Source: Kiritimatiellia bacterium
GTDB taxonomy: Bacteria > Verrucomicrobiota > Kiritimatiellia > RFP12 > UBA1067
DNA: 64,000 nt
Assembly (NCBI GenBank): GCA_017514235.1
Contig: JAFWKK010000050.1
Coordinates: 1-64,000 of the forward strand
Direction of reading: 5' to 3'
Positions 1 to 64,000 of this stretch are shown one piece after another (positions within the stretch are counted from its first letter, which is position 1; the number at the start of each line of letters is the position of its first letter). Under the pieces are notes generated by a model. It was given only the letters and a program-made list of their open reading frames with translations. It ran no database searches and was not told the DNA's origin. Position numbers and translations under genes: made by a program.

Positions 1-311
1 GTGTACGGCGTGGCCGTGTATGTCTCCCCAAGACGCGGAATCGGATATTCCGAGACGCGGTGCGTGAAGTCGTTGCGGTAGATGACGCCGTTCTCAAGGC
101 CCGCACCATCCGCATAGGCGACTGTAACGTTCGTCGCAGACACTGCGGCCGCCACAAACCCAAACAGGAGTATCGTCGACATTCCCTTTTTCGTTCGCGA
201 CGCAAAGACACACGACTCGGCGTTGCCCGTCAATGCAATCTCCCCCTCATCAGGCCGTACGCACGTATTTCCCGAAGACAGCTTCCCATCGAGCGCCTTT
301 CCTGTTGTCAC
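1..311 (-). CDS. exported protein, 5' part only (runs off left edge)
   Basis: This is the N-terminal part of an unrecognised secreted protein; its 3' end lies beyond base 1. The frame is open from GTG at 311 to the edge. GTG-311 is preceded by AAAGGAA at a spacing like that of the next upstream secreted genes. Starting there gives about 43 residues before a hydrophobic signal-peptide-like stretch (STILLFGFVAAAVSA) that begins at ATG-182. ATG-182 would give a conventional signal peptide but has AAAAAGGGA directly abutting it, which is too close for a good ribosome site. After the signal the mature part begins TNVTVAYADG, similar in style to the beta-helix protein at 3178-5805. It is the last visible gene of the operon that starts near 13060. 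The function is unknown and the start is uncertain. Confidence 0.55.
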   Translation of the reverse strand, partial: MTTGKALDGKLSSGNTCVRPDEGEIALTGNAESCVFASRTKKGMSTILLFGFVAAAVSATNVTVAYADGAGLENGVIYRNDFTHRVSEYPIPRLGETYTATPY

Positions 312-356
312 GGTCGTGTTCCTTTCGTGGTTTTTAAGAACGAAACAATTACGAGG

Positions 357-1925
357 TTATGATGTAGTACAACCATTTCTTTTTTCCGTGTCAATTCGCT
401 GCCTGCCGCATGATCCTTCATCCGAGCGGCAGAGATTCAAACCGCTTTCATCATTGCATAATTTCGACTTAACGCAACTCACGCACGAAATCGCGCTGTT
501 GAAGTGCCCGAACGCGGCGTGGGCGCGAATGCGGAAGGTCACGTCTCCGCCTGGAGGGAAAAGCGCGGCGTCAAACTCCGCGAGGACATCTTCGCACCGG
601 CCCGCTGGTTGCCGCAACGCCTCCGGACCATAGACGTAGCGGGTGAAAAGCGTCCTCGAGACCTCGCCTTCCGTGTATACGGCCTCTATCTCGTAATCCT
701 CTGCGGGCGCAGCGCCGGCGACCGCGCGCACGGACGGGAACTCAAGGCGCACCTTGCCGTCAAGATGCGTCACGCGCACCTGTGCGCCGTCAGGGAACGG
801 CGCAGGCGCACGCTCCGCCTTCTGGCGGCTCTCGTAGCGGAACGGGGCGTCTTTCCCCGCCGGAACCGGAACCACCCAGTTCGCGCCGATCGGCTCGCCC
901 CGCACGAACTCACGCCGCTCGATCTCAAGGAAGCCGTCGTAGACGCTGACAAGCTGTCCGTGTGCGGCATGGATGCCGACGCCAGGCACATAGCCAACCG
1001 TCCCTTTCATCACCGATCGGTGGTTGGAGACGAAATGTCCGGAGTTCTCGCGGCCGGCATCCACGCCGAGACGTGACAGCGTGGCGGTGCCGACCGAGGT
1101 GAACGCGCCCTGCCACACGTTGCGCTCGTTCCTAAGCGACTTGTGGGAATGCCCAGAAAGCGCAACGGCGTTAGGATACGGCGAAAGCGCACGCGTTGCC
1201 TGCCCGCTGTCCGCGCCCCAGCACCAGTCGCCGAGGCACGTGCCCAGCGGCTGCGGGTGCTGGATGTAGAAGAAGGGTCTGTCCCCTTTGAGAGAATCGC
1301 CGATCGCCGCGAAATACGGCTCCACGGCGTCAATCCCCTTCCAGCGTCCCCAATGCGCCCCTATGAAGGCGTAGCCCCTCACCTCCTTGCGCCAGATCGG
1401 CTCGTACCGTTCGCCGAAAAGACGCTCGTAGTTGGCTTCAAGGCCATTGAAGAATATCTCCTCCTCTGGCGGCAGTTCGCCGTTGAACCACGCCTTGCAC
1501 GGCTTGCTGCGCCAGTCCTCGAAGTCGTGGTTACCGAAGGCGATGAGACGCTCGACCTTGCGTCCGTCGCGGCGCGAACGACCGTGCGGAAAGACCTTTT
1601 CCCAAACGCCGAGGACGACCTTCATCTGTCCGATCATGCCCCAATCCGCAAGGTCTCCGGCAATCACAACCGCATCCGCTCCACGTTCGTCATAGTAAGA
1701 AAGCGCCTTCTCGAAAAGATCAGCCTCTATGGCGTCCGTCGCCTTCTTGCCGGGCATCAGCCGCTCCATCTCGCTGCGGGGCCTTATGTGCAGGTCGCTA
1801 AGGAGCCCGAAGACGAGGCGCGGACGCCCCGCGCCGACCGCCTGGGCGTAGGCGTCGGCCGACGCGCTTGCGAAAAGCGACGCCGCAGAACCGATGAACC
1901 CGCGACGCGTGAAATCGAGCCTCAT
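357..1925 (-). CDS. Tat-exported calcineurin-like metallophosphoesterase
   Basis: Predicted exported phosphoesterase. The N-terminus carries a twin-arginine motif (TRRGFIG) followed by an alanine-rich hydrophobic stretch. The binuclear-metal motifs of the calcineurin-like fold are present in order: SDLHIRP, AGDLAD, FGNHDFEDW, a histidine in IQHPQP, and SGHSHKS. It is a close architectural paralogue of the gene at 7472-8953. ATG overlaps the upstream stop by 4 bases (1922-1925), suggesting translational coupling. The C-terminus is odd: after a paralogue-like end (AAFGHFNSAIS) a cysteine-rich tail of about 45 residues follows. One frame over, the DNA would end in DFVRELR-stop at about 469, so a small frameshift near 490 is possible. 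The substrate is unknown; phosphoesters on glycans or nucleotides are only guesses. Confidence 0.85.
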   Translation of the reverse strand: MRLDFTRRGFIGSAASLFASASADAYAQAVGAGRPRLVFGLLSDLHIRPRSEMERLMPGKKATDAIEADLFEKALSYYDERGADAVVIAGDLADWGMIGQMKVVLGVWEKVFPHGRSRRDGRKVERLIAFGNHDFEDWRSKPCKAWFNGELPPEEEIFFNGLEANYERLFGERYEPIWRKEVRGYAFIGAHWGRWKGIDAVEPYFAAIGDSLKGDRPFFYIQHPQPLGTCLGDWCWGADSGQATRALSPYPNAVALSGHSHKSLRNERNVWQGAFTSVGTATLSRLGVDAGRENSGHFVSNHRSVMKGTVGYVPGVGIHAAHGQLVSVYDGFLEIERREFVRGEPIGANWVVPVPAGKDAPFRYESRQKAERAPAPFPDGAQVRVTHLDGKVRLEFPSVRAVAGAAPAEDYEIEAVYTEGEVSRTLFTRYVYGPEALRQPAGRCEDVLAEFDAALFPPGGDVTFRIRAHAAFGHFNSAISCVSCVKSKLCNDESGLNLCRSDEGSCGRQRIDTEKRNGCTTS

Positions 1926-3166
1926 GTCCGCACCACCTTTTCCGCCGCCGCTTTGCGTTCCTTCTTCAGCCGCTTCGCCCGCGCCTCCGGCGATTCGATG
2001 TAGCCATGCGCATGTAGAGCCTTGCCCTTGCCGCCGAACGCCGTGCGCGGCACGATCTCGAAGTCAAGCTCCACGTTCCACGGCAACTCGTCAAATCCGA
2101 ACACGCACGATGCCATCGCCTCGTCCTCAGGGCAAAAGAGCCCGCAGGCGTAAACGCGCTTCTCCACAGCGGTCTTTACGAGGTCCGCCTCGGCATAGCG
2201 CACGACGACGGAGTAGTCGAACGCCCGTGACGGCGCACGCGCCGTCGGAAAACGCACCGTCAACTGACGCTCGGCCTTGCCCGCCATGGTCTTGCCGGTC
2301 CCTTCCTCGACAAACGCCTCCGCCTCTTCCGGGAACGCGGGCGCAGGACACGTCGCCGCGCGACGCTCAAGAGCGGCAACGCCTTCCGCTCCAGGCGGAA
2401 CGAACACGTCCTCGCCCAGCGCGCGTCCTGTAGCAAGATCGAGACGGCGGAACGTCACGCCATGGGAATTCGCTCGCGCGATCAGGCCGTGGCGCGCATT
2501 TTCGGCTTCACGCGAAATGTCCGGCATGTGCCGCCACTCGGCGGCCTCAGCCGGAAGACCCTCCGCAAGCGCGTTCTCGCGTCCGCCGGGCGCCCGAAGG
2601 CGCAATAGCGACGAGGCGTCGACAGTCACGCAGCCGAAGCTGGGACGGATCGTCCTCGGATCGGTGAGCGGCGCACGGGTGTGGCCGGTTATGACGATGG
2701 CGTCCTGCGGAAGTTTTCCGTCCGCCTCCGTCATTGGAAAATGGCGCACGACGAAACACGGGCGGCCATCGCAAGGGACATCTCCCGTCGCGCCGTCCGG
2801 CTCGCGGCAGAGAACAAAGCGGAAACCATCGACTTCCTTGACTTCACGCGACGCATACTCCTCGCCGAACGCCGTGCGCCATGCCTCGCCTTCGCCGACA
2901 ACATCGCGTTCGCCAAGGACTACAAGCCGTTCGACACCACAACCCGCAGGGAACACCGCATTCCACGCGCGGGCGAACGGAAGGAACCGATCCGTACCGG
3001 TTGCGCCGTCACCGACGATGTCGCCGCAGACGACTACCGCCGCCACGCCATGCTCCCGCAGCGCGGCAAGGGACTGCCGGACGGCAGCCTCGTCGCCAGG
3101 ATCTTCCATGTGGAGATCGCCGATGATGCCTAATGTCAGGATTGGCTCTGGGGCCTTGGACCGCAT
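1922..3166 (-). CDS. metallophosphoesterase-like protein with degenerate metal site
   Basis: A 414-residue protein related to the flanking phosphoesterases. It keeps GDLHMED and CGDIVGDG for the first metal ligands. The canonical GNHD is replaced by GERDV, and the last motif reads TGHTRAP instead of GHSH, so the catalytic Asn/His and one metal His are missing. It has no obvious signal peptide, unlike its two neighbours. It lies 11 bases downstream of the beta-helix gene and overlaps the next gene by ATGA. It may be an inactive or altered-specificity paralogue, perhaps a partner subunit. The fold assignment is good; activity is doubtful. Confidence 0.7.
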   Translation of the reverse strand: MRSKAPEPILTLGIIGDLHMEDPGDEAAVRQSLAALREHGVAAVVVCGDIVGDGATGTDRFLPFARAWNAVFPAGCGVERLVVLGERDVVGEGEAWRTAFGEEYASREVKEVDGFRFVLCREPDGATGDVPCDGRPCFVVRHFPMTEADGKLPQDAIVITGHTRAPLTDPRTIRPSFGCVTVDASSLLRLRAPGGRENALAEGLPAEAAEWRHMPDISREAENARHGLIARANSHGVTFRRLDLATGRALGEDVFVPPGAEGVAALERRAATCPAPAFPEEAEAFVEEGTGKTMAGKAERQLTVRFPTARAPSRAFDYSVVVRYAEADLVKTAVEKRVYACGLFCPEDEAMASCVFGFDELPWNVELDFEIVPRTAFGGKGKALHAHGYIESPEARAKRLKKERKAAAEKVVRT

Positions 3167-3177
3167 CCGGAAAACGT

Positions 3178-5805
3178 TCAGCGAACCATCAGCATCACAC
3201 CAGGCACGTAAGAATGGAGGTATCCGCTCGCGTCAATCGTTACGCGCGCCCCGTTCGTCGTGCGAACCCTGCGAATCTGCTCTTCGGTCAGCCCATTCGC
3301 ACTTGTGCCGAAACGAACTGCGGTGGAACTGCTGCCCAAATCAGCATCGATGAGGAGACGCGAACCCGTTGGCAGCGTCCACTCCGCCGCGCTCGAATCC
3401 GCAAACGCAATCGACGCACCTGGCGCGACCTCAAGCGTCCCGGCGGCTGCCACCGTCAGAGGCCCGACACCCGTGGTGCAGGCAACCCCGGCGGACACCG
3501 CCAGATTGCCGCCCGCAAGCTTGAAGCCGGCGGCAGCACTCGACGACTGCGCCGAGCCAGCCGAACCGAGCGCCCATGTGCCGCCCTGAATCTCGATCGG
3601 ATAATTGATCTTATATGTCGGCGCACCGCCGGTGAGAAGCATCGTACCGGAACCGGTCTTCACGATGTAACCGTGACAGTACCTGTTCGAATACTTGTTG
3701 CCGAGCGCACCGTTGAGCGAGAAATCCACCGCATCGTCGTCCGTCACGTCCCATACATTGAACGTGAACGGCATCATGTCCGTACCAGCATCAGACTGAC
3801 TCATAAGAATGAGCGGCGCATTGCAGAACGACGGCGATGATCCGCGCACCATCCAGCGCGGGTCGCTACGCTGGTAGCCGATGCGGATCGGCACTGGAGA
3901 GGTCACCGCCGCACCGTCAGAAAGCGTCAACAGGTTCACGTAGGTCCCTGCGTCACTAAGCCTGTTTGCGTCGTAGGCCAACCGCCGCCCGCACCGCAGC
4001 GTGCCGCCCAAAAGATTGATCTCCTGTTTCGATCCAATGCAGATAGTCTCAACGCGATCAATGAGTTCGCCGCCCTGATGCACATTGATCGGACAGGTTC
4101 CGTTCACGTAGTCGGTGTTGGCCGCGGCTCCGATCTGCCCGTAGACAGCCGACCCGCCGGCCTTGATCTCCAACACGCCGTTTGTCGGGAGCGACGCGGC
4201 AGTGTTCGAAAGCACAAGCCTCACGTTCCCGTTTTCCGTTCCGCCCACCACGACCTTCGCACCGTTCGCAAAGCTGTTGGCGGACGTGCTGAGCTCGACG
4301 AGATCAACCGCCGGACGGGAGAAATAGTTAGTGACGTTGAGGATTGCGTAGCCAGAACCAGTACTCCACTCCGACCCGACAGCGGCACCTTTGATTCGGC
4401 CTGAAGGCAACGCATCGAGATCGTAGCCCACCACATACACCGTACTGGTCTCGTAGTAACCAGCGCTAACGATTCGCATTGAAACCTGATGCGTGACCTG
4501 AGTCGTCGAAAATTCGGCTCGGATAAATCGCGTGTATTTGTCCTGGCCATTATTGCCGACCTGGAACTGTCCAGTCGCCGTAAATCCGCCGGCGCCAACC
4601 TTGATGTTGTAGAGGCCCATTGGCTTGCCACGGTTCTTTCCGCCAACGTTTCCGCCTGCCGCAACGCCAACGGCGTTGGTGAGATCCTCAAGCGCATGGA
4701 CGCCGGGAATCGCGCGCCACACGTTTGATGCCATGTAGCCGTCAAGATATTCACGGCAAGCCTCTTCCCCTGCAGCCGTCTCGCGCTTGACGTTGAACGT
4801 GCCGCCGAGGCTGAAGGCGCGGGTTGTCGTAACGGCTCGGTCCGTGAAACCGAAATCGCCGCCCTTGGCCGCCGTGACGGCACCGCCGTACGGAGTCGCG
4901 GCAATGCCGCTCGCTCCTGCGGCGACTACAGACACACCGGACGCGACATTGAGCGCAAGCGTGCCGCCAGAGACATCCGCATCGGAGAGCGCGTTCTCGA
5001 ATCGTACGGACGGCTTGCCTGCAACACGCACCATAGTCAGGATGCCGATGCCGTAGCCGCTTTTGTTGCTTGGAACGGAGAGTTGATTTGCCTTTGCATA
5101 CGGATAGTCCGCCGGATGCGCCATCATGTAGTCGATGTCGTCACCGGCATGGTGGTAGGGAAGGTGTGAGACGAGGTAGGCCGACTCGACCGAACCCTCG
5201 ATGCCGGATGTCGTCTGCCGAAGCGTGCCTTTCACGACTTTCATGTAATAACCGAGAGAGTCATTTGGTCCGCCATGCGTACTTGACGCCTGAAACGCAA
5301 GAGTCGCCGACGCTCCGCTGCCGGAGCGCTCAAGCCGATAGAACTTGAGTGCCGAGGATGTTGGCGGATTGGACGATCCTGTCGGGCCTCTCGCGGTCGT
5401 CGGCTCGTACTCGTCGAGATTCTTGCCAGCGAAGAGAAGCGTCCAGTTCGGCGCCTTGTCGAGCGTGCTGGAGCCGTCGCCCCATGTAAGCTCGGCATCA
5501 TCCACCTGAGGAGCGACGGCGAGACTGCCATGCCCGGTGGCGGCGTTCTTGAACACGACCTCGCCGCTCACGGCCGTGATTGTCGCGCCGGACGCGAACG
5601 CCATGGCGTCCCCCGTCACGACAACGCGGTTGCCAGCCCCAGGATTAGCAACGACTGCCGCAATCTCGTCACCGGCATATGTGAACGCAAGCGTGCTGTC
5701 TCCAACAGATCCGGCCGTATAGGCAACGGGTATGTCCGTAGCATGCACCGAAACCGTCGCAAGTACGGACATGAGCACTGCGTACGCCTTTGTTTTCATG
5801 TTCAT
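3178..5805 (-). CDS. secreted beta-helix-type repeat protein, 875 aa
   Basis: A large exported protein of no assigned enzymatic function. It has a cleavable signal peptide (MKTKAYAVLMSVLATVSVHA after a short MN start) and then long Gly/Ser/Thr/Ala/Val-rich beta-strand sequence with autotransporter-associated-repeat character, for example the stretch IVKTGSGTMLLTGG followed by IQGGTWALG. The start is supported by GAGGAAACGACC before ATG. It ends in GVMLMVR, matching the C-terminal tails of the repeat proteins ending at 15324, 17472 and 23941. Twenty-one bases separate it from the upstream glycosidase-like gene, so it is in the same operon. It is probably surface-exposed and glycan-facing; adhesin, scaffold or lyase-like roles cannot be separated from sequence. 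Confidence 0.75.
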   Translation of the reverse strand: MNMKTKAYAVLMSVLATVSVHATDIPVAYTAGSVGDSTLAFTYAGDEIAAVVANPGAGNRVVVTGDAMAFASGATITAVSGEVVFKNAATGHGSLAVAPQVDDAELTWGDGSSTLDKAPNWTLLFAGKNLDEYEPTTARGPTGSSNPPTSSALKFYRLERSGSGASATLAFQASSTHGGPNDSLGYYMKVVKGTLRQTTSGIEGSVESAYLVSHLPYHHAGDDIDYMMAHPADYPYAKANQLSVPSNKSGYGIGILTMVRVAGKPSVRFENALSDADVSGGTLALNVASGVSVVAAGASGIAATPYGGAVTAAKGGDFGFTDRAVTTTRAFSLGGTFNVKRETAAGEEACREYLDGYMASNVWRAIPGVHALEDLTNAVGVAAGGNVGGKNRGKPMGLYNIKVGAGGFTATGQFQVGNNGQDKYTRFIRAEFSTTQVTHQVSMRIVSAGYYETSTVYVVGYDLDALPSGRIKGAAVGSEWSTGSGYAILNVTNYFSRPAVDLVELSTSANSFANGAKVVVGGTENGNVRLVLSNTAASLPTNGVLEIKAGGSAVYGQIGAAANTDYVNGTCPINVHQGGELIDRVETICIGSKQEINLLGGTLRCGRRLAYDANRLSDAGTYVNLLTLSDGAAVTSPVPIRIGYQRSDPRWMVRGSSPSFCNAPLILMSQSDAGTDMMPFTFNVWDVTDDDAVDFSLNGALGNKYSNRYCHGYIVKTGSGTMLLTGGAPTYKINYPIEIQGGTWALGSAGSAQSSSAAAGFKLAGGNLAVSAGVACTTGVGPLTVAAAGTLEVAPGASIAFADSSAAEWTLPTGSRLLIDADLGSSSTAVRFGTSANGLTEEQIRRVRTTNGARVTIDASGYLHSYVPGVMLMVR

Positions 5806-5826
5806 GGTCGTTTCCTCGCTTCTTGG

Positions 5827-7458
5827 TTAGTTGTTTTTCTTCTGCAAGACGTAATAGCCGTGCGCAAGAGCGCCCAGATTCACTTCAAGCGGTTCGCATC
5901 CCGCACAACTAACAGTTCCTGCGACCGGTTGATAGGAGCCGTTGACGACGAGCGCCATCATCCTTTCGCCGGTGTCCCATGTGCGCACTTTCAGGCTCTC
6001 GGGCGAAGCGTCCGCAACGGCAGGACCCGACGGGGAGAGGATCGTCGCCTCGTTCGCCTTCACCTCGTTCGCCGCCGCCAGGACGTCCGCCCAGCGCCGA
6101 TAGAAGTTTGCGCCGTTGACCGGCGAAGCGAGGGAGGTTGTCGAAAGGTAGAAGATGCCGTTGGCACCTCCGGCAATCGCAAGCTGCGTCATGGCGGAGA
6201 TCTCCTCGCGCGTCGGCGGACGAGACCCCTTCTTCAGCAGTTCCGTGCTGAACATTCCCCAGTCGAACACCTGGATCACCTGCCATACTGCCCGCATGTT
6301 CGCCACCGTCTGCAACGTCACCGACGGATGCTCGTGGCAGCGCATGAGCTTCATTTCCTTGCCGTTGCCCTTGATCGGATAGGGGTCGACGCCAAGAACG
6401 TCGTGGCAGGCGAGGAACCAGCGCGAGTCGAGCGGCTCCATGTGGACGCCCCACGTGACATGGCGCGGATCAAGAGACTTCACTAACCTGTTGCGGGCTA
6501 CGAGCCTGTCTCGGAAGGCGATGTTGAACTCGTCGTTCACGTACCAGCCGAGAAGAGCAGGATGATCCTTGAACTCAGCTATCGTCCTCGCCGTCCAGGA
6601 CTCCTCCTCCTCTTCGCTCTTCACCTTGCCGAAAGCCCAGCGTGTGCCGTAGTAGACGTTAGCGTTGTAAAGCACCTTAAGTCCGCGAGCGGCGCACATG
6701 TCCATCTGACTGCGGTCAGGGAAGGAATATGGAACGATCGTGTTGTAGGGTCCTGATGCGATGAGGTCGAGGTTAGACACGGTGAACGGGTCCCACGCCT
6801 CCGAGTAGAAGCCGAGCGGAAGGTACGGCTTGCCGTCAACGATCAGCCTGTTGTCCTTGTCTACGATCGACGCGTCGGCACGCGACGGTTCGGGAACCGG
6901 CGGATCGACGCGCTCCTCGACCGTGATGTCGTCGTAGTAGAACTTTCCTGTGACGGAGAAGTGTATCCACAGACGAAGCTCCACTTCGCCTTCGGAATCG
7001 GCGGGAGGGTCGATGTGCCCGACGGCGCGGGCCCATCCGCCTGACGTCTCCGTCACCGTACGCGTGCTCTGCGCGGGCAACGACACTGGCTTGCCGCCGA
7101 TGATGTGAAGGACGGCAAGCTTGGTGCCGGTGAGATCGACGTTGCGGCAGATGAAATCCTCCGTGCGGACGCGGCATGTGACGCGGTAGTGTCCGCCGGG
7201 CGCAAGCCGGATGCGCTGTCGCACCACAAACTCCTTGTCCGGCGAGCGCTTGTCGATGAGAAGCGCCTGCGATCCGCCCACGCCCTCGCCGGGAACGACC
7301 GAGACGGTCGCGACGGAATCGTCGCGCCGCCACTCCCAGCCGGGAACCGCGCCGTCAGACGCCGGCTCCTCAAACCCAGGGTTGGCGACAGGACCGCCGA
7401 ACGCTCCGGCAATCCCTACCGCAACCAATATCGCAATCAGCATACGTCTCGTCATCAT
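5827..7458 (-). CDS. secreted glycoside-hydrolase-like protein (jelly-roll + TIM barrel)
   Basis: The signal peptide (MMTRRMLIAILVAVGIAGAFG) is followed at about residues 25-185 by a carbohydrate-binding-like jelly-roll module (NPGFEEP... FYYDDITVEE). Residues 200-480 form a GH-A/GH2-like (beta/alpha)8 barrel. The strand-4 motif LLGWYVNDEFN places a candidate acid/base Glu at residue 310. The opening RLIVDGKPYLPLGFYSEAW is typical of barrel starts in GH2/GH42-like enzymes. AAGGAG lies six bases before the ATG pair. It sits 13 bases after the phosphoesterase gene at 7472-8953, in operon. The exact GH family and substrate are not recognised. Confidence 0.7.
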   Translation of the reverse strand: MMTRRMLIAILVAVGIAGAFGGPVANPGFEEPASDGAVPGWEWRRDDSVATVSVVPGEGVGGSQALLIDKRSPDKEFVVRQRIRLAPGGHYRVTCRVRTEDFICRNVDLTGTKLAVLHIIGGKPVSLPAQSTRTVTETSGGWARAVGHIDPPADSEGEVELRLWIHFSVTGKFYYDDITVEERVDPPVPEPSRADASIVDKDNRLIVDGKPYLPLGFYSEAWDPFTVSNLDLIASGPYNTIVPYSFPDRSQMDMCAARGLKVLYNANVYYGTRWAFGKVKSEEEEESWTARTIAEFKDHPALLGWYVNDEFNIAFRDRLVARNRLVKSLDPRHVTWGVHMEPLDSRWFLACHDVLGVDPYPIKGNGKEMKLMRCHEHPSVTLQTVANMRAVWQVIQVFDWGMFSTELLKKGSRPPTREEISAMTQLAIAGGANGIFYLSTTSLASPVNGANFYRRWADVLAAANEVKANEATILSPSGPAVADASPESLKVRTWDTGERMMALVVNGSYQPVAGTVSCAGCEPLEVNLGALAHGYYVLQKKNN

Positions 7459-7471
7459 CCCGCACTCCTTT

Positions 7472-8953
7472 TCATGCCGTAACGACAGCCGACTGGATCG
7501 GATCTCCGCGAGATCCGAACGCCGCGACCGGCGTCACCGCGAAACGGAACGGCGTTGCACGCGGCAGTTCGTCCGTGGCGAACACGCACTCGGTGCAGAG
7601 CGGCTGGCGCCGACGCGCGCGGTTGAAGCCCTTTGCCGACACGCGCTTCATCTTGAACGTCTTTCCGTCAGCAACGGCGGCCACCTCGAAATACATTGCC
7701 CGCGAAGCCGTCTCGGCGGTGGCGGACGGAAAGTTCACGGCGAAGGCATCCTTGATTTCGCCCGCCCGGTTCTGCCGCCGGCAACGGTCCACCTCGACTT
7801 TCGCTGTCGCAGCGAAGAGCGGCTTCTTCTCCGACGCCTTCTGCCGACTCGGCAGAAATGGCTTGCCCTTTTCCGCCGGCGACCACGGCACAATCCAGTC
7901 GTCCGCCAACGGCTCGTCGGAGAGGAAATCGTGCCGAGTGATCTCGATACGGTCGTCGAACACCGTCAGGAGCGAGCCTTGCCGGGCGTCGATGAACGAG
8001 GAGCGCGGCAGCATCTTCCGCGCGTTCTTGGCGTCGGCGTCAGGCCCGTAGGATTTCGTATCCTCAAACGCATCGGGATGCAGGTCCTCTGTGAACGCGC
8101 TCCCGTAGCGGAGTGAACTCATCGACAGCGACGTAAATGCCCCCTGCCACAGCGAATGATTGTCCGTCAGGGAATAGTGGGAATGGCCCGAAATCGCAAA
8201 GGCGTTCGGAAACTTCGACAGCGCCGCGGTGGTGTCGCCCCGGTCGTGTCCCCAGCCGTTCGGACCGTAGTTGGTGTCCTTCGGGAGCGGATGCTGCAGG
8301 TAGAAGAACGGCTGGCGCGGATCGGCCTTGGCCCCGGCGGCGCAGATGGCCTCGGGGGCGCCGGCGAAGGAGACGTTGCCGTACGCCTTGTAGGGGAAGC
8401 CCTCCCAGTGCGCGCCGATGAACGTGTAGCCCTTCACGCGCTTCGTCCAGACCGGCTGGTACGGCTCGTCCCAGATGCGCTCCCACGCCGCCTTCATGTT
8501 CCCCTGCAGCGTGGCCTTCGCCAGCGCCGTCGGATCGGGGTAGTGCATCTTGCCGAAATTGCGGTAGAGGAACCCCTCCCAGTCGTGATTGCCGGTCACG
8601 AAGAGCCGTTCCACGCGGCGGCCGTCGGGAAGTTTGTCGTCGGGGAAGACGCGCCACCACGCCTCCGCGACGGCCTCCATCTCATAGATCATGCCGTAGT
8701 CGGCCAGATCCCCCGTGATCACCACGCCATCCACGCCGGCATCCCTGAAGTGGCAGAGCGCACGCACGAACGTGTGGACGTTGAAGCTCATGAACTCGTG
8801 CCACTGCTCCCTTCCTGCGCACCCCACATGGATGTCGCTCAGCACGCCGAGCGTGAGACGGGCACCGCCTGCGTCACCCGTTTTTGCAAACGCCGCCGGC
8901 GCCGCCGCGAACGCCGCCGCGCCGCCAAGGAACCGTCTTCTCGTCACTGTCAT
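7472..8953 (-). CDS. Tat-exported calcineurin-like metallophosphoesterase
   Basis: Exported phosphoesterase of 493 residues. The Tat leader is TRRRFLGGAAAFAAAPAAFA. The metal-binding motifs are intact: SDIHVGC, TGDLADYG, TGNHDWEG, a histidine in LQHPLP, and SGHSHYS. It is the canonical member of the trio, against which the 1922-3166 paralogue looks degenerate. AGGAGG precedes the start by about ten bases, and the gap to the upstream glycosidase gene is 30 bases. Its co-operonic position with glycosidases suggests dephosphorylation of a glycan or sugar-phosphate outside the cytoplasm; this is inference. Confidence 0.87.
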   Translation of the reverse strand: MTVTRRRFLGGAAAFAAAPAAFAKTGDAGGARLTLGVLSDIHVGCAGREQWHEFMSFNVHTFVRALCHFRDAGVDGVVITGDLADYGMIYEMEAVAEAWWRVFPDDKLPDGRRVERLFVTGNHDWEGFLYRNFGKMHYPDPTALAKATLQGNMKAAWERIWDEPYQPVWTKRVKGYTFIGAHWEGFPYKAYGNVSFAGAPEAICAAGAKADPRQPFFYLQHPLPKDTNYGPNGWGHDRGDTTAALSKFPNAFAISGHSHYSLTDNHSLWQGAFTSLSMSSLRYGSAFTEDLHPDAFEDTKSYGPDADAKNARKMLPRSSFIDARQGSLLTVFDDRIEITRHDFLSDEPLADDWIVPWSPAEKGKPFLPSRQKASEKKPLFAATAKVEVDRCRRQNRAGEIKDAFAVNFPSATAETASRAMYFEVAAVADGKTFKMKRVSAKGFNRARRRQPLCTECVFATDELPRATPFRFAVTPVAAFGSRGDPIQSAVVTA

Positions 8954-8983
8954 ATCCTTTTCTGCCTCCTTTATGCTGTCCTT

Positions 8984-11260
8984 TCATTCAGCGCCGCCCG
9001 GCGTGGCGCACCGTGCACACTTTTCCATGGCGTTTCTGAAGTCCGCTGCCGTGCGCCGTGCCGGGTCGGGCGCGAAAGCGCGGATCGGGTGCGCCATCGC
9101 CCGCAGTTTCGCCCGGTAGTCCGTTGGGGCGGGAAGCGGGGAGAAATCCCCCTTCCGGGCGCGTTCGACAAGCGTTGCGGCGATCTCCCGCATCAGCGGC
9201 GCGTACCAGCCTTTCGCCCACTCCGCATGGTGTGAACGGCAGTAGCGGCAGGCGGCATTCTCGAACAGCAGATGCTCGGCGTGTGGATTGCGGATCTTCT
9301 CGACCGCATCCATGCCGTCAAGGGTTTCGGCGATGGAAAAGTCGGAATGGAGCGCCAGCACGTCCGCCATGCACGCTACGAGCGCAACCATGCGGTCGGC
9401 CTTGGCGGCCAGCGTTCCCACGACCGGAAGCCCCTCCCGCGCGTCATGCCAGGTGCGCATCAGATCCCAGAAGCCGTCGAAGCAGATCCGGTCGAGCGTG
9501 GTACGGGCAAGGTCGATGGCGTCGCGGCGGACGAATTCTCCTTCCCAGTCAACCTCCCCGAGCGCCCTGAAGATCTCCGCCGCCGGGACGGAACCGGTCA
9601 GGCGGGAGGAATCCCGCCAGACGGAAGCCCTGTTCCGGCTGGAGGCATAGCGCGTATCGATGGCGTCGGGGAACACCTGCCGCCAGCCGCGCCGGCCGGA
9701 AAACGCCACCACCTTGCGCCAGATGGGCAGAAAACGGCTCGCCTGCGCACCATATCTGTCTTGGCAGAAGCCTTCAAGCAGCTGATCGACCGTTCTCTCC
9801 GGAAGGTTCCAGCAGCTGTCGGTGAAGTAGCGCCAGGCGAAGATGTCGGTATGCGATGCCTCGGGCCAGATGACATAGCCCTTGCACATGGGGTCGCCCC
9901 TGATCGCCTTTTCCCGCTCGCGTATCTTCCCGTAGTTGCCGCGGATGTCGCTCCCCGCGTTCAGCTCCAGCGTAAACCCGAACACGTACGGGAAGGCGTT
10001 CGTGACGCCCCAGCGCGTGAAGTTGTTGTCGAGTGGAACCTCCGGGCCGGAACGCATCGTGCCGCCGTCGGCCGTGAAATCGAAGATGAGGGTGCGCGAA
10101 GGATCCGAGGCGGCGGCGAAACGCGCCACCTCCTCGGGCCTCCAGGTGTAGTAGAAATCCCAGCCTTCCATCAGCAGCCGAGCGTCTGGGTGCCGGCGCG
10201 CCGCCTCGCGGTTGAAAGCGTCCACCACCTTGATCTTCAGCCTTACGTTGTCTTCGCGGTTGGAGAACACCACCCGCTCGTCGAATCCGGGGTTGAACAT
10301 CACGCCCGAGTAGCCGTAGTTCTCTATCGACGCCTCCGTCAGCCGCCAGTACATGTCGAACCACTTCTTCTTGCGCACGTCCCACACCTCGCCGGAAGGC
10401 TCGGTGTAGTTGTCGTTCGCCTGCGGCATCGGCTCTGGCCTGACCTTCTCGAGAAACGGCCTGGGGGTTCGCGAAAACCAGTGCGTGAGGGGTCCGAACT
10501 CCACAGGATGCATGAGCCCCCGGTCCGTCGCGTAGTCCAGCACGGCCCTCCGCAGCAGATGGCGGTACTGCAGACTCCAAAACGGCGTGCGGTAGTTGTA
10601 TCCTTCCTTCGCATCGACCGGCTCGGTCACGCCCGGATCCGGATAGGGAACCACATCCGGGAACGCCAGCTGGAAAAGATCTTCGATGCCGAGACGGAGC
10701 ATGATGAGATTCAGGCGGTTCTTGAGCGCCCAGTCGATCTCGCGTTTCCAGTCCTCAAACCCCCAATGTTCGGCCTGGAACCGTTTGAGGCCGCGATGCG
10801 CAAAGTACTGGCAGCCCCGGTATTCAAACCGGGACTGCTCCTTCACATCGAGCCCCGAGAAGTCGATCTGTCGCGCCTTCCTGACGGAATCCCCGTCCCA
10901 GAAATAGACAGCGCCGCACCGGATGCGGAAGAAGTCGTATACGCCATAAAGCGCCGAACGCCCGTTCCGTCCGATGATCGACAGGCCATCCGCCGTGGAG
11001 CGGATGAGATAGGCGTCCGTGTGCCCGGCGAACGGAGCGGTCTCCACGGAAATCCTGACGAACGGTCCGTCGCCGGCGGCGACCGAACCAACGACCGGCC
11101 TGAAACCTGTAACCTGTCCGTGAAGCCGCGCGAACTCGTCGCCCGCTGCCCGAAGCGTCTTCGACGGTTCTTCGGGCAGCACGACCGTCGGCATCGCGCC
11201 CCAAGCGGGGATCGCCAGCGCAAAACCGACAGCGGCGACGGGTGCCAGGCGGGGCTTCAT
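8984..11260 (-). CDS. secreted GH89-like (alpha-N-acetylglucosaminidase-type) glycosidase
   Basis: Signal peptide MKPRLAPVAAVGFALAIPAWG. Residues 25-130 resemble the N-terminal domain shared by GH89, GH67 and GH115 enzymes (GRNGRSALYGVYDFFRIRCG... YFWDGD). The barrel then opens with a WKREIDWALKNRLNLIML segment, which recalls the conserved ERxIDWxALNGIN stretch of NAGLU/GH89. Later features are a VIWPEASHTDIFAW stretch and a helical C-terminal domain (residues 480-740). The length of 758 fits the family. I could not place the two catalytic Glu residues with certainty, so GH89 is a best guess rather than a firm family call. The gene starts 7 bases after the transketolase stop, in operon. Confidence 0.55.
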   Translation of the reverse strand: MKPRLAPVAAVGFALAIPAWGAMPTVVLPEEPSKTLRAAGDEFARLHGQVTGFRPVVGSVAAGDGPFVRISVETAPFAGHTDAYLIRSTADGLSIIGRNGRSALYGVYDFFRIRCGAVYFWDGDSVRKARQIDFSGLDVKEQSRFEYRGCQYFAHRGLKRFQAEHWGFEDWKREIDWALKNRLNLIMLRLGIEDLFQLAFPDVVPYPDPGVTEPVDAKEGYNYRTPFWSLQYRHLLRRAVLDYATDRGLMHPVEFGPLTHWFSRTPRPFLEKVRPEPMPQANDNYTEPSGEVWDVRKKKWFDMYWRLTEASIENYGYSGVMFNPGFDERVVFSNREDNVRLKIKVVDAFNREAARRHPDARLLMEGWDFYYTWRPEEVARFAAASDPSRTLIFDFTADGGTMRSGPEVPLDNNFTRWGVTNAFPYVFGFTLELNAGSDIRGNYGKIREREKAIRGDPMCKGYVIWPEASHTDIFAWRYFTDSCWNLPERTVDQLLEGFCQDRYGAQASRFLPIWRKVVAFSGRRGWRQVFPDAIDTRYASSRNRASVWRDSSRLTGSVPAAEIFRALGEVDWEGEFVRRDAIDLARTTLDRICFDGFWDLMRTWHDAREGLPVVGTLAAKADRMVALVACMADVLALHSDFSIAETLDGMDAVEKIRNPHAEHLLFENAACRYCRSHHAEWAKGWYAPLMREIAATLVERARKGDFSPLPAPTDYRAKLRAMAHPIRAFAPDPARRTAADFRNAMEKCARCATPGGAE

Positions 11261-11267
11261 GGCAGCG

Positions 11268-12200
11268 TCATTCCCCCAGCACCGCCTTGACGGCGGCCTT
11301 GATGCCCGTGGGGCCGATGCCGTACTCCTCGCAGAGCCAGCGCTGGCAGCCGATCTTCGTGACGTATACGTCAGGAAGGCCGAGACGCTTGAACTTCAAG
11401 CCGGAAAGGCCCTCGTCCATCAGCACTTCGGCGACCGCCGAGCCGACACCGCCGGAGAGGTTGTGCTCCTCCACGACGACGATCGCCCCCGTCTCCTTCG
11501 CCGCGCGGACGATCGCCTCGCGGTCAATCGGCTTGATGGAATAGAGCGAGACGAGGCGGCAGGAGATGCCGGACTCCTTCTCCAGCTCCTCCACGGCCTT
11601 CTTTGCGTCCACTCCGATCGTGCCTGCGAAGAACACCGTCGCGTCCTTGCCGTCCCGGATCTGCGAGCTGCCGCCGATGTGGAAATCGGCGATCTCCCGG
11701 CCGTCGTGCAGGTCGGGCTCGTTCTTGTAGCCGCAGCGGAAGTAGACGGGGCCCTTGTAGTCCAGCATGGCGTGCGTCGCGGCCTTCGTCTCGGCGCCGT
11801 CGGACGGCACCAGCACCACCATGTTCGGGAGCGCCCGCATGATCGCGATGTCTTCCGTGGAATGGTGGCTCATGCCGAGTTCGCCGTATGCGACGCCGCC
11901 GCCGATGATCACGATCTTCACGTCCGCGTCGTGGTAGCACACGTCATTGCGTATCTGCTCCAGGCAGCGCAGCGTGGGGAAGTTGGCGATGGAATACGTG
12001 ATAGCCGTATTGCCCTCCATCGCGACTCCGCAGGCCACGCCTGTCATCTCCTGCTCGGCCACGCCGCAGTTGATGAACCGGTCCGGGAACGTGTTCGCGA
12101 ACGGCTCGATCTCGCCGTAGCCGATATCCGCAAGAATCATATAGATGTTCTTGCGCTCCGCCGCAATCTTGAGAAGCTCCTTGTTGAATATCTTTCTCAT
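11268..12200 (-). CDS. transketolase, C-terminal subunit
   Basis: Pyrimidine-binding and C-terminal domains of a split thiamine-diphosphate transketolase (310 residues). Visible marks are GVAEQEMTGVACGVAMEG, with the catalytic Glu that activates ThDP, GMSHHSTEDIAIMRALPN, and the C-terminal EEHNLSGGVGSAVAEVL. Its ATG immediately follows the stop of the N-terminal subunit (TAA then ATG), so equimolar production is expected. Split transketolases are known for central and for specialised sugar pathways. The linkage here to secreted glycosidases and a sugar-type regulator suggests a dedicated ketose phosphate substrate (inference). Confidence 0.93.
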   Translation of the reverse strand: MRKIFNKELLKIAAERKNIYMILADIGYGEIEPFANTFPDRFINCGVAEQEMTGVACGVAMEGNTAITYSIANFPTLRCLEQIRNDVCYHDADVKIVIIGGGVAYGELGMSHHSTEDIAIMRALPNMVVLVPSDGAETKAATHAMLDYKGPVYFRCGYKNEPDLHDGREIADFHIGGSSQIRDGKDATVFFAGTIGVDAKKAVEELEKESGISCRLVSLYSIKPIDREAIVRAAKETGAIVVVEEHNLSGGVGSAVAEVLMDEGLSGLKFKRLGLPDVYVTKIGCQRWLCEEYGIGPTGIKAAVKAVLGE

Positions 12201-13022
12201 TTACATAGCCTCCACTTCAGCCTTAGCCTTGAGATACAGCTCCTCCACGAGGCCGCCGTAGTGCCACTTGTATTCGTTCTCCATGAACGAGACGCCCTTG
12301 CCCTTCACGGTGCGGAAGATGACGGCGGACGGCTTGCCCGGCTCAAGCGGCAGCCGCGAAAGCGCGTTCTCCACCGCCTGCGGATCGTGTCCGTCGGCCT
12401 CTATGGCCTTCCACCCGAAAATCTCGAGCTTCGGCCCTAGCGGCTCCAGGTCGATGATGTCCTTCGAGCAGCCCAGCGCCTGGAGGCGGTTGTAGTCGAC
12501 GAGCATCGTCAGGTTGTCGTAGTGGTGCTGCCCGGCGAGCATGATCGCCTCCCACGTGGAGCCTTCGTTCAGGTCGCCGTCGGACGACATCACGAAGATA
12601 CGGTGCTTCGCGCCGTCGCGCTTCGCCGCCATCGCCATTCCGCACGCGACCGGGAGCCCGTGCCCGAGCGAGCCGGTCGAGAACTCCACCCCGGGAATGT
12701 GGTGCGAGATGTGCCCGGAGAGCTTGCCGTCGTCGCAGTAGTAGCGGTCAAGCCACTCGAGCGGAAAGAACCCGCACTCGGCGAGACAGGCGAGCAGCGC
12801 GGCCCCGCCATGCCCCTTCGAAAGCAGGAAGCGGTCGCGCTCCGGCCATTTGGGATTCTTAGGATCTACCTTGAGAACCTTCTTGTATAGGACGGGATAG
12901 ATGTCGGCCGTAGAAAGCATCGAGCCGATGTGTCCGCTCTTGCCTTTGAAGACCATTTTCAGAGTGTGAAGACGGATTTTCTTGGCGAGCGCCTTGCACT
13001 CTTCTATTTCCTTTTCGTTCAT
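12201..13022 (-). CDS. transketolase, N-terminal subunit
   Basis: ThDP/Mg-binding half (273 residues) of a split transketolase. Motifs are SKGHGGAALLACLAE, GSLGHGLPVACGMAMAAK, and the ThDP signature SSDGDLNEGSTWEAIMLAG with the following VDYN. AGGAAGG precedes the ATG. It is the first gene of the long operon read leftwards, about 40 bases downstream of the promoter at 13060-13065 and divergent from the AraC-type regulator. It carries the cofactor site and works only as a heteromer with the 11268-12200 product. Confidence 0.94.
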   Translation of the reverse strand: MNEKEIEECKALAKKIRLHTLKMVFKGKSGHIGSMLSTADIYPVLYKKVLKVDPKNPKWPERDRFLLSKGHGGAALLACLAECGFFPLEWLDRYYCDDGKLSGHISHHIPGVEFSTGSLGHGLPVACGMAMAAKRDGAKHRIFVMSSDGDLNEGSTWEAIMLAGQHHYDNLTMLVDYNRLQALGCSKDIIDLEPLGPKLEIFGWKAIEADGHDPQAVENALSRLPLEPGKPSAVIFRTVKGKGVSFMENEYKWHYGGLVEELYLKAKAEVEAM

Positions 13023-13059
13023 TTATTGCCTTCCTGCATGGTTTGCTTCTGTGGCGCAC

Positions 13060-13072
13060 ATTGTAGCACACA
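13060..13072 (-). promoter_or_regulatory. promoter of the transketolase/glycosidase operon
   Basis: On the minus strand the sequence is TGTGC+TACAAT (hexamer 13060-13065), an extended -10 type. It sits about 37 bases before the start of the N-terminal transketolase gene. No convincing -35 is visible. It would drive the roughly 13-kb operon down to the left edge. Confidence 0.5.
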
Positions 13073-13098
13073 TCGCGCACGCGTTCCGGCGTTTGCGC

Positions 13099-13138
13099 GT
13101 CTTTTATGTTTTAGATGCGTATAAATCATAAAAAAGAC
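13099..13138. promoter_or_regulatory. inverted repeat between divergent promoters, candidate operator
   Basis: GTCTTTTATG (13099-13108) is repeated inverted as CATAAAAAAGAC (13127-13138), with 18 bases between. It lies between the two divergent promoters and upstream of the AraC-type regulator, where that regulator would be expected to bind. A transcribed hairpin is unlikely because both promoters point away. Confidence 0.4.
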
Positions 13139-13172
13139 TGCAGCCGCGCTTCAACCGCGAACAGACTTTTGG

Positions 13173-13178
13173 TAAAAT
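13173..13178 (+). promoter_or_regulatory. -10 element giving a leaderless regulator mRNA
   Basis: CTTTTGG+TAAAAT. Only six bases separate the -10 hexamer from ATG-13185, so the predicted transcription start is the A of the ATG. No Shine-Dalgarno exists in between. The TTTTGG element preceding the hexamer recurs at four other promoters in the window. Confidence 0.6.
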
Positions 13179-13184
13179 ACGCAC

Positions 13185-14375
13185 ATGGCAGTAATTCCTC
13201 AGGCAAAGCACATCCTCGTGGCGTTCTCCAAGTTCGACCACACCCACCGCCAGATGCTCGGCGGCATACTCAAGTATGCCCACGACAACTGCGCTTCGGC
13301 ATGGAGGACGAGGCTCGAGCTCGGCAACGTCTCGCAGCGCAACCTTACGGAACTGCTGAAGGACGGATTCGACGGCATCATCGTCGCCATCGTAAACCCG
13401 GCTGACAGGCGCAGGTACCTCTCCGCCGGAATACCCATCGTGCTTTACGAGCCGACAATGGCGAAGTGGGACAAGATCCCGCGTCCTGACGGCTCGGTCA
13501 CGTTCTTCAACGACCACACGGCGGAGGGGCGCACTGCCGCGGAGTATTTCATGGAGCGAGGCTACCGCCGCTTCGCATACGTGGGGACCGCGGAGCCTGT
13601 CGCCTGGAGCGAAGCGCGGCGCAGGGGCTTCGTCTCCACACTGTCGAAAAAGGGCTTCAAGTGCAAGGTGTTCGCGCACTCCGCCGAGAGATCACCTTGC
13701 AGCCCCGTGCAGGAGGCGGCACGGCTCTCGCGCTGGCTCGCGAACCTTCCTCCGGGAACGGCGCTTTTCGCCGTGCACGACGAACGCGCCCAGCAGATCA
13801 TATCGCTGGCCAACCGCGCCGGAGTGTCGATTCCCGACCGCATCGCGGTCCTTGGGGTCGACGACGACGAGCTCCTGTGCACCACGGCTTCGCCTACGCT
13901 GTCGTCCATACCGGTGAACGCCGCCGAGACGGGCTACCGGTTCGCAAAGGCGCTCGACGACCTTCTCCACGGCCGCCATCACGACCCTGTCGTGCGCACG
14001 TGCCATACTCGCGTGCTGACGCGGCAGTCAACCGACATTTCCCAGATCGAGGATCCGTTCGTGTCGCGCGCCGTGGCCTACATGCGACAACATATTGGGG
14101 ATTCCGTCGGAGGCGCGTCAATCGCGGCCGCCGCGCACTGCTCCCTGCGCACGCTGCAGATGCGGATGCTCGCCGCGCTCGGACGCACCCCGAAGGAGCA
14201 GTTCGCGTTCCTGCGGCGGACGGAAGCCGTGTCGCTCCTCGCCAACACGTCCATGAGCGTCGATCAGGTCGCCCGCGCCTGCGGCTTCTGCGGCTCCTCG
14301 CACCTCGGCCTGCACCTGAAGAGGCATCTCGGAATAAGGCCGCTCGACGTGCGACGCACCAGGCGCCACACCTAG
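13185..14375 (+). CDS. AraC-family regulator with LacI/XylR-type sugar-sensor domain
   Basis: Transcription regulator, 396 residues. Residues 8-260 form a periplasmic-binding-protein-like sensor (ILVAFSKFDHTHRQMLGGILKYA... RIAVLGVDDDELLCTTASPTLSSI), as in XylR. Residues 285-385 carry two helix-turn-helix units of an AraC domain (SIAAAAHCSLRTLQMRML and SVDQVARACGFCGSSHLGLHLKRHLG). It is transcribed divergently from the transketolase/glycosidase operon, which it probably controls in response to a sugar. Translation is probably leaderless. The ligand is not predictable. Confidence 0.92.
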   Translation: MAVIPQAKHILVAFSKFDHTHRQMLGGILKYAHDNCASAWRTRLELGNVSQRNLTELLKDGFDGIIVAIVNPADRRRYLSAGIPIVLYEPTMAKWDKIPRPDGSVTFFNDHTAEGRTAAEYFMERGYRRFAYVGTAEPVAWSEARRRGFVSTLSKKGFKCKVFAHSAERSPCSPVQEAARLSRWLANLPPGTALFAVHDERAQQIISLANRAGVSIPDRIAVLGVDDDELLCTTASPTLSSIPVNAAETGYRFAKALDDLLHGRHHDPVVRTCHTRVLTRQSTDISQIEDPFVSRAVAYMRQHIGDSVGGASIAAAAHCSLRTLQMRMLAALGRTPKEQFAFLRRTEAVSLLANTSMSVDQVARACGFCGSSHLGLHLKRHLGIRPLDVRRTRRHT

Positions 14376-14393
14376 TCGAACCCAGGAACGTCC

Positions 14394-15311
14394 CTACGCG
14401 GCAGGGCGGGCGGACAGGAACGCTTCGACCTCGGCTCGCGTTGGCGCGGACGGCGGACGCCCCGAAAGCCCACGGCACTTGATGGCCGAGACCGCCGCGC
14501 CGAAGCGCTGGCATTCCATCAGGTCATGCGTCTCCAGCCAGCGCACCGCGAAGCCAGTGTGGAAGAGGTCTCCGCAGCCGGTCGTGTCGACGACCTTGTC
14601 GACCTTGAATGCCGGACACTTCACGAAGTCCTTCCCGTCGAAGCACATGGAGCCGCGAACGCCCATCGTCGCGCCGCACACCTTCGGCCTGTACTTCGTC
14701 CAGACCTGACGCACCGCCTCCTCGGCGTCCTTGAGCCCCGTAAGCTTCAGTATGAACTCCTCGGAGCAGATCAGCAGGTCGGCTAGCGGCAGAAGTTCCT
14801 GCATTCCGTCGCGGTGCGTCCCGGCGTCGTAGTTCACGAGAACGCCCGCCTCGCGCGCGACCTTCGCCGCCGCTATCGCGCCCGCCGCGTTGTGACCGTC
14901 TAGATGCAGCACCTTCGCGGCGGATATCGTCTCGGCGTCTATCTCGTCCGCAGTCAGCTCGTCCAGGCCTTCGCGGGTCCACGCGCACGAGCGGTTGCCT
15001 GTCTTCTCCTCCACCCAGAGATAGGCGATTGCGCTCGTCGCGCCCGGGCGCACCCTGACCATCGACGTGTCAACGCCCTGCGCGGCAAAGTCCGCAAGGA
15101 TCATCCGCCCGTCCGCATCGTCGCCGACGGTGCCGGCGAACGCCGCCGACATGCCGAGCGTCGCCGCGCCAGCCGTCGAGTTGGCGGCAGGTCCGCCGCC
15201 CATGATGGCGTGGGAGAGCATCTTAACCTTGGTGTCCATTGGTATGAACGGCAGCACCGCGAGGTGGTCGTTCGAGCAGAACCCGAGCCCTATGTAGTCA
15301 AAGCGTTTCAT
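14394..15311 (-). CDS. PfkB-family sugar kinase
   Basis: Ribokinase/PfkB-fold carbohydrate kinase of about 305 residues. The N-terminal substrate loop GGGPAANSTAGAATLG and the C-terminal anion-hole/catalytic motif DTTGCGDLFHTGF (Asp of GD as base) are both clear. ATG-15311 (MKRFDYIGLG) is chosen because it follows AGGTGAG at about ten bases. A GTG at 15323, directly after the upstream stop, is an alternative adding four residues. It is the last gene of the 18824-14394 group and probably phosphorylates a sugar released by the secreted products; the substrate is unknown. Confidence 0.9.
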   Translation of the reverse strand: MKRFDYIGLGFCSNDHLAVLPFIPMDTKVKMLSHAIMGGGPAANSTAGAATLGMSAAFAGTVGDDADGRMILADFAAQGVDTSMVRVRPGATSAIAYLWVEEKTGNRSCAWTREGLDELTADEIDAETISAAKVLHLDGHNAAGAIAAAKVAREAGVLVNYDAGTHRDGMQELLPLADLLICSEEFILKLTGLKDAEEAVRQVWTKYRPKVCGATMGVRGSMCFDGKDFVKCPAFKVDKVVDTTGCGDLFHTGFAVRWLETHDLMECQRFGAAVSAIKCRGLSGRPPSAPTRAEVEAFLSARPAA

Positions 15312-15323
15312 CGAAGACCACAC

Positions 15324-17438
15324 TCACCTGATGATTATCTGCGCACCAACAAAGAACGGCCGCTCCCAGCCGCCGCCGGCAAGAAGGTACTTCCCGGCGT
15401 TGCGGAAGTACGTCTCCGTCACCTTGTCCCACAAGACAGGAGCGCCAGTCGCCGGATCGCGCACAGGCACAATGTCGCGCACGAGCGCATACGAGCCGTC
15501 CTGCTGCTTTTGACGGAGCTTCAGCCTGTAGAGCCTCACCTTGCCCGGATATCGCGCCACCCCGTCTTGATTGACGGCGAAGAGATACATCGGGCGCTCC
15601 GTGTCGACGGGCCCGTCGACGTGCTGTGCAAGGTTGCCCACCGTCGTCCACGCGCCGACTTCGTCCGTCGTCGCTACCGAATAGTGCTGGTCGCCGTCAT
15701 CGAGAAGCGACACGATCCTGTACTTTGTCCCGGCCATGGCAGACACACCGGCACCATCCTTGAGCAAGCTGAACAGCTCGGCGCTGTATCCATTGCGATG
15801 GGATCCGTTCCAATAATGGTACGGATAGAACCGTATGCCCGCCGTGCCGCGATTGTTTGTCTTATAGCTGTCCTTCGCGCCGACGAACGCGCCGTCGTTC
15901 GGAACGCGCAGCCACTCCATCACCGCCTCCATCTCGATTCCGTCCTTGCCGATGACGCCGAGATTGACGTAGTCCAGCAGCTCGTCCGAATCGACGTATT
16001 CAAGACGAGTCTCAGGGCGCGCGACGGCGCGGAGCGTGTTCGTGACAGCGCCGACCTGATTGGTCAGGTTGAATTCATACTGATCCCCGTTCAGCTGACG
16101 ATAGATTCGCTCGGTCACCGTATCGTAAAGCCCTGCGTAGGCCGTGCCAGCTGCGTTGGTCGCCACTACCGGCACGAAATCGCGCAGCAGCTCATCGCCG
16201 TCCCATATCGTCGTGCGGTACAGGAGCGCGTTCGAGTAGAACCTGGCCTCGCTGTACCGACCGTCGTTGCACGCCAGCAGGTACATCGTGTTCGTCGTGA
16301 ACATCTCGCCCGTGAGATAGGCGGTGTCCTTGTGCAGTTCGGTAGGCGTCCCGCCGTTCTTGCTGACGGTCACGGACTGGAAGCCGTCCTGGATGTCGGA
16401 CTTGATGAGGTAGCGCGTATCCATGTAGAAGGAAACGTCGTTCGTCGGGGCGACCTTGTTGATCGTGGTCTTGCCGGGCATGGTTCCGTAAGCGTAGCGG
16501 AACTGGCTCTCGTAGTTGTAGGCTGGGTAGAGGCGCGTGTCGCCAGTGCCGCGGCGGGCGCCGAGGATGCAGCGGTCGCCATCGTATTGGCGCACGCTGA
16601 TGTCGATCTCGCTCTTAAGCCCGCCCTTGCCCCAGACATGCGTGTCGAAATGCTGGTTGCCGTTCGCCCAGACCCACTTCACGAAGTCAAGCGGCTTGTC
16701 GAGGACTGGTCCGGCGACGAAGTTGTCATTGTCACTGCTGAAGGAGTAGTAGATCTTGCCCTCCACCTTGTCGTAGAGTCCGGCGCGTCCGTCCTTGATG
16801 CAGGGAAGGTAGTGGCGGATGAGGTCGAGTTCGCCCGACTGGGCGTTCTTCTTCCAGATCTTCAGTTCGTAGAGCTTGCCCTTGCTGAACCATGCCGCTT
16901 TATTACTTAAGTGGCAAGCGAATACATAGAGGCTGAGGTTCAGGTTGACGAGACCGTTCGTCTTGAACGTCTCCAGGTCTGTGGCGCTGAAGGTGTTTTT
17001 GCCGTTCTGGACGAGCTGGAGCGAGTTGGTGTCGGTCATGTCCGTGACAATCTCGTAGCGCTGCCCGCCGACGAACGGGAACGAGTCATCGGGATTCTTG
17101 CGCTGCTTGACGCCGTAGCCGAAGTACGGCTTGCCGCCTCCGCCATACAGGTGGCACATAAGGAAGCGATTGCGCTTGTCCGAGACGGTGTTGTCTATCG
17201 CGGCGTCGAGGAGCGACCAGTCATTGCCGCTTATGTTCCCGCTTGCCCACGAGAAGTCGATCCTCGCCTTGAGGCCGGTCTCGGCGTTGACGCCCGTGTC
17301 GATGTATTGCGTACCCGTCGCCTCGATGTAGTCGAGGAAAGCGTCAGGTTCCGCCGTAACGGTTCCGGCATTCGCGGACCTGGCCACAAGCGCAACTGTG
17401 CCAAGCGCAAAAGCACCAACAACGAATGACTTATTCAT
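15324..17438 (-). CDS. secreted protein with three LamG/ConA-like lectin domains
   Basis: Signal peptide MNKSFVVGAFALGTVALVARSANA. Three related jelly-roll domains of about 200 residues follow; the first two open recognisably: YIEATGTQYIDTGVNAETGLKARIDFSW and VWANGNQHFDTHVWGKGGLKSEIDIS. The third, YVDSDELLDYVNLGVIGKDGIEMEAVMEW, is more divergent. Each ends near a region of type VRDIVPVRD or FVPVVATNAAGTAYAGLYD. Such domains bind carbohydrate or protein ligands; no enzyme motif is visible. ATG-17438 is preferred over one 24 bases upstream because GGGGGAAG lies just before it. The C-terminus is GAQIIIR, fitting the shared tail pattern. In operon with the beta-strand protein upstream (33-base gap). 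Confidence 0.8.
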   Translation of the reverse strand: MNKSFVVGAFALGTVALVARSANAGTVTAEPDAFLDYIEATGTQYIDTGVNAETGLKARIDFSWASGNISGNDWSLLDAAIDNTVSDKRNRFLMCHLYGGGGKPYFGYGVKQRKNPDDSFPFVGGQRYEIVTDMTDTNSLQLVQNGKNTFSATDLETFKTNGLVNLNLSLYVFACHLSNKAAWFSKGKLYELKIWKKNAQSGELDLIRHYLPCIKDGRAGLYDKVEGKIYYSFSSDNDNFVAGPVLDKPLDFVKWVWANGNQHFDTHVWGKGGLKSEIDISVRQYDGDRCILGARRGTGDTRLYPAYNYESQFRYAYGTMPGKTTINKVAPTNDVSFYMDTRYLIKSDIQDGFQSVTVSKNGGTPTELHKDTAYLTGEMFTTNTMYLLACNDGRYSEARFYSNALLYRTTIWDGDELLRDFVPVVATNAAGTAYAGLYDTVTERIYRQLNGDQYEFNLTNQVGAVTNTLRAVARPETRLEYVDSDELLDYVNLGVIGKDGIEMEAVMEWLRVPNDGAFVGAKDSYKTNNRGTAGIRFYPYHYWNGSHRNGYSAELFSLLKDGAGVSAMAGTKYRIVSLLDDGDQHYSVATTDEVGAWTTVGNLAQHVDGPVDTERPMYLFAVNQDGVARYPGKVRLYRLKLRQKQQDGSYALVRDIVPVRDPATGAPVLWDKVTETYFRNAGKYLLAGGGWERPFFVGAQIIIR

Positions 17439-17471
17439 GGACTTCTTCCCCCTTCTCATCATTTCTTATTC

Positions 17472-18824
17472 TTATCGAACGCTCAATATCACGCCGCAAG
17501 GATGCGAAACGCGGAGCGTACCGCTGCCGAACGTGTAGTCACCACGCGGCTGCTGCACTCCGTTGACCGTCAGCGTCCTTACGTTCACCGTGACGCCGGA
17601 CGCGATTTCAAGCGATGACATTGACGCGAGTTTCACGTTGGCCTTTTTCCCAAGCGCATTCGGATTGGCGATGGTGATCTTGCCAGACCCGTTTACCGTC
17701 ACGTTCGTGGAATTCGCCCAAGAGCCGTTTGCCGTGAACTGGAGTATTGCCGCATTCGCTCCGCCACCTCCGTTACCCTCTATAACAAGGTCGCCTGTGG
17801 CGGTCATCGCGTGGTCGATTATCGTCGTCCAAATGTTCTTCTCGAAGACAACGGAAAGATTACCGCCGATGCGGATGTTTGCCGCTGAACTGCTTGGTCC
17901 GTACATCATTCCCATGTGGAGCGTGGCTGTCTTCGCCGAAGAGTTTGTGACAACCGAGGGGTTGCCAGAAGGCACATTCACCTCGAATTGCCCGACGCGC
18001 TGCTCTGTGCCACAGAGATCCCACCTTGAATCGTGACCGAAATGCATATACATGGTTGAATTGTCAAACGCCCAATCCACGGTCGTCTTCAGCTCGCCAA
18101 TGTGAAACGGGTAATTCGGGTGCGCAAATCTTGCAAGAGAGTTTCCGGCAACCGCGAAGATGTAGTGGCGCGAGAATCCTGATGCGTCTGGTTCGCCGAC
18201 GCCTGCTGCCGTGTTGCATGGAAAGTTGTGGGTAAGCCGTATGGGCGTGTTGGTGAACACAATCGTGCCTCCACGGGCCTCGCGAAATGTCACACAACCC
18301 GGACCTTCGAAGCCCCCTTCAAACACAAGCCGCGCATTTACGTATGGATAGATGTGAAAGCCTCCGCCAGAGAACGTAACCTTCTTCTTGAATGTGGAAT
18401 TTCCGTATCCGCCCCACATTCCGATTCCAGACTGTTCACCCCATAATCCAAGAGTGTCAAAATACACCTCCTTGTCTATCGTTCCGCCAGACGTAGTGAG
18501 TTTGTTCGTCGTCACATAAATCTTGCCGGGACCGACGCCGAGTGAGTTCGCCGCCGAAAGACGCAACGGTGCGAGCGCATAGACATCGCCTGTGAACGTG
18601 CTGCTCTTGTCAACGACCAGTCTCGCCGTGCCGCGCACGACAAAGTTGGTGATTGCGTTGGAGTCGAGAACGTTAATCGCCTCTTGCGAAATCGACGTCT
18701 CGGCGGACGTGACCGTTGCGACGTATGTCTTGTTGTCGTTCTCGTAGGTGTACGAGACCGTCGCCAGAGCGGACGCGTACATTGTCAAGCTTCCGGCAAA
18801 ACAGATTGTTTTCATCACATTCAT
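17472..18824 (-). CDS. secreted autotransporter-type beta-strand repeat protein, 450 aa
   Basis: Signal peptide of the form MKTICFAGSLTMYASALA. The body is beta-strand-rich, with the repeat ARLVVDKSSTFTGDVYALAPLRLSAANSLG typical of autotransporter-associated strands (a Gly/Thr/Val strand, then an aromatic, then LxAANxLG). It has no transporter barrel. The C-terminus is GVILSVR, the shared tail pattern. AAAGGAAA precedes the ATG, and a good promoter lies at 18870-18898. First gene of a three-gene unit with the LamG protein and the PfkB kinase. Function unknown, probably glycan binding or surface structure. Confidence 0.72.
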   Translation of the reverse strand: MNVMKTICFAGSLTMYASALATVSYTYENDNKTYVATVTSAETSISQEAINVLDSNAITNFVVRGTARLVVDKSSTFTGDVYALAPLRLSAANSLGVGPGKIYVTTNKLTTSGGTIDKEVYFDTLGLWGEQSGIGMWGGYGNSTFKKKVTFSGGGFHIYPYVNARLVFEGGFEGPGCVTFREARGGTIVFTNTPIRLTHNFPCNTAAGVGEPDASGFSRHYIFAVAGNSLARFAHPNYPFHIGELKTTVDWAFDNSTMYMHFGHDSRWDLCGTEQRVGQFEVNVPSGNPSVVTNSSAKTATLHMGMMYGPSSSAANIRIGGNLSVVFEKNIWTTIIDHAMTATGDLVIEGNGGGGANAAILQFTANGSWANSTNVTVNGSGKITIANPNALGKKANVKLASMSSLEIASGVTVNVRTLTVNGVQQPRGDYTFGSGTLRVSHPCGVILSVR

Positions 18825-18869
18825 CGGTGGGTTTCCTTTCAGAAGCCTATGATCAGTTCTGTGCTGAAT

Positions 18870-18898
18870 ATTGTATCACAACGTCCGACACATGGCAA
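18870..18898 (-). promoter_or_regulatory. sigma-70-like promoter, TTGCCA-17-TACAAT
   Basis: On the minus strand, -35 TTGCCA (18893-18898), a 17-base spacer ending TGTGA, and -10 TACAAT (18870-18875). It lies about 45 bases before ATG-18824, leaving a normal leader with a Shine-Dalgarno. It separates the LamG/kinase unit from the GH127 gene upstream. Confidence 0.65.
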
Positions 18899-18931
18899 AT
18901 TCAACAGGCCGTGCAGGAAGACGTGACGTAC

Positions 18932-20677
18932 TCAAAATTCTCCTGCGGTTGACCGCACTGCCGAACATGGGACAAACACTTCAAATTCATCAGTGTCGGG
19001 ATTGGCACGGCAAGCATGGGCGTAGTCGACAAGAGCGTGCTTCCGCCCTTTTCCATCTGCACCAACGAACTTCACGAACGACGATTCTCCGCCGTATTGC
19101 CGTTCGAACCGCAGATCGGATGGGATTTCCTCGCCAAGCCTGTCGCCCAAACCCGTGTCGCGAACGAGCACAAGTGGACCATATGCAAATTCGACATGCC
19201 GCTTGCCATCGATGTCATGCGTCTTGCGCACAAGGCCCATCTTGAAGTCAAGACTGACAACCGTCTCGCACGACGGAGCCAGGTCGACAGCCGCAAAGCC
19301 TTCGTCAGCAGGCTGCACGACTCTCCTGCCATTGATGCCGAGTTCCCATTCGCGGCACCAGCTCGGAATCGGCAAGCGCAGTCTGCGCGGAGTCTTCGAT
19401 ACAGCCCGGAGCTCGATGCGCCCGTTCCTTGGGTACTCGGTCACCACTTTCAGCGCAAGACCATCATCCGCCCGATAGGAGAATTGCGCATAGACGAGCG
19501 GCGTCACGTTCGTGCCATCGTCGTCTAGAAGCATCTCCGGCAGATGTGCCATGATTGCGAAGCCCCGATAGCGGCAGCACTGATAGACACCGTTTCTTCT
19601 AAAGGCCTTGCGCCCGACATTGCCCTGGTAGTACGCGAAATCCGATCCGTCGGAGGCGACGGATCCGAGGATGTGGTTGTAGAGAGTCCTCTCGATTTCA
19701 TGCGCACACCTGACGTCGCCCGTGACGGAAAACATCTCCCGGGTAAACCTCAGCCATCCGCATTGCACGCAATTCTCGTTCGGTTTCATCTCGATCGGAA
19801 GGATCGCAGGCGCGTTACCGTCTGGCAGAAAGCGTTCCCTGTTCGTCGCCGCGCCCGTGTTTCGCATCTGTGTCTCTGCGATCGACCGCCAGTAGCGAGA
19901 ACAGGACCGGATCGCCATGCCGTCATCCGCCAGTCGTGCATACGACAGGACGCCGCGCCAAGCGTTGAGCATCTCAATTCCCTTCCTAGACTGCAATGTC
20001 AGGCAGTCCGGATTCGAAAGAAGGTTCATTTTCGTCGTCTCCAGTCCGTGCAGCGTTCTTTTGACGTAGTCCACGTACTTTCGCTCGCCCGAGATCCTGC
20101 TCGCCATGACAAACGCATAAAACGCCGTAAGGTTCTGCGAACCGCCGTTGCTGACCATGCGCATGTCGACAAGACGCTCTGGCGACATCGATTGGTGCGC
20201 CCTTAGAAGCCAGTCCGCCGCACGGAAGCCATATGCCCTAGCCTTGGCACTTCCCGTGGCGTCGGCAAACCGCACAAGGCCGTACACCGCATGGGCCTGG
20301 TTCCATAGCGAGAAAGCGCGCATACGGCGCTCGGGAACTTCACCCCCTATGTATCCGTCTTCGGACATCGAATTCTTGAGCGAATCGACAATGCGTTCTC
20401 CGAACCGTCGGGCGCATTCCAGCCGGTCAAGTTGCCAATATGTCGCGCAAAGGTCCAGGTAGTGGCCGCAGAACTCCTGCCGTGCGTTGGCGACACCTTT
20501 GTCCTGATCGCCGACAGCGGCAAAGCCGCGAACATGCTCTTCGGGATCGATGCGCGTCTCGAACGTCGACTTGGCATATTCTCGAAAACGGCGGAGCGGC
20601 CCGTCGTCCAAAGTCACTTGCCCGGCCCACGCCGCCACAGACAGGCAAGTGGTTCCCGCCAGCAACGTCCCTTTCAT
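18932..20677 (-). CDS. secreted GH127-family (beta-L-arabinofuranosidase-type) enzyme
   Basis: Signal peptide MKGTLLAGTTCLSVAAWA, then an (alpha/alpha)6-barrel typical of the GH127/DUF1680 family and a C-terminal beta domain (581 residues). The zinc/cysteine site can be read: ENC with E301 and C303, and QCC with C367 and C368, matching the Glu-x-Cys and Cys-Cys of characterised GH127 beta-L-arabinofuranosidases, where one Cys of the pair is the nucleophile. Other family marks are FTREMFSVTGD and LYNHILGSVASDG. It is the last gene of the glycyl-radical operon (85-base gap). Activity on L-arabinofuranose or a related furanoside is likely. Confidence 0.85.
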   Translation of the reverse strand: MKGTLLAGTTCLSVAAWAGQVTLDDGPLRRFREYAKSTFETRIDPEEHVRGFAAVGDQDKGVANARQEFCGHYLDLCATYWQLDRLECARRFGERIVDSLKNSMSEDGYIGGEVPERRMRAFSLWNQAHAVYGLVRFADATGSAKARAYGFRAADWLLRAHQSMSPERLVDMRMVSNGGSQNLTAFYAFVMASRISGERKYVDYVKRTLHGLETTKMNLLSNPDCLTLQSRKGIEMLNAWRGVLSYARLADDGMAIRSCSRYWRSIAETQMRNTGAATNRERFLPDGNAPAILPIEMKPNENCVQCGWLRFTREMFSVTGDVRCAHEIERTLYNHILGSVASDGSDFAYYQGNVGRKAFRRNGVYQCCRYRGFAIMAHLPEMLLDDDGTNVTPLVYAQFSYRADDGLALKVVTEYPRNGRIELRAVSKTPRRLRLPIPSWCREWELGINGRRVVQPADEGFAAVDLAPSCETVVSLDFKMGLVRKTHDIDGKRHVEFAYGPLVLVRDTGLGDRLGEEIPSDLRFERQYGGESSFVKFVGADGKGRKHALVDYAHACRANPDTDEFEVFVPCSAVRSTAGEF

Positions 20678-20762
20678 GCAATCTTTCTCACCTTTCCTCC
20701 CTAGCCTTCAGAAGCGCATCTTCCCGAATGCGGAACCGCAGTCGCCCGAATCGCCAGCAGGC

Positions 20763-21527
20763 TTACCCGCGTCGCACCGACACTGAAGTGAACCCTGACA
20801 GCCTGCGGACCATTTCGCCTGCATATCCCTCAGGCGGCGAAGGGGCTTCGTAGACCTTCAGGCCGAGCTTGTGCGCCTTGTCAATCCCATACGGTATGTA
20901 AGGCTCTACGTCAATGTGATCCACATGCTTCAACCCCGACGCAAGACGGCCAAGCGCAGCTATGTTCGCGTCAAAGTCGTTGACTCCAGGTATCATAGGG
21001 CACCTAAGAACAATGTTGGCACCATGTACATCCAGCCAACGAAGGTTCTCGAGAATCGTACGGTTGTCAACGCCCGTATGTTCGCGATGCTTCGACGCAT
21101 CCATACCCTTGACGTCATACAACCAGAGATCAGTGACTGACGCGACCGCCTCCATCGCGGACAGCGGCGCATATCCGCTCGTCTCAATTGCCGTGCGGAC
21201 GCCATTTGCCCTGACTTTACTGAAGACTTCCTCCACAAACTCCCAACGAAACATGGGTTCACCGCCGGAAATCGTCATGCCGCCTCCTGACGCATCATAG
21301 AAGTCCTTGTCCTCCATGACCTCGGACACAACCTCGCCGGACGACATCTCGCGTCCTATGACCGTTCCGTCCGAATATCTCTCAACGGACGGGTTCCACG
21401 ACTCTGGGCTATGGCACCACATGCACCGCAGCGGACACCCCTTCAGGAATACGACTGTACGAATCCCAGGCCCGTCGTGCGTCGCGAACCTCTCGATCTC
21501 GAATACAATGGCGCGTTTGCCTTTCAT
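20763..21527 (-). CDS. glycyl-radical-enzyme activase (radical SAM, PflA-like)
   Basis: A 254-residue radical SAM enzyme that installs the glycyl radical on the partner encoded 6 bases upstream. The cluster motif CPLRCMWCHSPE (CxxxCxxC) lies at about residues 31-38, the SAM motif is TISGGEP, and the N-terminus FEIERFATHDGPGIRTVVFLKG is diagnostic of activases. It is the short type, without the inserted two-cluster ferredoxin-like domain. No signal peptide is present, so activation must occur in the cytoplasm. It belongs to the operon that starts at 28987. Confidence 0.95.
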   Translation of the reverse strand: MKGKRAIVFEIERFATHDGPGIRTVVFLKGCPLRCMWCHSPESWNPSVERYSDGTVIGREMSSGEVVSEVMEDKDFYDASGGGMTISGGEPMFRWEFVEEVFSKVRANGVRTAIETSGYAPLSAMEAVASVTDLWLYDVKGMDASKHREHTGVDNRTILENLRWLDVHGANIVLRCPMIPGVNDFDANIAALGRLASGLKHVDHIDVEPYIPYGIDKAHKLGLKVYEAPSPPEGYAGEMVRRLSGFTSVSVRRG

Positions 21528-21533
21528 AGACGG

Positions 21534-23915
21534 TCAATGAAGCCTGTGTCTAGCGATTACCTCGTCCTGCCAGCGCTTGGAAAGCGCAATGAACCGTGCG
21601 GAGAAGCCGCATACGCGGATGATAAGGTGCTGGTATCGTTCGGGATGCTTCTGGGCGTCAAGCAGCTCTGCGACCGACGTGCAGTTCGGCTGGATCTCGT
21701 GCGCCCCCTTCTTCGCGTATACACGGAACACCGAGGCGAAAGTCTCGGGGCTCACCGCCGACGGTTCGAAGGTGAGATTCGCGTTCGACTGGTACACTAG
21801 CTCATGCGGAAGGCTGCCAATCGCGTTTATGACAGTGGTGACACCGGCTTTGCAACGGAATTCGCTCGGGCTCATCCCCTGGGAAAGCAAATCGCCATCT
21901 CTCCGCCCGTCCGGCGTCGCCTTAAGCTCCCGACCCCAGTACATGAACTCACGGTATGCGTACAAGTCGAGCACGATCGGACCGCCGTACTCATTCGACA
22001 GCCCGTCGATTCCGTCATGCACCGAACGCACCACCCACGACGCCAAGTCGTTGGTCTCCGGTCTGTTGTCGCCCCAGTACGGTGCAGCCAAAACCGCCTT
22101 ACGCAACTCTTCGCCCCGCGGCCCGGACCAATTCGAGCGAACCACATCCAGCAGTTCCTTCAGGGTGCATGTCTTGTCTACAAAGCAAAGCTGTCGGATT
22201 GCCATAAGCGAATCGACGAAGCTGCCGAAGAACGCAAGCGTGAACGCCTTCGGACGGAACCTGACGCCCCCCTCCGTGGTGTCGCGGCGCGACTTGATTC
22301 CGCCATCAAGACACATCGTGTAGGCGGGATGAGGAAAGACTCTCGCACCTGCCGCACCGTACCGAACTGCATACGCGATCAACGACCTGTAGAATCTCAG
22401 CACGTTGCGCATGACCGTGTCGCGCACATCGTCAAAGCTCTTGGCGTCGTCTATCGGCTCAATCTCAACCTGTGCAGACGCCTCCAACGCCGGATCTTTG
22501 TGTATGGTCATCTCCAAGAGTTTCATCAGCGAGACATAGTTGCTGTCGTCCACGTCCGTCACTGAGTCGACATAGCCTTCCCAGCATCCGCCGCCGACGT
22601 AATCGCGCGCCTCCGAAAGCGTAAAGCCGTAGCCAAGCGAATTCGCCACATGACGTTCATCGTTGAGCAGGGTGAAGACCGAATGACCCTTGAGTATCAT
22701 CGCACCTATCGTTCTTAGGTACTCTTCGGGAGAGGTTGACGAGAATCTGCAGAACAGCTTTGGATAGACGCAGTCGCATCCGATGTGCGCTTCAAGGAAC
22801 GCCTTGGTCAGCTCGTTCCATACCGGCTTTCCGTCAGGATGACATCCACCAAGCGTCAGCTGAATCTCAACCTCCTGGTCGTCATAGCTGTCGACAGGCA
22901 CTGCGCCAGACTCGTGGCAGTCGGCATACACCACGAACTTTGCCACCAGTTCGCGCATCTCATCCTCGGTGATGCGTCCGGCGGCGAGGTCGGCGCGGTA
23001 GTAGCCGATGCACCAGGCGTCTGGATGCCCCAAAGCCTGATTGGCCAGGCCGTCCACGTAGCCCAGAACCTCACGCACGAACCACATTGTGTTCAGTGCC
23101 TCGAAGAATGTCTGCGGAGGCTCCCACGGGCAACGCTTTGCCGCTTCGGCAATGCGACGCATGTTCCTCCGCGCCGCCTCGTCGGGGAGTCCCGCCGACA
23201 GCAGCTCCTCCGCCTTCTTGGCGAAGGCAAGCTGAATCTCATGTATCGTATCGAGGCCAACAAGCGCCGTCTCCAGCTCCTTGCGTCCATACGGATCGTC
23301 CTTGGGACAGCTGGCCAACGCCTCGGCAACATCTGCGCGGACGCCCGAGAACCCTTTGGCGTAGATCGTGCGGAACGGCGGGACATGGTGCACCGAGTCG
23401 ACGAAAGGTCCGCAGCAGAGCGTCAGGTGCGCCTTGGAGCGAGCGCGCAGAATGTCGAATGCCTCATCCGGCACAAGGCCGCGTTCCTTATAGAACCTGT
23501 AGCAAACGGCAAAGACGGAACTTCCCGGACGCGCCCCCGACCAGCCCCCGTTCACTCCGCACTCGCAATAGAACGGAGAATCGGGAAAAAGGATCGGGTA
23601 GAAATGCCGACGCATGAGCATGTAGCATTCGCGTCGGGCATCAAGCGCATCGTGGTCTGGATGCGCATTCGACCAGGCAATCATCTCACGGCGGATTGTC
23701 GCGGCCTTCTCGACCTGCACCGGATCCTGACATTCCTTGCGGCAATACCCAGGAGGGAAAAACGCCCTTAGAGTCCTCCTGAAACTGGCGTAGTCCTCTG
23801 CCTTGAACGGCACCTGCTCCGCAGCCGTCTCCCCGGCCATGCCCTTGTGTCCGCCTCCGAACGTCACGGCAAACGCCGCCGTAGAACCGAGGAATTCCTT
23901 TCGCGTCATGCTCAT
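21534..23915 (-). CDS. glycyl radical enzyme (PFL-like) with Tat-like leader
   Basis: Pyruvate-formate-lyase superfamily protein, 793 residues, usual length for the family. The C-terminal radical motif RVCGFSARF puts the radical glycine at G770. The active-site cysteine is C444 in GGGCWEGY, where characterised enzymes usually have GCVE; Glu446 is kept. Other marks are QLTLGGCHPDG and the long alpha/beta-barrel strands. Uniquely, it begins MSMTRKEFLGSTAAFAVTFGGG, an RK variant of a Tat signal followed by a hydrophobic stretch. AAAAAGGAT precedes the ATG by seven bases, so the leader is part of the gene. The reaction is not predictable: dehydratase, lyase or C-X cleavage of a sugar-derived alcohol or acid is possible. 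The activase follows 6 bases downstream. Confidence 0.92.
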   Translation of the reverse strand: MSMTRKEFLGSTAAFAVTFGGGHKGMAGETAAEQVPFKAEDYASFRRTLRAFFPPGYCRKECQDPVQVEKAATIRREMIAWSNAHPDHDALDARRECYMLMRRHFYPILFPDSPFYCECGVNGGWSGARPGSSVFAVCYRFYKERGLVPDEAFDILRARSKAHLTLCCGPFVDSVHHVPPFRTIYAKGFSGVRADVAEALASCPKDDPYGRKELETALVGLDTIHEIQLAFAKKAEELLSAGLPDEAARRNMRRIAEAAKRCPWEPPQTFFEALNTMWFVREVLGYVDGLANQALGHPDAWCIGYYRADLAAGRITEDEMRELVAKFVVYADCHESGAVPVDSYDDQEVEIQLTLGGCHPDGKPVWNELTKAFLEAHIGCDCVYPKLFCRFSSTSPEEYLRTIGAMILKGHSVFTLLNDERHVANSLGYGFTLSEARDYVGGGCWEGYVDSVTDVDDSNYVSLMKLLEMTIHKDPALEASAQVEIEPIDDAKSFDDVRDTVMRNVLRFYRSLIAYAVRYGAAGARVFPHPAYTMCLDGGIKSRRDTTEGGVRFRPKAFTLAFFGSFVDSLMAIRQLCFVDKTCTLKELLDVVRSNWSGPRGEELRKAVLAAPYWGDNRPETNDLASWVVRSVHDGIDGLSNEYGGPIVLDLYAYREFMYWGRELKATPDGRRDGDLLSQGMSPSEFRCKAGVTTVINAIGSLPHELVYQSNANLTFEPSAVSPETFASVFRVYAKKGAHEIQPNCTSVAELLDAQKHPERYQHLIIRVCGFSARFIALSKRWQDEVIARHRLH

Positions 23916-23940
23916 CGCGTCAATCCTTTTTCAACCATGC

Positions 23941-26745
23941 TCACTTGAACATCAGAACGAACCCTCGCTTGCGCACCGCCTTCAGCGTGTTCCCCACCCA
24001 GCAAAGCAGCCACTTGTCGGACTCTAAGCCTGTCAGCGTCGGCGAACCCGAGAAACCGCCGACAATGGTCAAGAGCGTGATGCGTTGGTACTCTTCGGGC
24101 AGAGGATCAAGAACATCGGGATTGAGCAAGGCCAGCGTCGAGTTCTCGGGAAAGTTCAATGAATACGGATATTCGATCGGGCTCCCCTTTGCCAGCACGG
24201 CGGCGCAATCGACACCATACCGACGCGGGGCGGAAGACCCGTCGGACATTGTCTTTCCATTCATGTCAAACTCGCCGCCCTCAAATACAACCATCGAATC
24301 CAGCGGTATCACGCCGTTCGCCCCGCACTTGAGCACGCCGGCCCGTAACACGGTGCTTCCCACATACGTATTTTGAGCCATGAGGGTCAACGTGCCGCGT
24401 CCGGCCTTCGTCAGCCCCCCGCCAGGCTGGCTTTCGCCTTCGGTAAGAGAAGCCGTGCAGGAAACCGTCCCGCTTCGGTCCGCCGTCGCAATCGTCACTG
24501 TCGGCGGCGCAACGTAGTCCCAGCCAGGGCAAGTCACCTCAATGCCCGTGACGCTGCGCGTCTGCGGGTCGTATACCGCATGCGCCGTCGCGCCCATGCC
24601 CCCGCCGCCGGAGATCCGGACCTCCGGCGCACCGATGTATCTGCCGTTTGCCATTCCCGAGGGCAGGGCAATCGACGCGACCCCTCTCCCGCTCGGACGG
24701 AGGAATGGCGTGTTCGCGTCCTGCGGACAGCTGTTGCCGTTCGTGTCGAACACCATTCCGCCCGGGAATACCGTGATGCGGTCTATGGCAGTCGATCCGC
24801 TCCCGAAGAAAGAGACGTTGTCGGAACTGTTCAACGCCACTGTGCCGCCGCCAAAGTTCACGAACGCATGGTTGTCGGCCGACACTTGAGCTGCATATCG
24901 CTCGATCTTACGCGTCTTCAGGACACCCGCATTCAAGTTTAGGACGGACGTGAACGCACCCGCTCCTCCGGACAGACACACTGCCGCGTATTCCACCTTC
25001 GCCGTCGGACAGCCGTCTCCGCAGAGCGTCATTACCGCCTGCTGTGCCGTCGCATCCGACCCGCGACCGACGATTACGCCGTTGGGCATCGCCAGTTCGC
25101 CGCCAGTCATGTGGTACTCGGCCCATCCGCCGTGGCGCCCGACGTAGGCTTGAGACTCCGTTGCCATTACGCCGCCGCGCTGCTCGAAGATGCCGGTCGA
25201 ATCCGAATAGTATCCGCAGGCGAAAAGTGCCCTGTACTCGAACGCCCCTCCGTAAAGACCGTAGTACCCGTAACTCCCGTGTTCGCAACCGCAGTATGCG
25301 TCGTTGCCTGATACCGCGTTGTTATAAACACTGCCGCCGTACTGATGAACCGCTCCGCGCATGTTGGCGTTCTCGCCGACATGAATCGTGTTCGTTATCC
25401 CTGCGCCGGGACGCACCTCCAGCACCGCTCCGGGCCCGGATGGCTCCTCGACCCACAGTCCGCCACGCTGCCTTACACCCCAATCGGGAACCGCAGCCAC
25501 AAGCGCCGAACTCCCGCCAATGGTCATACACGACGACGCGCCGCCGTCAGATGCTCCGCCGCCAACGCGCCACGTAGCCACCTGCCCCGGATTGTCACCA
25601 ATGGAGATTGTCCCGACATCCTGGAACACCGCCGTGCCGCCGTTCGTGACGGCGATAAAATTGCCGGAATAACCGTTCCACCTTCCTGACGCAATGAAGA
25701 TCATGTTCGAGCCTGACACTTCCAGGTTGCCCGCTCCGGACACATCTCCTTCCTGCCTAATCGTCATCAAAGGACTGGATGCGCTGCTTGCACTGACAAT
25801 TGTCGGGCTGTCGATTTGGAGACCTCCGCGCAAGCGGTATTCGGCGGATGCAATGGCCGAGGCGTATATCCTTACCTTCTTGCCGTTGTATGTGTTGCAC
25901 ATCCTCACGTTCGCCATCAGTCCGTCCGATGCGTCGAAGTCGACAAGCTTCAGCATGGAAGCGTCCAAGACAAGGTTTACCGCTGAATCTGGAAACGTCG
26001 CATCACCGCAGAACAGCAGTCCGTATCCGCCCTGATAGTCCGCACCAGTTCCCCAGGTCACGATCGTGCCGCTGCTGAGATGCGTGCAATCGAACATCGA
26101 GAAATCCACGTAGCCGTTGTCGTAATAGTTGCCGACGGTCAGGGTATGTTCCCTCAGGTCAGTCGTCTTGACTCCGATTCGCGAATCCGCGATGTTTACC
26201 GTGGCGTCGTCCGACAGCTCAAGATGGGCGATCCAACCGTCCTGCGTATACGACCCGCCGGCAGCGGTTCCGTTAGGCCTGGCGAGAAGCGCTCCTTTCC
26301 ATTTGTCGGCCACGCCGTCAGGACCGCTTCCAGACAGTACCAGACGTTTGGATATCTGCTCGAAAGCCTGTCCCTGACGGACCAGATGCGCATAAAGCTG
26401 CGCCTTGGCCGCAACGGTGATTGCTCCGTCTGCCATGCGCGTCTGGGCGGTAGACCTGCCCAACGCCCCGCAATGAGTGATATGGACTATGCCAGCGTCG
26501 ATGTCCACGGCTCCGGTAAAGCTGGAGTTGTCGCGGTTCACGACAAGCGTTCCGGAACCTGTCTTGATTACACGGGAAACATCCGTCCCGATGGCCTCGT
26601 CATACGTGAACTCGGAGCCCGCATCGACATTGATCGTAATCTCCGAGCCGGACCTTGACGCACCGTTTGTACCCAAGGCCTGAAACGCTTGAGCAAGCGA
26701 CACCACAAGAAGCGACAGATTCGCGACGGTCTTGATGCAACCCAT
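23941..26745 (-). CDS. secreted autotransporter-type beta-helix protein, 934 aa
   Basis: N-terminal signal (MGCIKTVANLSLLVVSLAQAFQALG). It contains clear autotransporter-associated beta-strand repeats: near residue 60, KTGSGTLVVNRDNSSFTGAVD, and near residue 800, TKAGRGTLTLMAQNTYVGSTV. The central half is rich in Gly, Tyr and Ser (YYGLYGGAFEYRALFACGYY). No autotransporter barrel is present. The C-terminus is GFVLMFK, the shared tail pattern. It is 31 bases downstream of the GHL10-like gene and 25 bases upstream of the glycyl radical enzyme. A surface glycan-interacting role is inferred. Confidence 0.75.
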   Translation of the reverse strand: MGCIKTVANLSLLVVSLAQAFQALGTNGASRSGSEITINVDAGSEFTYDEAIGTDVSRVIKTGSGTLVVNRDNSSFTGAVDIDAGIVHITHCGALGRSTAQTRMADGAITVAAKAQLYAHLVRQGQAFEQISKRLVLSGSGPDGVADKWKGALLARPNGTAAGGSYTQDGWIAHLELSDDATVNIADSRIGVKTTDLREHTLTVGNYYDNGYVDFSMFDCTHLSSGTIVTWGTGADYQGGYGLLFCGDATFPDSAVNLVLDASMLKLVDFDASDGLMANVRMCNTYNGKKVRIYASAIASAEYRLRGGLQIDSPTIVSASSASSPLMTIRQEGDVSGAGNLEVSGSNMIFIASGRWNGYSGNFIAVTNGGTAVFQDVGTISIGDNPGQVATWRVGGGASDGGASSCMTIGGSSALVAAVPDWGVRQRGGLWVEEPSGPGAVLEVRPGAGITNTIHVGENANMRGAVHQYGGSVYNNAVSGNDAYCGCEHGSYGYYGLYGGAFEYRALFACGYYSDSTGIFEQRGGVMATESQAYVGRHGGWAEYHMTGGELAMPNGVIVGRGSDATAQQAVMTLCGDGCPTAKVEYAAVCLSGGAGAFTSVLNLNAGVLKTRKIERYAAQVSADNHAFVNFGGGTVALNSSDNVSFFGSGSTAIDRITVFPGGMVFDTNGNSCPQDANTPFLRPSGRGVASIALPSGMANGRYIGAPEVRISGGGGMGATAHAVYDPQTRSVTGIEVTCPGWDYVAPPTVTIATADRSGTVSCTASLTEGESQPGGGLTKAGRGTLTLMAQNTYVGSTVLRAGVLKCGANGVIPLDSMVVFEGGEFDMNGKTMSDGSSAPRRYGVDCAAVLAKGSPIEYPYSLNFPENSTLALLNPDVLDPLPEEYQRITLLTIVGGFSGSPTLTGLESDKWLLCWVGNTLKAVRKRGFVLMFK

Positions 26746-26776
26746 TTGAACCTCCTGGTTTCCTTTTGTTGTGTTT

Positions 26777-28987
26777 TCAGTCTGACGTCAGTCCCATTCG
26801 AAGCGCCGGCAAGGCGTGCGCCATCCGACGAGAATAGTCGAAGATGTAAAAACCGTCCAACCCGAGTTCTCGCACCGCCTTGACCTGCTCGACAAGGTTC
26901 TCCCTGTCGTCAAGCGTGCTCTGCCAGCATGTGATGCCGATTCCGGGACGCAACTTCGCCTTGGAATCCCGGAAATAGCCGAAATGGGAACGGACCAGAC
27001 CCTTGAACGCAAAATGCGTACCAACATAGTAGTCCATCGGGCAGACGAAATCCAACAGACCCTCCCTGCACCATGTTCCCCAGTCCTGCCCGACCTTATG
27101 CGGCGTCTCTTCGTTGGTATGGAAGACGGACGCGGATATCTGCACGCCTGGGCATTCCACGCGCACACGGTTCGACACTGCTCGCACTAGTGCGGTTATA
27201 TTGCTGCAACGGAAAGTATCCCACTCCCGTACGAGATCGTCCGATTCCCGAATGTCCTCAGGCCAGTTGGCGACCATACGCCCGATGCGCTTTTCGAACG
27301 CATCCCGGCAGCCATTGCAAAAACACTGATCCTGATCCATGTAGCGAATATAGTCGAGATGGATTCCCGTCGGGCCCCGTCGCGCAAGTTCAACGAACAT
27401 TTCCGTTTCCGACGCAAGATTGAACGGGTCCGACGGACACATGAATCGAGGTTCGCTCTCGCCGTTGAACGTTACGACAGTGCGTCCCTTGAAGCCCTTC
27501 GAAAAACCGCCGCACGCTTCCCAGCAGATTTTCCAGACATGACACTCGAACCCGTGTCTGCGGCACGCGTCCAGACAGCTTCCAAAGTCAGAGTATTCGT
27601 TGGCATATGCGTAATTCGGAAGAATGGAATTAAACCCGTTCCGCTGCAAGAATCCTATTGCATCATCCCAAGTTCCGAACGGAGAATTGCCCTTGTCAAT
27701 GCGGTCGCAGAACGATTTGGTGCAGCAGACCGCCCTCCATTCCCCTTTCTTGGGCGACTGCGAGGCGAACCAGCGCATTTTTTCTCGTTCCGCATCACGC
27801 GAGCGTTTCTCCGCGTCTGCAAATCTTCCCCGCCATGTCGGATTCACTTCGCCAAGAATCGACCGCATCATGGCACGGCCTCCCGAACCTGCCGTGCTCC
27901 ATGCTCCGCCGTAGTGGTAACCATTGCGGGTCCTGACCAGCGCCGGCACCGACGTGGCCTTGCGGTCAGATCCAGCCCAACGACCTATGACATCGCACCC
28001 GCCGCTCCCTTCAAGAACGACCAACCCGTCGGCATCAGCGTCGGGGAAGAACTCAGGCTGGCCGGACGGCGAGAGATGCGTTCTAACCATGCCGACAAAC
28101 GGAGGATTCTCCGGGTGTTTGGACGAGAGATAATAGGAACAACCGACCTTGACACCCAGCACCTCTGGAATCCCCTTCGCCAGCGAATAGCAGGCAAACA
28201 CCTTTCCTCCATCGCTACAGAAAGCACGCAAGACATCGGCAGCACCGTCAGGCAAATGGGGATTGAACGGCAGCACCACAAGTTTAGCCCTGTTGAGCAG
28301 CTCCGCGTCCAGATCGCAATCGGGAACTGCCGCCGCAGATACGCCGCACTCGCGAATCACCTGAGTCATGCACTCCGCGAACTTGTGAAAGTTTACGGCA
28401 TTCTCCTTCGGCATCTTGGCGATGGCGGAATTGCCGCGAACCACGACCACCTCAGGCGCTGCTCCGAAGACCTTCATGTTCGACAGTAGAAACGAGGTGT
28501 CGTTGGTGCCGCCGCGCCAGGCCGCAATTGAGACGGACGTTATGTCACCCCACCCGTGCGGAGAGCCTTCCATCCGCCGCACAAGAGACTTGTCAACTGT
28601 TACGCGCCGCCATTCGCCAGACTTGCCGGGAACGAAAGAAGTCGTATGACATCCACCGTTGTAAAAGAAGTAAAGGCTGAACGCACTCACCTGGTCGTTG
28701 TCACGACACAAGAAGTCAAAGGATATCCCGTCGTTGAGCTTCAGACTGCGGCCAAAGTCAATGTTCCACCGAACGCGGGAGTTCCTGTTCGTCGAGAACG
28801 GTGCTTGGAGCTCGACAACCCCTGGGGCTTCCAAACGCGGAGCCGGCGATCCTTCAACCGGGTGGATTAGCCCCACGTCCAATTCAACTTCGCCAGAAGA
28901 TGCAGCAGAACCGCAAAACGACATTGGCGCAGCCAGCGCAATGGCGATTGCGGATAACATTTGTAATGGCCGTATCCAAAGTTTCAT
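26777..28987 (-). CDS. secreted GHL10-like glycoside hydrolase with N-terminal binding module
   Basis: Signal-like N-terminus (MKLWIRPLQMLSAIAIALAAPMSFCG; a Cys at its end could also make it a lipoprotein). Residues 35-170 look like a carbohydrate-binding jelly roll. Residues 180-390 look like a class-I amidotransferase-like domain as found in beta-galactosidase trimerisation modules. Residues 420-736 are a GHL10/DUF187-type barrel (WDDAIGFLQRNGFNSILPNYAY, GPTGIHLDYIRY, ELGLDGFYIFDYSRR). It is the first gene of the operon and probably leaderless: the -10 lies 7 bases before the ATG. Substrate unknown. Confidence 0.75.
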   Translation of the reverse strand: MKLWIRPLQMLSAIAIALAAPMSFCGSAASSGEVELDVGLIHPVEGSPAPRLEAPGVVELQAPFSTNRNSRVRWNIDFGRSLKLNDGISFDFLCRDNDQVSAFSLYFFYNGGCHTTSFVPGKSGEWRRVTVDKSLVRRMEGSPHGWGDITSVSIAAWRGGTNDTSFLLSNMKVFGAAPEVVVVRGNSAIAKMPKENAVNFHKFAECMTQVIRECGVSAAAVPDCDLDAELLNRAKLVVLPFNPHLPDGAADVLRAFCSDGGKVFACYSLAKGIPEVLGVKVGCSYYLSSKHPENPPFVGMVRTHLSPSGQPEFFPDADADGLVVLEGSGGCDVIGRWAGSDRKATSVPALVRTRNGYHYGGAWSTAGSGGRAMMRSILGEVNPTWRGRFADAEKRSRDAEREKMRWFASQSPKKGEWRAVCCTKSFCDRIDKGNSPFGTWDDAIGFLQRNGFNSILPNYAYANEYSDFGSCLDACRRHGFECHVWKICWEACGGFSKGFKGRTVVTFNGESEPRFMCPSDPFNLASETEMFVELARRGPTGIHLDYIRYMDQDQCFCNGCRDAFEKRIGRMVANWPEDIRESDDLVREWDTFRCSNITALVRAVSNRVRVECPGVQISASVFHTNEETPHKVGQDWGTWCREGLLDFVCPMDYYVGTHFAFKGLVRSHFGYFRDSKAKLRPGIGITCWQSTLDDRENLVEQVKAVRELGLDGFYIFDYSRRMAHALPALRMGLTSD

Positions 28988-28994
28988 TAACGAT

Positions 28995-29003
28995 ATTATA
29001 GCA
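28995..29003 (-). promoter_or_regulatory. extended -10 promoter giving a leaderless GHL10/GRE operon mRNA
   Basis: Minus-strand TGC+TATAAT, hexamer 28995-29000, ends 7 bases before ATG-28987, so at most one or two untranslated bases are expected. The -35 is weak. The palindrome at 29027-29038 lies just upstream. Confidence 0.6.
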
Positions 29004-29026
29004 TGTTCCTGACAATGCCACTTGAC

Positions 29027-29059
29027 GTTATCGATAACATTTTATTTGTCATTATCAAC
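29027..29059. promoter_or_regulatory. palindrome GTTATCGATAAC and second related site, candidate operator
   Basis: A perfect 12-base palindrome (29027-29038) lies between the two divergent -35 regions. A weaker look-alike, GTCATTATCAAC (29048-29059, 7 of 12 matches), is centred 21 bases away and overlaps the -35 of the regulator gene. A 21-base spacing, two helical turns, is typical of AraC-type operators. It is likely bound by the regulator encoded at 29083. Confidence 0.5.
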
Positions 29060-29074
29060 AAGTTTTGGTAGACT
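29046..29074 (+). promoter_or_regulatory. promoter TTGTCA-17-TAGACT, leaderless regulator mRNA
   Basis: -35 TTGTCA (29046-29051), a 17-base spacer ending TTTTGG, and -10 TAGACT (29069-29074). ATG-29083 begins 8 bases after the hexamer, so transcription should start within about two bases of it. There is no Shine-Dalgarno. Confidence 0.7.
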
Positions 29075-29082
29075 GCCATAAC

Positions 29083-30333
29083 ATGAAACGAGTAATAGTT
29101 TCTTTGACTTCTGACAGCAATGCCATGAGGGAATGCATCATCGGTGTATTCAACTATGTGAATGCCGGTCATCCGTGGAAGATTCAAATCGTTCCGGATC
29201 CGCTTGGATACACGAATGACGGGATGAACCCGAAGACAATCGACGAAGCGGTCAAGTGCGGTGTGGACGGCATTATCACCGGGCTGGACGTGTACACAAC
29301 TGGATTTCGGCGGCTGGTGACAAGCGGCATTCCCCTTGTCCTAAACTCGGCGCCACCCGACTGGACGCCTCCGAAAGGTGCGCCTATCACCGTTCTGCAC
29401 AATGACGACCTAGCAGTCGGAAGGATGGGAGCCAAGTATCTGCGGAGCAAAGGGAGCTTTCGCACGTTCGCGTTCGTTCCACTGGGGAGGAAGTGCTCAT
29501 GGTCAACACTCCGCAACCGCGGATTCAGGATCGAACTTGCAAAATGTGGCATAATGTCGCAGACGTTTCGACGAAACCGCATTACAATGGACGAATGGAT
29601 CGTTTCGCTCCCGAAGCCCGCCGCCGTCATGACTGCCACTGACTGCGAGGCGATCAACGTAATCGAGACTTGCAGAAACAACAAGATAAGGGTTCCAGAT
29701 CAGGTAGCCGTACTCGGAGTCGACAACGACATGCTATATTGCTGCGCAACAAGACCTCAGATATCAAGCATTCATCCGAATCACATCGAGATGGGTCGCA
29801 GGGCCGCTGCGGAACTGGATCGTCTCATGCAACAACGCGTTCCATCTCACAAGGAGATATTCATACCACCAATCGGTCAAATCGAACGGGAATCCACCAG
29901 AACCATTCCTCCGTCAGGTCATCTCATCAAAGAAGCGTTGTCCTACATACACAGTCACTGTCAAGACGGAATAACCGTCAAGTCAGTAGCCCGCCACGTC
30001 GGAACCTCTGAGGCCTTGCTGAGGCTCCGGTTCAGAACGACACACGGAAAGTCCGTGCGAGACGTCATACTCGAATCCAAGCTTGAAGCAGCAAAGTCTC
30101 TGCTCAAAAAAACGGACAAGCCCATCACACGCATCGCGGAAGAATGCGGATTCTCATCCGCCTGCAGACTGTCTCATTTCTTCATCGAACGAACCGGGCG
30201 CTCGCCACGGGAATGGCGCACTCTTCATCCTGATCATCTTGTCGCCTCGTCCCGCAATGTTGCGCTTTCAGGCGAACCGCCGGCAAGATATCCGCCGGAG
30301 CGTCCGTCCGCGCCGCCTGTCCAGAAGGAGTAG
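29083..30333 (+). CDS. AraC-family regulator with LacI/XylR-type sensor domain
   Basis: Paralogue in architecture of the regulator at 13185. Residues 1-265 are a periplasmic-binding-like sensor (RVIVSLTSDSNAMRECIIGVFNYV... VAVLGVDNDMLYCCATRPQISSI). Residues 285-390 are an AraC domain with two helix-turn-helices (VKSVARHVGTSEALLRLRF and ITRIAEECGFSSACRLSHFF). ATG-29083 is chosen because an upstream TTG at 29065 would overlap the -10. It is divergent from the GHL10/glycyl-radical operon, its likely target. Its last 100 bases overlap the convergent gene ending at 30234; the tail after REWRT is Pro/Ser-rich and probably not part of the DNA-binding fold. Confidence 0.9.
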   Translation: MKRVIVSLTSDSNAMRECIIGVFNYVNAGHPWKIQIVPDPLGYTNDGMNPKTIDEAVKCGVDGIITGLDVYTTGFRRLVTSGIPLVLNSAPPDWTPPKGAPITVLHNDDLAVGRMGAKYLRSKGSFRTFAFVPLGRKCSWSTLRNRGFRIELAKCGIMSQTFRRNRITMDEWIVSLPKPAAVMTATDCEAINVIETCRNNKIRVPDQVAVLGVDNDMLYCCATRPQISSIHPNHIEMGRRAAAELDRLMQQRVPSHKEIFIPPIGQIERESTRTIPPSGHLIKEALSYIHSHCQDGITVKSVARHVGTSEALLRLRFRTTHGKSVRDVILESKLEAAKSLLKKTDKPITRIAEECGFSSACRLSHFFIERTGRSPREWRTLHPDHLVASSRNVALSGEPPARYPPERPSAPPVQKE

Positions 30334-32756
30334 AGCTTCGCGCCGCCGGTCGACGAAAACACAAGCGAAAATGGCTTGTTCGCTTCTAGCGCACCAACCT
30401 CAAGACGCGTGGAGTCCATGGCCGACATCTTCCGCTCTCCGAAGCACTTGCCGTCCTGCCCGACAACGCGAATGGACAGCTCGCCCTGCCGCGCGTCGGC
30501 GTTCACCCACAGTCTGTCGCCCCTGGAGAAAATCAGCTGCTTTGTCCGAATCTCACCGTCCTGCACCGAACAGAACCCGTCGCGACGGAGCGTCGCAATG
30601 CCCATCGCGCCGTTCGCGTACATACCGTTCTTGGCGACGGACCAGCCGCCAATGGCTTTGTTCCGATCTCCGGCAAACGCACCGTAATAGAATCGCAGCT
30701 CGTCCCCCGTCACGATGCAAATGCCCGAGTTGGGGCGCACATAGCCCATGTTCCAGTCGCCATACCGCCGCGTGCCTGCGATGAACGGACCGCCGCCTTC
30801 CGGCGCGGGGAAAGTCCAATCCCAGCGGTTGCGTGAAAAACCGAACTTGAGGTAGGTGTCCTTCGGCTCGCCGAGCTTTGCCCAATGCTCGTTCTCCGGC
30901 CCCTTCATGACCATAGCGAGGCCGACAAGCACCCCTTCATACGCCACGCAGTTGAAGTTGTAGAGCTGTTCGCCCGTCTTCTTGCGGCCGCCGACCACAT
31001 CACGCAACCAAGGCTTGCGCTTGGCAAGCGACTTTGCTCCACCGACGAAGCTGTCAGACTCCGCATATTCGCGCAGCCGCCCGTAGTCGTCGCTCCATCC
31101 CCGCAGCGAGAAGCCCCAGTAGCGCGTGAACGGATTGTAGAAGATCGTCGAGGCGTCGCCACACTTGCCCATACGAAACGGTGCGCTCCAGCGAATCCCG
31201 TCCGGCGACATGCGGACCATGGCATGGTTCTCGCGCGGGCCGTGCGGAACGAATGCGTAAGCCTTGAAGCGCTGGCCGTCGAGCGCGTCAGGGTCGAGCA
31301 CGACGCTTGTCGTGATGTCCTCTGCCCCGGCCGGCGCGTCGAAGACGAGATTGCCGCCGTCGGGCTGCAGCTTCGGACGGTCCCACGTGATGCCATCCCT
31401 GCTTGTCGCATACGCAAGGCCATCGGACCAGCCCGCACAGTAGAAGCACTTGTAGAGATTGTCCGTGCCATCATACCACACGCCGCCAAAATGCGGGACG
31501 GCGGCGGCGTTGCGTCCGTCGGCCCCTCCCTTCTCCAACGGAGTCTCGGGCTTGAGGACCGGATTCCGCGGATCGTCCACCGGCTTGTGCCATGTGCGCT
31601 TCATCGTATTCTTCGCGAAAAGAACGTCGTCAAGAAAAAGCTGGCGTCCCAAGTCGATGTCGATCGGCTGCTCTGCGGGCTGTGCGACATCCGGAAGCGG
31701 CCTGTTCGGAGACCAGAATCCGGGATAGATGCCGTGATCGCCCCACCATATTTTTGCGTCTGGCGCGCCGGAATAGAGTTTTGTCTCAGGAGTGTTGGCT
31801 CGGAAATAGCAGCCGTCGCACCACAACGTGCCCTTGTCCTGGCGCAGGATCGTGATGTCCTTCAGTCCGAAGCCCTTGTTGTTGAAGTAGGAACAGCCGT
31901 ACATGCGATCCTCCCAGCCGTTCACCCAGAATCCGATCGCGCCGGTGTCGGCGTAGCAATCGCGGATTATCTCGCCCGACGAATCGATGCGGAAGCAGAC
32001 GCTGTTCTTGAGCATTTCCGGGAGTTCGCCCGCCTTTGCCGGATGCCCGACCGGCCCGCCCCACACATGGATGCGCGTAAGCCTGTTCGCGCCGCGTCCG
32101 GCGAAGTGGATGCCTGTCGTGTAATCGACGACCACTATGTCGGTGTAATGGCTGTCGCCGCCGTAGGTATAAAGCCCGACATTCCCCGCAAGTCCGTGAA
32201 TGAGCGTCTTGAAGTATAGGTTTCGGGCGATCATCTCGTAGCCGCGCCCTTCCGTCTCGATGCCCACACCGTACCGCCGCCCGTTCAGGAACGTCGCGTT
32301 CTCCAGCGTGAAGTGCCGATAGTTGTCGATGGCGAGGCACGACGCCTTGCCATCCGCATCAAGCGTTCCCCCGATGTAGCGCAGGTTGTACCGTTCGGCG
32401 TTCACGCCCTTCGGCGCGGTCTTTGGGCTGAACTGCCACATCTGGTCGATCTTGATCATCCAGTCCATTTCGGCGACGGCCTTCACGTATGCGCCCGCGC
32501 TCATCTCGATGGAGCACAGGTTGGTCACGAAGACTGTCCGCGCGAGCGTGTAGTCGCCGCTCGGCACCGTGAGAACACCACCGCCGCAGCAGGAATCGAC
32601 AGCACGCTGGAAGCGCGGCGCGTCGTCCGTCTCGCCCGCAAGTCGCGGAAACTCCGTGACCGAACGGTCAGAAACGCCAAGCGTTGGCATTGCGCACAGC
32701 GCGGCGGCGGCAAAGGACATTGCCTTCATGCTTTTCAGCGTGGCGACAGGCATCAT
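30234..32756 (-). CDS. secreted beta-helix + five-blade beta-propeller fusion
   Basis: Signal peptide region MKAMSFAAAALCAMPTLG. Residues 30-370 form a right-handed beta-helix of pectate-lyase-3 type (AGETDDAPRFQRAVDSCCGGGVLTVPSG is the usual entry motif). Residues 375-830 resemble GH32/GH43-type five-bladed propellers, beginning DIDLGRQLFLDDVLF with blades such as WYDGTDNLYKCFYCAGWSDGLAYATSRDGITW. The two modules suggest a polysaccharide lyase or hydrolase with two active sites, or one catalytic and one binding module. ATG overlaps the stop of the FG-GAP gene (ATGA), with GGAG eight bases upstream. The 3' end overlaps the convergent regulator by 100 bases. Confidence 0.78.
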   Translation of the reverse strand: MMPVATLKSMKAMSFAAAALCAMPTLGVSDRSVTEFPRLAGETDDAPRFQRAVDSCCGGGVLTVPSGDYTLARTVFVTNLCSIEMSAGAYVKAVAEMDWMIKIDQMWQFSPKTAPKGVNAERYNLRYIGGTLDADGKASCLAIDNYRHFTLENATFLNGRRYGVGIETEGRGYEMIARNLYFKTLIHGLAGNVGLYTYGGDSHYTDIVVVDYTTGIHFAGRGANRLTRIHVWGGPVGHPAKAGELPEMLKNSVCFRIDSSGEIIRDCYADTGAIGFWVNGWEDRMYGCSYFNNKGFGLKDITILRQDKGTLWCDGCYFRANTPETKLYSGAPDAKIWWGDHGIYPGFWSPNRPLPDVAQPAEQPIDIDLGRQLFLDDVLFAKNTMKRTWHKPVDDPRNPVLKPETPLEKGGADGRNAAAVPHFGGVWYDGTDNLYKCFYCAGWSDGLAYATSRDGITWDRPKLQPDGGNLVFDAPAGAEDITTSVVLDPDALDGQRFKAYAFVPHGPRENHAMVRMSPDGIRWSAPFRMGKCGDASTIFYNPFTRYWGFSLRGWSDDYGRLREYAESDSFVGGAKSLAKRKPWLRDVVGGRKKTGEQLYNFNCVAYEGVLVGLAMVMKGPENEHWAKLGEPKDTYLKFGFSRNRWDWTFPAPEGGGPFIAGTRRYGDWNMGYVRPNSGICIVTGDELRFYYGAFAGDRNKAIGGWSVAKNGMYANGAMGIATLRRDGFCSVQDGEIRTKQLIFSRGDRLWVNADARQGELSIRVVGQDGKCFGERKMSAMDSTRLEVGALEANKPFSLVFSSTGGAKLYSFWTGGADGRSGGYLAGGSPESATLRDEATR

Positions 32757-34774
32757 TGCGTATCTCCGTTTCCGTAAGATTTAGATGACGGGTTTGCAAG
32801 ATGGTAGAAAAAGCCGTCCTCCGCACCGACGAGAAGATCGTTGATTCCGTCATCGTCAAAGTCGCAGGCGCACGGGCTGGTGGTGTGCCCAGCCAACAGT
32901 TCGCCGGAGAGATCGCCGCGTTGCGCAAAGCGCCAGCAGCCGTCTTCTGCACGTGCCTGACGCCAGAGGACGACGTTTTTAGAGTTCATTATGAGGTCGG
33001 GCTTGCCGTCGCCGTCCCAGTCGGCAATGCAGAACTTGCGCCGCCCGCTTGAACCGGCATAACCCTTGCCATCTCTCTTCCAGCCGGACACGCCCATTGG
33101 AGCGCCAGTGGCATCGTCGATGAATGCACGGCGCGGATGCTTGAGGATCAATCTCCCGCCGACCGTGCGAGCGCGTTCCCAGAATGCGAGGAACCCTTCC
33201 GTATCGACCATTACGAGATCCATCAGGCCGTCGCCGTTCATGTCATGCATGAGCGGTGTGGTGCGCCATTGCGTAAGGATGTTCTTCGAGCCGTTTGGCT
33301 TCAACCATCCCCATGCAAGTTCCGGCTGCGGCCCCTCCCATTCGACCGCCACTGGCGCAGGCGGCGCAAGTCTCGGGGCGGTGCGGGTCCCGATGTTGCG
33401 GCACCAGACCACCTCGCCACGGATCGAGTTGAGCATGATGTCCGGCAGGCCGTCGCCGTCCCAGTCGCCGGTTGAAAGGCAGGTATAGCCCCATTTCGCC
33501 TCGCACGGTCCCTGGATCGAACCGTTGGGCCCGGCGACGATGCGTATCGGCGCGCCGTCAGCCTCCAGCAACACTGGCTCTGCCCACTTGGGCTCCGCCA
33601 CGCCACGCCCGGAAAGGTTCTCGATGAACGCCACGTATCCGGCAGAATTTCCCGTTATTATGTCCTCGTCTCCGTCACCGTCCCAGTCGACGGCGGACGG
33701 CGTGGCAAGGATCCCGAAATGCACATTGTCGCGCTCGGTCTGCCTGAACCAGTACGCCGCTTCGAAGACGGGCACGCCCATCGCCACCCGCCCCGTGTTG
33801 CGGATGAGGCACACGCGGGCGTCCTCCTCGCACGCGATCACATCCGGGAAACCGTCGCCGTCCCAGTCCGCGACCGTCGCCGTCACCATGCAGAGATCGG
33901 CCTTGATCGGCCGCAGGAACTTGTCGAGGATAGGACGGCCGCAGGCGAACTTAGGCTCCTTTTTGGTGCCGATATTTTCGAAGTAGGTGTAGCTGTCCAC
34001 GAAATCGCACGTCAGCAGGTCGAGATCGCCGTCGCCGTCCCAGTCGGCGAAGAGCGGCGCGGCTGAGCCATACACGTCAACGGGTGCGCCGTTCGCCATG
34101 CGGATCTTCTCCGGCCGCCCCCATTTCTCCTTCCCGTCAGGACCGCTTTCGTTGCGAATGAAATACACGTAGCCGTGGAGCGGGCCGTTCGTCCACACGC
34201 CGGCGGAGTCCCAGGCGTTATCCCAGCCGTACTCCTTCCAGTCGCCCACGCCGACGGTTAGATCCTCCTTGCCGTCGCCGTCAAGATCCGCAAAGCGCCA
34301 GATGTTTCCGCGCACCTTGTTTTCGTGGATGTTTCTCGGCAGGCCTGCAAACGTATGCGCATTGCGCATGCCGTTTTCGCGAAAGTCGAACGCCACATTT
34401 CCCGGCCCGGTCACGGCAAGGCGTCCGTCGGCAAGCGTCTGCGCACTTGCGCCGCCGTATGCCCAGCCTTCGTCGCCAAGCTTGCGCGCGGGCTTGAAGA
34501 GCGGATGCAGGTCGCCCGGCTTCCCTGTGTTCTCGAAAAGCCAGGTGCCGTGGTGACGCAAGGGGACGCCATGCGAACGGACAACGATGTCAAGATCGCC
34601 GTCTTCGTCGTAGTCCATCACCATTGGCCATGCGAACAGCCCGGCTTTGATGAACGCCGTGCCGGGCGTGTTGTACTTTAGAATCGAAAACGTCTGCAGC
34701 GCATCGGCGGCGGCAGGCTGCACCGCAGCGAAAAATGCAGCAAGCAGAGAAACAGTCATTTCCAATTGCTTCAC
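32753..34774 (-). CDS. secreted FG-GAP/VCBS repeat protein
   Basis: Signal peptide MKQLEMTVSLLAAFFAAVQPAAA when started at GTG-34774, which is preceded at eight bases by AAGGAG; upstream in-frame starts would put that site inside the gene. The body has nine calcium-binding repeats of DxDxDG type (DYDEDGDLDIVV, DLDGDGKEDLTVG, DWDGDGDLDLLT, DWDGDGFPDVIA, DWDGDGDEDIIT, DWDGDGLPDIML, DMNGDGLMDLVM, DWDGDGKPDLIM, DFDDDGINDLLV), predicting a beta-propeller. No catalytic motif is seen. Lectin-like or scaffold function is likely beside the GH106 rhamnosidase. Confidence 0.85.
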   Translation of the reverse strand: MKQLEMTVSLLAAFFAAVQPAAADALQTFSILKYNTPGTAFIKAGLFAWPMVMDYDEDGDLDIVVRSHGVPLRHHGTWLFENTGKPGDLHPLFKPARKLGDEGWAYGGASAQTLADGRLAVTGPGNVAFDFRENGMRNAHTFAGLPRNIHENKVRGNIWRFADLDGDGKEDLTVGVGDWKEYGWDNAWDSAGVWTNGPLHGYVYFIRNESGPDGKEKWGRPEKIRMANGAPVDVYGSAAPLFADWDGDGDLDLLTCDFVDSYTYFENIGTKKEPKFACGRPILDKFLRPIKADLCMVTATVADWDGDGFPDVIACEEDARVCLIRNTGRVAMGVPVFEAAYWFRQTERDNVHFGILATPSAVDWDGDGDEDIITGNSAGYVAFIENLSGRGVAEPKWAEPVLLEADGAPIRIVAGPNGSIQGPCEAKWGYTCLSTGDWDGDGLPDIMLNSIRGEVVWCRNIGTRTAPRLAPPAPVAVEWEGPQPELAWGWLKPNGSKNILTQWRTTPLMHDMNGDGLMDLVMVDTEGFLAFWERARTVGGRLILKHPRRAFIDDATGAPMGVSGWKRDGKGYAGSSGRRKFCIADWDGDGKPDLIMNSKNVVLWRQARAEDGCWRFAQRGDLSGELLAGHTTSPCACDFDDDGINDLLVGAEDGFFYHLANPSSKSYGNGDTQ

Positions 34775-34814
34775 GACATCTGCTCCTTGTTTTTTCAATA
34801 TCCCTTGCAACCCT

Positions 34815-37800
34815 TCACTCCGCCTCCTGCCTCCAGATGGAACGCACATGGCGCAAAACGACCGGACCGAGAAGTCCGGACGGCAGAAGATTGTCGTCTT
34901 TTGTCCAGTGATGCCACGTGGTGAAGGTATGGCGCCCCGTCGGGCTTTTTTCGCCGCGCCTTACCCAATCCGGAATCTCCTTCAGCCAGTTTCTGCCAGG
35001 CTTCCATTCGCAGTCCGGCGGAAGACGCTCGTCGCCGATCAGGCGGTTCGGCCAGAGGTTCGTTACCTTGACCGTCATGTCAAGAGCCGTCCGCCCGGCA
35101 GCCGCCTCCGTCAAGTCAATGCGAAACGGAGGTTTCCACAGGACTGGATACGAAACCCCGTTCACGGACACTTCCGCAAACTCGCGCACGTCGCCAAGCT
35201 CAAGCACAAGGCGCTCGCCCGGACCAACAGCCCTGTCAAGGGTTACGTGCCTTGAATAAGTCGCCGTTCCCGAGAAATACCTCACGCCGTCATCCGGCAC
35301 GTCCGTCCAGCTGCAGAGCGAATCAAGGCGCAGTTTCTCGGGCGCACCCCAGCCGGACGGGAACGCAATCTCCCAACCGCCGGCAACTGGCTGTTCATGC
35401 ACCGTCTCTTGCAGCTTTCGCCGCGAGGAACCGTTGGCATCTCCTGCCGGACGGCGCAACACGACGAATGTCGAGCCGCTCGGCTCGAAGTCGAGCGTCA
35501 CTTCCGTACGTCCGTCGCGCATCCTCCATTTCGGCGCGTCCGCCGTCTCGCCCGTCTCGGGATTCCACAACTCAGGAACGCGCCCTGCCTGCCTGAAGGA
35601 ACAGCGAACCGTCGCGCCGGTCGTGCCCTGCCACGCAACAAAGTAGGCGTCCTCGCCGGCGTAATACTTCCTGTGGATGTATGACACTCCGCCCTGCGAA
35701 CACGCGAAATCAGGCGCAATGCCGTTCCGTGCTAGCGCGTCTTTAACCTCTCCGTGCCTGACGACCGTCACCCCTGCCGCCATGAGACGATCAAGCGTAC
35801 GGGTCATGTCCGAACTGATGCGGCAGCCGTCTGGCACGGCCAAGATGCGATAACGCATCCCTGACGGCAGGACAAGCTCTCCCTTTTCGGCACGCATCGC
35901 CTTTACCGCCGCTGCCGCGCACCCGTCAAAGCCATAACCGCTTGGCACCTTGTCCGTCCCTTTCAGGGAATTGGGCGCCTCTTCGCCGCAGAACAATGCA
36001 ACGTCCGCAACGAAACGGCCCTCTTGCAACATCTGCTGGCAGCGTGTCTGATACGTTACCCAGCCCTTTGCCAGCGGCCACCAGGTCTGCGTCCGCTCGA
36101 AGTGCATTCCCCACGGCCCCATCGTCATGCCCGGCAAATAGGTCGGATCCGTCCACGGCTGATGGGCGTAACGGTGGTAGATGATACGGTTGATCCCGAG
36201 GCAATAGGCATAGTCACCCTGCGCCTTGATGTACGCCGGAGTCCGCAGCCACCCCTTCGGCTGGGCCGTGAACGCCTCCGAGCCGACATACCGCCGTCCC
36301 CAGACATGAGCAATGGACGACACCAGCTTCTCAACTCCCGGATTCACCGTTCCCTTCGCCCCCGACCAGAAGTTGCCGATGACGATATCAGCATTCTGTC
36401 CATAGCGCATGTCATCGGAAGCGAAGTCGCCGTGAGGCTCAAGAGAGAACTTAAGCCCTTGCGCATGGCAGAGCCGCGCCATCTCGTCCCCGTAGTTCTC
36501 TGCGAAGAGATCCGCCACAAGGCGGCGGAAATCGGACAGGAACCGTTCGCTCGTCTCGACATCCTTGACGACATATCCGGCGAACACCGGCAGATATGGC
36601 GTCATCTCGTAACCCAGCCGCTCGCGGAAAATCCGCTCAAGGCCTTGCGTCCAGTTCTGCGCCCCCACCTCGTAGCTGTCCACAAGGACAGTGTCAATGG
36701 CGTCCCTGTCGGGTCCAAGCGCCTTCAGCAGCGAACCGACGTAGGCGTTGAAATGCCGCCGCGTGGATTCGGCGTTCAGCTTGTCCGTCTCCAGTCCTTC
36801 GCCGAACGGCGTCGCAGGACGCGTCTTGACGCCCATCGCGGCGCACCCGAACCGCAAGACGCGCCATTCGCCCTCCGGCGCAGACCAGTCCAGCGTGCCG
36901 TCCGGACGCAGCCTGTCCGTAACGTCCAGCACATCTGTCACCGCCTCGTCCTTGTCGGCGCGTCCGTGCTCAGCAATGTCGGAGAGGCTTGGACGCTCCG
37001 CCTTGAAGGCGAACGTCTTGAGCGGCAGGCTCTCAAGTCCGCCCCAGCGGCCAAGGTCGATGTCGTGCAGCGTGCACGGCAGGCCGCGCCGTGGCATCGC
37101 CGTCACGCGATAGTGGCGGGCCGCAGTCTCGGGCAGGACAAGGTTGCGCATCGACGCGTCCACCTTGCCGGAGAGCTGCGAATATATCCGCCTTTCCAGG
37201 ATCGTGCGGTATGACTTTCCGTCGTCGCTCGCCTCCACCCGCACGGGACAGTCGTCCGACCAGCTTTTGCTCTCGATCCGTATGCCAAGCATCGTCACGC
37301 GGAACGGCTTGTCAAAGGAGACGGTAATGCGCAAAGGCTCCTTTCGCACGGTTTTCCCCGGAACATCTTTCAGCCGGACTGCTCTTGGCGCACGAAACGC
37401 CACCACCGCCACATCGCGGTAGAATCCGTTCGTTTCGGCAAACGGCGGCAGCGACGAACGCGCCGTGCCCTCCGTCCATACGAGCCGCTTCATGGAATCC
37501 TCAGGCGTCACCCACGGCCCGCCGCTCGACGAGAACCCGCTGCAGTTGGAGAGGCCAAGTTCGATGCCAAGCCGCTTAGCCTCGTGCGCAGCCCAACGGA
37601 CGCAGTCGAACCAGGCTGGCGAATTGAAATCGACCGGTCCCTTGGGGATCCCGATGCTCACATCGAAGATGTGCGCGCCCCCGATGCCGATCTCCGCCAT
37701 CGCCTCTAGGTCGGCGGTGATGCCGGCCTTCGTGACGTTGCCGTTCATCCAATGCCACCACACCTGCGGACGCGCACTGGGCGGCGGCGTGCGGAAACGC

Positions 37801-37883
37801 TCCTCAAGGTCTCCTGCAAAAAGCGCTCCGCTGGCGGCGAAGGCCAGCGCCAGGCACAGCAACGTTCGCATCGGTGGCTTCAT
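34815..37883 (-). CDS. secreted GH106-family alpha-L-rhamnosidase
   Basis: About 1020 residues, normal for GH106. After a signal peptide (MRTLLCLALAFAASGALFA) the family opening RPQVWWHWMNGNVTKAGITADLEAM is very clear, then GLSNCSGFSSSGGPWVTPEDSMKRLVW and the C-terminal beta-sandwich with VSVNGVSYPVLWKPPFRIDLT. Such enzymes are inverting and calcium-dependent, releasing L-rhamnose from pectin or other rhamnosides. The start at ATG-37883 (MKPPMRT) is preceded by AGAAGAA. It is in operon with the upstream phosphatase (29-base gap) and downstream FG-GAP gene (40 bases). Confidence 0.9.
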   Translation of the reverse strand: MKPPMRTLLCLALAFAASGALFAGDLEERFRTPPPSARPQVWWHWMNGNVTKAGITADLEAMAEIGIGGAHIFDVSIGIPKGPVDFNSPAWFDCVRWAAHEAKRLGIELGLSNCSGFSSSGGPWVTPEDSMKRLVWTEGTARSSLPPFAETNGFYRDVAVVAFRAPRAVRLKDVPGKTVRKEPLRITVSFDKPFRVTMLGIRIESKSWSDDCPVRVEASDDGKSYRTILERRIYSQLSGKVDASMRNLVLPETAARHYRVTAMPRRGLPCTLHDIDLGRWGGLESLPLKTFAFKAERPSLSDIAEHGRADKDEAVTDVLDVTDRLRPDGTLDWSAPEGEWRVLRFGCAAMGVKTRPATPFGEGLETDKLNAESTRRHFNAYVGSLLKALGPDRDAIDTVLVDSYEVGAQNWTQGLERIFRERLGYEMTPYLPVFAGYVVKDVETSERFLSDFRRLVADLFAENYGDEMARLCHAQGLKFSLEPHGDFASDDMRYGQNADIVIGNFWSGAKGTVNPGVEKLVSSIAHVWGRRYVGSEAFTAQPKGWLRTPAYIKAQGDYAYCLGINRIIYHRYAHQPWTDPTYLPGMTMGPWGMHFERTQTWWPLAKGWVTYQTRCQQMLQEGRFVADVALFCGEEAPNSLKGTDKVPSGYGFDGCAAAAVKAMRAEKGELVLPSGMRYRILAVPDGCRISSDMTRTLDRLMAAGVTVVRHGEVKDALARNGIAPDFACSQGGVSYIHRKYYAGEDAYFVAWQGTTGATVRCSFRQAGRVPELWNPETGETADAPKWRMRDGRTEVTLDFEPSGSTFVVLRRPAGDANGSSRRKLQETVHEQPVAGGWEIAFPSGWGAPEKLRLDSLCSWTDVPDDGVRYFSGTATYSRHVTLDRAVGPGERLVLELGDVREFAEVSVNGVSYPVLWKPPFRIDLTEAAAGRTALDMTVKVTNLWPNRLIGDERLPPDCEWKPGRNWLKEIPDWVRRGEKSPTGRHTFTTWHHWTKDDNLLPSGLLGPVVLRHVRSIWRQEAE

Positions 37884-37912
37884 TTCTTCTGCATCCGTGC
37901 GCCCCAACCATG

Positions 37913-39409
37913 TTACCGATTCTGCGAAAGGCTGATATGAAGTCCGGTACTCGATGCTCCAGAAGGCGGCGTCTTGCTTACGCGCAACTTGTCGTACAGC
38001 ACATGCGAGCCGTCGTCGGAGTCGATCATGTAGAAGTCGTAAGAGAGGCGATATCCGTCAACGCGGATTACGCCGAACATCGAGCGGCCAAGGTCTGATG
38101 ACGCGGGATCTCCGACATTGCCCCACTTTGAAGCAACCGCAATCTTGCCGATCGCGATGATGGGAGTCCACTCGTTATAGGGATGAGCGCCATCCAGATT
38201 CGCGTACTCCGTGCCTTCGCCAACGCGGTGACCTGCGCTTCCGCAGCTCAGGTAGTATGTGCCGTTCGGATTTTCGTCCCAAGTCTCGCCAGCATACGTG
38301 CATGTGGCCGGCGTGAGATTGACGACCGTGTTATCCTGAGCTTCGTTGGTCCAGCCTGTTCCGCTCCAGCGATAGGGAAGCGTTTTGGAGAATGTGTGGT
38401 CGTGCGCCTGAAGCACAAGATCCACCTTGTTGGCCGCGCAGATGCCGCCAAGCCGCTTGGCAAGTTCCTTTCCGCCAGCCGTCTGGGCATGGTCGCCCGT
38501 CGTGTACGGACCGAAGTGGACGCAGACAATGCGCCATGTGCTAGTGCCTCTTGCAACATTCGCCGCGAGGTCGGATTCAAGCCAATTCAGGTAATTCACG
38601 TAGCCTGAATACGTGTCGCTCCCGGTGTTCGGAATTGTCGCGATATGCACATTGCCATAGTCAAGCGATTCGCATCCGGCGAGATTTGTCGGATATTCAA
38701 TGGGCATGCGTGTTCCGTATTCACGATAATCGTGGTTGCCGCTGGAGCTGACGAACGGCACTCCGTTGTAGAATGCAAACACAGGGTCAAGCACGATGCT
38801 CCACTTTATCGGGACTGTGACATAGGCATTGTTGACTTTCAGATTCTGGTCGAACAGGTCGCCGCCGTTTATGATGAAGTCCACGTTTGCCACGCCACAA
38901 ACCGCCATCACCGATGCGGCCAACGAGTTCTCCCATATCGCAACCTTGGTGGGATCCTTCATCTGCGCATCGTTGAGGTTGACGATGGTGAACTTGTTGG
39001 ATGTGCGCGGCTTGACGTCCGTGCGCCCATAAACATAGTGTCCAGCACCGCCAAGACGATAGGAGTATGCAGTGCCGGGCTGAAGGTTCTTGATGATGAC
39101 CTTGTGACAGTTGGCGAGAGGCGTCGTGCCGTGAGGCATGTCCGCGACCTGAACGCACGAGCCGGTATATACGAGCGGCGTCGTCTCGAAGTCGGCTAGC
39201 GATGCGGCTCCTGCGACGAGCCGCACTTCGCTTTCGGTGACGGTCATATCGGTCTGCCAGCTGAACCCACGGCTATCGGGCCCGTTGGCGAACGTTACCA
39301 TTACAGCCGTGGGGGATGGCGTAATCGCGTAGGCGTTTACGCCTATCGCCGCAAACGCCGGCATTGCCGAAACAATCGGCAGAAGCACGCAGACAATACG
39401 AGCCATCAT
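37913..39409 (-). CDS. secreted purple-acid-phosphatase-like metallophosphoesterase
   Basis: Signal peptide MMARIVCVLLPIVSAMPAFA. An N-terminal fibronectin-III-like domain (residues 20-120, ITPSPTAVMVTFANG... IKNLQPGTAYSYRLGG) precedes the phosphatase domain. The metal motifs are NLNDAQ, NGGDLFDQ, SSGNHDYRE, VHFGP and QAHDHTF. The first motif has NDAQ rather than the usual Gly-Asp-x-Gly, a mild deviation. ATG-39409 is supported by AGGAGG six bases upstream and by a promoter at 39441-39452; a longer start at 39457 would lie upstream of transcription. First gene of the rhamnosidase operon. Confidence 0.88.
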   Translation of the reverse strand: MMARIVCVLLPIVSAMPAFAAIGVNAYAITPSPTAVMVTFANGPDSRGFSWQTDMTVTESEVRLVAGAASLADFETTPLVYTGSCVQVADMPHGTTPLANCHKVIIKNLQPGTAYSYRLGGAGHYVYGRTDVKPRTSNKFTIVNLNDAQMKDPTKVAIWENSLAASVMAVCGVANVDFIINGGDLFDQNLKVNNAYVTVPIKWSIVLDPVFAFYNGVPFVSSSGNHDYREYGTRMPIEYPTNLAGCESLDYGNVHIATIPNTGSDTYSGYVNYLNWLESDLAANVARGTSTWRIVCVHFGPYTTGDHAQTAGGKELAKRLGGICAANKVDLVLQAHDHTFSKTLPYRWSGTGWTNEAQDNTVVNLTPATCTYAGETWDENPNGTYYLSCGSAGHRVGEGTEYANLDGAHPYNEWTPIIAIGKIAVASKWGNVGDPASSDLGRSMFGVIRVDGYRLSYDFYMIDSDDGSHVLYDKLRVSKTPPSGASSTGLHISLSQNR

Positions 39410-39440
39410 ATGATCCTCCTCTTTCCCGCTTGACGGGAAT

Positions 39441-39470
39441 AGTATACCAAAAGCCAACCTCCGCGAACAA
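39441..39470 (-). promoter_or_regulatory. promoter of the rhamnosidase operon
   Basis: Minus-strand TTGTTC (39465-39470), 18 bases, TATACT (39441-39446), with TTTTGG directly upstream of the -10 (39447-39452). A leader of about 25 bases with AGGAGG follows, unlike the leaderless promoters. Confidence 0.65.
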
Positions 39471-39498
39471 CTTGACGCATCAAGTCTCGGCCCCAGGG

Positions 39499-40356
39499 CT
39501 ACTTGTCATGCGCTCCTTCGCCGTGCCATGGCACGGGCGCCGGGACGCGGTCGATGCCGGCGGCAATGCGCTGCCTGACCGCCTCGTAGACGAGGATCGT
39601 AGCCGCCGCCGAGACATTCAGGGAGTCGGCCAGCCCTAGCATCGGAATCCTCACGCGCAGCTCCGCGCCGTCCATCCACTTCGCCGTCAGCCCGTACTGC
39701 TCCGCCCCAAGGGCGATGGCGACGTTTCCGGTAAGGTCAACCTCGAAATGAAGCTTCTCGGCATGCGGAGTCGCGGCAAGGATCCTGAAGCCGCGCTCCT
39801 TCAGGAACGCAAGAGCCTCGTCGCTAGTCGCCTCGACCACGGGGACGGAAAACATCGTGCCAGTCGAGGCGCGCACCACGTTCGGGTTGTGGACGTCGGT
39901 CGTGCGGTCGCAGACTATCACCGCCGCTACCTTCGCCGCGTCAGCGGAGCGCAGTATCGTGCCGAGGTTGCCCGGCTTCTCGATGGCCTCGGTGACGATG
40001 ACGAGCGCGTTCTCCGGAAGCCTCAAATCGGCAAGCCGGACAGAGACATGCGGCCCTACCATCAGAAGCCCGTCCGGCCGCTCCTTGTAGGCAATCTTCG
40101 CGAAGCATGTCCGCGTGCAAGAGTAGACCTCCGCTCCCAGCCTGGCGCAATCTTCCACCAACGCAGGCTCGTTCTCGTTCTTCAGATAGCAGTCGGGACA
40201 GTGGAAGATCGCTCGCGGACGGTAACCGCTGTCAAGGGCGCGGCGGCACTCGCGATAGCCCTCGACGATCATCTCGCCGGTCTCCTCGCGCGTCGCGCAG
40301 CTTCGCAGCTTCACGACGTACTTCAGCTTCGCGTTCGACGTTGACGTTATTTCCAT
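39499..40356 (-). CDS. SpoU/TrmH-family rRNA 2'-O-methyltransferase
   Basis: About 285 residues. The SPOUT-fold motifs are clear: motif 1 EAIEKPGNLGTILRSADA, then NPNVVRASTGTMFSVPV, motif 2 IALGAEQYGL, and motif 3 IPMLGLADSLNVSAAATILVYEA, which form the knotted SAM site. The N-terminal substrate-binding domain resembles RlmB/TsnR-type enzymes. The ATG at 40356 begins 10 bases after the nucleoside phosphorylase stop; a TTG ten codons upstream is the alternative. The exact target nucleotide is not predictable. Confidence 0.9.
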   Translation of the reverse strand: MEITSTSNAKLKYVVKLRSCATREETGEMIVEGYRECRRALDSGYRPRAIFHCPDCYLKNENEPALVEDCARLGAEVYSCTRTCFAKIAYKERPDGLLMVGPHVSVRLADLRLPENALVIVTEAIEKPGNLGTILRSADAAKVAAVIVCDRTTDVHNPNVVRASTGTMFSVPVVEATSDEALAFLKERGFRILAATPHAEKLHFEVDLTGNVAIALGAEQYGLTAKWMDGAELRVRIPMLGLADSLNVSAAATILVYEAVRQRIAAGIDRVPAPVPWHGEGAHDK

Positions 40357-40366
40357 GACACCGTCA

Positions 40367-41668
40367 TCAGAGGCGTTCGAGGACAAGCGGAACCTTTTCC
40401 GGAGGCTTTTGCGTTATGCCGAACGCCTTGTACAGTTCGGCGGCGGCGCTTTCGAGGCCGTCCGGGTCCGATGACCTTTCGAGAGTCGCAAGCGGCGAAC
40501 CCGAAGAGACCCTGTCGCCGACCTTCACGGCGAGCGTGACGCCGGCGAGCGGGTCGATACGGTCGCCGACGCGTTCGCGTCCGGCTCCCAGAGACAGCGC
40601 CACGCGCGCCACCTTCTCCGCATCTATGTCCGACACGAAACCGGAGCGCATCGCCTGTATCCTGAAACGAAACGCAGGACGCGCCAGCAGCGCGTTGAAC
40701 CGGCGCAGGTCGCCGCCGTGAGCCGAAACCATCTCCTCGAAGCGCCGCTTCGCTCCGCCGTCCGCCAGCCGCGCCCGGCATTCCTCGCGGGCGCCATCCA
40801 GCGGCACGTCCTTCGCCAGGCTCACCATCAGTGCCGCCAGCTCCACGCAAAGGTCCACGACCTCCGCCGGCATCGCGCCATCCTCTCCCGACAGCACCGC
40901 AACCGCCTCACGAACCTCGTTCGCGTTGCCGACGGCATAGCCGAGCGGCTCGTCCATGCGGGTGACGAGGGCCGCCGCCTTGCGTCCTGCTGACCGGGCG
41001 CCAGACACAAGCGCGCGGGCCAGCGCCGAGGCGTCCTCGCGCGTCTTCATGAACGCACCGCACCCGCACTTCACGTCAAAGACCAGCGAGCCCGCACCCT
41101 CGGCGAGCTTCTTGGAGAGTATCGACGCCACGATCAGCGGAATGGAAGCGACCGTTCCCGTCACGTCGCGCAAGGCGTAGAGCTTCTTGTCGGCCGGGGC
41201 GATCTCGTCGGTCTGCACCGCCATCGAGACGCCGGCAGAAAGCACGATTTCGCGGAAACGTCCGAGTGACTGGGAGCAGCTGTAGCCTGGAATCGTCTCC
41301 AGCTTGTCCGCCGTGCCGCCGGTGATGCCGAGGCCGCGGCCCGTGAGCGACGGCACGGCGACGCCGCAGGCAGCAGCCAGCGGCTGCACCACGAGCGAAA
41401 GCTTGTCGCCTACGCCGCCGGTGGAGTGCTTGTCGGCCGTCGGCACATCCCAAGAGAGGCAAGTGCCTGAATGCGTCATGGCGTCGGCAAGATCGGCTGT
41501 CTCGCGCTCGTTCATGCCGCGGCAGCAGACCGCCATGGCAAGCGCGCTCATCTGATAGTCTGGTATCGTCCCCCGAGTGAAGCCGTCGACGAACTCACGT
41601 ATCTCCGCGGAGTCGAGGGCCTGTCCCTCGCGCTTCTTGTCCAGTACGAGCTTTGCGACCAGCGCCAT
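40367..41668 (-). CDS. pyrimidine-nucleoside (thymidine) phosphorylase
   Basis: 433 residues when started at ATG-41668, usual for the family. Motifs are KHSTGGVGDKLSLVVQPLAAACG (phosphate binding), PSLTGRGLGITGGTADKLE, and KSLVFDVKCGCGAFMKT-like VFDVKCGCGAFMKT. The C-terminal domain has DIDAEKVARVALSLGAGRE. It splits pyrimidine nucleosides with phosphate in salvage. Any longer N-terminal reading overlaps the DUF1080 gene and is Arg/Ser-rich, so is rejected. Whether it is DeoA or broad-specificity Pdp cannot be told. Confidence 0.93.
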   Translation of the reverse strand: MALVAKLVLDKKREGQALDSAEIREFVDGFTRGTIPDYQMSALAMAVCCRGMNERETADLADAMTHSGTCLSWDVPTADKHSTGGVGDKLSLVVQPLAAACGVAVPSLTGRGLGITGGTADKLETIPGYSCSQSLGRFREIVLSAGVSMAVQTDEIAPADKKLYALRDVTGTVASIPLIVASILSKKLAEGAGSLVFDVKCGCGAFMKTREDASALARALVSGARSAGRKAAALVTRMDEPLGYAVGNANEVREAVAVLSGEDGAMPAEVVDLCVELAALMVSLAKDVPLDGAREECRARLADGGAKRRFEEMVSAHGGDLRRFNALLARPAFRFRIQAMRSGFVSDIDAEKVARVALSLGAGRERVGDRIDPLAGVTLAVKVGDRVSSGSPLATLERSSDPDGLESAAAELYKAFGITQKPPEKVPLVLERL

Positions 41669-41681
41669 GTCGTTGCCAGAA

Positions 41682-42797
41682 CTAGAGTAGCGAGGACTCC
41701 GGAAGCACGCCGTTGCGCACGAGCACCTCGATGCTCTTGTTAACCTCGGCGCGATCCTGCTCGCTGAACTTGCCGCGCGCTGCGGCAAGGCACGCCTCGA
41801 ACGCCGTCTTGTAGGCGCCTTCGTTTGCGTATGAGATAACCTCGGCAAGGGCCTTGAGCGTTGCAACGTCCACGGCCGCAGGATCGGCGATCTTCGAGAA
41901 GAGCTTGGCCGCGGTCTCGCGGCGAAGCGTCATCACGGCCGCAGGGTCGGCGGACATCGCCGAATGCGTCTTGTTGTCCCAGCGGGACGCGAGCGGACGA
42001 TACCAGATGTTGCGGAAATGGACCTCGCAGCCATGGTCCTGCAGGGCGAGCGGACCCTTTGTCGCGTAGGGCACGAGAGGCTTGCGCTTGAGATGCGTGG
42101 TGATTCCCTCCATCTCCCAGTGGTCCTGCACGAGGACGCCGTTGAAGAACACGGTCAGGCTGCCCGGGTGCAGAAGCTTGTCCCCTTCCCACACGGGTTG
42201 GTGAAAGACGATGTCGTAGACCTGCCACTCGCCGGGACGGCGCTGCGGGTTAACGAGCGGCGGCGTCTCGGCGTAGACCGCGCCGGCCTGCCCGTCGGCA
42301 TAGTTGTCGACGAAACCCTCCTTGCCTTCCAGCTCCCTGCTGGTGAAGTAAGATTCCAGCACCTGCACCTCGTGCCCGGTGGTCGACCCCATGAGGAACA
42401 CACCTGAGTTGCCGCGCATCTGCGGACCGCGCGCCTTCTCGTTCACGATGCTCGCGTTATGCCGGTACTCTATGTGCAGCTGGCAGTCGCCGAACTCGGC
42501 GCGCGTGCGGATTTCGCCGCCATTCTTCCAGCCAGGCACGCAGTAGAAGTCGCCGTCGTCGCCCAGGCGCCACTTCGACGGGTTGCCGTCCTTGTCGCAC
42601 CAGTTGGCCTCGAACGACGCGCGCGTGCCGTCGAAGAGGACTATCGCGTCGGACGGCGCTCCTGTCTTTACGTATGGAGCCGGCTCAACCTTTACTGGTT
42701 TGGGACGGTTCCAGTCGTGCACGGCCCATGCGTGCTTCGCGTCGGGCGTATCACCGTAGATCGCGGCGAACACCGCCAGTGCAGCTATTGTCATCAT
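41682..42797 (-). CDS. DUF1080 / 3-keto-disaccharide hydrolase-like secreted protein
   Basis: Signal-like N-terminus MMTIAALAVFAAIYG, then a ConA-like jelly roll of the DUF1080 family (residues 50-275; LFDGTRASFEANWCDKDG, GNSGVFLMGSTTGHEVQVLESY, WQVYDIVFHQPVWEGD, LQDHGCEVHFRNIWYR). The family includes 3-keto-disaccharide hydrolases and is abundant in PVC bacteria. A helical tail of about 95 residues follows. It lies between a Bax-inhibitor gene and a nucleoside phosphorylase, with no evident glycan neighbours. Confidence 0.85.
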   Translation of the reverse strand: MMTIAALAVFAAIYGDTPDAKHAWAVHDWNRPKPVKVEPAPYVKTGAPSDAIVLFDGTRASFEANWCDKDGNPSKWRLGDDGDFYCVPGWKNGGEIRTRAEFGDCQLHIEYRHNASIVNEKARGPQMRGNSGVFLMGSTTGHEVQVLESYFTSRELEGKEGFVDNYADGQAGAVYAETPPLVNPQRRPGEWQVYDIVFHQPVWEGDKLLHPGSLTVFFNGVLVQDHWEMEGITTHLKRKPLVPYATKGPLALQDHGCEVHFRNIWYRPLASRWDNKTHSAMSADPAAVMTLRRETAAKLFSKIADPAAVDVATLKALAEVISYANEGAYKTAFEACLAAARGKFSEQDRAEVNKSIEVLVRNGVLPESSLL

Positions 42798-42837
42798 CTT
42801 GTCGTTTCCTTTCTTTTAAGGCGTCCGGGGCATACCG

Positions 42838-43551
42838 CTACCGCTTCCTGCCGAAGAAGCGAAGGATGCAGAGGAAGAGGTTGATGAAGTCGAGATACAG
42901 GGCTAGCGCACCCATGATGCCGGCCTTGTGAAGCGACGCGGAGTCCATCGAGCTCTCGTGCGCGGCCATGTCGCGGATCTTACGCGCGTCGTACATCGTA
43001 AGACCGGTGAAGATGATGATGCCTGCGAACGTCAGAAGCCAGTCCAGCCCAGAGGACTTCATGAACAGGTTGACGATGCTGCCTATGATCAGCCCCCAAA
43101 GCGCCATGCCGCACACCGAGCCGACTGACGAAAGGTCGCTCTTGGAGAACGTTCCCCAAAGGGCAAGGCCGCCGAACATGCCGGCCGTGATGAAGAACAC
43201 CCTCTGCACGAGCGCCAGCTCGTAGGCGATGAAGACGACGGACAGCGTAAGGCCGTTGAGCGCCGCATAGCCTATGAACATCAGGTATGCGACCGCGACC
43301 GGCAGCTTGCCGATCGCAAGGGAGAGGATGAACACGAGCGCCAGCTCGGCGACGATGCAGAGCATGAAGCCAGGGCCTTGCAGCACGGTCTGCCACAGGC
43401 CGCTTGACGCCGTATACCAGGCGATCACGCCGGAAAGCGCAAGACCGGCGCACATCCACCCGTAGACGATCCTGAACGTCGCCGCTATCTGCGTCTGGCG
43501 CTGCCCGATCGCGTAATCTGGCCTGCCGAACTGCTTTTCGAAGTCGATCAT
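42838..43551 (-). CDS. Bax inhibitor-1/YccA-family membrane protein
   Basis: 237 residues with about seven transmembrane helices. Family features are the aspartate-containing C-terminal segment GLTMYDARKIRDMA and the terminal DFINLFLCILRFFGRKR. Members form pH-sensitive calcium leak channels or interact with FtsH; the role here is unknown. GAGGAG lies ten bases before ATG, and a promoter is at 43585-43596. Probably first gene of an operon reaching 39499. Confidence 0.93.
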   Translation of the reverse strand: MIDFEKQFGRPDYAIGQRQTQIAATFRIVYGWMCAGLALSGVIAWYTASSGLWQTVLQGPGFMLCIVAELALVFILSLAIGKLPVAVAYLMFIGYAALNGLTLSVVFIAYELALVQRVFFITAGMFGGLALWGTFSKSDLSSVGSVCGMALWGLIIGSIVNLFMKSSGLDWLLTFAGIIIFTGLTMYDARKIRDMAAHESSMDSASLHKAGIMGALALYLDFINLFLCILRFFGRKR

Positions 43552-43584
43552 ATTCTGAAATCTCCTCTTCCTCTCACAGGTAAA

Positions 43585-43596
43585 ATTATACCAAAA
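43585..43596 (-). promoter_or_regulatory. TTTTGG+TATAAT promoter for the Bax-inhibitor operon
   Basis: Minus-strand TTTTGG (43591-43596) followed by TATAAT (43585-43590), a perfect -10, 33 bases before the ATG. -35 is weak. Confidence 0.7.
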
Positions 43597-43626
43597 TCAA
43601 CGTCGGAAGAAAACGCCCGCCGCACA

Positions 43627-43655
43627 TTGTCTATGCGGCATGCTTGTGATATACT
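43627..43655 (+). promoter_or_regulatory. promoter TTGTCT-17-TATACT for the CDF gene
   Basis: -35 TTGTCT (43627-43632), 17-base spacer ending TGA, -10 TATACT (43650-43655). ATG-43677 follows after 21 bases. Confidence 0.65.
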
Positions 43656-43676
43656 GTTTGCAGTTGTCACATAAAG

Positions 43677-44579
43677 ATGGAACGTTTTGCAGATGCGGAA
43701 AAGGTGCGCCAGATAAGGCGCGTCACGTTCGCCGGCATGGCGGTGAACGTCGCGATCGCCGTTGCGAAGGCAGCGGGAGGCGTGGCGTTCTCGTCAATGG
43801 CGCTGGTGGCCGACGCCGTCCACTCCGCTTCCGACCTCGTCACCGACCTCGCCGTTGTGTTCGGCGTACGCTACTGGGTGGCCCCGGCCGACGAGGAGCA
43901 TCCGTACGGACATGGCAAGATCGAGTCGCTAGTGACGCTATTCATCGCCGTCGCGCTCGCACTTGTCGCATGGGAGCTTTCCGCCGACGCCGTCCGCTCG
44001 CTGTGGCGCGCCGAGCAAAGGCCTCAGTCATCACCCTTCTCGTTCCTGATAGCGCTGGGCGGTATCGTGCTCAAGGAGGTCATCTTCGAATGGACGCGCG
44101 CTGTCGCAAGGCGCGTGAAGTCCATCGCACTGGAAGCGAACGCATGGCACCACAGGTCGGACGCACTAAGCTCCGTTCCGGTCGCGGCGGCAGTCGCCCT
44201 CGCGTGGCTCTTCCCGAATCTCTGGTGGCTGGACGCCGCAGGCGCTCTTGTCGTTGGAGCATTCGTACTGTACGTCGCCTGGTCTCTCGCCAAGCCAGCG
44301 CTTCAGGAACTCGTCGACGCAAACGTGGAGGCCAAGGCGGCGGAGGTCGAGTCCGTAGCGGCAACGGTTCCAGGCGTCAAGGGCGTGCACAAGGTGCGCG
44401 CACGGCGCTACGGCGGATCCTTTCAGGCCGACCTGCACGTGCAGGTGGACGGCTCGCTCTCCGTGGCCGGCGGGCACGACATCGGCCACTCCGTGAAGAA
44501 AGCAATCCTTGGCGCCGGGCTTGACGTGGACGACGCCGTCATACACGTAGAGCCTTCGGACTCCAGCGACGCAACCTAA
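43677..44579 (+). CDS. cation diffusion facilitator (metal exporter)
   Basis: 300 residues, six predicted transmembrane helices and a C-terminal cytoplasmic domain. The metal-site residues are readable: D46, H49, D53 and D57 in DAVHSASDLVTD of helix 2, and H158 and D162 in AWHHRSDALSS of helix 5. HPYGHGKIE between helices is family-typical. The C-terminal domain has VPGVKGVHKVRARRYG and ends with HVEPSD. It exports Zn, Fe, Mn or similar by proton antiport; the metal is not certain. Confidence 0.95.
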   Translation: MERFADAEKVRQIRRVTFAGMAVNVAIAVAKAAGGVAFSSMALVADAVHSASDLVTDLAVVFGVRYWVAPADEEHPYGHGKIESLVTLFIAVALALVAWELSADAVRSLWRAEQRPQSSPFSFLIALGGIVLKEVIFEWTRAVARRVKSIALEANAWHHRSDALSSVPVAAAVALAWLFPNLWWLDAAGALVVGAFVLYVAWSLAKPALQELVDANVEAKAAEVESVAATVPGVKGVHKVRARRYGGSFQADLHVQVDGSLSVAGGHDIGHSVKKAILGAGLDVDDAVIHVEPSDSSDAT

Positions 44580-44606
44580 GGGCAAGACCGGCATCTTTCG
44601 GCACGG

Positions 44607-46754
44607 TCACCGGTTGCGCCGGCAAACTATCGCAAGCGAAGCCGGCACGGCAACGAGAAGCGCGAACACAACCGCGCCCGCCGCCCCGTACGCTACCGTG
44701 CCGACCGGCAGCACGAAGCATGCAGGAAGACCCCAGTTCGCCATCGCCGCCCGCGTGCCGGCCGTGCACAGCCAGCCGAGCAGCGCACCGCCCGCAGTGC
44801 CGAATGCGATGCCGCCTGCCGCCGCCCGCAACGCCTCGCCTACCAGCACCGCGGCGACCTGGCTCCGCGTCGCGCCTACAGCGCGCATCACCGCAAACTC
44901 GCGGCGTCGCGAATCGGCGGAAGCCACCAGCGACGCGACGAATCCGAGCGATATCACCGCAAGGAAAACGAACGGTATGCGCGCCATCGCGCCAACGAGG
45001 TCCGCGCCGTGGGCGAGCGTTCCGTCCGCAATCTCGTCACGAGCGTGCAGCCGCACCGTGTTGCCGCGCACCTCGCCCTCGTCGTCCTCGTCATATGCGC
45101 CGTCCAATGCCTCCACGATTTCCCGCTCGACGATCCGCCCGGCCTCGAAGACTCCGTGCTGCGCCAGGAACCGGCTGTCGTAGTCTAGCCAAAGATGCGT
45201 CATCCTGACGAACTCCGCCGGTCTCGCATCGCATGCCTGAAGCGTGTCGAACGACACGAACACCGGACCGTCCGTATTGACCGGCATGCGGTTCAGTCCG
45301 CGCACAAGGCCGCGGCTCGTCACCATATGCCAGTTGAGGCTTGCGATGCCGACGATTTTTAGACGCATCTTGAGTCCGCCGCCACAGTCAAGCGGCAGGT
45401 CATCGCCAAGCTTCAGCTTCCGCGCACGCGCCATCATCTCGGTTATGACGCAGGCGTCACCCTCGCGCATCGCCTTCTCGGCTGACTCCCGCTCGCCCTG
45501 TACGAATCGGAAGTCCGGCAGCCAGTCGCTTGCCAGCAGCAGGGCGTTGCGGTACTGCGGACCGCCTCGTCCGCCGAGTCCGCCGCCGAACCCCTTCAGT
45601 TCCTCCAACGGCTCAAGGTTCACCTGCAGCGGCTGGAGCTCGGCGATCTTGCGCACTCCGGGAAGATTCTGCAGCCGTTCGATGTCAAAGGCGGAGACTC
45701 CGCCCGGAAGGATGGAGACTATCGCGTCAGGCCATTCCGGCGACGGGATGAAAGGCTTGGTGAGTGAAGAACCCCATACCTCGACTGCAACGAACGCGCC
45801 GAAACCACAGGCGAACGCGACCAGCATTCCTACAGGACGTCGCCTGGGCATGCGGCTCGACGCAGCTTCCAGCGGCCTGACCGCAAGGGCTGGCTTCAGC
45901 ACAAGGAGCGCGGCCACTACGGCAACGGCAGGCGTCAGGGCGATGACGGCTGCAAGCCCTGCGACGCCGACTGCTATGCCCATCGGGAACGTCGCCGTAT
46001 CGCACGCGACGTAGACGGACAGGGAACCAAGGCCTATCGCGACGCCTAGCGCCAGCCCGGCGAACGACAACGCCGCGCTTTCCTTAGCTACACGCAGCGC
46101 AACTCCGCCGCGCGTCATGCCAAGCACCCGAAGAACCGCAAGGTCGCGTCGCTGCGCCTCTACCGAAAGGAGAAGCGAATTGACGAGCAGGCAAAGCGCA
46201 GTCAGCGCCGCCGCCCACAGCAACAGCGGCTTGGCGCGGTCCATGTTGCGTCCGGCGTCGCTGCGGAACGCCGGCGCGACGGCATCCGCCGACTTTTCCT
46301 CCCACGGCCGCCACTCCTCCCCAATCTCCGCCGCCGTCTCAGGAGAGACGAAAACGTTCGGATAACCGCGCGCTGGGCGTTCCCAGTCGATCACGCCGGC
46401 GAGACGGACGCGGTATGCGCCGCGCCGCCCGACGAACGTCAGCTCCGTGCCTGTTTCCGGCACCTTGAGCCGCCGCTGAGCGAAGAGCGCCTTCGTCACG
46501 ATCGCGCCGTCAGTGCCATCCTTCGTCGCGATGCAGGCCATCATCGGCGGACCCTGCATGACACGTCCGCCCGGACGGAAGTCCAGGGTCATCTGGGAAA
46601 CGCGCGCGTCCGCCGGCACGGGCACCGACTTCAGGAGCCGCTCCGCCACGGCGACCGCCTGGCGGTCGTTCGTAGCGACAAGCGACTGCATGAAAACGAC
46701 CGCGCCGACGGCAAGCGCGACGCCAAGCGCGGCGCATGCGTGACGGGCCTTCAC
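44607..46754 (-). CDS. ABC transporter permease, FtsX/MacB-like with two half-repeats
   Basis: About 715 residues with two FtsX-like modules. An N-terminal helix (HACAALGVALAVGAVVFM) and a periplasmic domain come first, a membrane core of about five segments sits mid-protein (AAALTALCLLVNSLLLSVEAQRRDLAVLRVLG), and a second periplasmic region and final three helices (residues 590-700) repeat the pattern (SRRREFAVMRAVGATRSQVA). GTG-46754 overlaps the ATPase stop by GTGA, so is chosen over longer readings. Substrate unknown; lipoprotein, peptide or envelope-stress export is possible. Confidence 0.85.
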   Translation of the reverse strand: MKARHACAALGVALAVGAVVFMQSLVATNDRQAVAVAERLLKSVPVPADARVSQMTLDFRPGGRVMQGPPMMACIATKDGTDGAIVTKALFAQRRLKVPETGTELTFVGRRGAYRVRLAGVIDWERPARGYPNVFVSPETAAEIGEEWRPWEEKSADAVAPAFRSDAGRNMDRAKPLLLWAAALTALCLLVNSLLLSVEAQRRDLAVLRVLGMTRGGVALRVAKESAALSFAGLALGVAIGLGSLSVYVACDTATFPMGIAVGVAGLAAVIALTPAVAVVAALLVLKPALAVRPLEAASSRMPRRRPVGMLVAFACGFGAFVAVEVWGSSLTKPFIPSPEWPDAIVSILPGGVSAFDIERLQNLPGVRKIAELQPLQVNLEPLEELKGFGGGLGGRGGPQYRNALLLASDWLPDFRFVQGERESAEKAMREGDACVITEMMARARKLKLGDDLPLDCGGGLKMRLKIVGIASLNWHMVTSRGLVRGLNRMPVNTDGPVFVSFDTLQACDARPAEFVRMTHLWLDYDSRFLAQHGVFEAGRIVEREIVEALDGAYDEDDEGEVRGNTVRLHARDEIADGTLAHGADLVGAMARIPFVFLAVISLGFVASLVASADSRRREFAVMRAVGATRSQVAAVLVGEALRAAAGGIAFGTAGGALLGWLCTAGTRAAMANWGLPACFVLPVGTVAYGAAGAVVFALLVAVPASLAIVCRRNR

Positions 46755-47473
46755 CGGCACGTCTCCAGATAGAGTTCTGACACGCACGCGGGATCGCCCT
46801 GCGGATCGTGCGAGGCGGCGATGTGTCCGCCCTTCAGGAAATGGACGCATTGGGCGCAGGCAGCGACTACGGGATCGTGCGTGACAAGCAGGATTGCGCT
46901 TTTTACCGACGCGTTGAGGCCGCGCAGCAGTTCGCATATCGTCTGCGAATTCGTCCTGTCCAGGTTGCCGGTCGGCTCGTCGGCAAGCACGACATCAGGC
47001 TCGACGACTAGCGCACGGGCTATCGCCACGCGCTGCTGTTCGCCGCCCGAAAGCTCGTCGGGCCTCTTGTCCAGCGCGTCGGCGATGCCGAGCGCATCGG
47101 CGAGACGTTCCAACCGTTCCTCCACGCCAGGACCTTTCGCCGCGCCGTCCAGCTTGAGCGGCAGGAGTATGTTTTCCTTCGCCGTCTTCTCGGACAGCAG
47201 GTTGAACGACTGGAACACGACGCCCACATGACGCCTGCGGAACTTCGCCGCCGCCGCATCGGAAAGAGCGGTAACCTCCGTGCCGCCTATTGAGACCGAC
47301 CCCGCGTCGGCGGCGAGCAAGCCTGCCGCGACATGCAGGAACGTCGACTTCCCGGAGCCGCTCGGGCCCATCAGCGCCTCGAAGCGCCCGGACCCGACGG
47401 TCAGCGAGAAACTCTCGAGAACCTTCTGCCTGCCATATCCGCGGCAGACCCCCTTCGCAACCAATGCGTCCAT
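46751..47473 (-). CDS. ABC transporter ATPase, LolD/MacB type
   Basis: 240 residues. Walker A is GPSGSGKST (residues 36-44), Q-loop VVFQSFNLL, signature LSGGEQQRVAIARAL, Walker B VVLADEPTG, H-loop VTHD. Partner of the permease encoded immediately downstream with GTGA overlap. Starts 24 bases after the HNH gene ends, so probably cotranscribed. Confidence 0.95.
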   Translation of the reverse strand: MDALVAKGVCRGYGRQKVLESFSLTVGSGRFEALMGPSGSGKSTFLHVAAGLLAADAGSVSIGGTEVTALSDAAAAKFRRRHVGVVFQSFNLLSEKTAKENILLPLKLDGAAKGPGVEERLERLADALGIADALDKRPDELSGGEQQRVAIARALVVEPDVVLADEPTGNLDRTNSQTICELLRGLNASVKSAILLVTHDPVVAACAQCVHFLKGGHIAASHDPQGDPACVSELYLETCR

Positions 47474-47497
47474 CTATGGCATCTCTCCTTCAAAAGG

Positions 47498-47800
47498 TCA
47501 AACGCCGTCGGGAAAGAGTTGGTTCAGAATCTGCTCGGCGGGCGTGTAGGCCTTCTTTTTGGCGTTACAGTCGCGGCAGCAGGGAACGCAGTTGCCGCGG
47601 GTTGACTTCCCGCCGCGCGACACGGGCACTACATGGTCGAGAGTAAGGTTCGCCGCGCCGACGTTGCGATGGCAGTAGTGGCACTCGCCCTTGGCGACAA
47701 GCGCACGCCACCAGTCCGTCTTGCGCAGCTCGCGCGCCCGCTCCCGCTCGCGCTTAACGTGAACCGGGTCGGGGTTGAGGTCTAGCCAGTCCGTTTCCAA
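47498..47800 (-). CDS. HNH endonuclease-like protein
   Basis: About 100 residues: a basic N-terminal helix (KRERERARELRKTDWW), then the zinc-bound HNH fold with CHYC, LDHVVPVSRGGKSTRGN and CVPCCRDCNAKKK. The first His is in the DHVVP motif and the zinc ligands are the two Cys pairs. A family found as a lone nuclease gene, of unknown target. TTG-47800 is the probable start because an upstream TTG at 47821 would place the -10 inside the gene; the leader would then be only two or three bases. Confidence 0.75.
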   Translation of the reverse strand: METDWLDLNPDPVHVKRERERARELRKTDWWRALVAKGECHYCHRNVGAANLTLDHVVPVSRGGKSTRGNCVPCCRDCNAKKKAYTPAEQILNQLFPDGV

Positions 47801-47809
47801 AGCGGACGT

Positions 47810-47818
47810 ATTATAGCA
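47810..47818 (-). promoter_or_regulatory. extended -10 promoter before the HNH gene
   Basis: Minus-strand TGC+TATAAT (hexamer 47810-47815). It probably drives the HNH nuclease and the two ABC genes. Confidence 0.5.
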
Positions 47819-47869
47819 CAAAACCTTCGCACGGGAAATCGGAGACCCCGCCCATGCAACGGGACCGGC

Positions 47870-49052
47870 TCATTTACTGCCGCCGAGGACTCGAAGCGTA
47901 AGGTTGGTGCCGCCCTCCGCGGGAAAGAAGCAAGTGCCGTTGCCGGGCCAGCCCTGAAGATAGGTGATGGAGCCGCGGAAGCGGCTCTCGGGATCGAACA
48001 CCCCGTACATCATGCGCGAGACGCGAGGCAGAGTCAAGTGGCCCGTCTCGTAGTCGCATTCGTTCACGATGAGGTTCACCCAGCCGGCGCGACGGCCGAA
48101 TGTGCCGTCGGGAAGCGCGCAGAAGATGCGCGCGTTGTGCTGAGCTACCACGCGGTTGATGATAGCGGGGTGCGTGGCGTCGGCAAACGCGATAGCGTAC
48201 TCAGAGTTGTGGACGTAGAGATGTTCCGCACAGGTATGTTCGCCGAACACAAAGCCGTACTTGAAGCCCTGCGACGCCACGTTGCGGAATATCTGGTCGT
48301 CGTTCTGGTCGCCGCTCGCCATCAGCCCGACCGTATGGCACGGGTTCTCCTGAAGCTCCTTGCCTAGGTTCGTGTCGCCGACGTTCTCGTCAAGGCAGAA
48401 CTGCGAATCCTCCACCAAAAGCCGAGATATGTTGTGGAAGTTGGCTGCGGAAGTCGTCGGGTACATCTTCTCGGTGTCAAGATGCACGCGTATCTCAAGG
48501 TTGGCGAATGAAAGCATGGACGCCGAGAACTTCCCCGCGCAAGAATCGCCTTCCGGAGCGGCGATGACCGCCCACGGACGCTCCCTTGGATCCGTCACCT
48601 CCGGCGCGTCCCATGTCGAATGGAGCGTCGTGTTGCGGACCGGCAGGCCGAACGTCGTCGGAACGAACCCGGACTTCTCGCAGCCCTTCGGCCGCACCTG
48701 GTAGGTGTACAGCAGATGGCAAGGCATCTCGCCCTCGAGCCTGATGTTGTGGCGGCCAGGAGGAACCACGATCTGTGCGCGGACGAGCCGCCCGTTCGCG
48801 GCGCGTTCCCTTCCCGGGGATGCGATGAGATAGCCATTCGTGGTGAAGGGAAAGAACAGCCTGCCCCCGCCGCGCGCGGCGAGGTAGTCTATGCCCGCCT
48901 GTATCGCCTTCGTATCGTCGGTGGACGCCGTCGCCCTTCGCGCCGAAGTCGCGCACCGACAACCGCCCCTCGGCTGCCTTTTCATCCAGTACATCCCCAG
49001 CATGCGCCGCCACTGCAAGCGCCGCAACTCCGATCAAAATGAATCGCTTCAT
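47870..49052 (-). pseudogene. secreted pectate-lyase-like protein with a one-base frameshift
   Basis: The reading starts at ATG-49052, preceded by AAAGGAGA, with a signal peptide (MKRFILIGVAALAVAAHAG) and the family entry LSVRDFGAKGDGV. It should continue TDDTKAIQAGIDYLAARGGG, but that part is one frame over. The minus-strand bases GTCCACC at about 48923-48924 contain one extra base; without it GVTDDTK would read through. The rest (residues about 50-390) is a continuous right-handed beta-helix of pectate-lyase-3 type. Either the gene is broken, or the extra base is an assembly error. It lies 36 bases downstream of the aldolase gene. Confidence 0.78.
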
Positions 49053-49088
49053 CCTTCTCCTTTGCAACGGCCGTGCCGAACACTGACC

Positions 49089-50036
49089 CTATGGCAGGCC
49101 ACCGACGACATTCCCGTGCGTCGCATCGCCAAGGATTCCCAGCGAAGCGACTTTCGCCAGCAGCTCGGCCTCGCGTTCTGGCGAAAGTGGCGCATACGGC
49201 GCACGGCACGGTCCGCAATCGATGCCGACGGCCTTCATGAACACCTTGAACTCGCTCCAGTTGTCCGCGAGACCCGCGAGGACCAGGTCCACGAGCCGGT
49301 TTGCCTCGGCCTGCCATTTCGCCGCCGCGCGGAAGTCGTTCTTGGCGCACAGCTCGCATATGTTCGCGAAGTGACGCGGAATGATGTTGTAGTTCAGCCC
49401 GATGCCGCCTGAAAACGTGTCACCAAGGGCGAGCGCGGAGATGAGCAGCTCGTCGCACCCGTTGAACCAGATCGTCTCCTTGTCCAGCATGCGCCTGAGC
49501 CGCTGGCATACGTAGAAGTCGCGCCCCGTGTACTTGACGCCCTTCACGTTCTTGAGGTCGAAGAGCCTGATGTCGCGCTCCGGCACGAGCGAGCAGTTGA
49601 ATGCATAGATGAGGAACGGCAGGTCCGTCGCCTCGCTGATGGCCTTGTAGTGGCGCATCACCGACGGGAAGTTCTGCCCGAAATAGACTGGTGCGACGGA
49701 TGATATCCAATCGACGCCGGCGTCCGCCGCCGCTTTCGCCAGCGCCACGGAATCCTCCGTCCGGACGCAGCCGACCTGGGCGATCAGCTTGCACCGCCCA
49801 TTCGCCGCCTTGACCGCGCGGCGGTAGACGCATATGCGCTCATCGTTGGTGAGAAGCATTCCCTCGCCCGTAGACCCGGTAAGGTAAAAGCCTTTCAACC
49901 CGCCCTTAAGTCCATGCTCGATCAGCGCGTCGATGGCGTCCTCGTTGACTCGCCCCTTCTTGTCGAACGGCGTGAACATGGCGGCGTGGGCACCCGCCAT
50001 CCCCGCGAACTCGTGTCCTGTCAATTCGGTTTTCAC
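49089..50036 (-). CDS. N-acetylneuraminate lyase / DapA-family aldolase
   Basis: 315-residue class I aldolase of the DHDPS/NAL family. GFYLTGSTGEGMLLTNDER is the phosphate/carboxylate-binding loop, YAFNCS carries the Tyr, and GVKYTGRDFY has the Schiff-base Lys. The pattern KxT..DxY and the GSTGEG loop fit N-acetylneuraminate lyase more than dihydrodipicolinate synthase. The GTG start lies 7 bases after a TATAAT, so translation should be leaderless. It may cleave sialic acid or another 2-keto-3-deoxy sugar acid, with the adjacent (frameshifted) lyase-like gene. Confidence 0.8.
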   Translation of the reverse strand: MKTELTGHEFAGMAGAHAAMFTPFDKKGRVNEDAIDALIEHGLKGGLKGFYLTGSTGEGMLLTNDERICVYRRAVKAANGRCKLIAQVGCVRTEDSVALAKAAADAGVDWISSVAPVYFGQNFPSVMRHYKAISEATDLPFLIYAFNCSLVPERDIRLFDLKNVKGVKYTGRDFYVCQRLRRMLDKETIWFNGCDELLISALALGDTFSGGIGLNYNIIPRHFANICELCAKNDFRAAAKWQAEANRLVDLVLAGLADNWSEFKVFMKAVGIDCGPCRAPYAPLSPEREAELLAKVASLGILGDATHGNVVGGLP

Positions 50037-50043
50037 GTTACAT

Positions 50044-50049
50044 ATTATA
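50044..50049 (-). promoter_or_regulatory. -10 for a leaderless aldolase mRNA
   Basis: Minus-strand TATAAT (50044-50049), 7 bases before the GTG start codon at 50036. No Shine-Dalgarno fits in between; no -35 is seen. Confidence 0.6.
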
Positions 50050-50103
50050 CACTATTCTGCCGCCCGGCCGTGTATATTAAAATATAATATAAAAACCAGA
50101 ACA

Positions 50104-50196
50104 TCAACAAAGGAATCCTAAGAGCCAGATCTTAATCTTGTTGCCGGAACCGGTTTGAATGCCGTCAGCAGCAACGTGGCTCTCAGGGATATCCAT
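50104..50196 (-). other. short ORF and inverted repeat in the carB 3' region
   Basis: A 30-codon frame (ATG-50196, stop at 50104) begins MDIPESHVAADG and ends KIKIWLLGFLC. It lies wholly in the carB-to-aldolase gap. The DNA folds: AGAGCCA (50121-50127) pairs with TGGCTCT (50177-50183), and GTTGC (50140-50144) with GCAAC (50171-50175). I do not recognise the peptide; it may be a gene remnant or a small RNA. No ribosome site is obvious. Confidence 0.3.
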
Positions 50197-50231
50197 CAAT
50201 CGCCAATCAACGAACTCAAAACATCAGCATT

Positions 50232-53444
<3,213 letters not shown>

Positions 53445-53455
53445 ATCGGACGCAT

Positions 53456-53467
53456 ATTATACCAAAA
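53456..53467 (-). promoter_or_regulatory. TTTTGG+TATAAT promoter of carB
   Basis: Minus-strand TTTTGG (53462-53467) and TATAAT (53456-53461). Start codon at 53444 follows 11 bases later, leaving an unusually short leader. Confidence 0.65.
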
Positions 53468-53964
53468 ATCCCCCCTCCCCGGCGCACGGAATCAGCCTTG
53501 GAGGTTCCCAAATTTTTTCTCGGCTGTCGAGGTCTTGTACGGGCTTGCGCCCATTTCGACCGTTTTCATGGAAGGCGTCGTCCTCCTCGGTCGATCTTCG
53601 GTATAATACGAAGTCCCACGTCTGACGCAAATCCTCAAATTCGCCGCAGCCCTCGTACTGGTTGTCCGCAGTCTCGGCGGGATCGTCCGGTCTTCTTCTC
53701 CAGCTGGCTCTTCGTGAAGTCCACGTCGAACTGCGGGACATCCGGCAGGATGATGTTCTTCAGCTGCCAGAAAGTCTGCTCGACGGCCTCGTCCGGATCG
53801 ACCCCGTCAGGAACGAACCGAAACCGCCCAGTCTCGCTGTCGACCTGATAGGCCGCATAATGCAGATAGTCGTAGTACTGGTTCACGAACTCCTCCCACC
53901 GCGCGCTGTTCTTGTCGTTCTTCAGCGCCAGAATGAGACTCGCCCTCGTGTCCGCAACTTGCAT
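53457..53964 (-). pseudogene. ECF-type sigma factor remnant
   Basis: ATG-53964 starts 25 bases after the addA stop, with TAAGG upstream. Residues 1-85 resemble sigma-70 region 2 (TRASLILALKNDKNSARWEEFV, AVEQTFWQLKNIILPDVPQF). The first frame ends at 53635 after a basic tail. One frame over, the reading continues from PDDPAETADNQYEGC to about 53457; a single A in the run near 53689-53699 would explain the shift. No region 4 helix-turn-helix is visible in either frame, so I read it as a decayed or truncated gene. Confidence 0.5.
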
Positions 53965-53989
53965 GGCTCACCGACCTTATTTCTGCCCC

Positions 53990-56900
53990 TCAAGCGCCAC
54001 ACTCGACTGCGCTTTCGGTTGACTGAAGCAGCAGCACCGACCGTATCCGGCTCACCGGCAATCCCGTCAGCGTCCCGAGCGCGGCGCGATAGGCATTCAT
54101 CTGAGACGCATATGTCTGGCACATCCGCTGTTCAAACGCATCGATCGATTCGACAGTTCTCAGCGCATTCGTCTTGAAGTCGTAGATGACCGCCGCGCGC
54201 TCCGCCCCTTCGCCCGTAAAGACGACGCGATCGAACTGTCCGGTCTCCCACTCTCCCTTGTCGCCCCTTTGGCGATAGATCTCGTAACTCTTCTCGCGCC
54301 AGACCGTCGCTTCCGGACTCGGTTTCGCAAAAGCGACACGGAACGCCGGCGGCAGAGCGCCAAGCCCCTTCTCGTCCGCCCACTCGATCGTCTCGTATTG
54401 TCCGTGAATCTCCACGCCCCTCTTCGCCGCCTCTCCTGCGCTCTCAGAGAAAAGCTCGGACGCCGGCACAACGGAGTCGCGATGACCGGACGAGGACGGC
54501 GACACACGCTCGACCGTTTCAGACGGCTTGTCATGACGCCAGAATTGACGCTTGGTGCGAACATCGCTCCCGGCGGCATCGTGGCCCGGCTTGACCGCCG
54601 GCTCGACACCCTGCTCGAAGATAATCTCGCATCCGTTGTCCATCTTGTGCCTTGGGAAGTCCGCAACGGCCGAGGCGATGACATCGCGGAAGAACGGCTT
54701 CGCCGCATCGCGCTCCGCCAAAGGCGCGATGACGTACATTGCCTTGCGCGCGCGCGTCAACGCGACGTAATACGTACGGACATTCGACAGAAGGCTCTCA
54801 TCCGCCATCTCGTCCTGAGCTCTCTTCGTCTCATTATTCAGCATCACCTCGTCCGCCGACAGATGCGGTAGCACCCAGTTGCCTTCGGCGGCATAAAGGA
54901 GTCCTTGCTTGCCGGGATCCGCAAGCCACTTCGATTTCGTTGTGCCCTCGGCAAGCGGAACGAATACACGATCCAGCGTCAACCCCTTGGAGCGATGAAT
55001 CGTGAGAATCCGCACCACGTCCGAAGACGTTCCCTGCTCGCGCTTGGACGACGCCGCAAGAAACGCCTCGAATCCATCGATCGAGAACCGGCTGGCGTTG
55101 CGCTGCTCGTATGCGACCGCCACCCCGACCATCTCCCGAAGCCGCTGCTTCGAGAGAGCGTCAAGGCCGACCGAATCCGCCGAGAGCGCCCGGCAATACT
55201 CCTGAAGCGTGCGTGAAAGCCCCTGATGCGAAAGCCTTGTTGCCACAATCTTCGACACATAATCCACCTTCAGTTTTCCGCCGTCCTTCGGAGACGCAAA
55301 GAGCGCCGAACAGATTGGGAAGAGCTGGCTGACCACCGTCCAGGCGAAGGTGTCCTCGGGATGTTCCGAAAGACGCAGCAAATCGACAAGCGCGTTCACG
55401 ACCGGCACGTCCGAGACGGCGCTCATTCCCTCCCACACGACCGGGATATCCTCCGAACGCAGACGCTCCGCGATCGCGTTGCCATCATCGTTCGTGCGCA
55501 CGAGGATGCCGACCGACTCAGTGCTGCCGACGGCCTCGTGTGCCTCCCAGACGCGCTTCAGCTCGTCCACGAGCGTCGGCAGGAGCGCTTCCATATTCGC
55601 CTTGCCCTCTGGATCAGGGGCGCCCAGCACCTTGACGTAGTCTCCCGCTTTCGGCTTGCCGTCCTCGAGGTCCGGCTCATGCTTCTTCCAGCAGTCGGCG
55701 GAGAGCCACCGATCAATCGCTTTGGTGCGCTCAGGCGGCAGAATGCCACTTTTGCGAAGGCTCTTCTCCCCGAACACGGCGTTGATGAAATCGCAGATAT
55801 TCTTCTCATAACGATACGACGTGCTGAGATCTTTTATTTCACCGTAACCCTTGGTCTTAAAGGCGTCCCACGACATCATCTCCATAAACGGCCCGTCGTT
55901 CCCGCCACGCCAGGTGTAGATGGACTGCTTGAGGTCGCCGACGGTCATCACCGTCCGTCCGCCGCCAGAAGTCGCCGCCTGCCCGACAAGCGACTTCAGG
56001 CAGGCCCACTGGAGCTCGCTCGTATCCTGAAATTCGTCCAGCGCCCAGTGATCGAACTTCTCGTCGAAGCGGTATTCAAGATTTTCAAGTTTAAGCGCCT
56101 CTTCCGACCCTTCTTTAACCGCAGAGAGCTTAGTAAAGTCCGAGAACGTCAGCTTGCCCTTTCGTCGCGAATTGCAGTTGTACACGTCCTCAACAAAGCC
56201 GACGAAATCGATCTTCGCCTTGATCTGCTTCAGGATGTGCTGCATGTGCAGATTGAACATGTGACGCATCGCGGCGCGAATCGCTTCGGCCCCGTCAGCG
56301 CCATAGTCGAAACTCCGCAGTTTCCCGCTATCGGTTGTCCAAGAAAACATCGTGGCCTGCAGGTTTCGAACAAAAAACCTCATCATCTCACCTGGCTTGC
56401 CACTCATGAAAATATTATCCGACCCATCATAGGACCACGCCCATTCCATGAACTTTGGCGCAGGGTTGCCACTTCCCTCCGTATTAAGAATGGACAAGTC
56501 TGGGCATTTGCTCTTTTCGGGAATACCGAGCGCCGCCAGCATCGATTCGACCGTCCAGTTCCTGCAGTCCGGATGGCGTTCGTAGAATTTGCGCCATGTC
56601 TTTAACATTCCCGCGATCTTGTATTCAAGAACCCGTGGCAGATTCCCGTCACGCGCAGCGGCGAAGACCTTGATGAAGCCCTCAGCTTTCTCCGTGCCTT
56701 GCAGAATCACGCGAAGGGCATCCTGCACCGCCTCGCCTTCACCCGCAGGATCAAGAACCTCCACCGCGTGCTGAAAGCCCATCTCCAGCGGGAAGTTGCG
56801 GACCATGCGAAGGATGAAGCTGTCGAGCGTCGCGATCGTCCCGAGATGCTGGGTGTCGAGCAGACGGCGCAGCAGGGACGCGAACGTCGCAGTGTCCCAC

Positions 56901-57154
56901 GATTCTGAGCGCCCCAAGCTTTCGCAGATTATATTCGACTCATCCTTCGCGTTATCCTCGGACGCCGCCGCCTTCCACAGTCGTTCAAGTATCTTGGTGT
57001 AGATCTCCTGCGCGGCCGCGCGCGAAAAGGTCAAGGCGACTATCTTGGCCGGATCGACTTTGCCGAGCAGCATCAGCCGCAAGTACCGCGTCGCGAGCGC
57101 AAACGTCTTGCCCGTTCCCGCCGATGCCCTGATAAGCAGATTCCCCTCAAGCAT
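53990..57154 (-). CDS. addA: AddA helicase-nuclease subunit
   Basis: About 1054 residues, UvrD-like. Walker A ASAGTGKT (residues 10-17), DEFQDTSELQW (Walker B), GDLKQSIYTWRGG, LTIHRSKGLTLDRVFVPLAEG and YYVALTRARKAMYV are the SF1 motifs. A PD-(D/E)xK nuclease lies at the C-terminus (GQFDRVVFTGEG... VIYDFKTNAL). ATG-57154 overlaps the addB stop by 8 bases with AAGGAG seven bases upstream, so coupling is likely. Processes double-strand ends for recombination with AddB. Confidence 0.93.
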   Translation of the reverse strand: MLEGNLLIRASAGTGKTFALATRYLRLMLLGKVDPAKIVALTFSRAAAQEIYTKILERLWKAAASEDNAKDESNIICESLGRSESWDTATFASLLRRLLDTQHLGTIATLDSFILRMVRNFPLEMGFQHAVEVLDPAGEGEAVQDALRVILQGTEKAEGFIKVFAAARDGNLPRVLEYKIAGMLKTWRKFYERHPDCRNWTVESMLAALGIPEKSKCPDLSILNTEGSGNPAPKFMEWAWSYDGSDNIFMSGKPGEMMRFFVRNLQATMFSWTTDSGKLRSFDYGADGAEAIRAAMRHMFNLHMQHILKQIKAKIDFVGFVEDVYNCNSRRKGKLTFSDFTKLSAVKEGSEEALKLENLEYRFDEKFDHWALDEFQDTSELQWACLKSLVGQAATSGGGRTVMTVGDLKQSIYTWRGGNDGPFMEMMSWDAFKTKGYGEIKDLSTSYRYEKNICDFINAVFGEKSLRKSGILPPERTKAIDRWLSADCWKKHEPDLEDGKPKAGDYVKVLGAPDPEGKANMEALLPTLVDELKRVWEAHEAVGSTESVGILVRTNDDGNAIAERLRSEDIPVVWEGMSAVSDVPVVNALVDLLRLSEHPEDTFAWTVVSQLFPICSALFASPKDGGKLKVDYVSKIVATRLSHQGLSRTLQEYCRALSADSVGLDALSKQRLREMVGVAVAYEQRNASRFSIDGFEAFLAASSKREQGTSSDVVRILTIHRSKGLTLDRVFVPLAEGTTKSKWLADPGKQGLLYAAEGNWVLPHLSADEVMLNNETKRAQDEMADESLLSNVRTYYVALTRARKAMYVIAPLAERDAAKPFFRDVIASAVADFPRHKMDNGCEIIFEQGVEPAVKPGHDAAGSDVRTKRQFWRHDKPSETVERVSPSSSGHRDSVVPASELFSESAGEAAKRGVEIHGQYETIEWADEKGLGALPPAFRVAFAKPSPEATVWREKSYEIYRQRGDKGEWETGQFDRVVFTGEGAERAAVIYDFKTNALRTVESIDAFEQRMCQTYASQMNAYRAALGTLTGLPVSRIRSVLLLQSTESAVECGA

Positions 57155-60122
57155 TTTCAAGCTCCTTCAGTTTTGCCTCTTGCTTTTTTAGCCAGTCACA
57201 GGCGTTGTCGCCATCCTGCAAATCCCGTTCGGGCGAAAACGAGAATATCCGACCGAGGTCGTACAACTTACCATCTTCATCGGGACGCGCAGGCCAAAAG
57301 ATGTTTGCCTTGATCCGTTCTATGGCAACACGCGCCGTTCTGAGCGAAAGGTCAACGTATTCCATCACGGAAAGAACATCAACCTTGTCCTCGGCCAGGA
57401 CCAGATAGTCATATCCCGTAATCGGGCCGTCGAAACGTTCCGGAAACTCTGCCTTCAGGCACGCGCCATAAAGCGGAAGCTGTACTGTCAGCATCCGTAC
57501 AGGTTTCTTCCTTTCAAGCTGAGTCGGAAGTTTCAGCCGTTCGGCAAAGTCAACCTGCTTCGCCCCCCCAGTCTTGACATGTTTCCGTTTCGCACTCTCA
57601 AATTCATCCCACGTCTTGTAATCGATAATGCGGAACTCCTTGCTGCCATCAGGTCGCTCACGGCAGTCGACGCGGTCCACAGCTCCCTTGATCCAGACAT
57701 CCCATTCCTCAAACGGCTTGGCGAAGTAGCGGATCTCCGTTCCTTCGACTCGCCAACCATCTTGCGCCCATTTGGCCTGGATCGCCGCGAAACGCATAAG
57801 TCGCTCACGGACCGACTGCAATTGAAGGAGGACGCTCACCGTTGGATGCGCACCGAACCGCTTGACCTCCTTGTCAACAATCACCTCCAGTGCCTTGGCA
57901 ATGGACGCTTCATCCGTCAACGGATTGCTCTTCTGCCCCTTCGCAAAAAGTTCCAGGACGCGATGCACGAAAGTGCCGTAGTCGTTGAACCCCAGCTCTT
58001 TCTTCTCCTCATAGCGATCCCCCATGCCGAGTCCGTATTTGAGGAGATACTCAAGGGGAGATTTCAGATAGGTGTCGATTGCCGAGGGCGAGAGATATTC
58101 CTGCCCATCCTTCGTCTTGAGCCCCACTTCGTCAGGCAACCGCAACCGCCATGCCTTTGAAATCGTTCGCGGCGGCGTCGACTCAGTTGCGACCGCATCG
58201 CCGAAAAGGCCTTTGGCCCGCGAAGCCAACGCATCTTGGGGACACAGGAAAAGCAGACGGCTCGGACGGCAAATGTCGCCCTTCGCGTTTGTGCGCGCGA
58301 CGTATGCGCGGACGGCGTGCGGCGCATGGGAGGCGACAAGCTCCTGCAGCAACCAGGAGTCTCGCGCAAGGCGCGTCTCGTTCGACGTGAGGCCAAGTGC
58401 GGCGCGCAGCTCGTTCGGAAGGAACGCGTGCCCGACGACAGAATCCGGCACCGCGCCTTCGTGAAGTCCCGCCAAGGCGATCTTGTCGCCAAGGCTCCAC
58501 ACAAGCTCAAGCCACCCTTCGGTTCTCACCACATCCGCCTCCTCGGACTCAAGCGAATACGAGGCCGCGCCCAGAAGACGTCGAGCCAACGCGATCAAGC
58601 TGGAGTCTGAAAGCCCCAACTTGCCGATACTCGCACTCGAAAGCATCGTCAGCGCGTTTCGCACGCAGTCCACCGCCTGTGTGAACTCCTTGTCCGAACG
58701 ATCCCCCCGCTGAGGCCTCTTGGAAAAGATACGCCCGAGCATCTCTCGCAGGAAATCAACGAGCGGACGCCCTTTCCGCGCCTCTTCGATCCAAGCCAGA
58801 AACCCGTTGCCGCAGTCGACAAAGGCAGCGACGGCCTTCTCGCCGTGTTCAACCTTTGGACATTCAAGCTTTCCTTCGACAAACGTCGGCAGACATATGT
58901 TCTGATAGATGTCGAGTCCCTCCAGCACCTGCGCGCGGCTGGGCGCGAGCCTTGCTGACTTCAGCGCGGCGAGAACGTCGTCCAAGCGCATCAGCGCGGC
59001 AAAAGACGCCCACGGCACCCCCGCAGCCGGCGGACGCCAGAACGCCAACAGGTCTCGGAGGAGAATGCCCAACGAAGAGACGGCCAATCGATTGCGTTCG
59101 GGATTCTGAATCACATACCCCTCGTTAAGGAACGCCGCCGAAATCACAGTGAAGAGCCCAGAATCGCAAAGCCCCAAAGTCGGCAGCTTCAATCCGGACC
59201 CCTGCGCCGGGAAGTCCTCGACCAGTCGCTCCGCGAGCATCCTGTCGTCTGGGAGGCTGGCGATGTCATCATCGACGAGCCCGGAAACAATCGGACGCGC
59301 CGCGCCCGTCCAGCACTCGGCCTTCGGGCAACCCCATTCGTCGAAACGGTCGCGGTCGGATTCCGCGCAGTGGAGGAGCGTCGTGATCTGTACGCGGTCC
59401 GCATACTGAGCCAAGACGTCGTGCAGCACCAGAACCGGATCCGCCAAGGCAGGAAGGACGATCTCCCGTATCTCCGGATCAAGCGGCGCGGCGGACTTCT
59501 TGGCAAGAGCAACGGACGCGACGGGAAGCCGCAGCCCATTCGCCTCAAGAAAGGCGAAGAATTCTTTTTCGAAGGACGCGAGCTCATCCCAGCGCGCCCT
59601 GTCTTCGCCCAGGGCCGCCTCCAGCACACGGGCCGCCGCCTTGTTCTTTGGCACATCCTGCATCAAAAGTCCCTTGCCGGCGAGGACGCGCCAGATGTCC
59701 GACATCTGGTCGAGAAGCGCGAACCCGGCATCTGGATCCACGACAGCCTGAAGATCCATCGCTCCCTCTGCACGCTGGAACAGGTGCGGCCAGGCCGTCA
59801 AGGCGACGCTTCGCTTCTCGGAAAGGAAGCGCATGAACAACGCGGCGACTTCCGCCTCGTTCGCCTCCGGCAAAGACTGATCGGCGGGGCGGACGAGATG
59901 GAACGGCTGGACGACGCGCGGCGGCAGAATCCCGCCCCAGCCATTTTCAGCGACCTTCTTCGCAAGGGCGAGCCGCAGGTTTCTTCCGCTCTGCGCCGTC
60001 GGCACGACGACCATCAGATGCGCGAGCGACCGCGCACCCGAAGGATCGCGCTCGACCCGTCCGCACAGCCAGTCGACAACCTCATCGACCAGCTTCCGGC
60101 CTGGATTCAGAAATTCGGTCAT
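57147..60122 (-). CDS. addB: AddB-like nuclease subunit
   Basis: 991 residues, with an inactive-helicase-like N-terminal half (no clear Walker A) and a C-terminal PD-(D/E)xK nuclease domain (GAVDRVDCRERPDGSKEFRIIDYKTW carries the D and DYK). C-terminal cysteines of the Fe-S type in AddB are not evident. It is directly upstream of addA in operon. A long 180-base leader precedes the start, and GAGAGGAGCGG is the ribosome site. Confidence 0.85.
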   Translation of the reverse strand: MTEFLNPGRKLVDEVVDWLCGRVERDPSGARSLAHLMVVVPTAQSGRNLRLALAKKVAENGWGGILPPRVVQPFHLVRPADQSLPEANEAEVAALFMRFLSEKRSVALTAWPHLFQRAEGAMDLQAVVDPDAGFALLDQMSDIWRVLAGKGLLMQDVPKNKAAARVLEAALGEDRARWDELASFEKEFFAFLEANGLRLPVASVALAKKSAAPLDPEIREIVLPALADPVLVLHDVLAQYADRVQITTLLHCAESDRDRFDEWGCPKAECWTGAARPIVSGLVDDDIASLPDDRMLAERLVEDFPAQGSGLKLPTLGLCDSGLFTVISAAFLNEGYVIQNPERNRLAVSSLGILLRDLLAFWRPPAAGVPWASFAALMRLDDVLAALKSARLAPSRAQVLEGLDIYQNICLPTFVEGKLECPKVEHGEKAVAAFVDCGNGFLAWIEEARKGRPLVDFLREMLGRIFSKRPQRGDRSDKEFTQAVDCVRNALTMLSSASIGKLGLSDSSLIALARRLLGAASYSLESEEADVVRTEGWLELVWSLGDKIALAGLHEGAVPDSVVGHAFLPNELRAALGLTSNETRLARDSWLLQELVASHAPHAVRAYVARTNAKGDICRPSRLLFLCPQDALASRAKGLFGDAVATESTPPRTISKAWRLRLPDEVGLKTKDGQEYLSPSAIDTYLKSPLEYLLKYGLGMGDRYEEKKELGFNDYGTFVHRVLELFAKGQKSNPLTDEASIAKALEVIVDKEVKRFGAHPTVSVLLQLQSVRERLMRFAAIQAKWAQDGWRVEGTEIRYFAKPFEEWDVWIKGAVDRVDCRERPDGSKEFRIIDYKTWDEFESAKRKHVKTGGAKQVDFAERLKLPTQLERKKPVRMLTVQLPLYGACLKAEFPERFDGPITGYDYLVLAEDKVDVLSVMEYVDLSLRTARVAIERIKANIFWPARPDEDGKLYDLGRIFSFSPERDLQDGDNACDWLKKQEAKLKELENA

Positions 60123-60211
60123 TTCCGCTCCTCTCGTTCCGCGCCGTCAAGCGCCATTCCAAATGTGATATCAATCATCTTCTTTTTCACCTTGATTCTT
60201 TTCGTATTCGT

Positions 60212-60271
60212 TCAACGGAATAGGTCTTCGAGCGTAACAACGCTCTGCACATCCTTGTCACAGCCAATCAC
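60212..60271 (-). other. candidate short leader ORF in the addB leader
   Basis: GTG-60271 opens a 19-residue frame ending VVTLEDLFR at 60212, with AAAGG about eight bases upstream. A further short frame (ATG, beginning MIDITFGMALDG) overlaps the addB start by ATGA. The leader is more AT-rich than its surroundings. The peptides match nothing that I recognise; they may be chance or attenuation/coupling peptides. Confidence 0.25.
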
Positions 60272-60300
60272 GAAACAAATCACCTTTCTACTAAAACGCT

Positions 60301-60306
60301 ATTATA
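60301..60306 (-). promoter_or_regulatory. -10 of the addBA operon
   Basis: Minus-strand ATATGG+TATAAT (60301-60306), an extended -10 with TGG. It is about 178 bases upstream of the addB start, so a long leader exists, the longest in the window. Confidence 0.6.
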
Positions 60307-60402
60307 CCATATTTCAGCGCTTTGCGTACTATTTCTTGCTACTTCTTCCGCTTGGCACCGCCCTCTGCCTCCGTTCTCTTGCGAACAGCAGGCATCAAAC
60401 TG

Positions 60403-62619
60403 TCAGGGGGCGTCGTTGACCGTGACGCTGACGGATGCCGCTACGCCCTCGTCAGTGGAGCATGAGATTACGTGCGCGCCCGGGGCCATTGGAACCGTCA
60501 TGGGCCGCGCTCCGACGCTCTCCCCCGCCAATCGACCGTCGACAAACCACCACAGTCTCGCTCCGTCTGGATTGCCCGTCACCTGGCAGACTATCCGCTG
60601 GTCGAGCGTCCCCTGCACCAGTTGAAAGACCGCGCCGTCCTCCGGACGCGAAATCTCCAGCTGTTCCGCCTGTCCGACAAGGCCCGCGAACGCGGCAAAT
60701 GAGGCGTCAGGGCGAACGATGACATTCCCATTGGCGTCACGCCGGTGCACCACGCAAAGCACGGACGGGCTTTTCCCCTTGACAGCCCAGCCTTCCTCCG
60801 TCTCAGGGCAATCGGCGGACGCCGGCAAGCCCGTCAACTTGCAAACCTTGCGGCGCAACAGGTCCGCCGGACGCGAGAACCACGGTCCGTCGTTCTGCGG
60901 ATAGAGTGTCCGGGCGATTCCCCATGCGACAGGCGCGGCCGCTCTCGCCCCCACGACAGTCTTGTCTCCGAAGCCGCCGGACTTGTGTCCGCACCATACG
61001 CCCACAACGTACTCCGGGTTCCACGCGACCGTCCAGGCGTCGCGATACGCGCTGGACGTGCCGGTCTTCCAAGCAAAGCGCGATGTCGCAACGTCGGCAA
61101 CGTGTCCGAGCGCCGCCTGCGCCCTCTCTCCGCCGGAAAGCATCTCGGAAACAAGATGGCACGCACCAGTCGAGAACACGTTGCCGCCGCCTCGGGCAAG
61201 AACCGCGTAGGCTCCGGTCAGCTCCGCCAGCGAGACCTCCACGCTGCCGATCGCCATTCCAAGCCCAGAGGTCTCGTCGGCGGCAGACATGTGCCGGAAA
61301 CCGAGGTCGCGCAGGCAGTCGCCGAACGTCTCCACGCCAACGCGCCTCAGCATCTGCACGAACGGGACGTTCAACGACATGACGAGCGCGTCGCGCAGCG
61401 AAACGAGACCCCGGTGCCTGGCGTCAAAGTTCGCCGGACGATACCCCTTGAACGCAACCGGCACGTCGCAAAGCCTCTCGTCCGGCGCGACGGCACCCCG
61501 GTCAATCGCAAGCGCGGACAAAAGCGGCTTCAGGGTGGACCCAGCCGGACGCGGCGCAATGGCAGTGTTGACCTGCCCGTCGACGCCGTCGAAGTAGTCT
61601 CCGCTGCAGGCAAGAGCCTTCACACATCCGGTTTCGACGCTCCGAACGACTGCGGCCACCGAGTAGCCGCCGGAACGCGCGGCGGCGTCAACCGCGTTCT
61701 CGCATACGGCTTGAATGTCGGCATCGAGCGACGTGAAGACATCTCCACCTCGCCGCTTGGCGTCGTGTCCGATTCCCTGCAAAACCCAGTCGCAGAAATG
61801 AGGCGCCTTGAACGGACGCGGCGCGCGGCGTACGACCGGGAGCACTGACTTCGCTCCGGCAAGTTGCTCGTCGGTTATCATGCCGAGCGATCGCATCCTG
61901 CCAAGCACGTAGTCACGCCGGCGAAGCGCAAGGTAGTAGTGACGGTCGGGACGGAACCGTGACGGCGCCTGCACCATTCCAGCAAGCATCGCCGCCTCGC
62001 CGATGCCAAGGTCCTTGGCGCCCTTGCCGAACCACCCCTGCGCGGCAGATTCGACGCCTACGAGGTTCGACCCGTACGGAGCGCGGTTCAGGTACTGCGA
62101 GAGTATCCACATCTTCGACCGGCGGCGCTCCATCTTGAGCGCCATGACGGCCTCCTTCCACTTCCACCAGAACGTCTTCGGGTGCGGAGCGATGAGACGC
62201 ACGGCCTGCATCGTGATCGTAGACGCGCCGGAGACGCGGCGACGGCATGCGACATTCTGCCATGCGGCCCGCAAGACGCTGAGCGGACGCACCCCGCGAT
62301 GAGTCCAGAACTCACCGTCCTCAGACGCCACTACGGCCTTGACGATCCAGTCTTCCGGGGCAGCCTCGTAGCTCGGACGGCAGTCCACGTCGCCTTTGCC
62401 CAGCGAGACGCGCAGCACGTTCCCGGCGGCGTCGCGAAGCACGATGCCGCCCGGATACTTGTCCGCGTCCGCGCCAGTCCAGTCAATGGCGAACCACGAT
62501 GCGGCAGGGAATGCGGCGAGCGTGCAGAGCAGGATGATACATCCCCTCCGCGCTCGGACCCGGCAGGACGTAATCGCCCGCCGTAACCACGCGCACCGGA
62601 TAGCGAAACTTGGCTTCAT
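60403..62619 (-). CDS. pbpC: penicillin-binding protein 1C
   Basis: 738 residues. After one transmembrane helix (residues 27-45) comes the glycosyltransferase (ASEDGEFWTHRGV, STITMQAVRL), then the transpeptidase with GSTLKPLLSA (SxxK), SLNVPF (SxN) and KTGTSSAYRD, and a C-terminal BiPBP domain. It makes peptidoglycan strands. ATG-62619 overlaps the upstream gene by 137 bases; it has GGAGAAGGGG directly upstream and no other ordinary start exists before the helix. The neighbouring alpha-2-macroglobulin gene is its usual partner. Confidence 0.93.
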   Translation of the reverse strand: MKPSFAIRCAWLRRAITSCRVRARRGCIILLCTLAAFPAASWFAIDWTGADADKYPGGIVLRDAAGNVLRVSLGKGDVDCRPSYEAAPEDWIVKAVVASEDGEFWTHRGVRPLSVLRAAWQNVACRRRVSGASTITMQAVRLIAPHPKTFWWKWKEAVMALKMERRRSKMWILSQYLNRAPYGSNLVGVESAAQGWFGKGAKDLGIGEAAMLAGMVQAPSRFRPDRHYYLALRRRDYVLGRMRSLGMITDEQLAGAKSVLPVVRRAPRPFKAPHFCDWVLQGIGHDAKRRGGDVFTSLDADIQAVCENAVDAAARSGGYSVAAVVRSVETGCVKALACSGDYFDGVDGQVNTAIAPRPAGSTLKPLLSALAIDRGAVAPDERLCDVPVAFKGYRPANFDARHRGLVSLRDALVMSLNVPFVQMLRRVGVETFGDCLRDLGFRHMSAADETSGLGMAIGSVEVSLAELTGAYAVLARGGGNVFSTGACHLVSEMLSGGERAQAALGHVADVATSRFAWKTGTSSAYRDAWTVAWNPEYVVGVWCGHKSGGFGDKTVVGARAAAPVAWGIARTLYPQNDGPWFSRPADLLRRKVCKLTGLPASADCPETEEGWAVKGKSPSVLCVVHRRDANGNVIVRPDASFAAFAGLVGQAEQLEISRPEDGAVFQLVQGTLDQRIVCQVTGNPDGARLWWFVDGRLAGESVGARPMTVPMAPGAHVISCSTDEGVAASVSVTVNDAP

Positions 62620-64000
62620 GCCCCTTCTCCAGCGTGAACTTCTTCGAGAACACCAGCATCCTGTCGTCGCGCGCGTCGCTGCGCATCACCCAGACCGACG
62701 CCGCGACCTCGTTCGTGCCACATGCCGCCGAAAGGCATTCCGGAATGGCGCCGTGCACCGGTTCGAACGCGCCGGCGAAAAGGTCCTCGACGACGATGTC
62801 GCTCAACACGCGCGTGTCGTCCGCCGAGAGCGTCAGTTCCGCCACCAGAAGTTCGCCGCACCGCAGGGCCGCCATGTCCGCCGGCTCGCCGTCCGGACTC
62901 AGGAAGCGCCGCACTATCGAGATGCCAGACGACTCGTCGCGCACGTCGCGAAGGTCCGGAAGCGAGAGCCGCCGCCACGAAACGAACCTCTCGCCCTCCT
63001 TAGGCGGACGGTGGCGGTAGAATTCACCGAGCGCGAGGAGCGCATGGGCGTTATCGCAAGTGGTCCCCCAGCTGAGCTTCGCCTTGTTCCGCGAAGAGTT
63101 CAGGTAGTGGACGAGCGGCAGTATCCGCGCATCGCCGTCGTCAAGCTCCAGGAGTGCGATCAGCGCAAACGCCGCCTCCTTAACCGAAGCCGGCGAGGCC
63201 GCGTTCTTAAGCAGCGTCTCCGCCCGGCGCCGGTCGTGCGACAGGGCGAAAGCCCGCGCAAGCCGTGCGCGTGACAGCAGCGTGAGACCTTCCGCCGAAT
63301 CGTAAAGCCGCAGCATCCGGTCGCGCTCCGGCTTGCCCGCCAGCGCCAGCGTGTGGCAGGCGTAGGCGGAGACCGCCGAGTTCGTGGACATCGCCCATTT
63401 GCCGAGGAAGCCCATTACGCGCTCCCGCGACTCCTGGCCGATCCGACAGCCGCTTTTCTCCGCCTCGACGAGGAAATGCGCCGCGTATAGCGACACTTCG
63501 CGGTCCCACGGCGCATACGTGCAGTCTGGCCACATGACGAAATCGTTCGCCCGTATCATCGACTCGACGCGACGCACGCCGGCCGCGATGACGTCGGCGC
63601 CGTTAGTCACGACGGAATTGAGCAGCCCTCCTGCGGCGACAAGAGGGAATATCCGGGACGTCGTCTGCTCCAGGCAGCCGTGCGGATAGTCCGCAAGCCA
63701 CTCCAGCGCCCGCGAAAGCTCGCCGACGGGAGAGTCGAACTTACGCGCCGTCCAGCGTCCGTCCGTCGGCGGCGTCCATTCGCTTTCCGGCGTCACCCCG
63801 GCAGTCTCGACCCACGCGACGGCAGGGCGCACCGGCAAGCGGATCGTCTCGTCGTGCACCTCGCCCATTCCGCGCACGTGATAGCCGATGGCGAGTTCGC
63901 CCGGCTCCGCTGGAGCCTTGATCCGCACGACGACGTTTGTGGATGCGTCCGCCGCGATGTGCGCAAGGGACACGCTGGCGGCCACTGCGCCGTTTGTCGA
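62483..64000 (-). CDS. bacterial alpha-2-macroglobulin, 3' part only
   Basis: The frame is open to the right edge, so only the C-terminal 505 residues are visible. The thioester signature YPHGCLEQTTS (Cys-Leu-Glu-Gln) opens the helical thioester domain, followed by repeats of helix pairs and the receptor-binding-like C-terminal sandwich (AGDYVLPGPSAEGMYHPALHAR). Such proteins trap attacking proteases in the periplasm and are typically paired with PBP1C, as here. The 3' end overlaps pbpC by 137 bases. Confidence 0.93.
   Translation of the reverse strand, partial: STNGAVAASVSLAHIAADASTNVVVRIKAPAEPGELAIGYHVRGMGEVHDETIRLPVRPAVAWVETAGVTPESEWTPPTDGRWTARKFDSPVGELSRALEWLADYPHGCLEQTTSRIFPLVAAGGLLNSVVTNGADVIAAGVRRVESMIRANDFVMWPDCTYAPWDREVSLYAAHFLVEAEKSGCRIGQESRERVMGFLGKWAMSTNSAVSAYACHTLALAGKPERDRMLRLYDSAEGLTLLSRARLARAFALSHDRRRAETLLKNAASPASVKEAAFALIALLELDDGDARILPLVHYLNSSRNKAKLSWGTTCDNAHALLALGEFYRHRPPKEGERFVSWRRLSLPDLRDVRDESSGISIVRRFLSPDGEPADMAALRCGELLVAELTLSADDTRVLSDIVVEDLFAGAFEPVHGAIPECLSAACGTNEVAASVWVMRSDARDDRMLVFSKKFTLEKGHEAKFRYPVRVVTAGDYVLPGPSAEGMYHPALHARRIPCRIVVRH

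Follow-up and report, generated by a model that had tools for sequence, protein, structure and literature searches.

To our knowledge, the glycyl radical enzymes (GREs) and GRE activases described so far are cytosolic enzymes, working where SAM and reductant are available. Tat moves folded proteins and Sec unfolded ones; Tat signals are characterized by twin Arg residues in an S/T-R-R-x-F-L-K context, and the proteins exported include folded, cofactor-loaded enzymes such as molybdoenzymes. Secreted radical chemistry beside glycosidases is known from the lytic polysaccharide monooxygenases, which are oxygen- or peroxide-dependent copper enzymes, whereas the active site of a GRE is buried in a barrel.

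The GRE considered here is encoded in a 64,000-nucleotide stretch of DNA from a Kiritimatiellia bacterium (the window). The GRE eliminases CutC and 1,2-propanediol/glycerol dehydratases share approximately 20% identity with it and have no counterpart to its N-terminal leader in the alignments; in the CutC and propanediol dehydratase alignments the active-site Cys is followed by Val, whereas the window enzyme has Trp. PflD and YbiW share its fold, also at approximately 20% identity, and were solved with the sugar-like 1,5-anhydrohexitol-6-phosphates (PDB 8id0, 8id7); these ligands are phosphorylated, which suggests that the PflD/YbiW reaction is intracellular. Trans-4-hydroxyproline dehydratase (HypD) belongs to the same GRE family, but the window protein scores only 207 of the 1100 bits needed for that assignment, a cut-off which is exceeded by a protein of a related genome (L027, 1246 bits).

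The gene (21534..23915, minus strand) is a complete ORF of 793 amino acid residues starting MSMTRKEFLGSTAAFAVTFGGGHKG; its Pfam scores are 267 bits for the PFL-like domain (cut-off 24) and 70 bits for Gly_radical (cut-off 22). The predicted structure, aligned to those of GREs, reveals the GRE fold. The active-site motif GCWEGY (residues 443-448; 22572..22589, minus strand), comprising Cys444, Trp445 and Glu446, and the glycyl radical motif RVCGFSARF with Gly770 (residues 767-775; 21591..21617, minus strand) are both present in the intact ORF as the first-pass annotation had read them. Glu446, two residues past the Cys, corresponds to the GCxE base of the GRE eliminases. Twelve NCBIfam models for named GRE families (CutC, HypD, HpsG, HpfG, indoleacetate/hydroxyphenylacetate decarboxylase, PFL and others) matched the protein, every one below its cut-off (best, 237 bits against 678 needed), which rules out the placement inside a known family that had been considered as the alternative. 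The predicted neighbor was also found: six bases downstream lies a 254-residue radical SAM GRE activase (20763..21527, minus strand) with Radical_SAM and Fer4_12 domains, a CxxxCxxC motif and no leader, scoring 245 bits against TIGR02494 (cut-off 174).

The window GRE falls in an unnamed clade defined by GCW[E/N/D], and a quickly built tree of 110 GREs pairs it, within that clade, with a relative of 78% identity (L068). Close relatives (≥47% identity) occur in 21 of the 162 genomes of the order, and the clade extends to some other Verrucomicrobia and Lentisphaeria. A scan of GTDB contigs for two peptide patterns, not certain to recover every member, detected 40 loci. Judged by their titles (Kiritimatiellae, Verrucomicrobia, Lentisphaerae, Victivallales, Opitutales or just bacterium), all belong to uncultured genomes, and 17 of the titles give a ruminant gut as the source. 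At one locus, L043 (G065:C161), the GRE genes of this clade seem split over frames, either through assembly errors or as decaying copies. A further locus, L177:533-3070(-), encodes a GCWE-type GRE, incomplete at the end of the stretch, with a long N-terminal extension in which no Pfam family was named and which looks like a carbohydrate-binding jelly roll.

Across the 19 clade members that were aligned, Cys444, Trp445 and Gly770 do not vary. The Trp, on which the suggestion of new substrate chemistry had been based, is thus a constant of the group, but not its exclusive property: a distant GRE of the same genome (L002) reads ACWEF, and the residue was dropped as a feature of this clade only. 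Residue 446 is Glu in three members, Asp in eight and Asn in eight. As described in PMC6453916, the conserved Glu at this position deprotonates the substrate in related lyases and is required there. Its replacement by Asp or Asn in 16 of the 19 members points to a variety of substrates or to another base; it would also suit an exported protein that now has a binding or structural role and performs no radical chemistry. We consider such a role very improbable, given the invariance of Cys444 and Gly770, the adjoining activase and the retention of Glu446 in the window copy.

The leader (MSMTRKEFLGSTAAFAV; residues 1-33, 23817..23915, minus strand) is in frame with the enzyme and lies outside the GRE fold, as pLDDT is below 50 for these residues and most structural alignments to GREs begin near model residues 33-42. 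It contains a Tat-type motif, TRKEFL (residues 4-9; 23889..23906, minus strand), followed, according to a rule of our own rather than a trained predictor, by an uncharged hydrophobic stretch. When residues 2-40 were shuffled 200,000 times, only 198 of the shuffled sequences passed the same Tat rule, which rules out chance. An artefact of start choice is likewise ruled out: direct reading reveals a Shine-Dalgarno-like AAGGA eight nucleotides ahead of the first ATG (23924..23928, minus strand), TRKxFL is retained in L068 despite synonymous codon changes, and the alternative start, Met26, is Ser in that relative. The first 25 residues, which the first-pass annotation had feared might be unconserved or lie outside the translated gene, therefore appear to be neither. 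Its description of the leader as Tat-like holds with one amendment, namely that the motif is RK and not twin Arg; the leader looks like a Tat signal in which RK replaces RR. The genome also encodes Tat machinery, with TatC at 174 bits and TatA/B at 54 and 32 bits, all over cut-off.

The RK pair recurs. Twelve rows of our leader sample carry it, seven of them in a Tat context (L004, L008, L011, L022, L072, L117, L120), and all seven are GREs or GRE activases, the other Tat-type proteins of the sample being RR; the remaining five have the look of ordinary hydrophobic or Sec starts. A Tat context is absent from all four KR rows of the same sample. The substitution of RK for RR, together with an internal Met26 from which a leaderless form could start, would fit a leader that is a relic, or is skipped, in an enzyme that remains cytosolic as other described GREs are. 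The preservation of the leader residues through synonymous codon changes, the lack of Met26 in the nearest relative and the position of AAGGA before the first ATG argue against this, and we regard it as rather unlikely.

Leaders were called across the clade with one fixed rule of our own, not a trained predictor, which could be applied to 29 members: 14 are Tat-type (nine RR, five RK), seven Sec-type and eight without a leader near the core. The same rule called no leader in 17 outgroup GREs (19 rows, less two that proved to be truncated clade members with RR leaders) or in 15 other GREs of these genomes. The clade with leaders that had been foreseen exists, as a GCW rather than a GCWEG clade; leaders are common in it, but some are Sec-type or missing, and Glu at residue 446 is the minority state. 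The eight leaderless members could be taken as further signs of a relic; L092, L093 and L166-L179 lack a leader and branch outside the leader-bearing group in the tree as drawn. Counted among the eight is a GH16-GRE fusion (L008/L052/L097, one contig) of 1038 residues, in which a signal-like start, a GH16 domain (62 bits) and the two GRE domains (PFL-like, 251 bits; Gly_radical, 65 bits) follow one another in a single frame, and which links one GRE to a glycanase. This fusion and the switching of leader type between Tat, Sec and none, at least eight times on the tree (44 rows, labels assigned by eye), do not suit a mere relic.

Nor does the distribution of leaders on the activases. Thirty-six GREs with a same-strand activase within 2.5 kb were tabulated, some sharing an activase, with rows identical over their last 120 residues collapsed into one (L196, also Tat/none, was among those removed in this way). 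Written as GRE/activase, the rows comprise ten Tat/none, eight Sec/Tat, ten none/none, two none/Tat (the fusion, L097, and a true exception, L198) and six in which the N-terminus of the GRE is cut; no Tat/Tat or Sec/none pair occurs among the 36. All ten Tat-type GREs thus stand beside leaderless activases, and all eight Sec-type GREs beside radical SAM activases with Tat leaders. At L105, for instance, the GRE has a Sec-type leader, and the ATG of the activase, which starts MNITRRAFAGAAAAFAAAGHG, overlaps the GRE stop; the activase at the GH16 fusion locus starts MENVTRKAFLAGAASLAVAPLL. The pattern spans both the GCW clade and a second GRE clade, present in 40 of the 162 genomes of the order and recognized by GC[YF]E and a Gly loop that is mostly RVCGWN. 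In the latter, Sec-type GREs with Tat-leadered activases are found at L153/L208 (the window's own genome), L212, L216, L218, L232, L233 and L234, and Tat-type GREs with leaderless activases at L154, L190, L193 and L204. To judge from their leaders, the export routes of a GRE and its neighboring activase would be complementary, which is a new finding.

As independent draws, ten against eight without exception would arise about once in 44,000, a figure to be read in the light of the descent that relates these rows. Correction for descent reduces them to only three independent contrasts, each agreeing with the expected direction (p=0.25), so complementarity is not statistically secure; the 19 rows entered were all concordant (no Sec/none or Tat/Tat row existed to enter), with the fusion set to Sec by eye, L102 entered as Sec by eye where the rule says Tat:RK, and L198 and the none/none rows excluded. 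Two of the eight Sec-type GREs (L153 and L212) are weaker calls because their leaders are hydrophobic but have no basic start. Exceptions outside the table include L148, with a leaderless GRE and a Tat activase 3.4 kb away; G058, which has Sec-type GREs, yet the two activases read of its six matches are leaderless; and G049, which has Tat-type GREs, yet its sole LMLDTKR-type activase bears a Tat leader. Of 42 "other" activases, one was flagged (L138); its GTG start lies far upstream and is probably not genuine. A wider search of the class for further pairs matched 42 of 346 genomes, only two of them outside the order.

Two further features of these loci may be recorded. L155 (G049:C170) carries three GREs of the GC[YF]E type on one stretch, next to a sodium:solute symporter, and the rule assigns a Sec-type leader to all three. 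A family of about 350 residues recurs near GRE or activase genes of both clades (L148:7396-8463(-), L153:595-1743(+), L105/L039:8044-9081(+), L228:1050-2156(-)). Three of its four observed copies carry Tat-like leaders, and the three copies compared share an HxGxDE motif; it has no convincing Pfam family and a weak PDB match to the glucosaminidase Nag2 (E 0.32).

The window GRE lies in a run of minus-strand genes, from GHL10 to PfkB, with gaps of less than about 110 bases. Upstream of it are a PATR repeat (beta-helix type) protein (23941..26745) and a GHL10-like glycosidase (26777..28987; 28.7 bits, barely above the cut-off of 27.9), and beyond the activase a GH127-type glycosidase (18932..20677), two proteins with no Pfam match (17472..18824 and 15324..17462) and a PfkB-type sugar kinase (14394..15323). 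Judged by eye, these neighbors have signal-peptide-like starts except the kinase, which, like the activase, has no leader. A divergent regulator with Peripla_BP_3 and AraC-type HTH domains (29065..30333, plus strand) flanks the run. The carbohydrate setting claimed from GH127, GHL10 and the beta-helix protein holds, and the GH16 fusion in a relative agrees with it. Elsewhere in the window, a calcineurin-like phosphoesterase (7472-8953, minus strand) has an RR Tat-type leader, MTVTRRRFLGGAAAFAAAPAAFA, and similar Tat-type phosphoesterases occur near other GRE loci.

Neighbors at several GRE loci include GH127, GH43, GH78, GHL10, alpha-galactosidase-type, DUF4838 and BNR families. The scan covered 55 of the 70 listed same-strand neighbors, activases and some short or partial ones being set aside, and pointed to no single common glycan: 25 of the 58 families were listed, each in one to three proteins. 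The substrates of the system are probably sugars from broken-down fiber. Both C-O and C-N lyases are among the folds nearest to the window model. For the window GRE, the chemistry that we consider likeliest is elimination at a C-O bond of a sugar-derived compound, a prediction made uncertain by the Asp or Asn at residue 446 of most relatives.

We therefore lean, with slightly more belief than doubt, toward an exported GRE that is charged in the cytosol, carried folded by Tat and active on a carbohydrate-derived substrate; export, the radical state at export, substrate class and reaction are the parts that we infer. The leaderless activase would use SAM to place the radical on Gly770, and Tat would carry the folded, charged enzyme to the anoxic periplasm or the cell surface. 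As Tat carries folded proteins, a Tat-type GRE could be charged by a cytosolic activase before it leaves, which the window fits; the order of events proposed in the first-pass annotation is consistent with all ten Tat-type GREs that adjoin leaderless activases. Such export would resemble that of other folded, loaded Tat enzymes, but the cofactor would be a protein radical. Outside, Cys444 would abstract hydrogen from a substrate released or displayed by the GH127 and GHL10 proteins of the same gene run, most likely leading to C-O bond cleavage (dehydration or elimination), and inside the cell the product would pass to the PfkB kinase.

A Sec-type GRE, by comparison, folds outside, and its activase would therefore need to be outside as well; the activases beside Sec-type GREs would bear a signal that permits export of a folded iron-sulfur protein. 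We tentatively suggest that two routes may exist. In one, GREs would receive their radical in the cytosol and then leave through Tat. In the other, the GRE would be exported unfolded by Sec and its radical SAM activase by Tat, the activase then having to act outside; it would possibly be preloaded with SAM for one shot, since a single activation serves many turnovers. The window's genome holds such a pair in L153 (G000:C14:40000-54000), so its Tat-leadered activase might in principle activate the window GRE outside, after export without a radical. We find this improbable: a leaderless activase of its own lies six bases from the window GRE, the C14 activase is of another type and has its own GRE, and we know of no SAM outside the cytoplasm.

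Among the matches listed in the open-access literature, which takes in few subscription papers or preprints, there was no report of an exported GRE or GRE activase. The GRE class is known; novelty would lie in its cell location and in the pairing of export routes. The relatives' leaders suggest a system that runs GRE chemistry outside the cytoplasm. If this is true, the swapped, complementary export signals suggest that a protein radical crosses the membrane inside a folded enzyme, and the Sec/Tat form would place radical SAM chemistry beyond the cytoplasm. Fiber breakdown in the gut, whose anoxic conditions do not allow oxygen-dependent enzymes to function, would gain a radical step, and the system, together with the glycosidases, could be an oxygen-free counterpart of the secreted oxidative polysaccharide enzymes.
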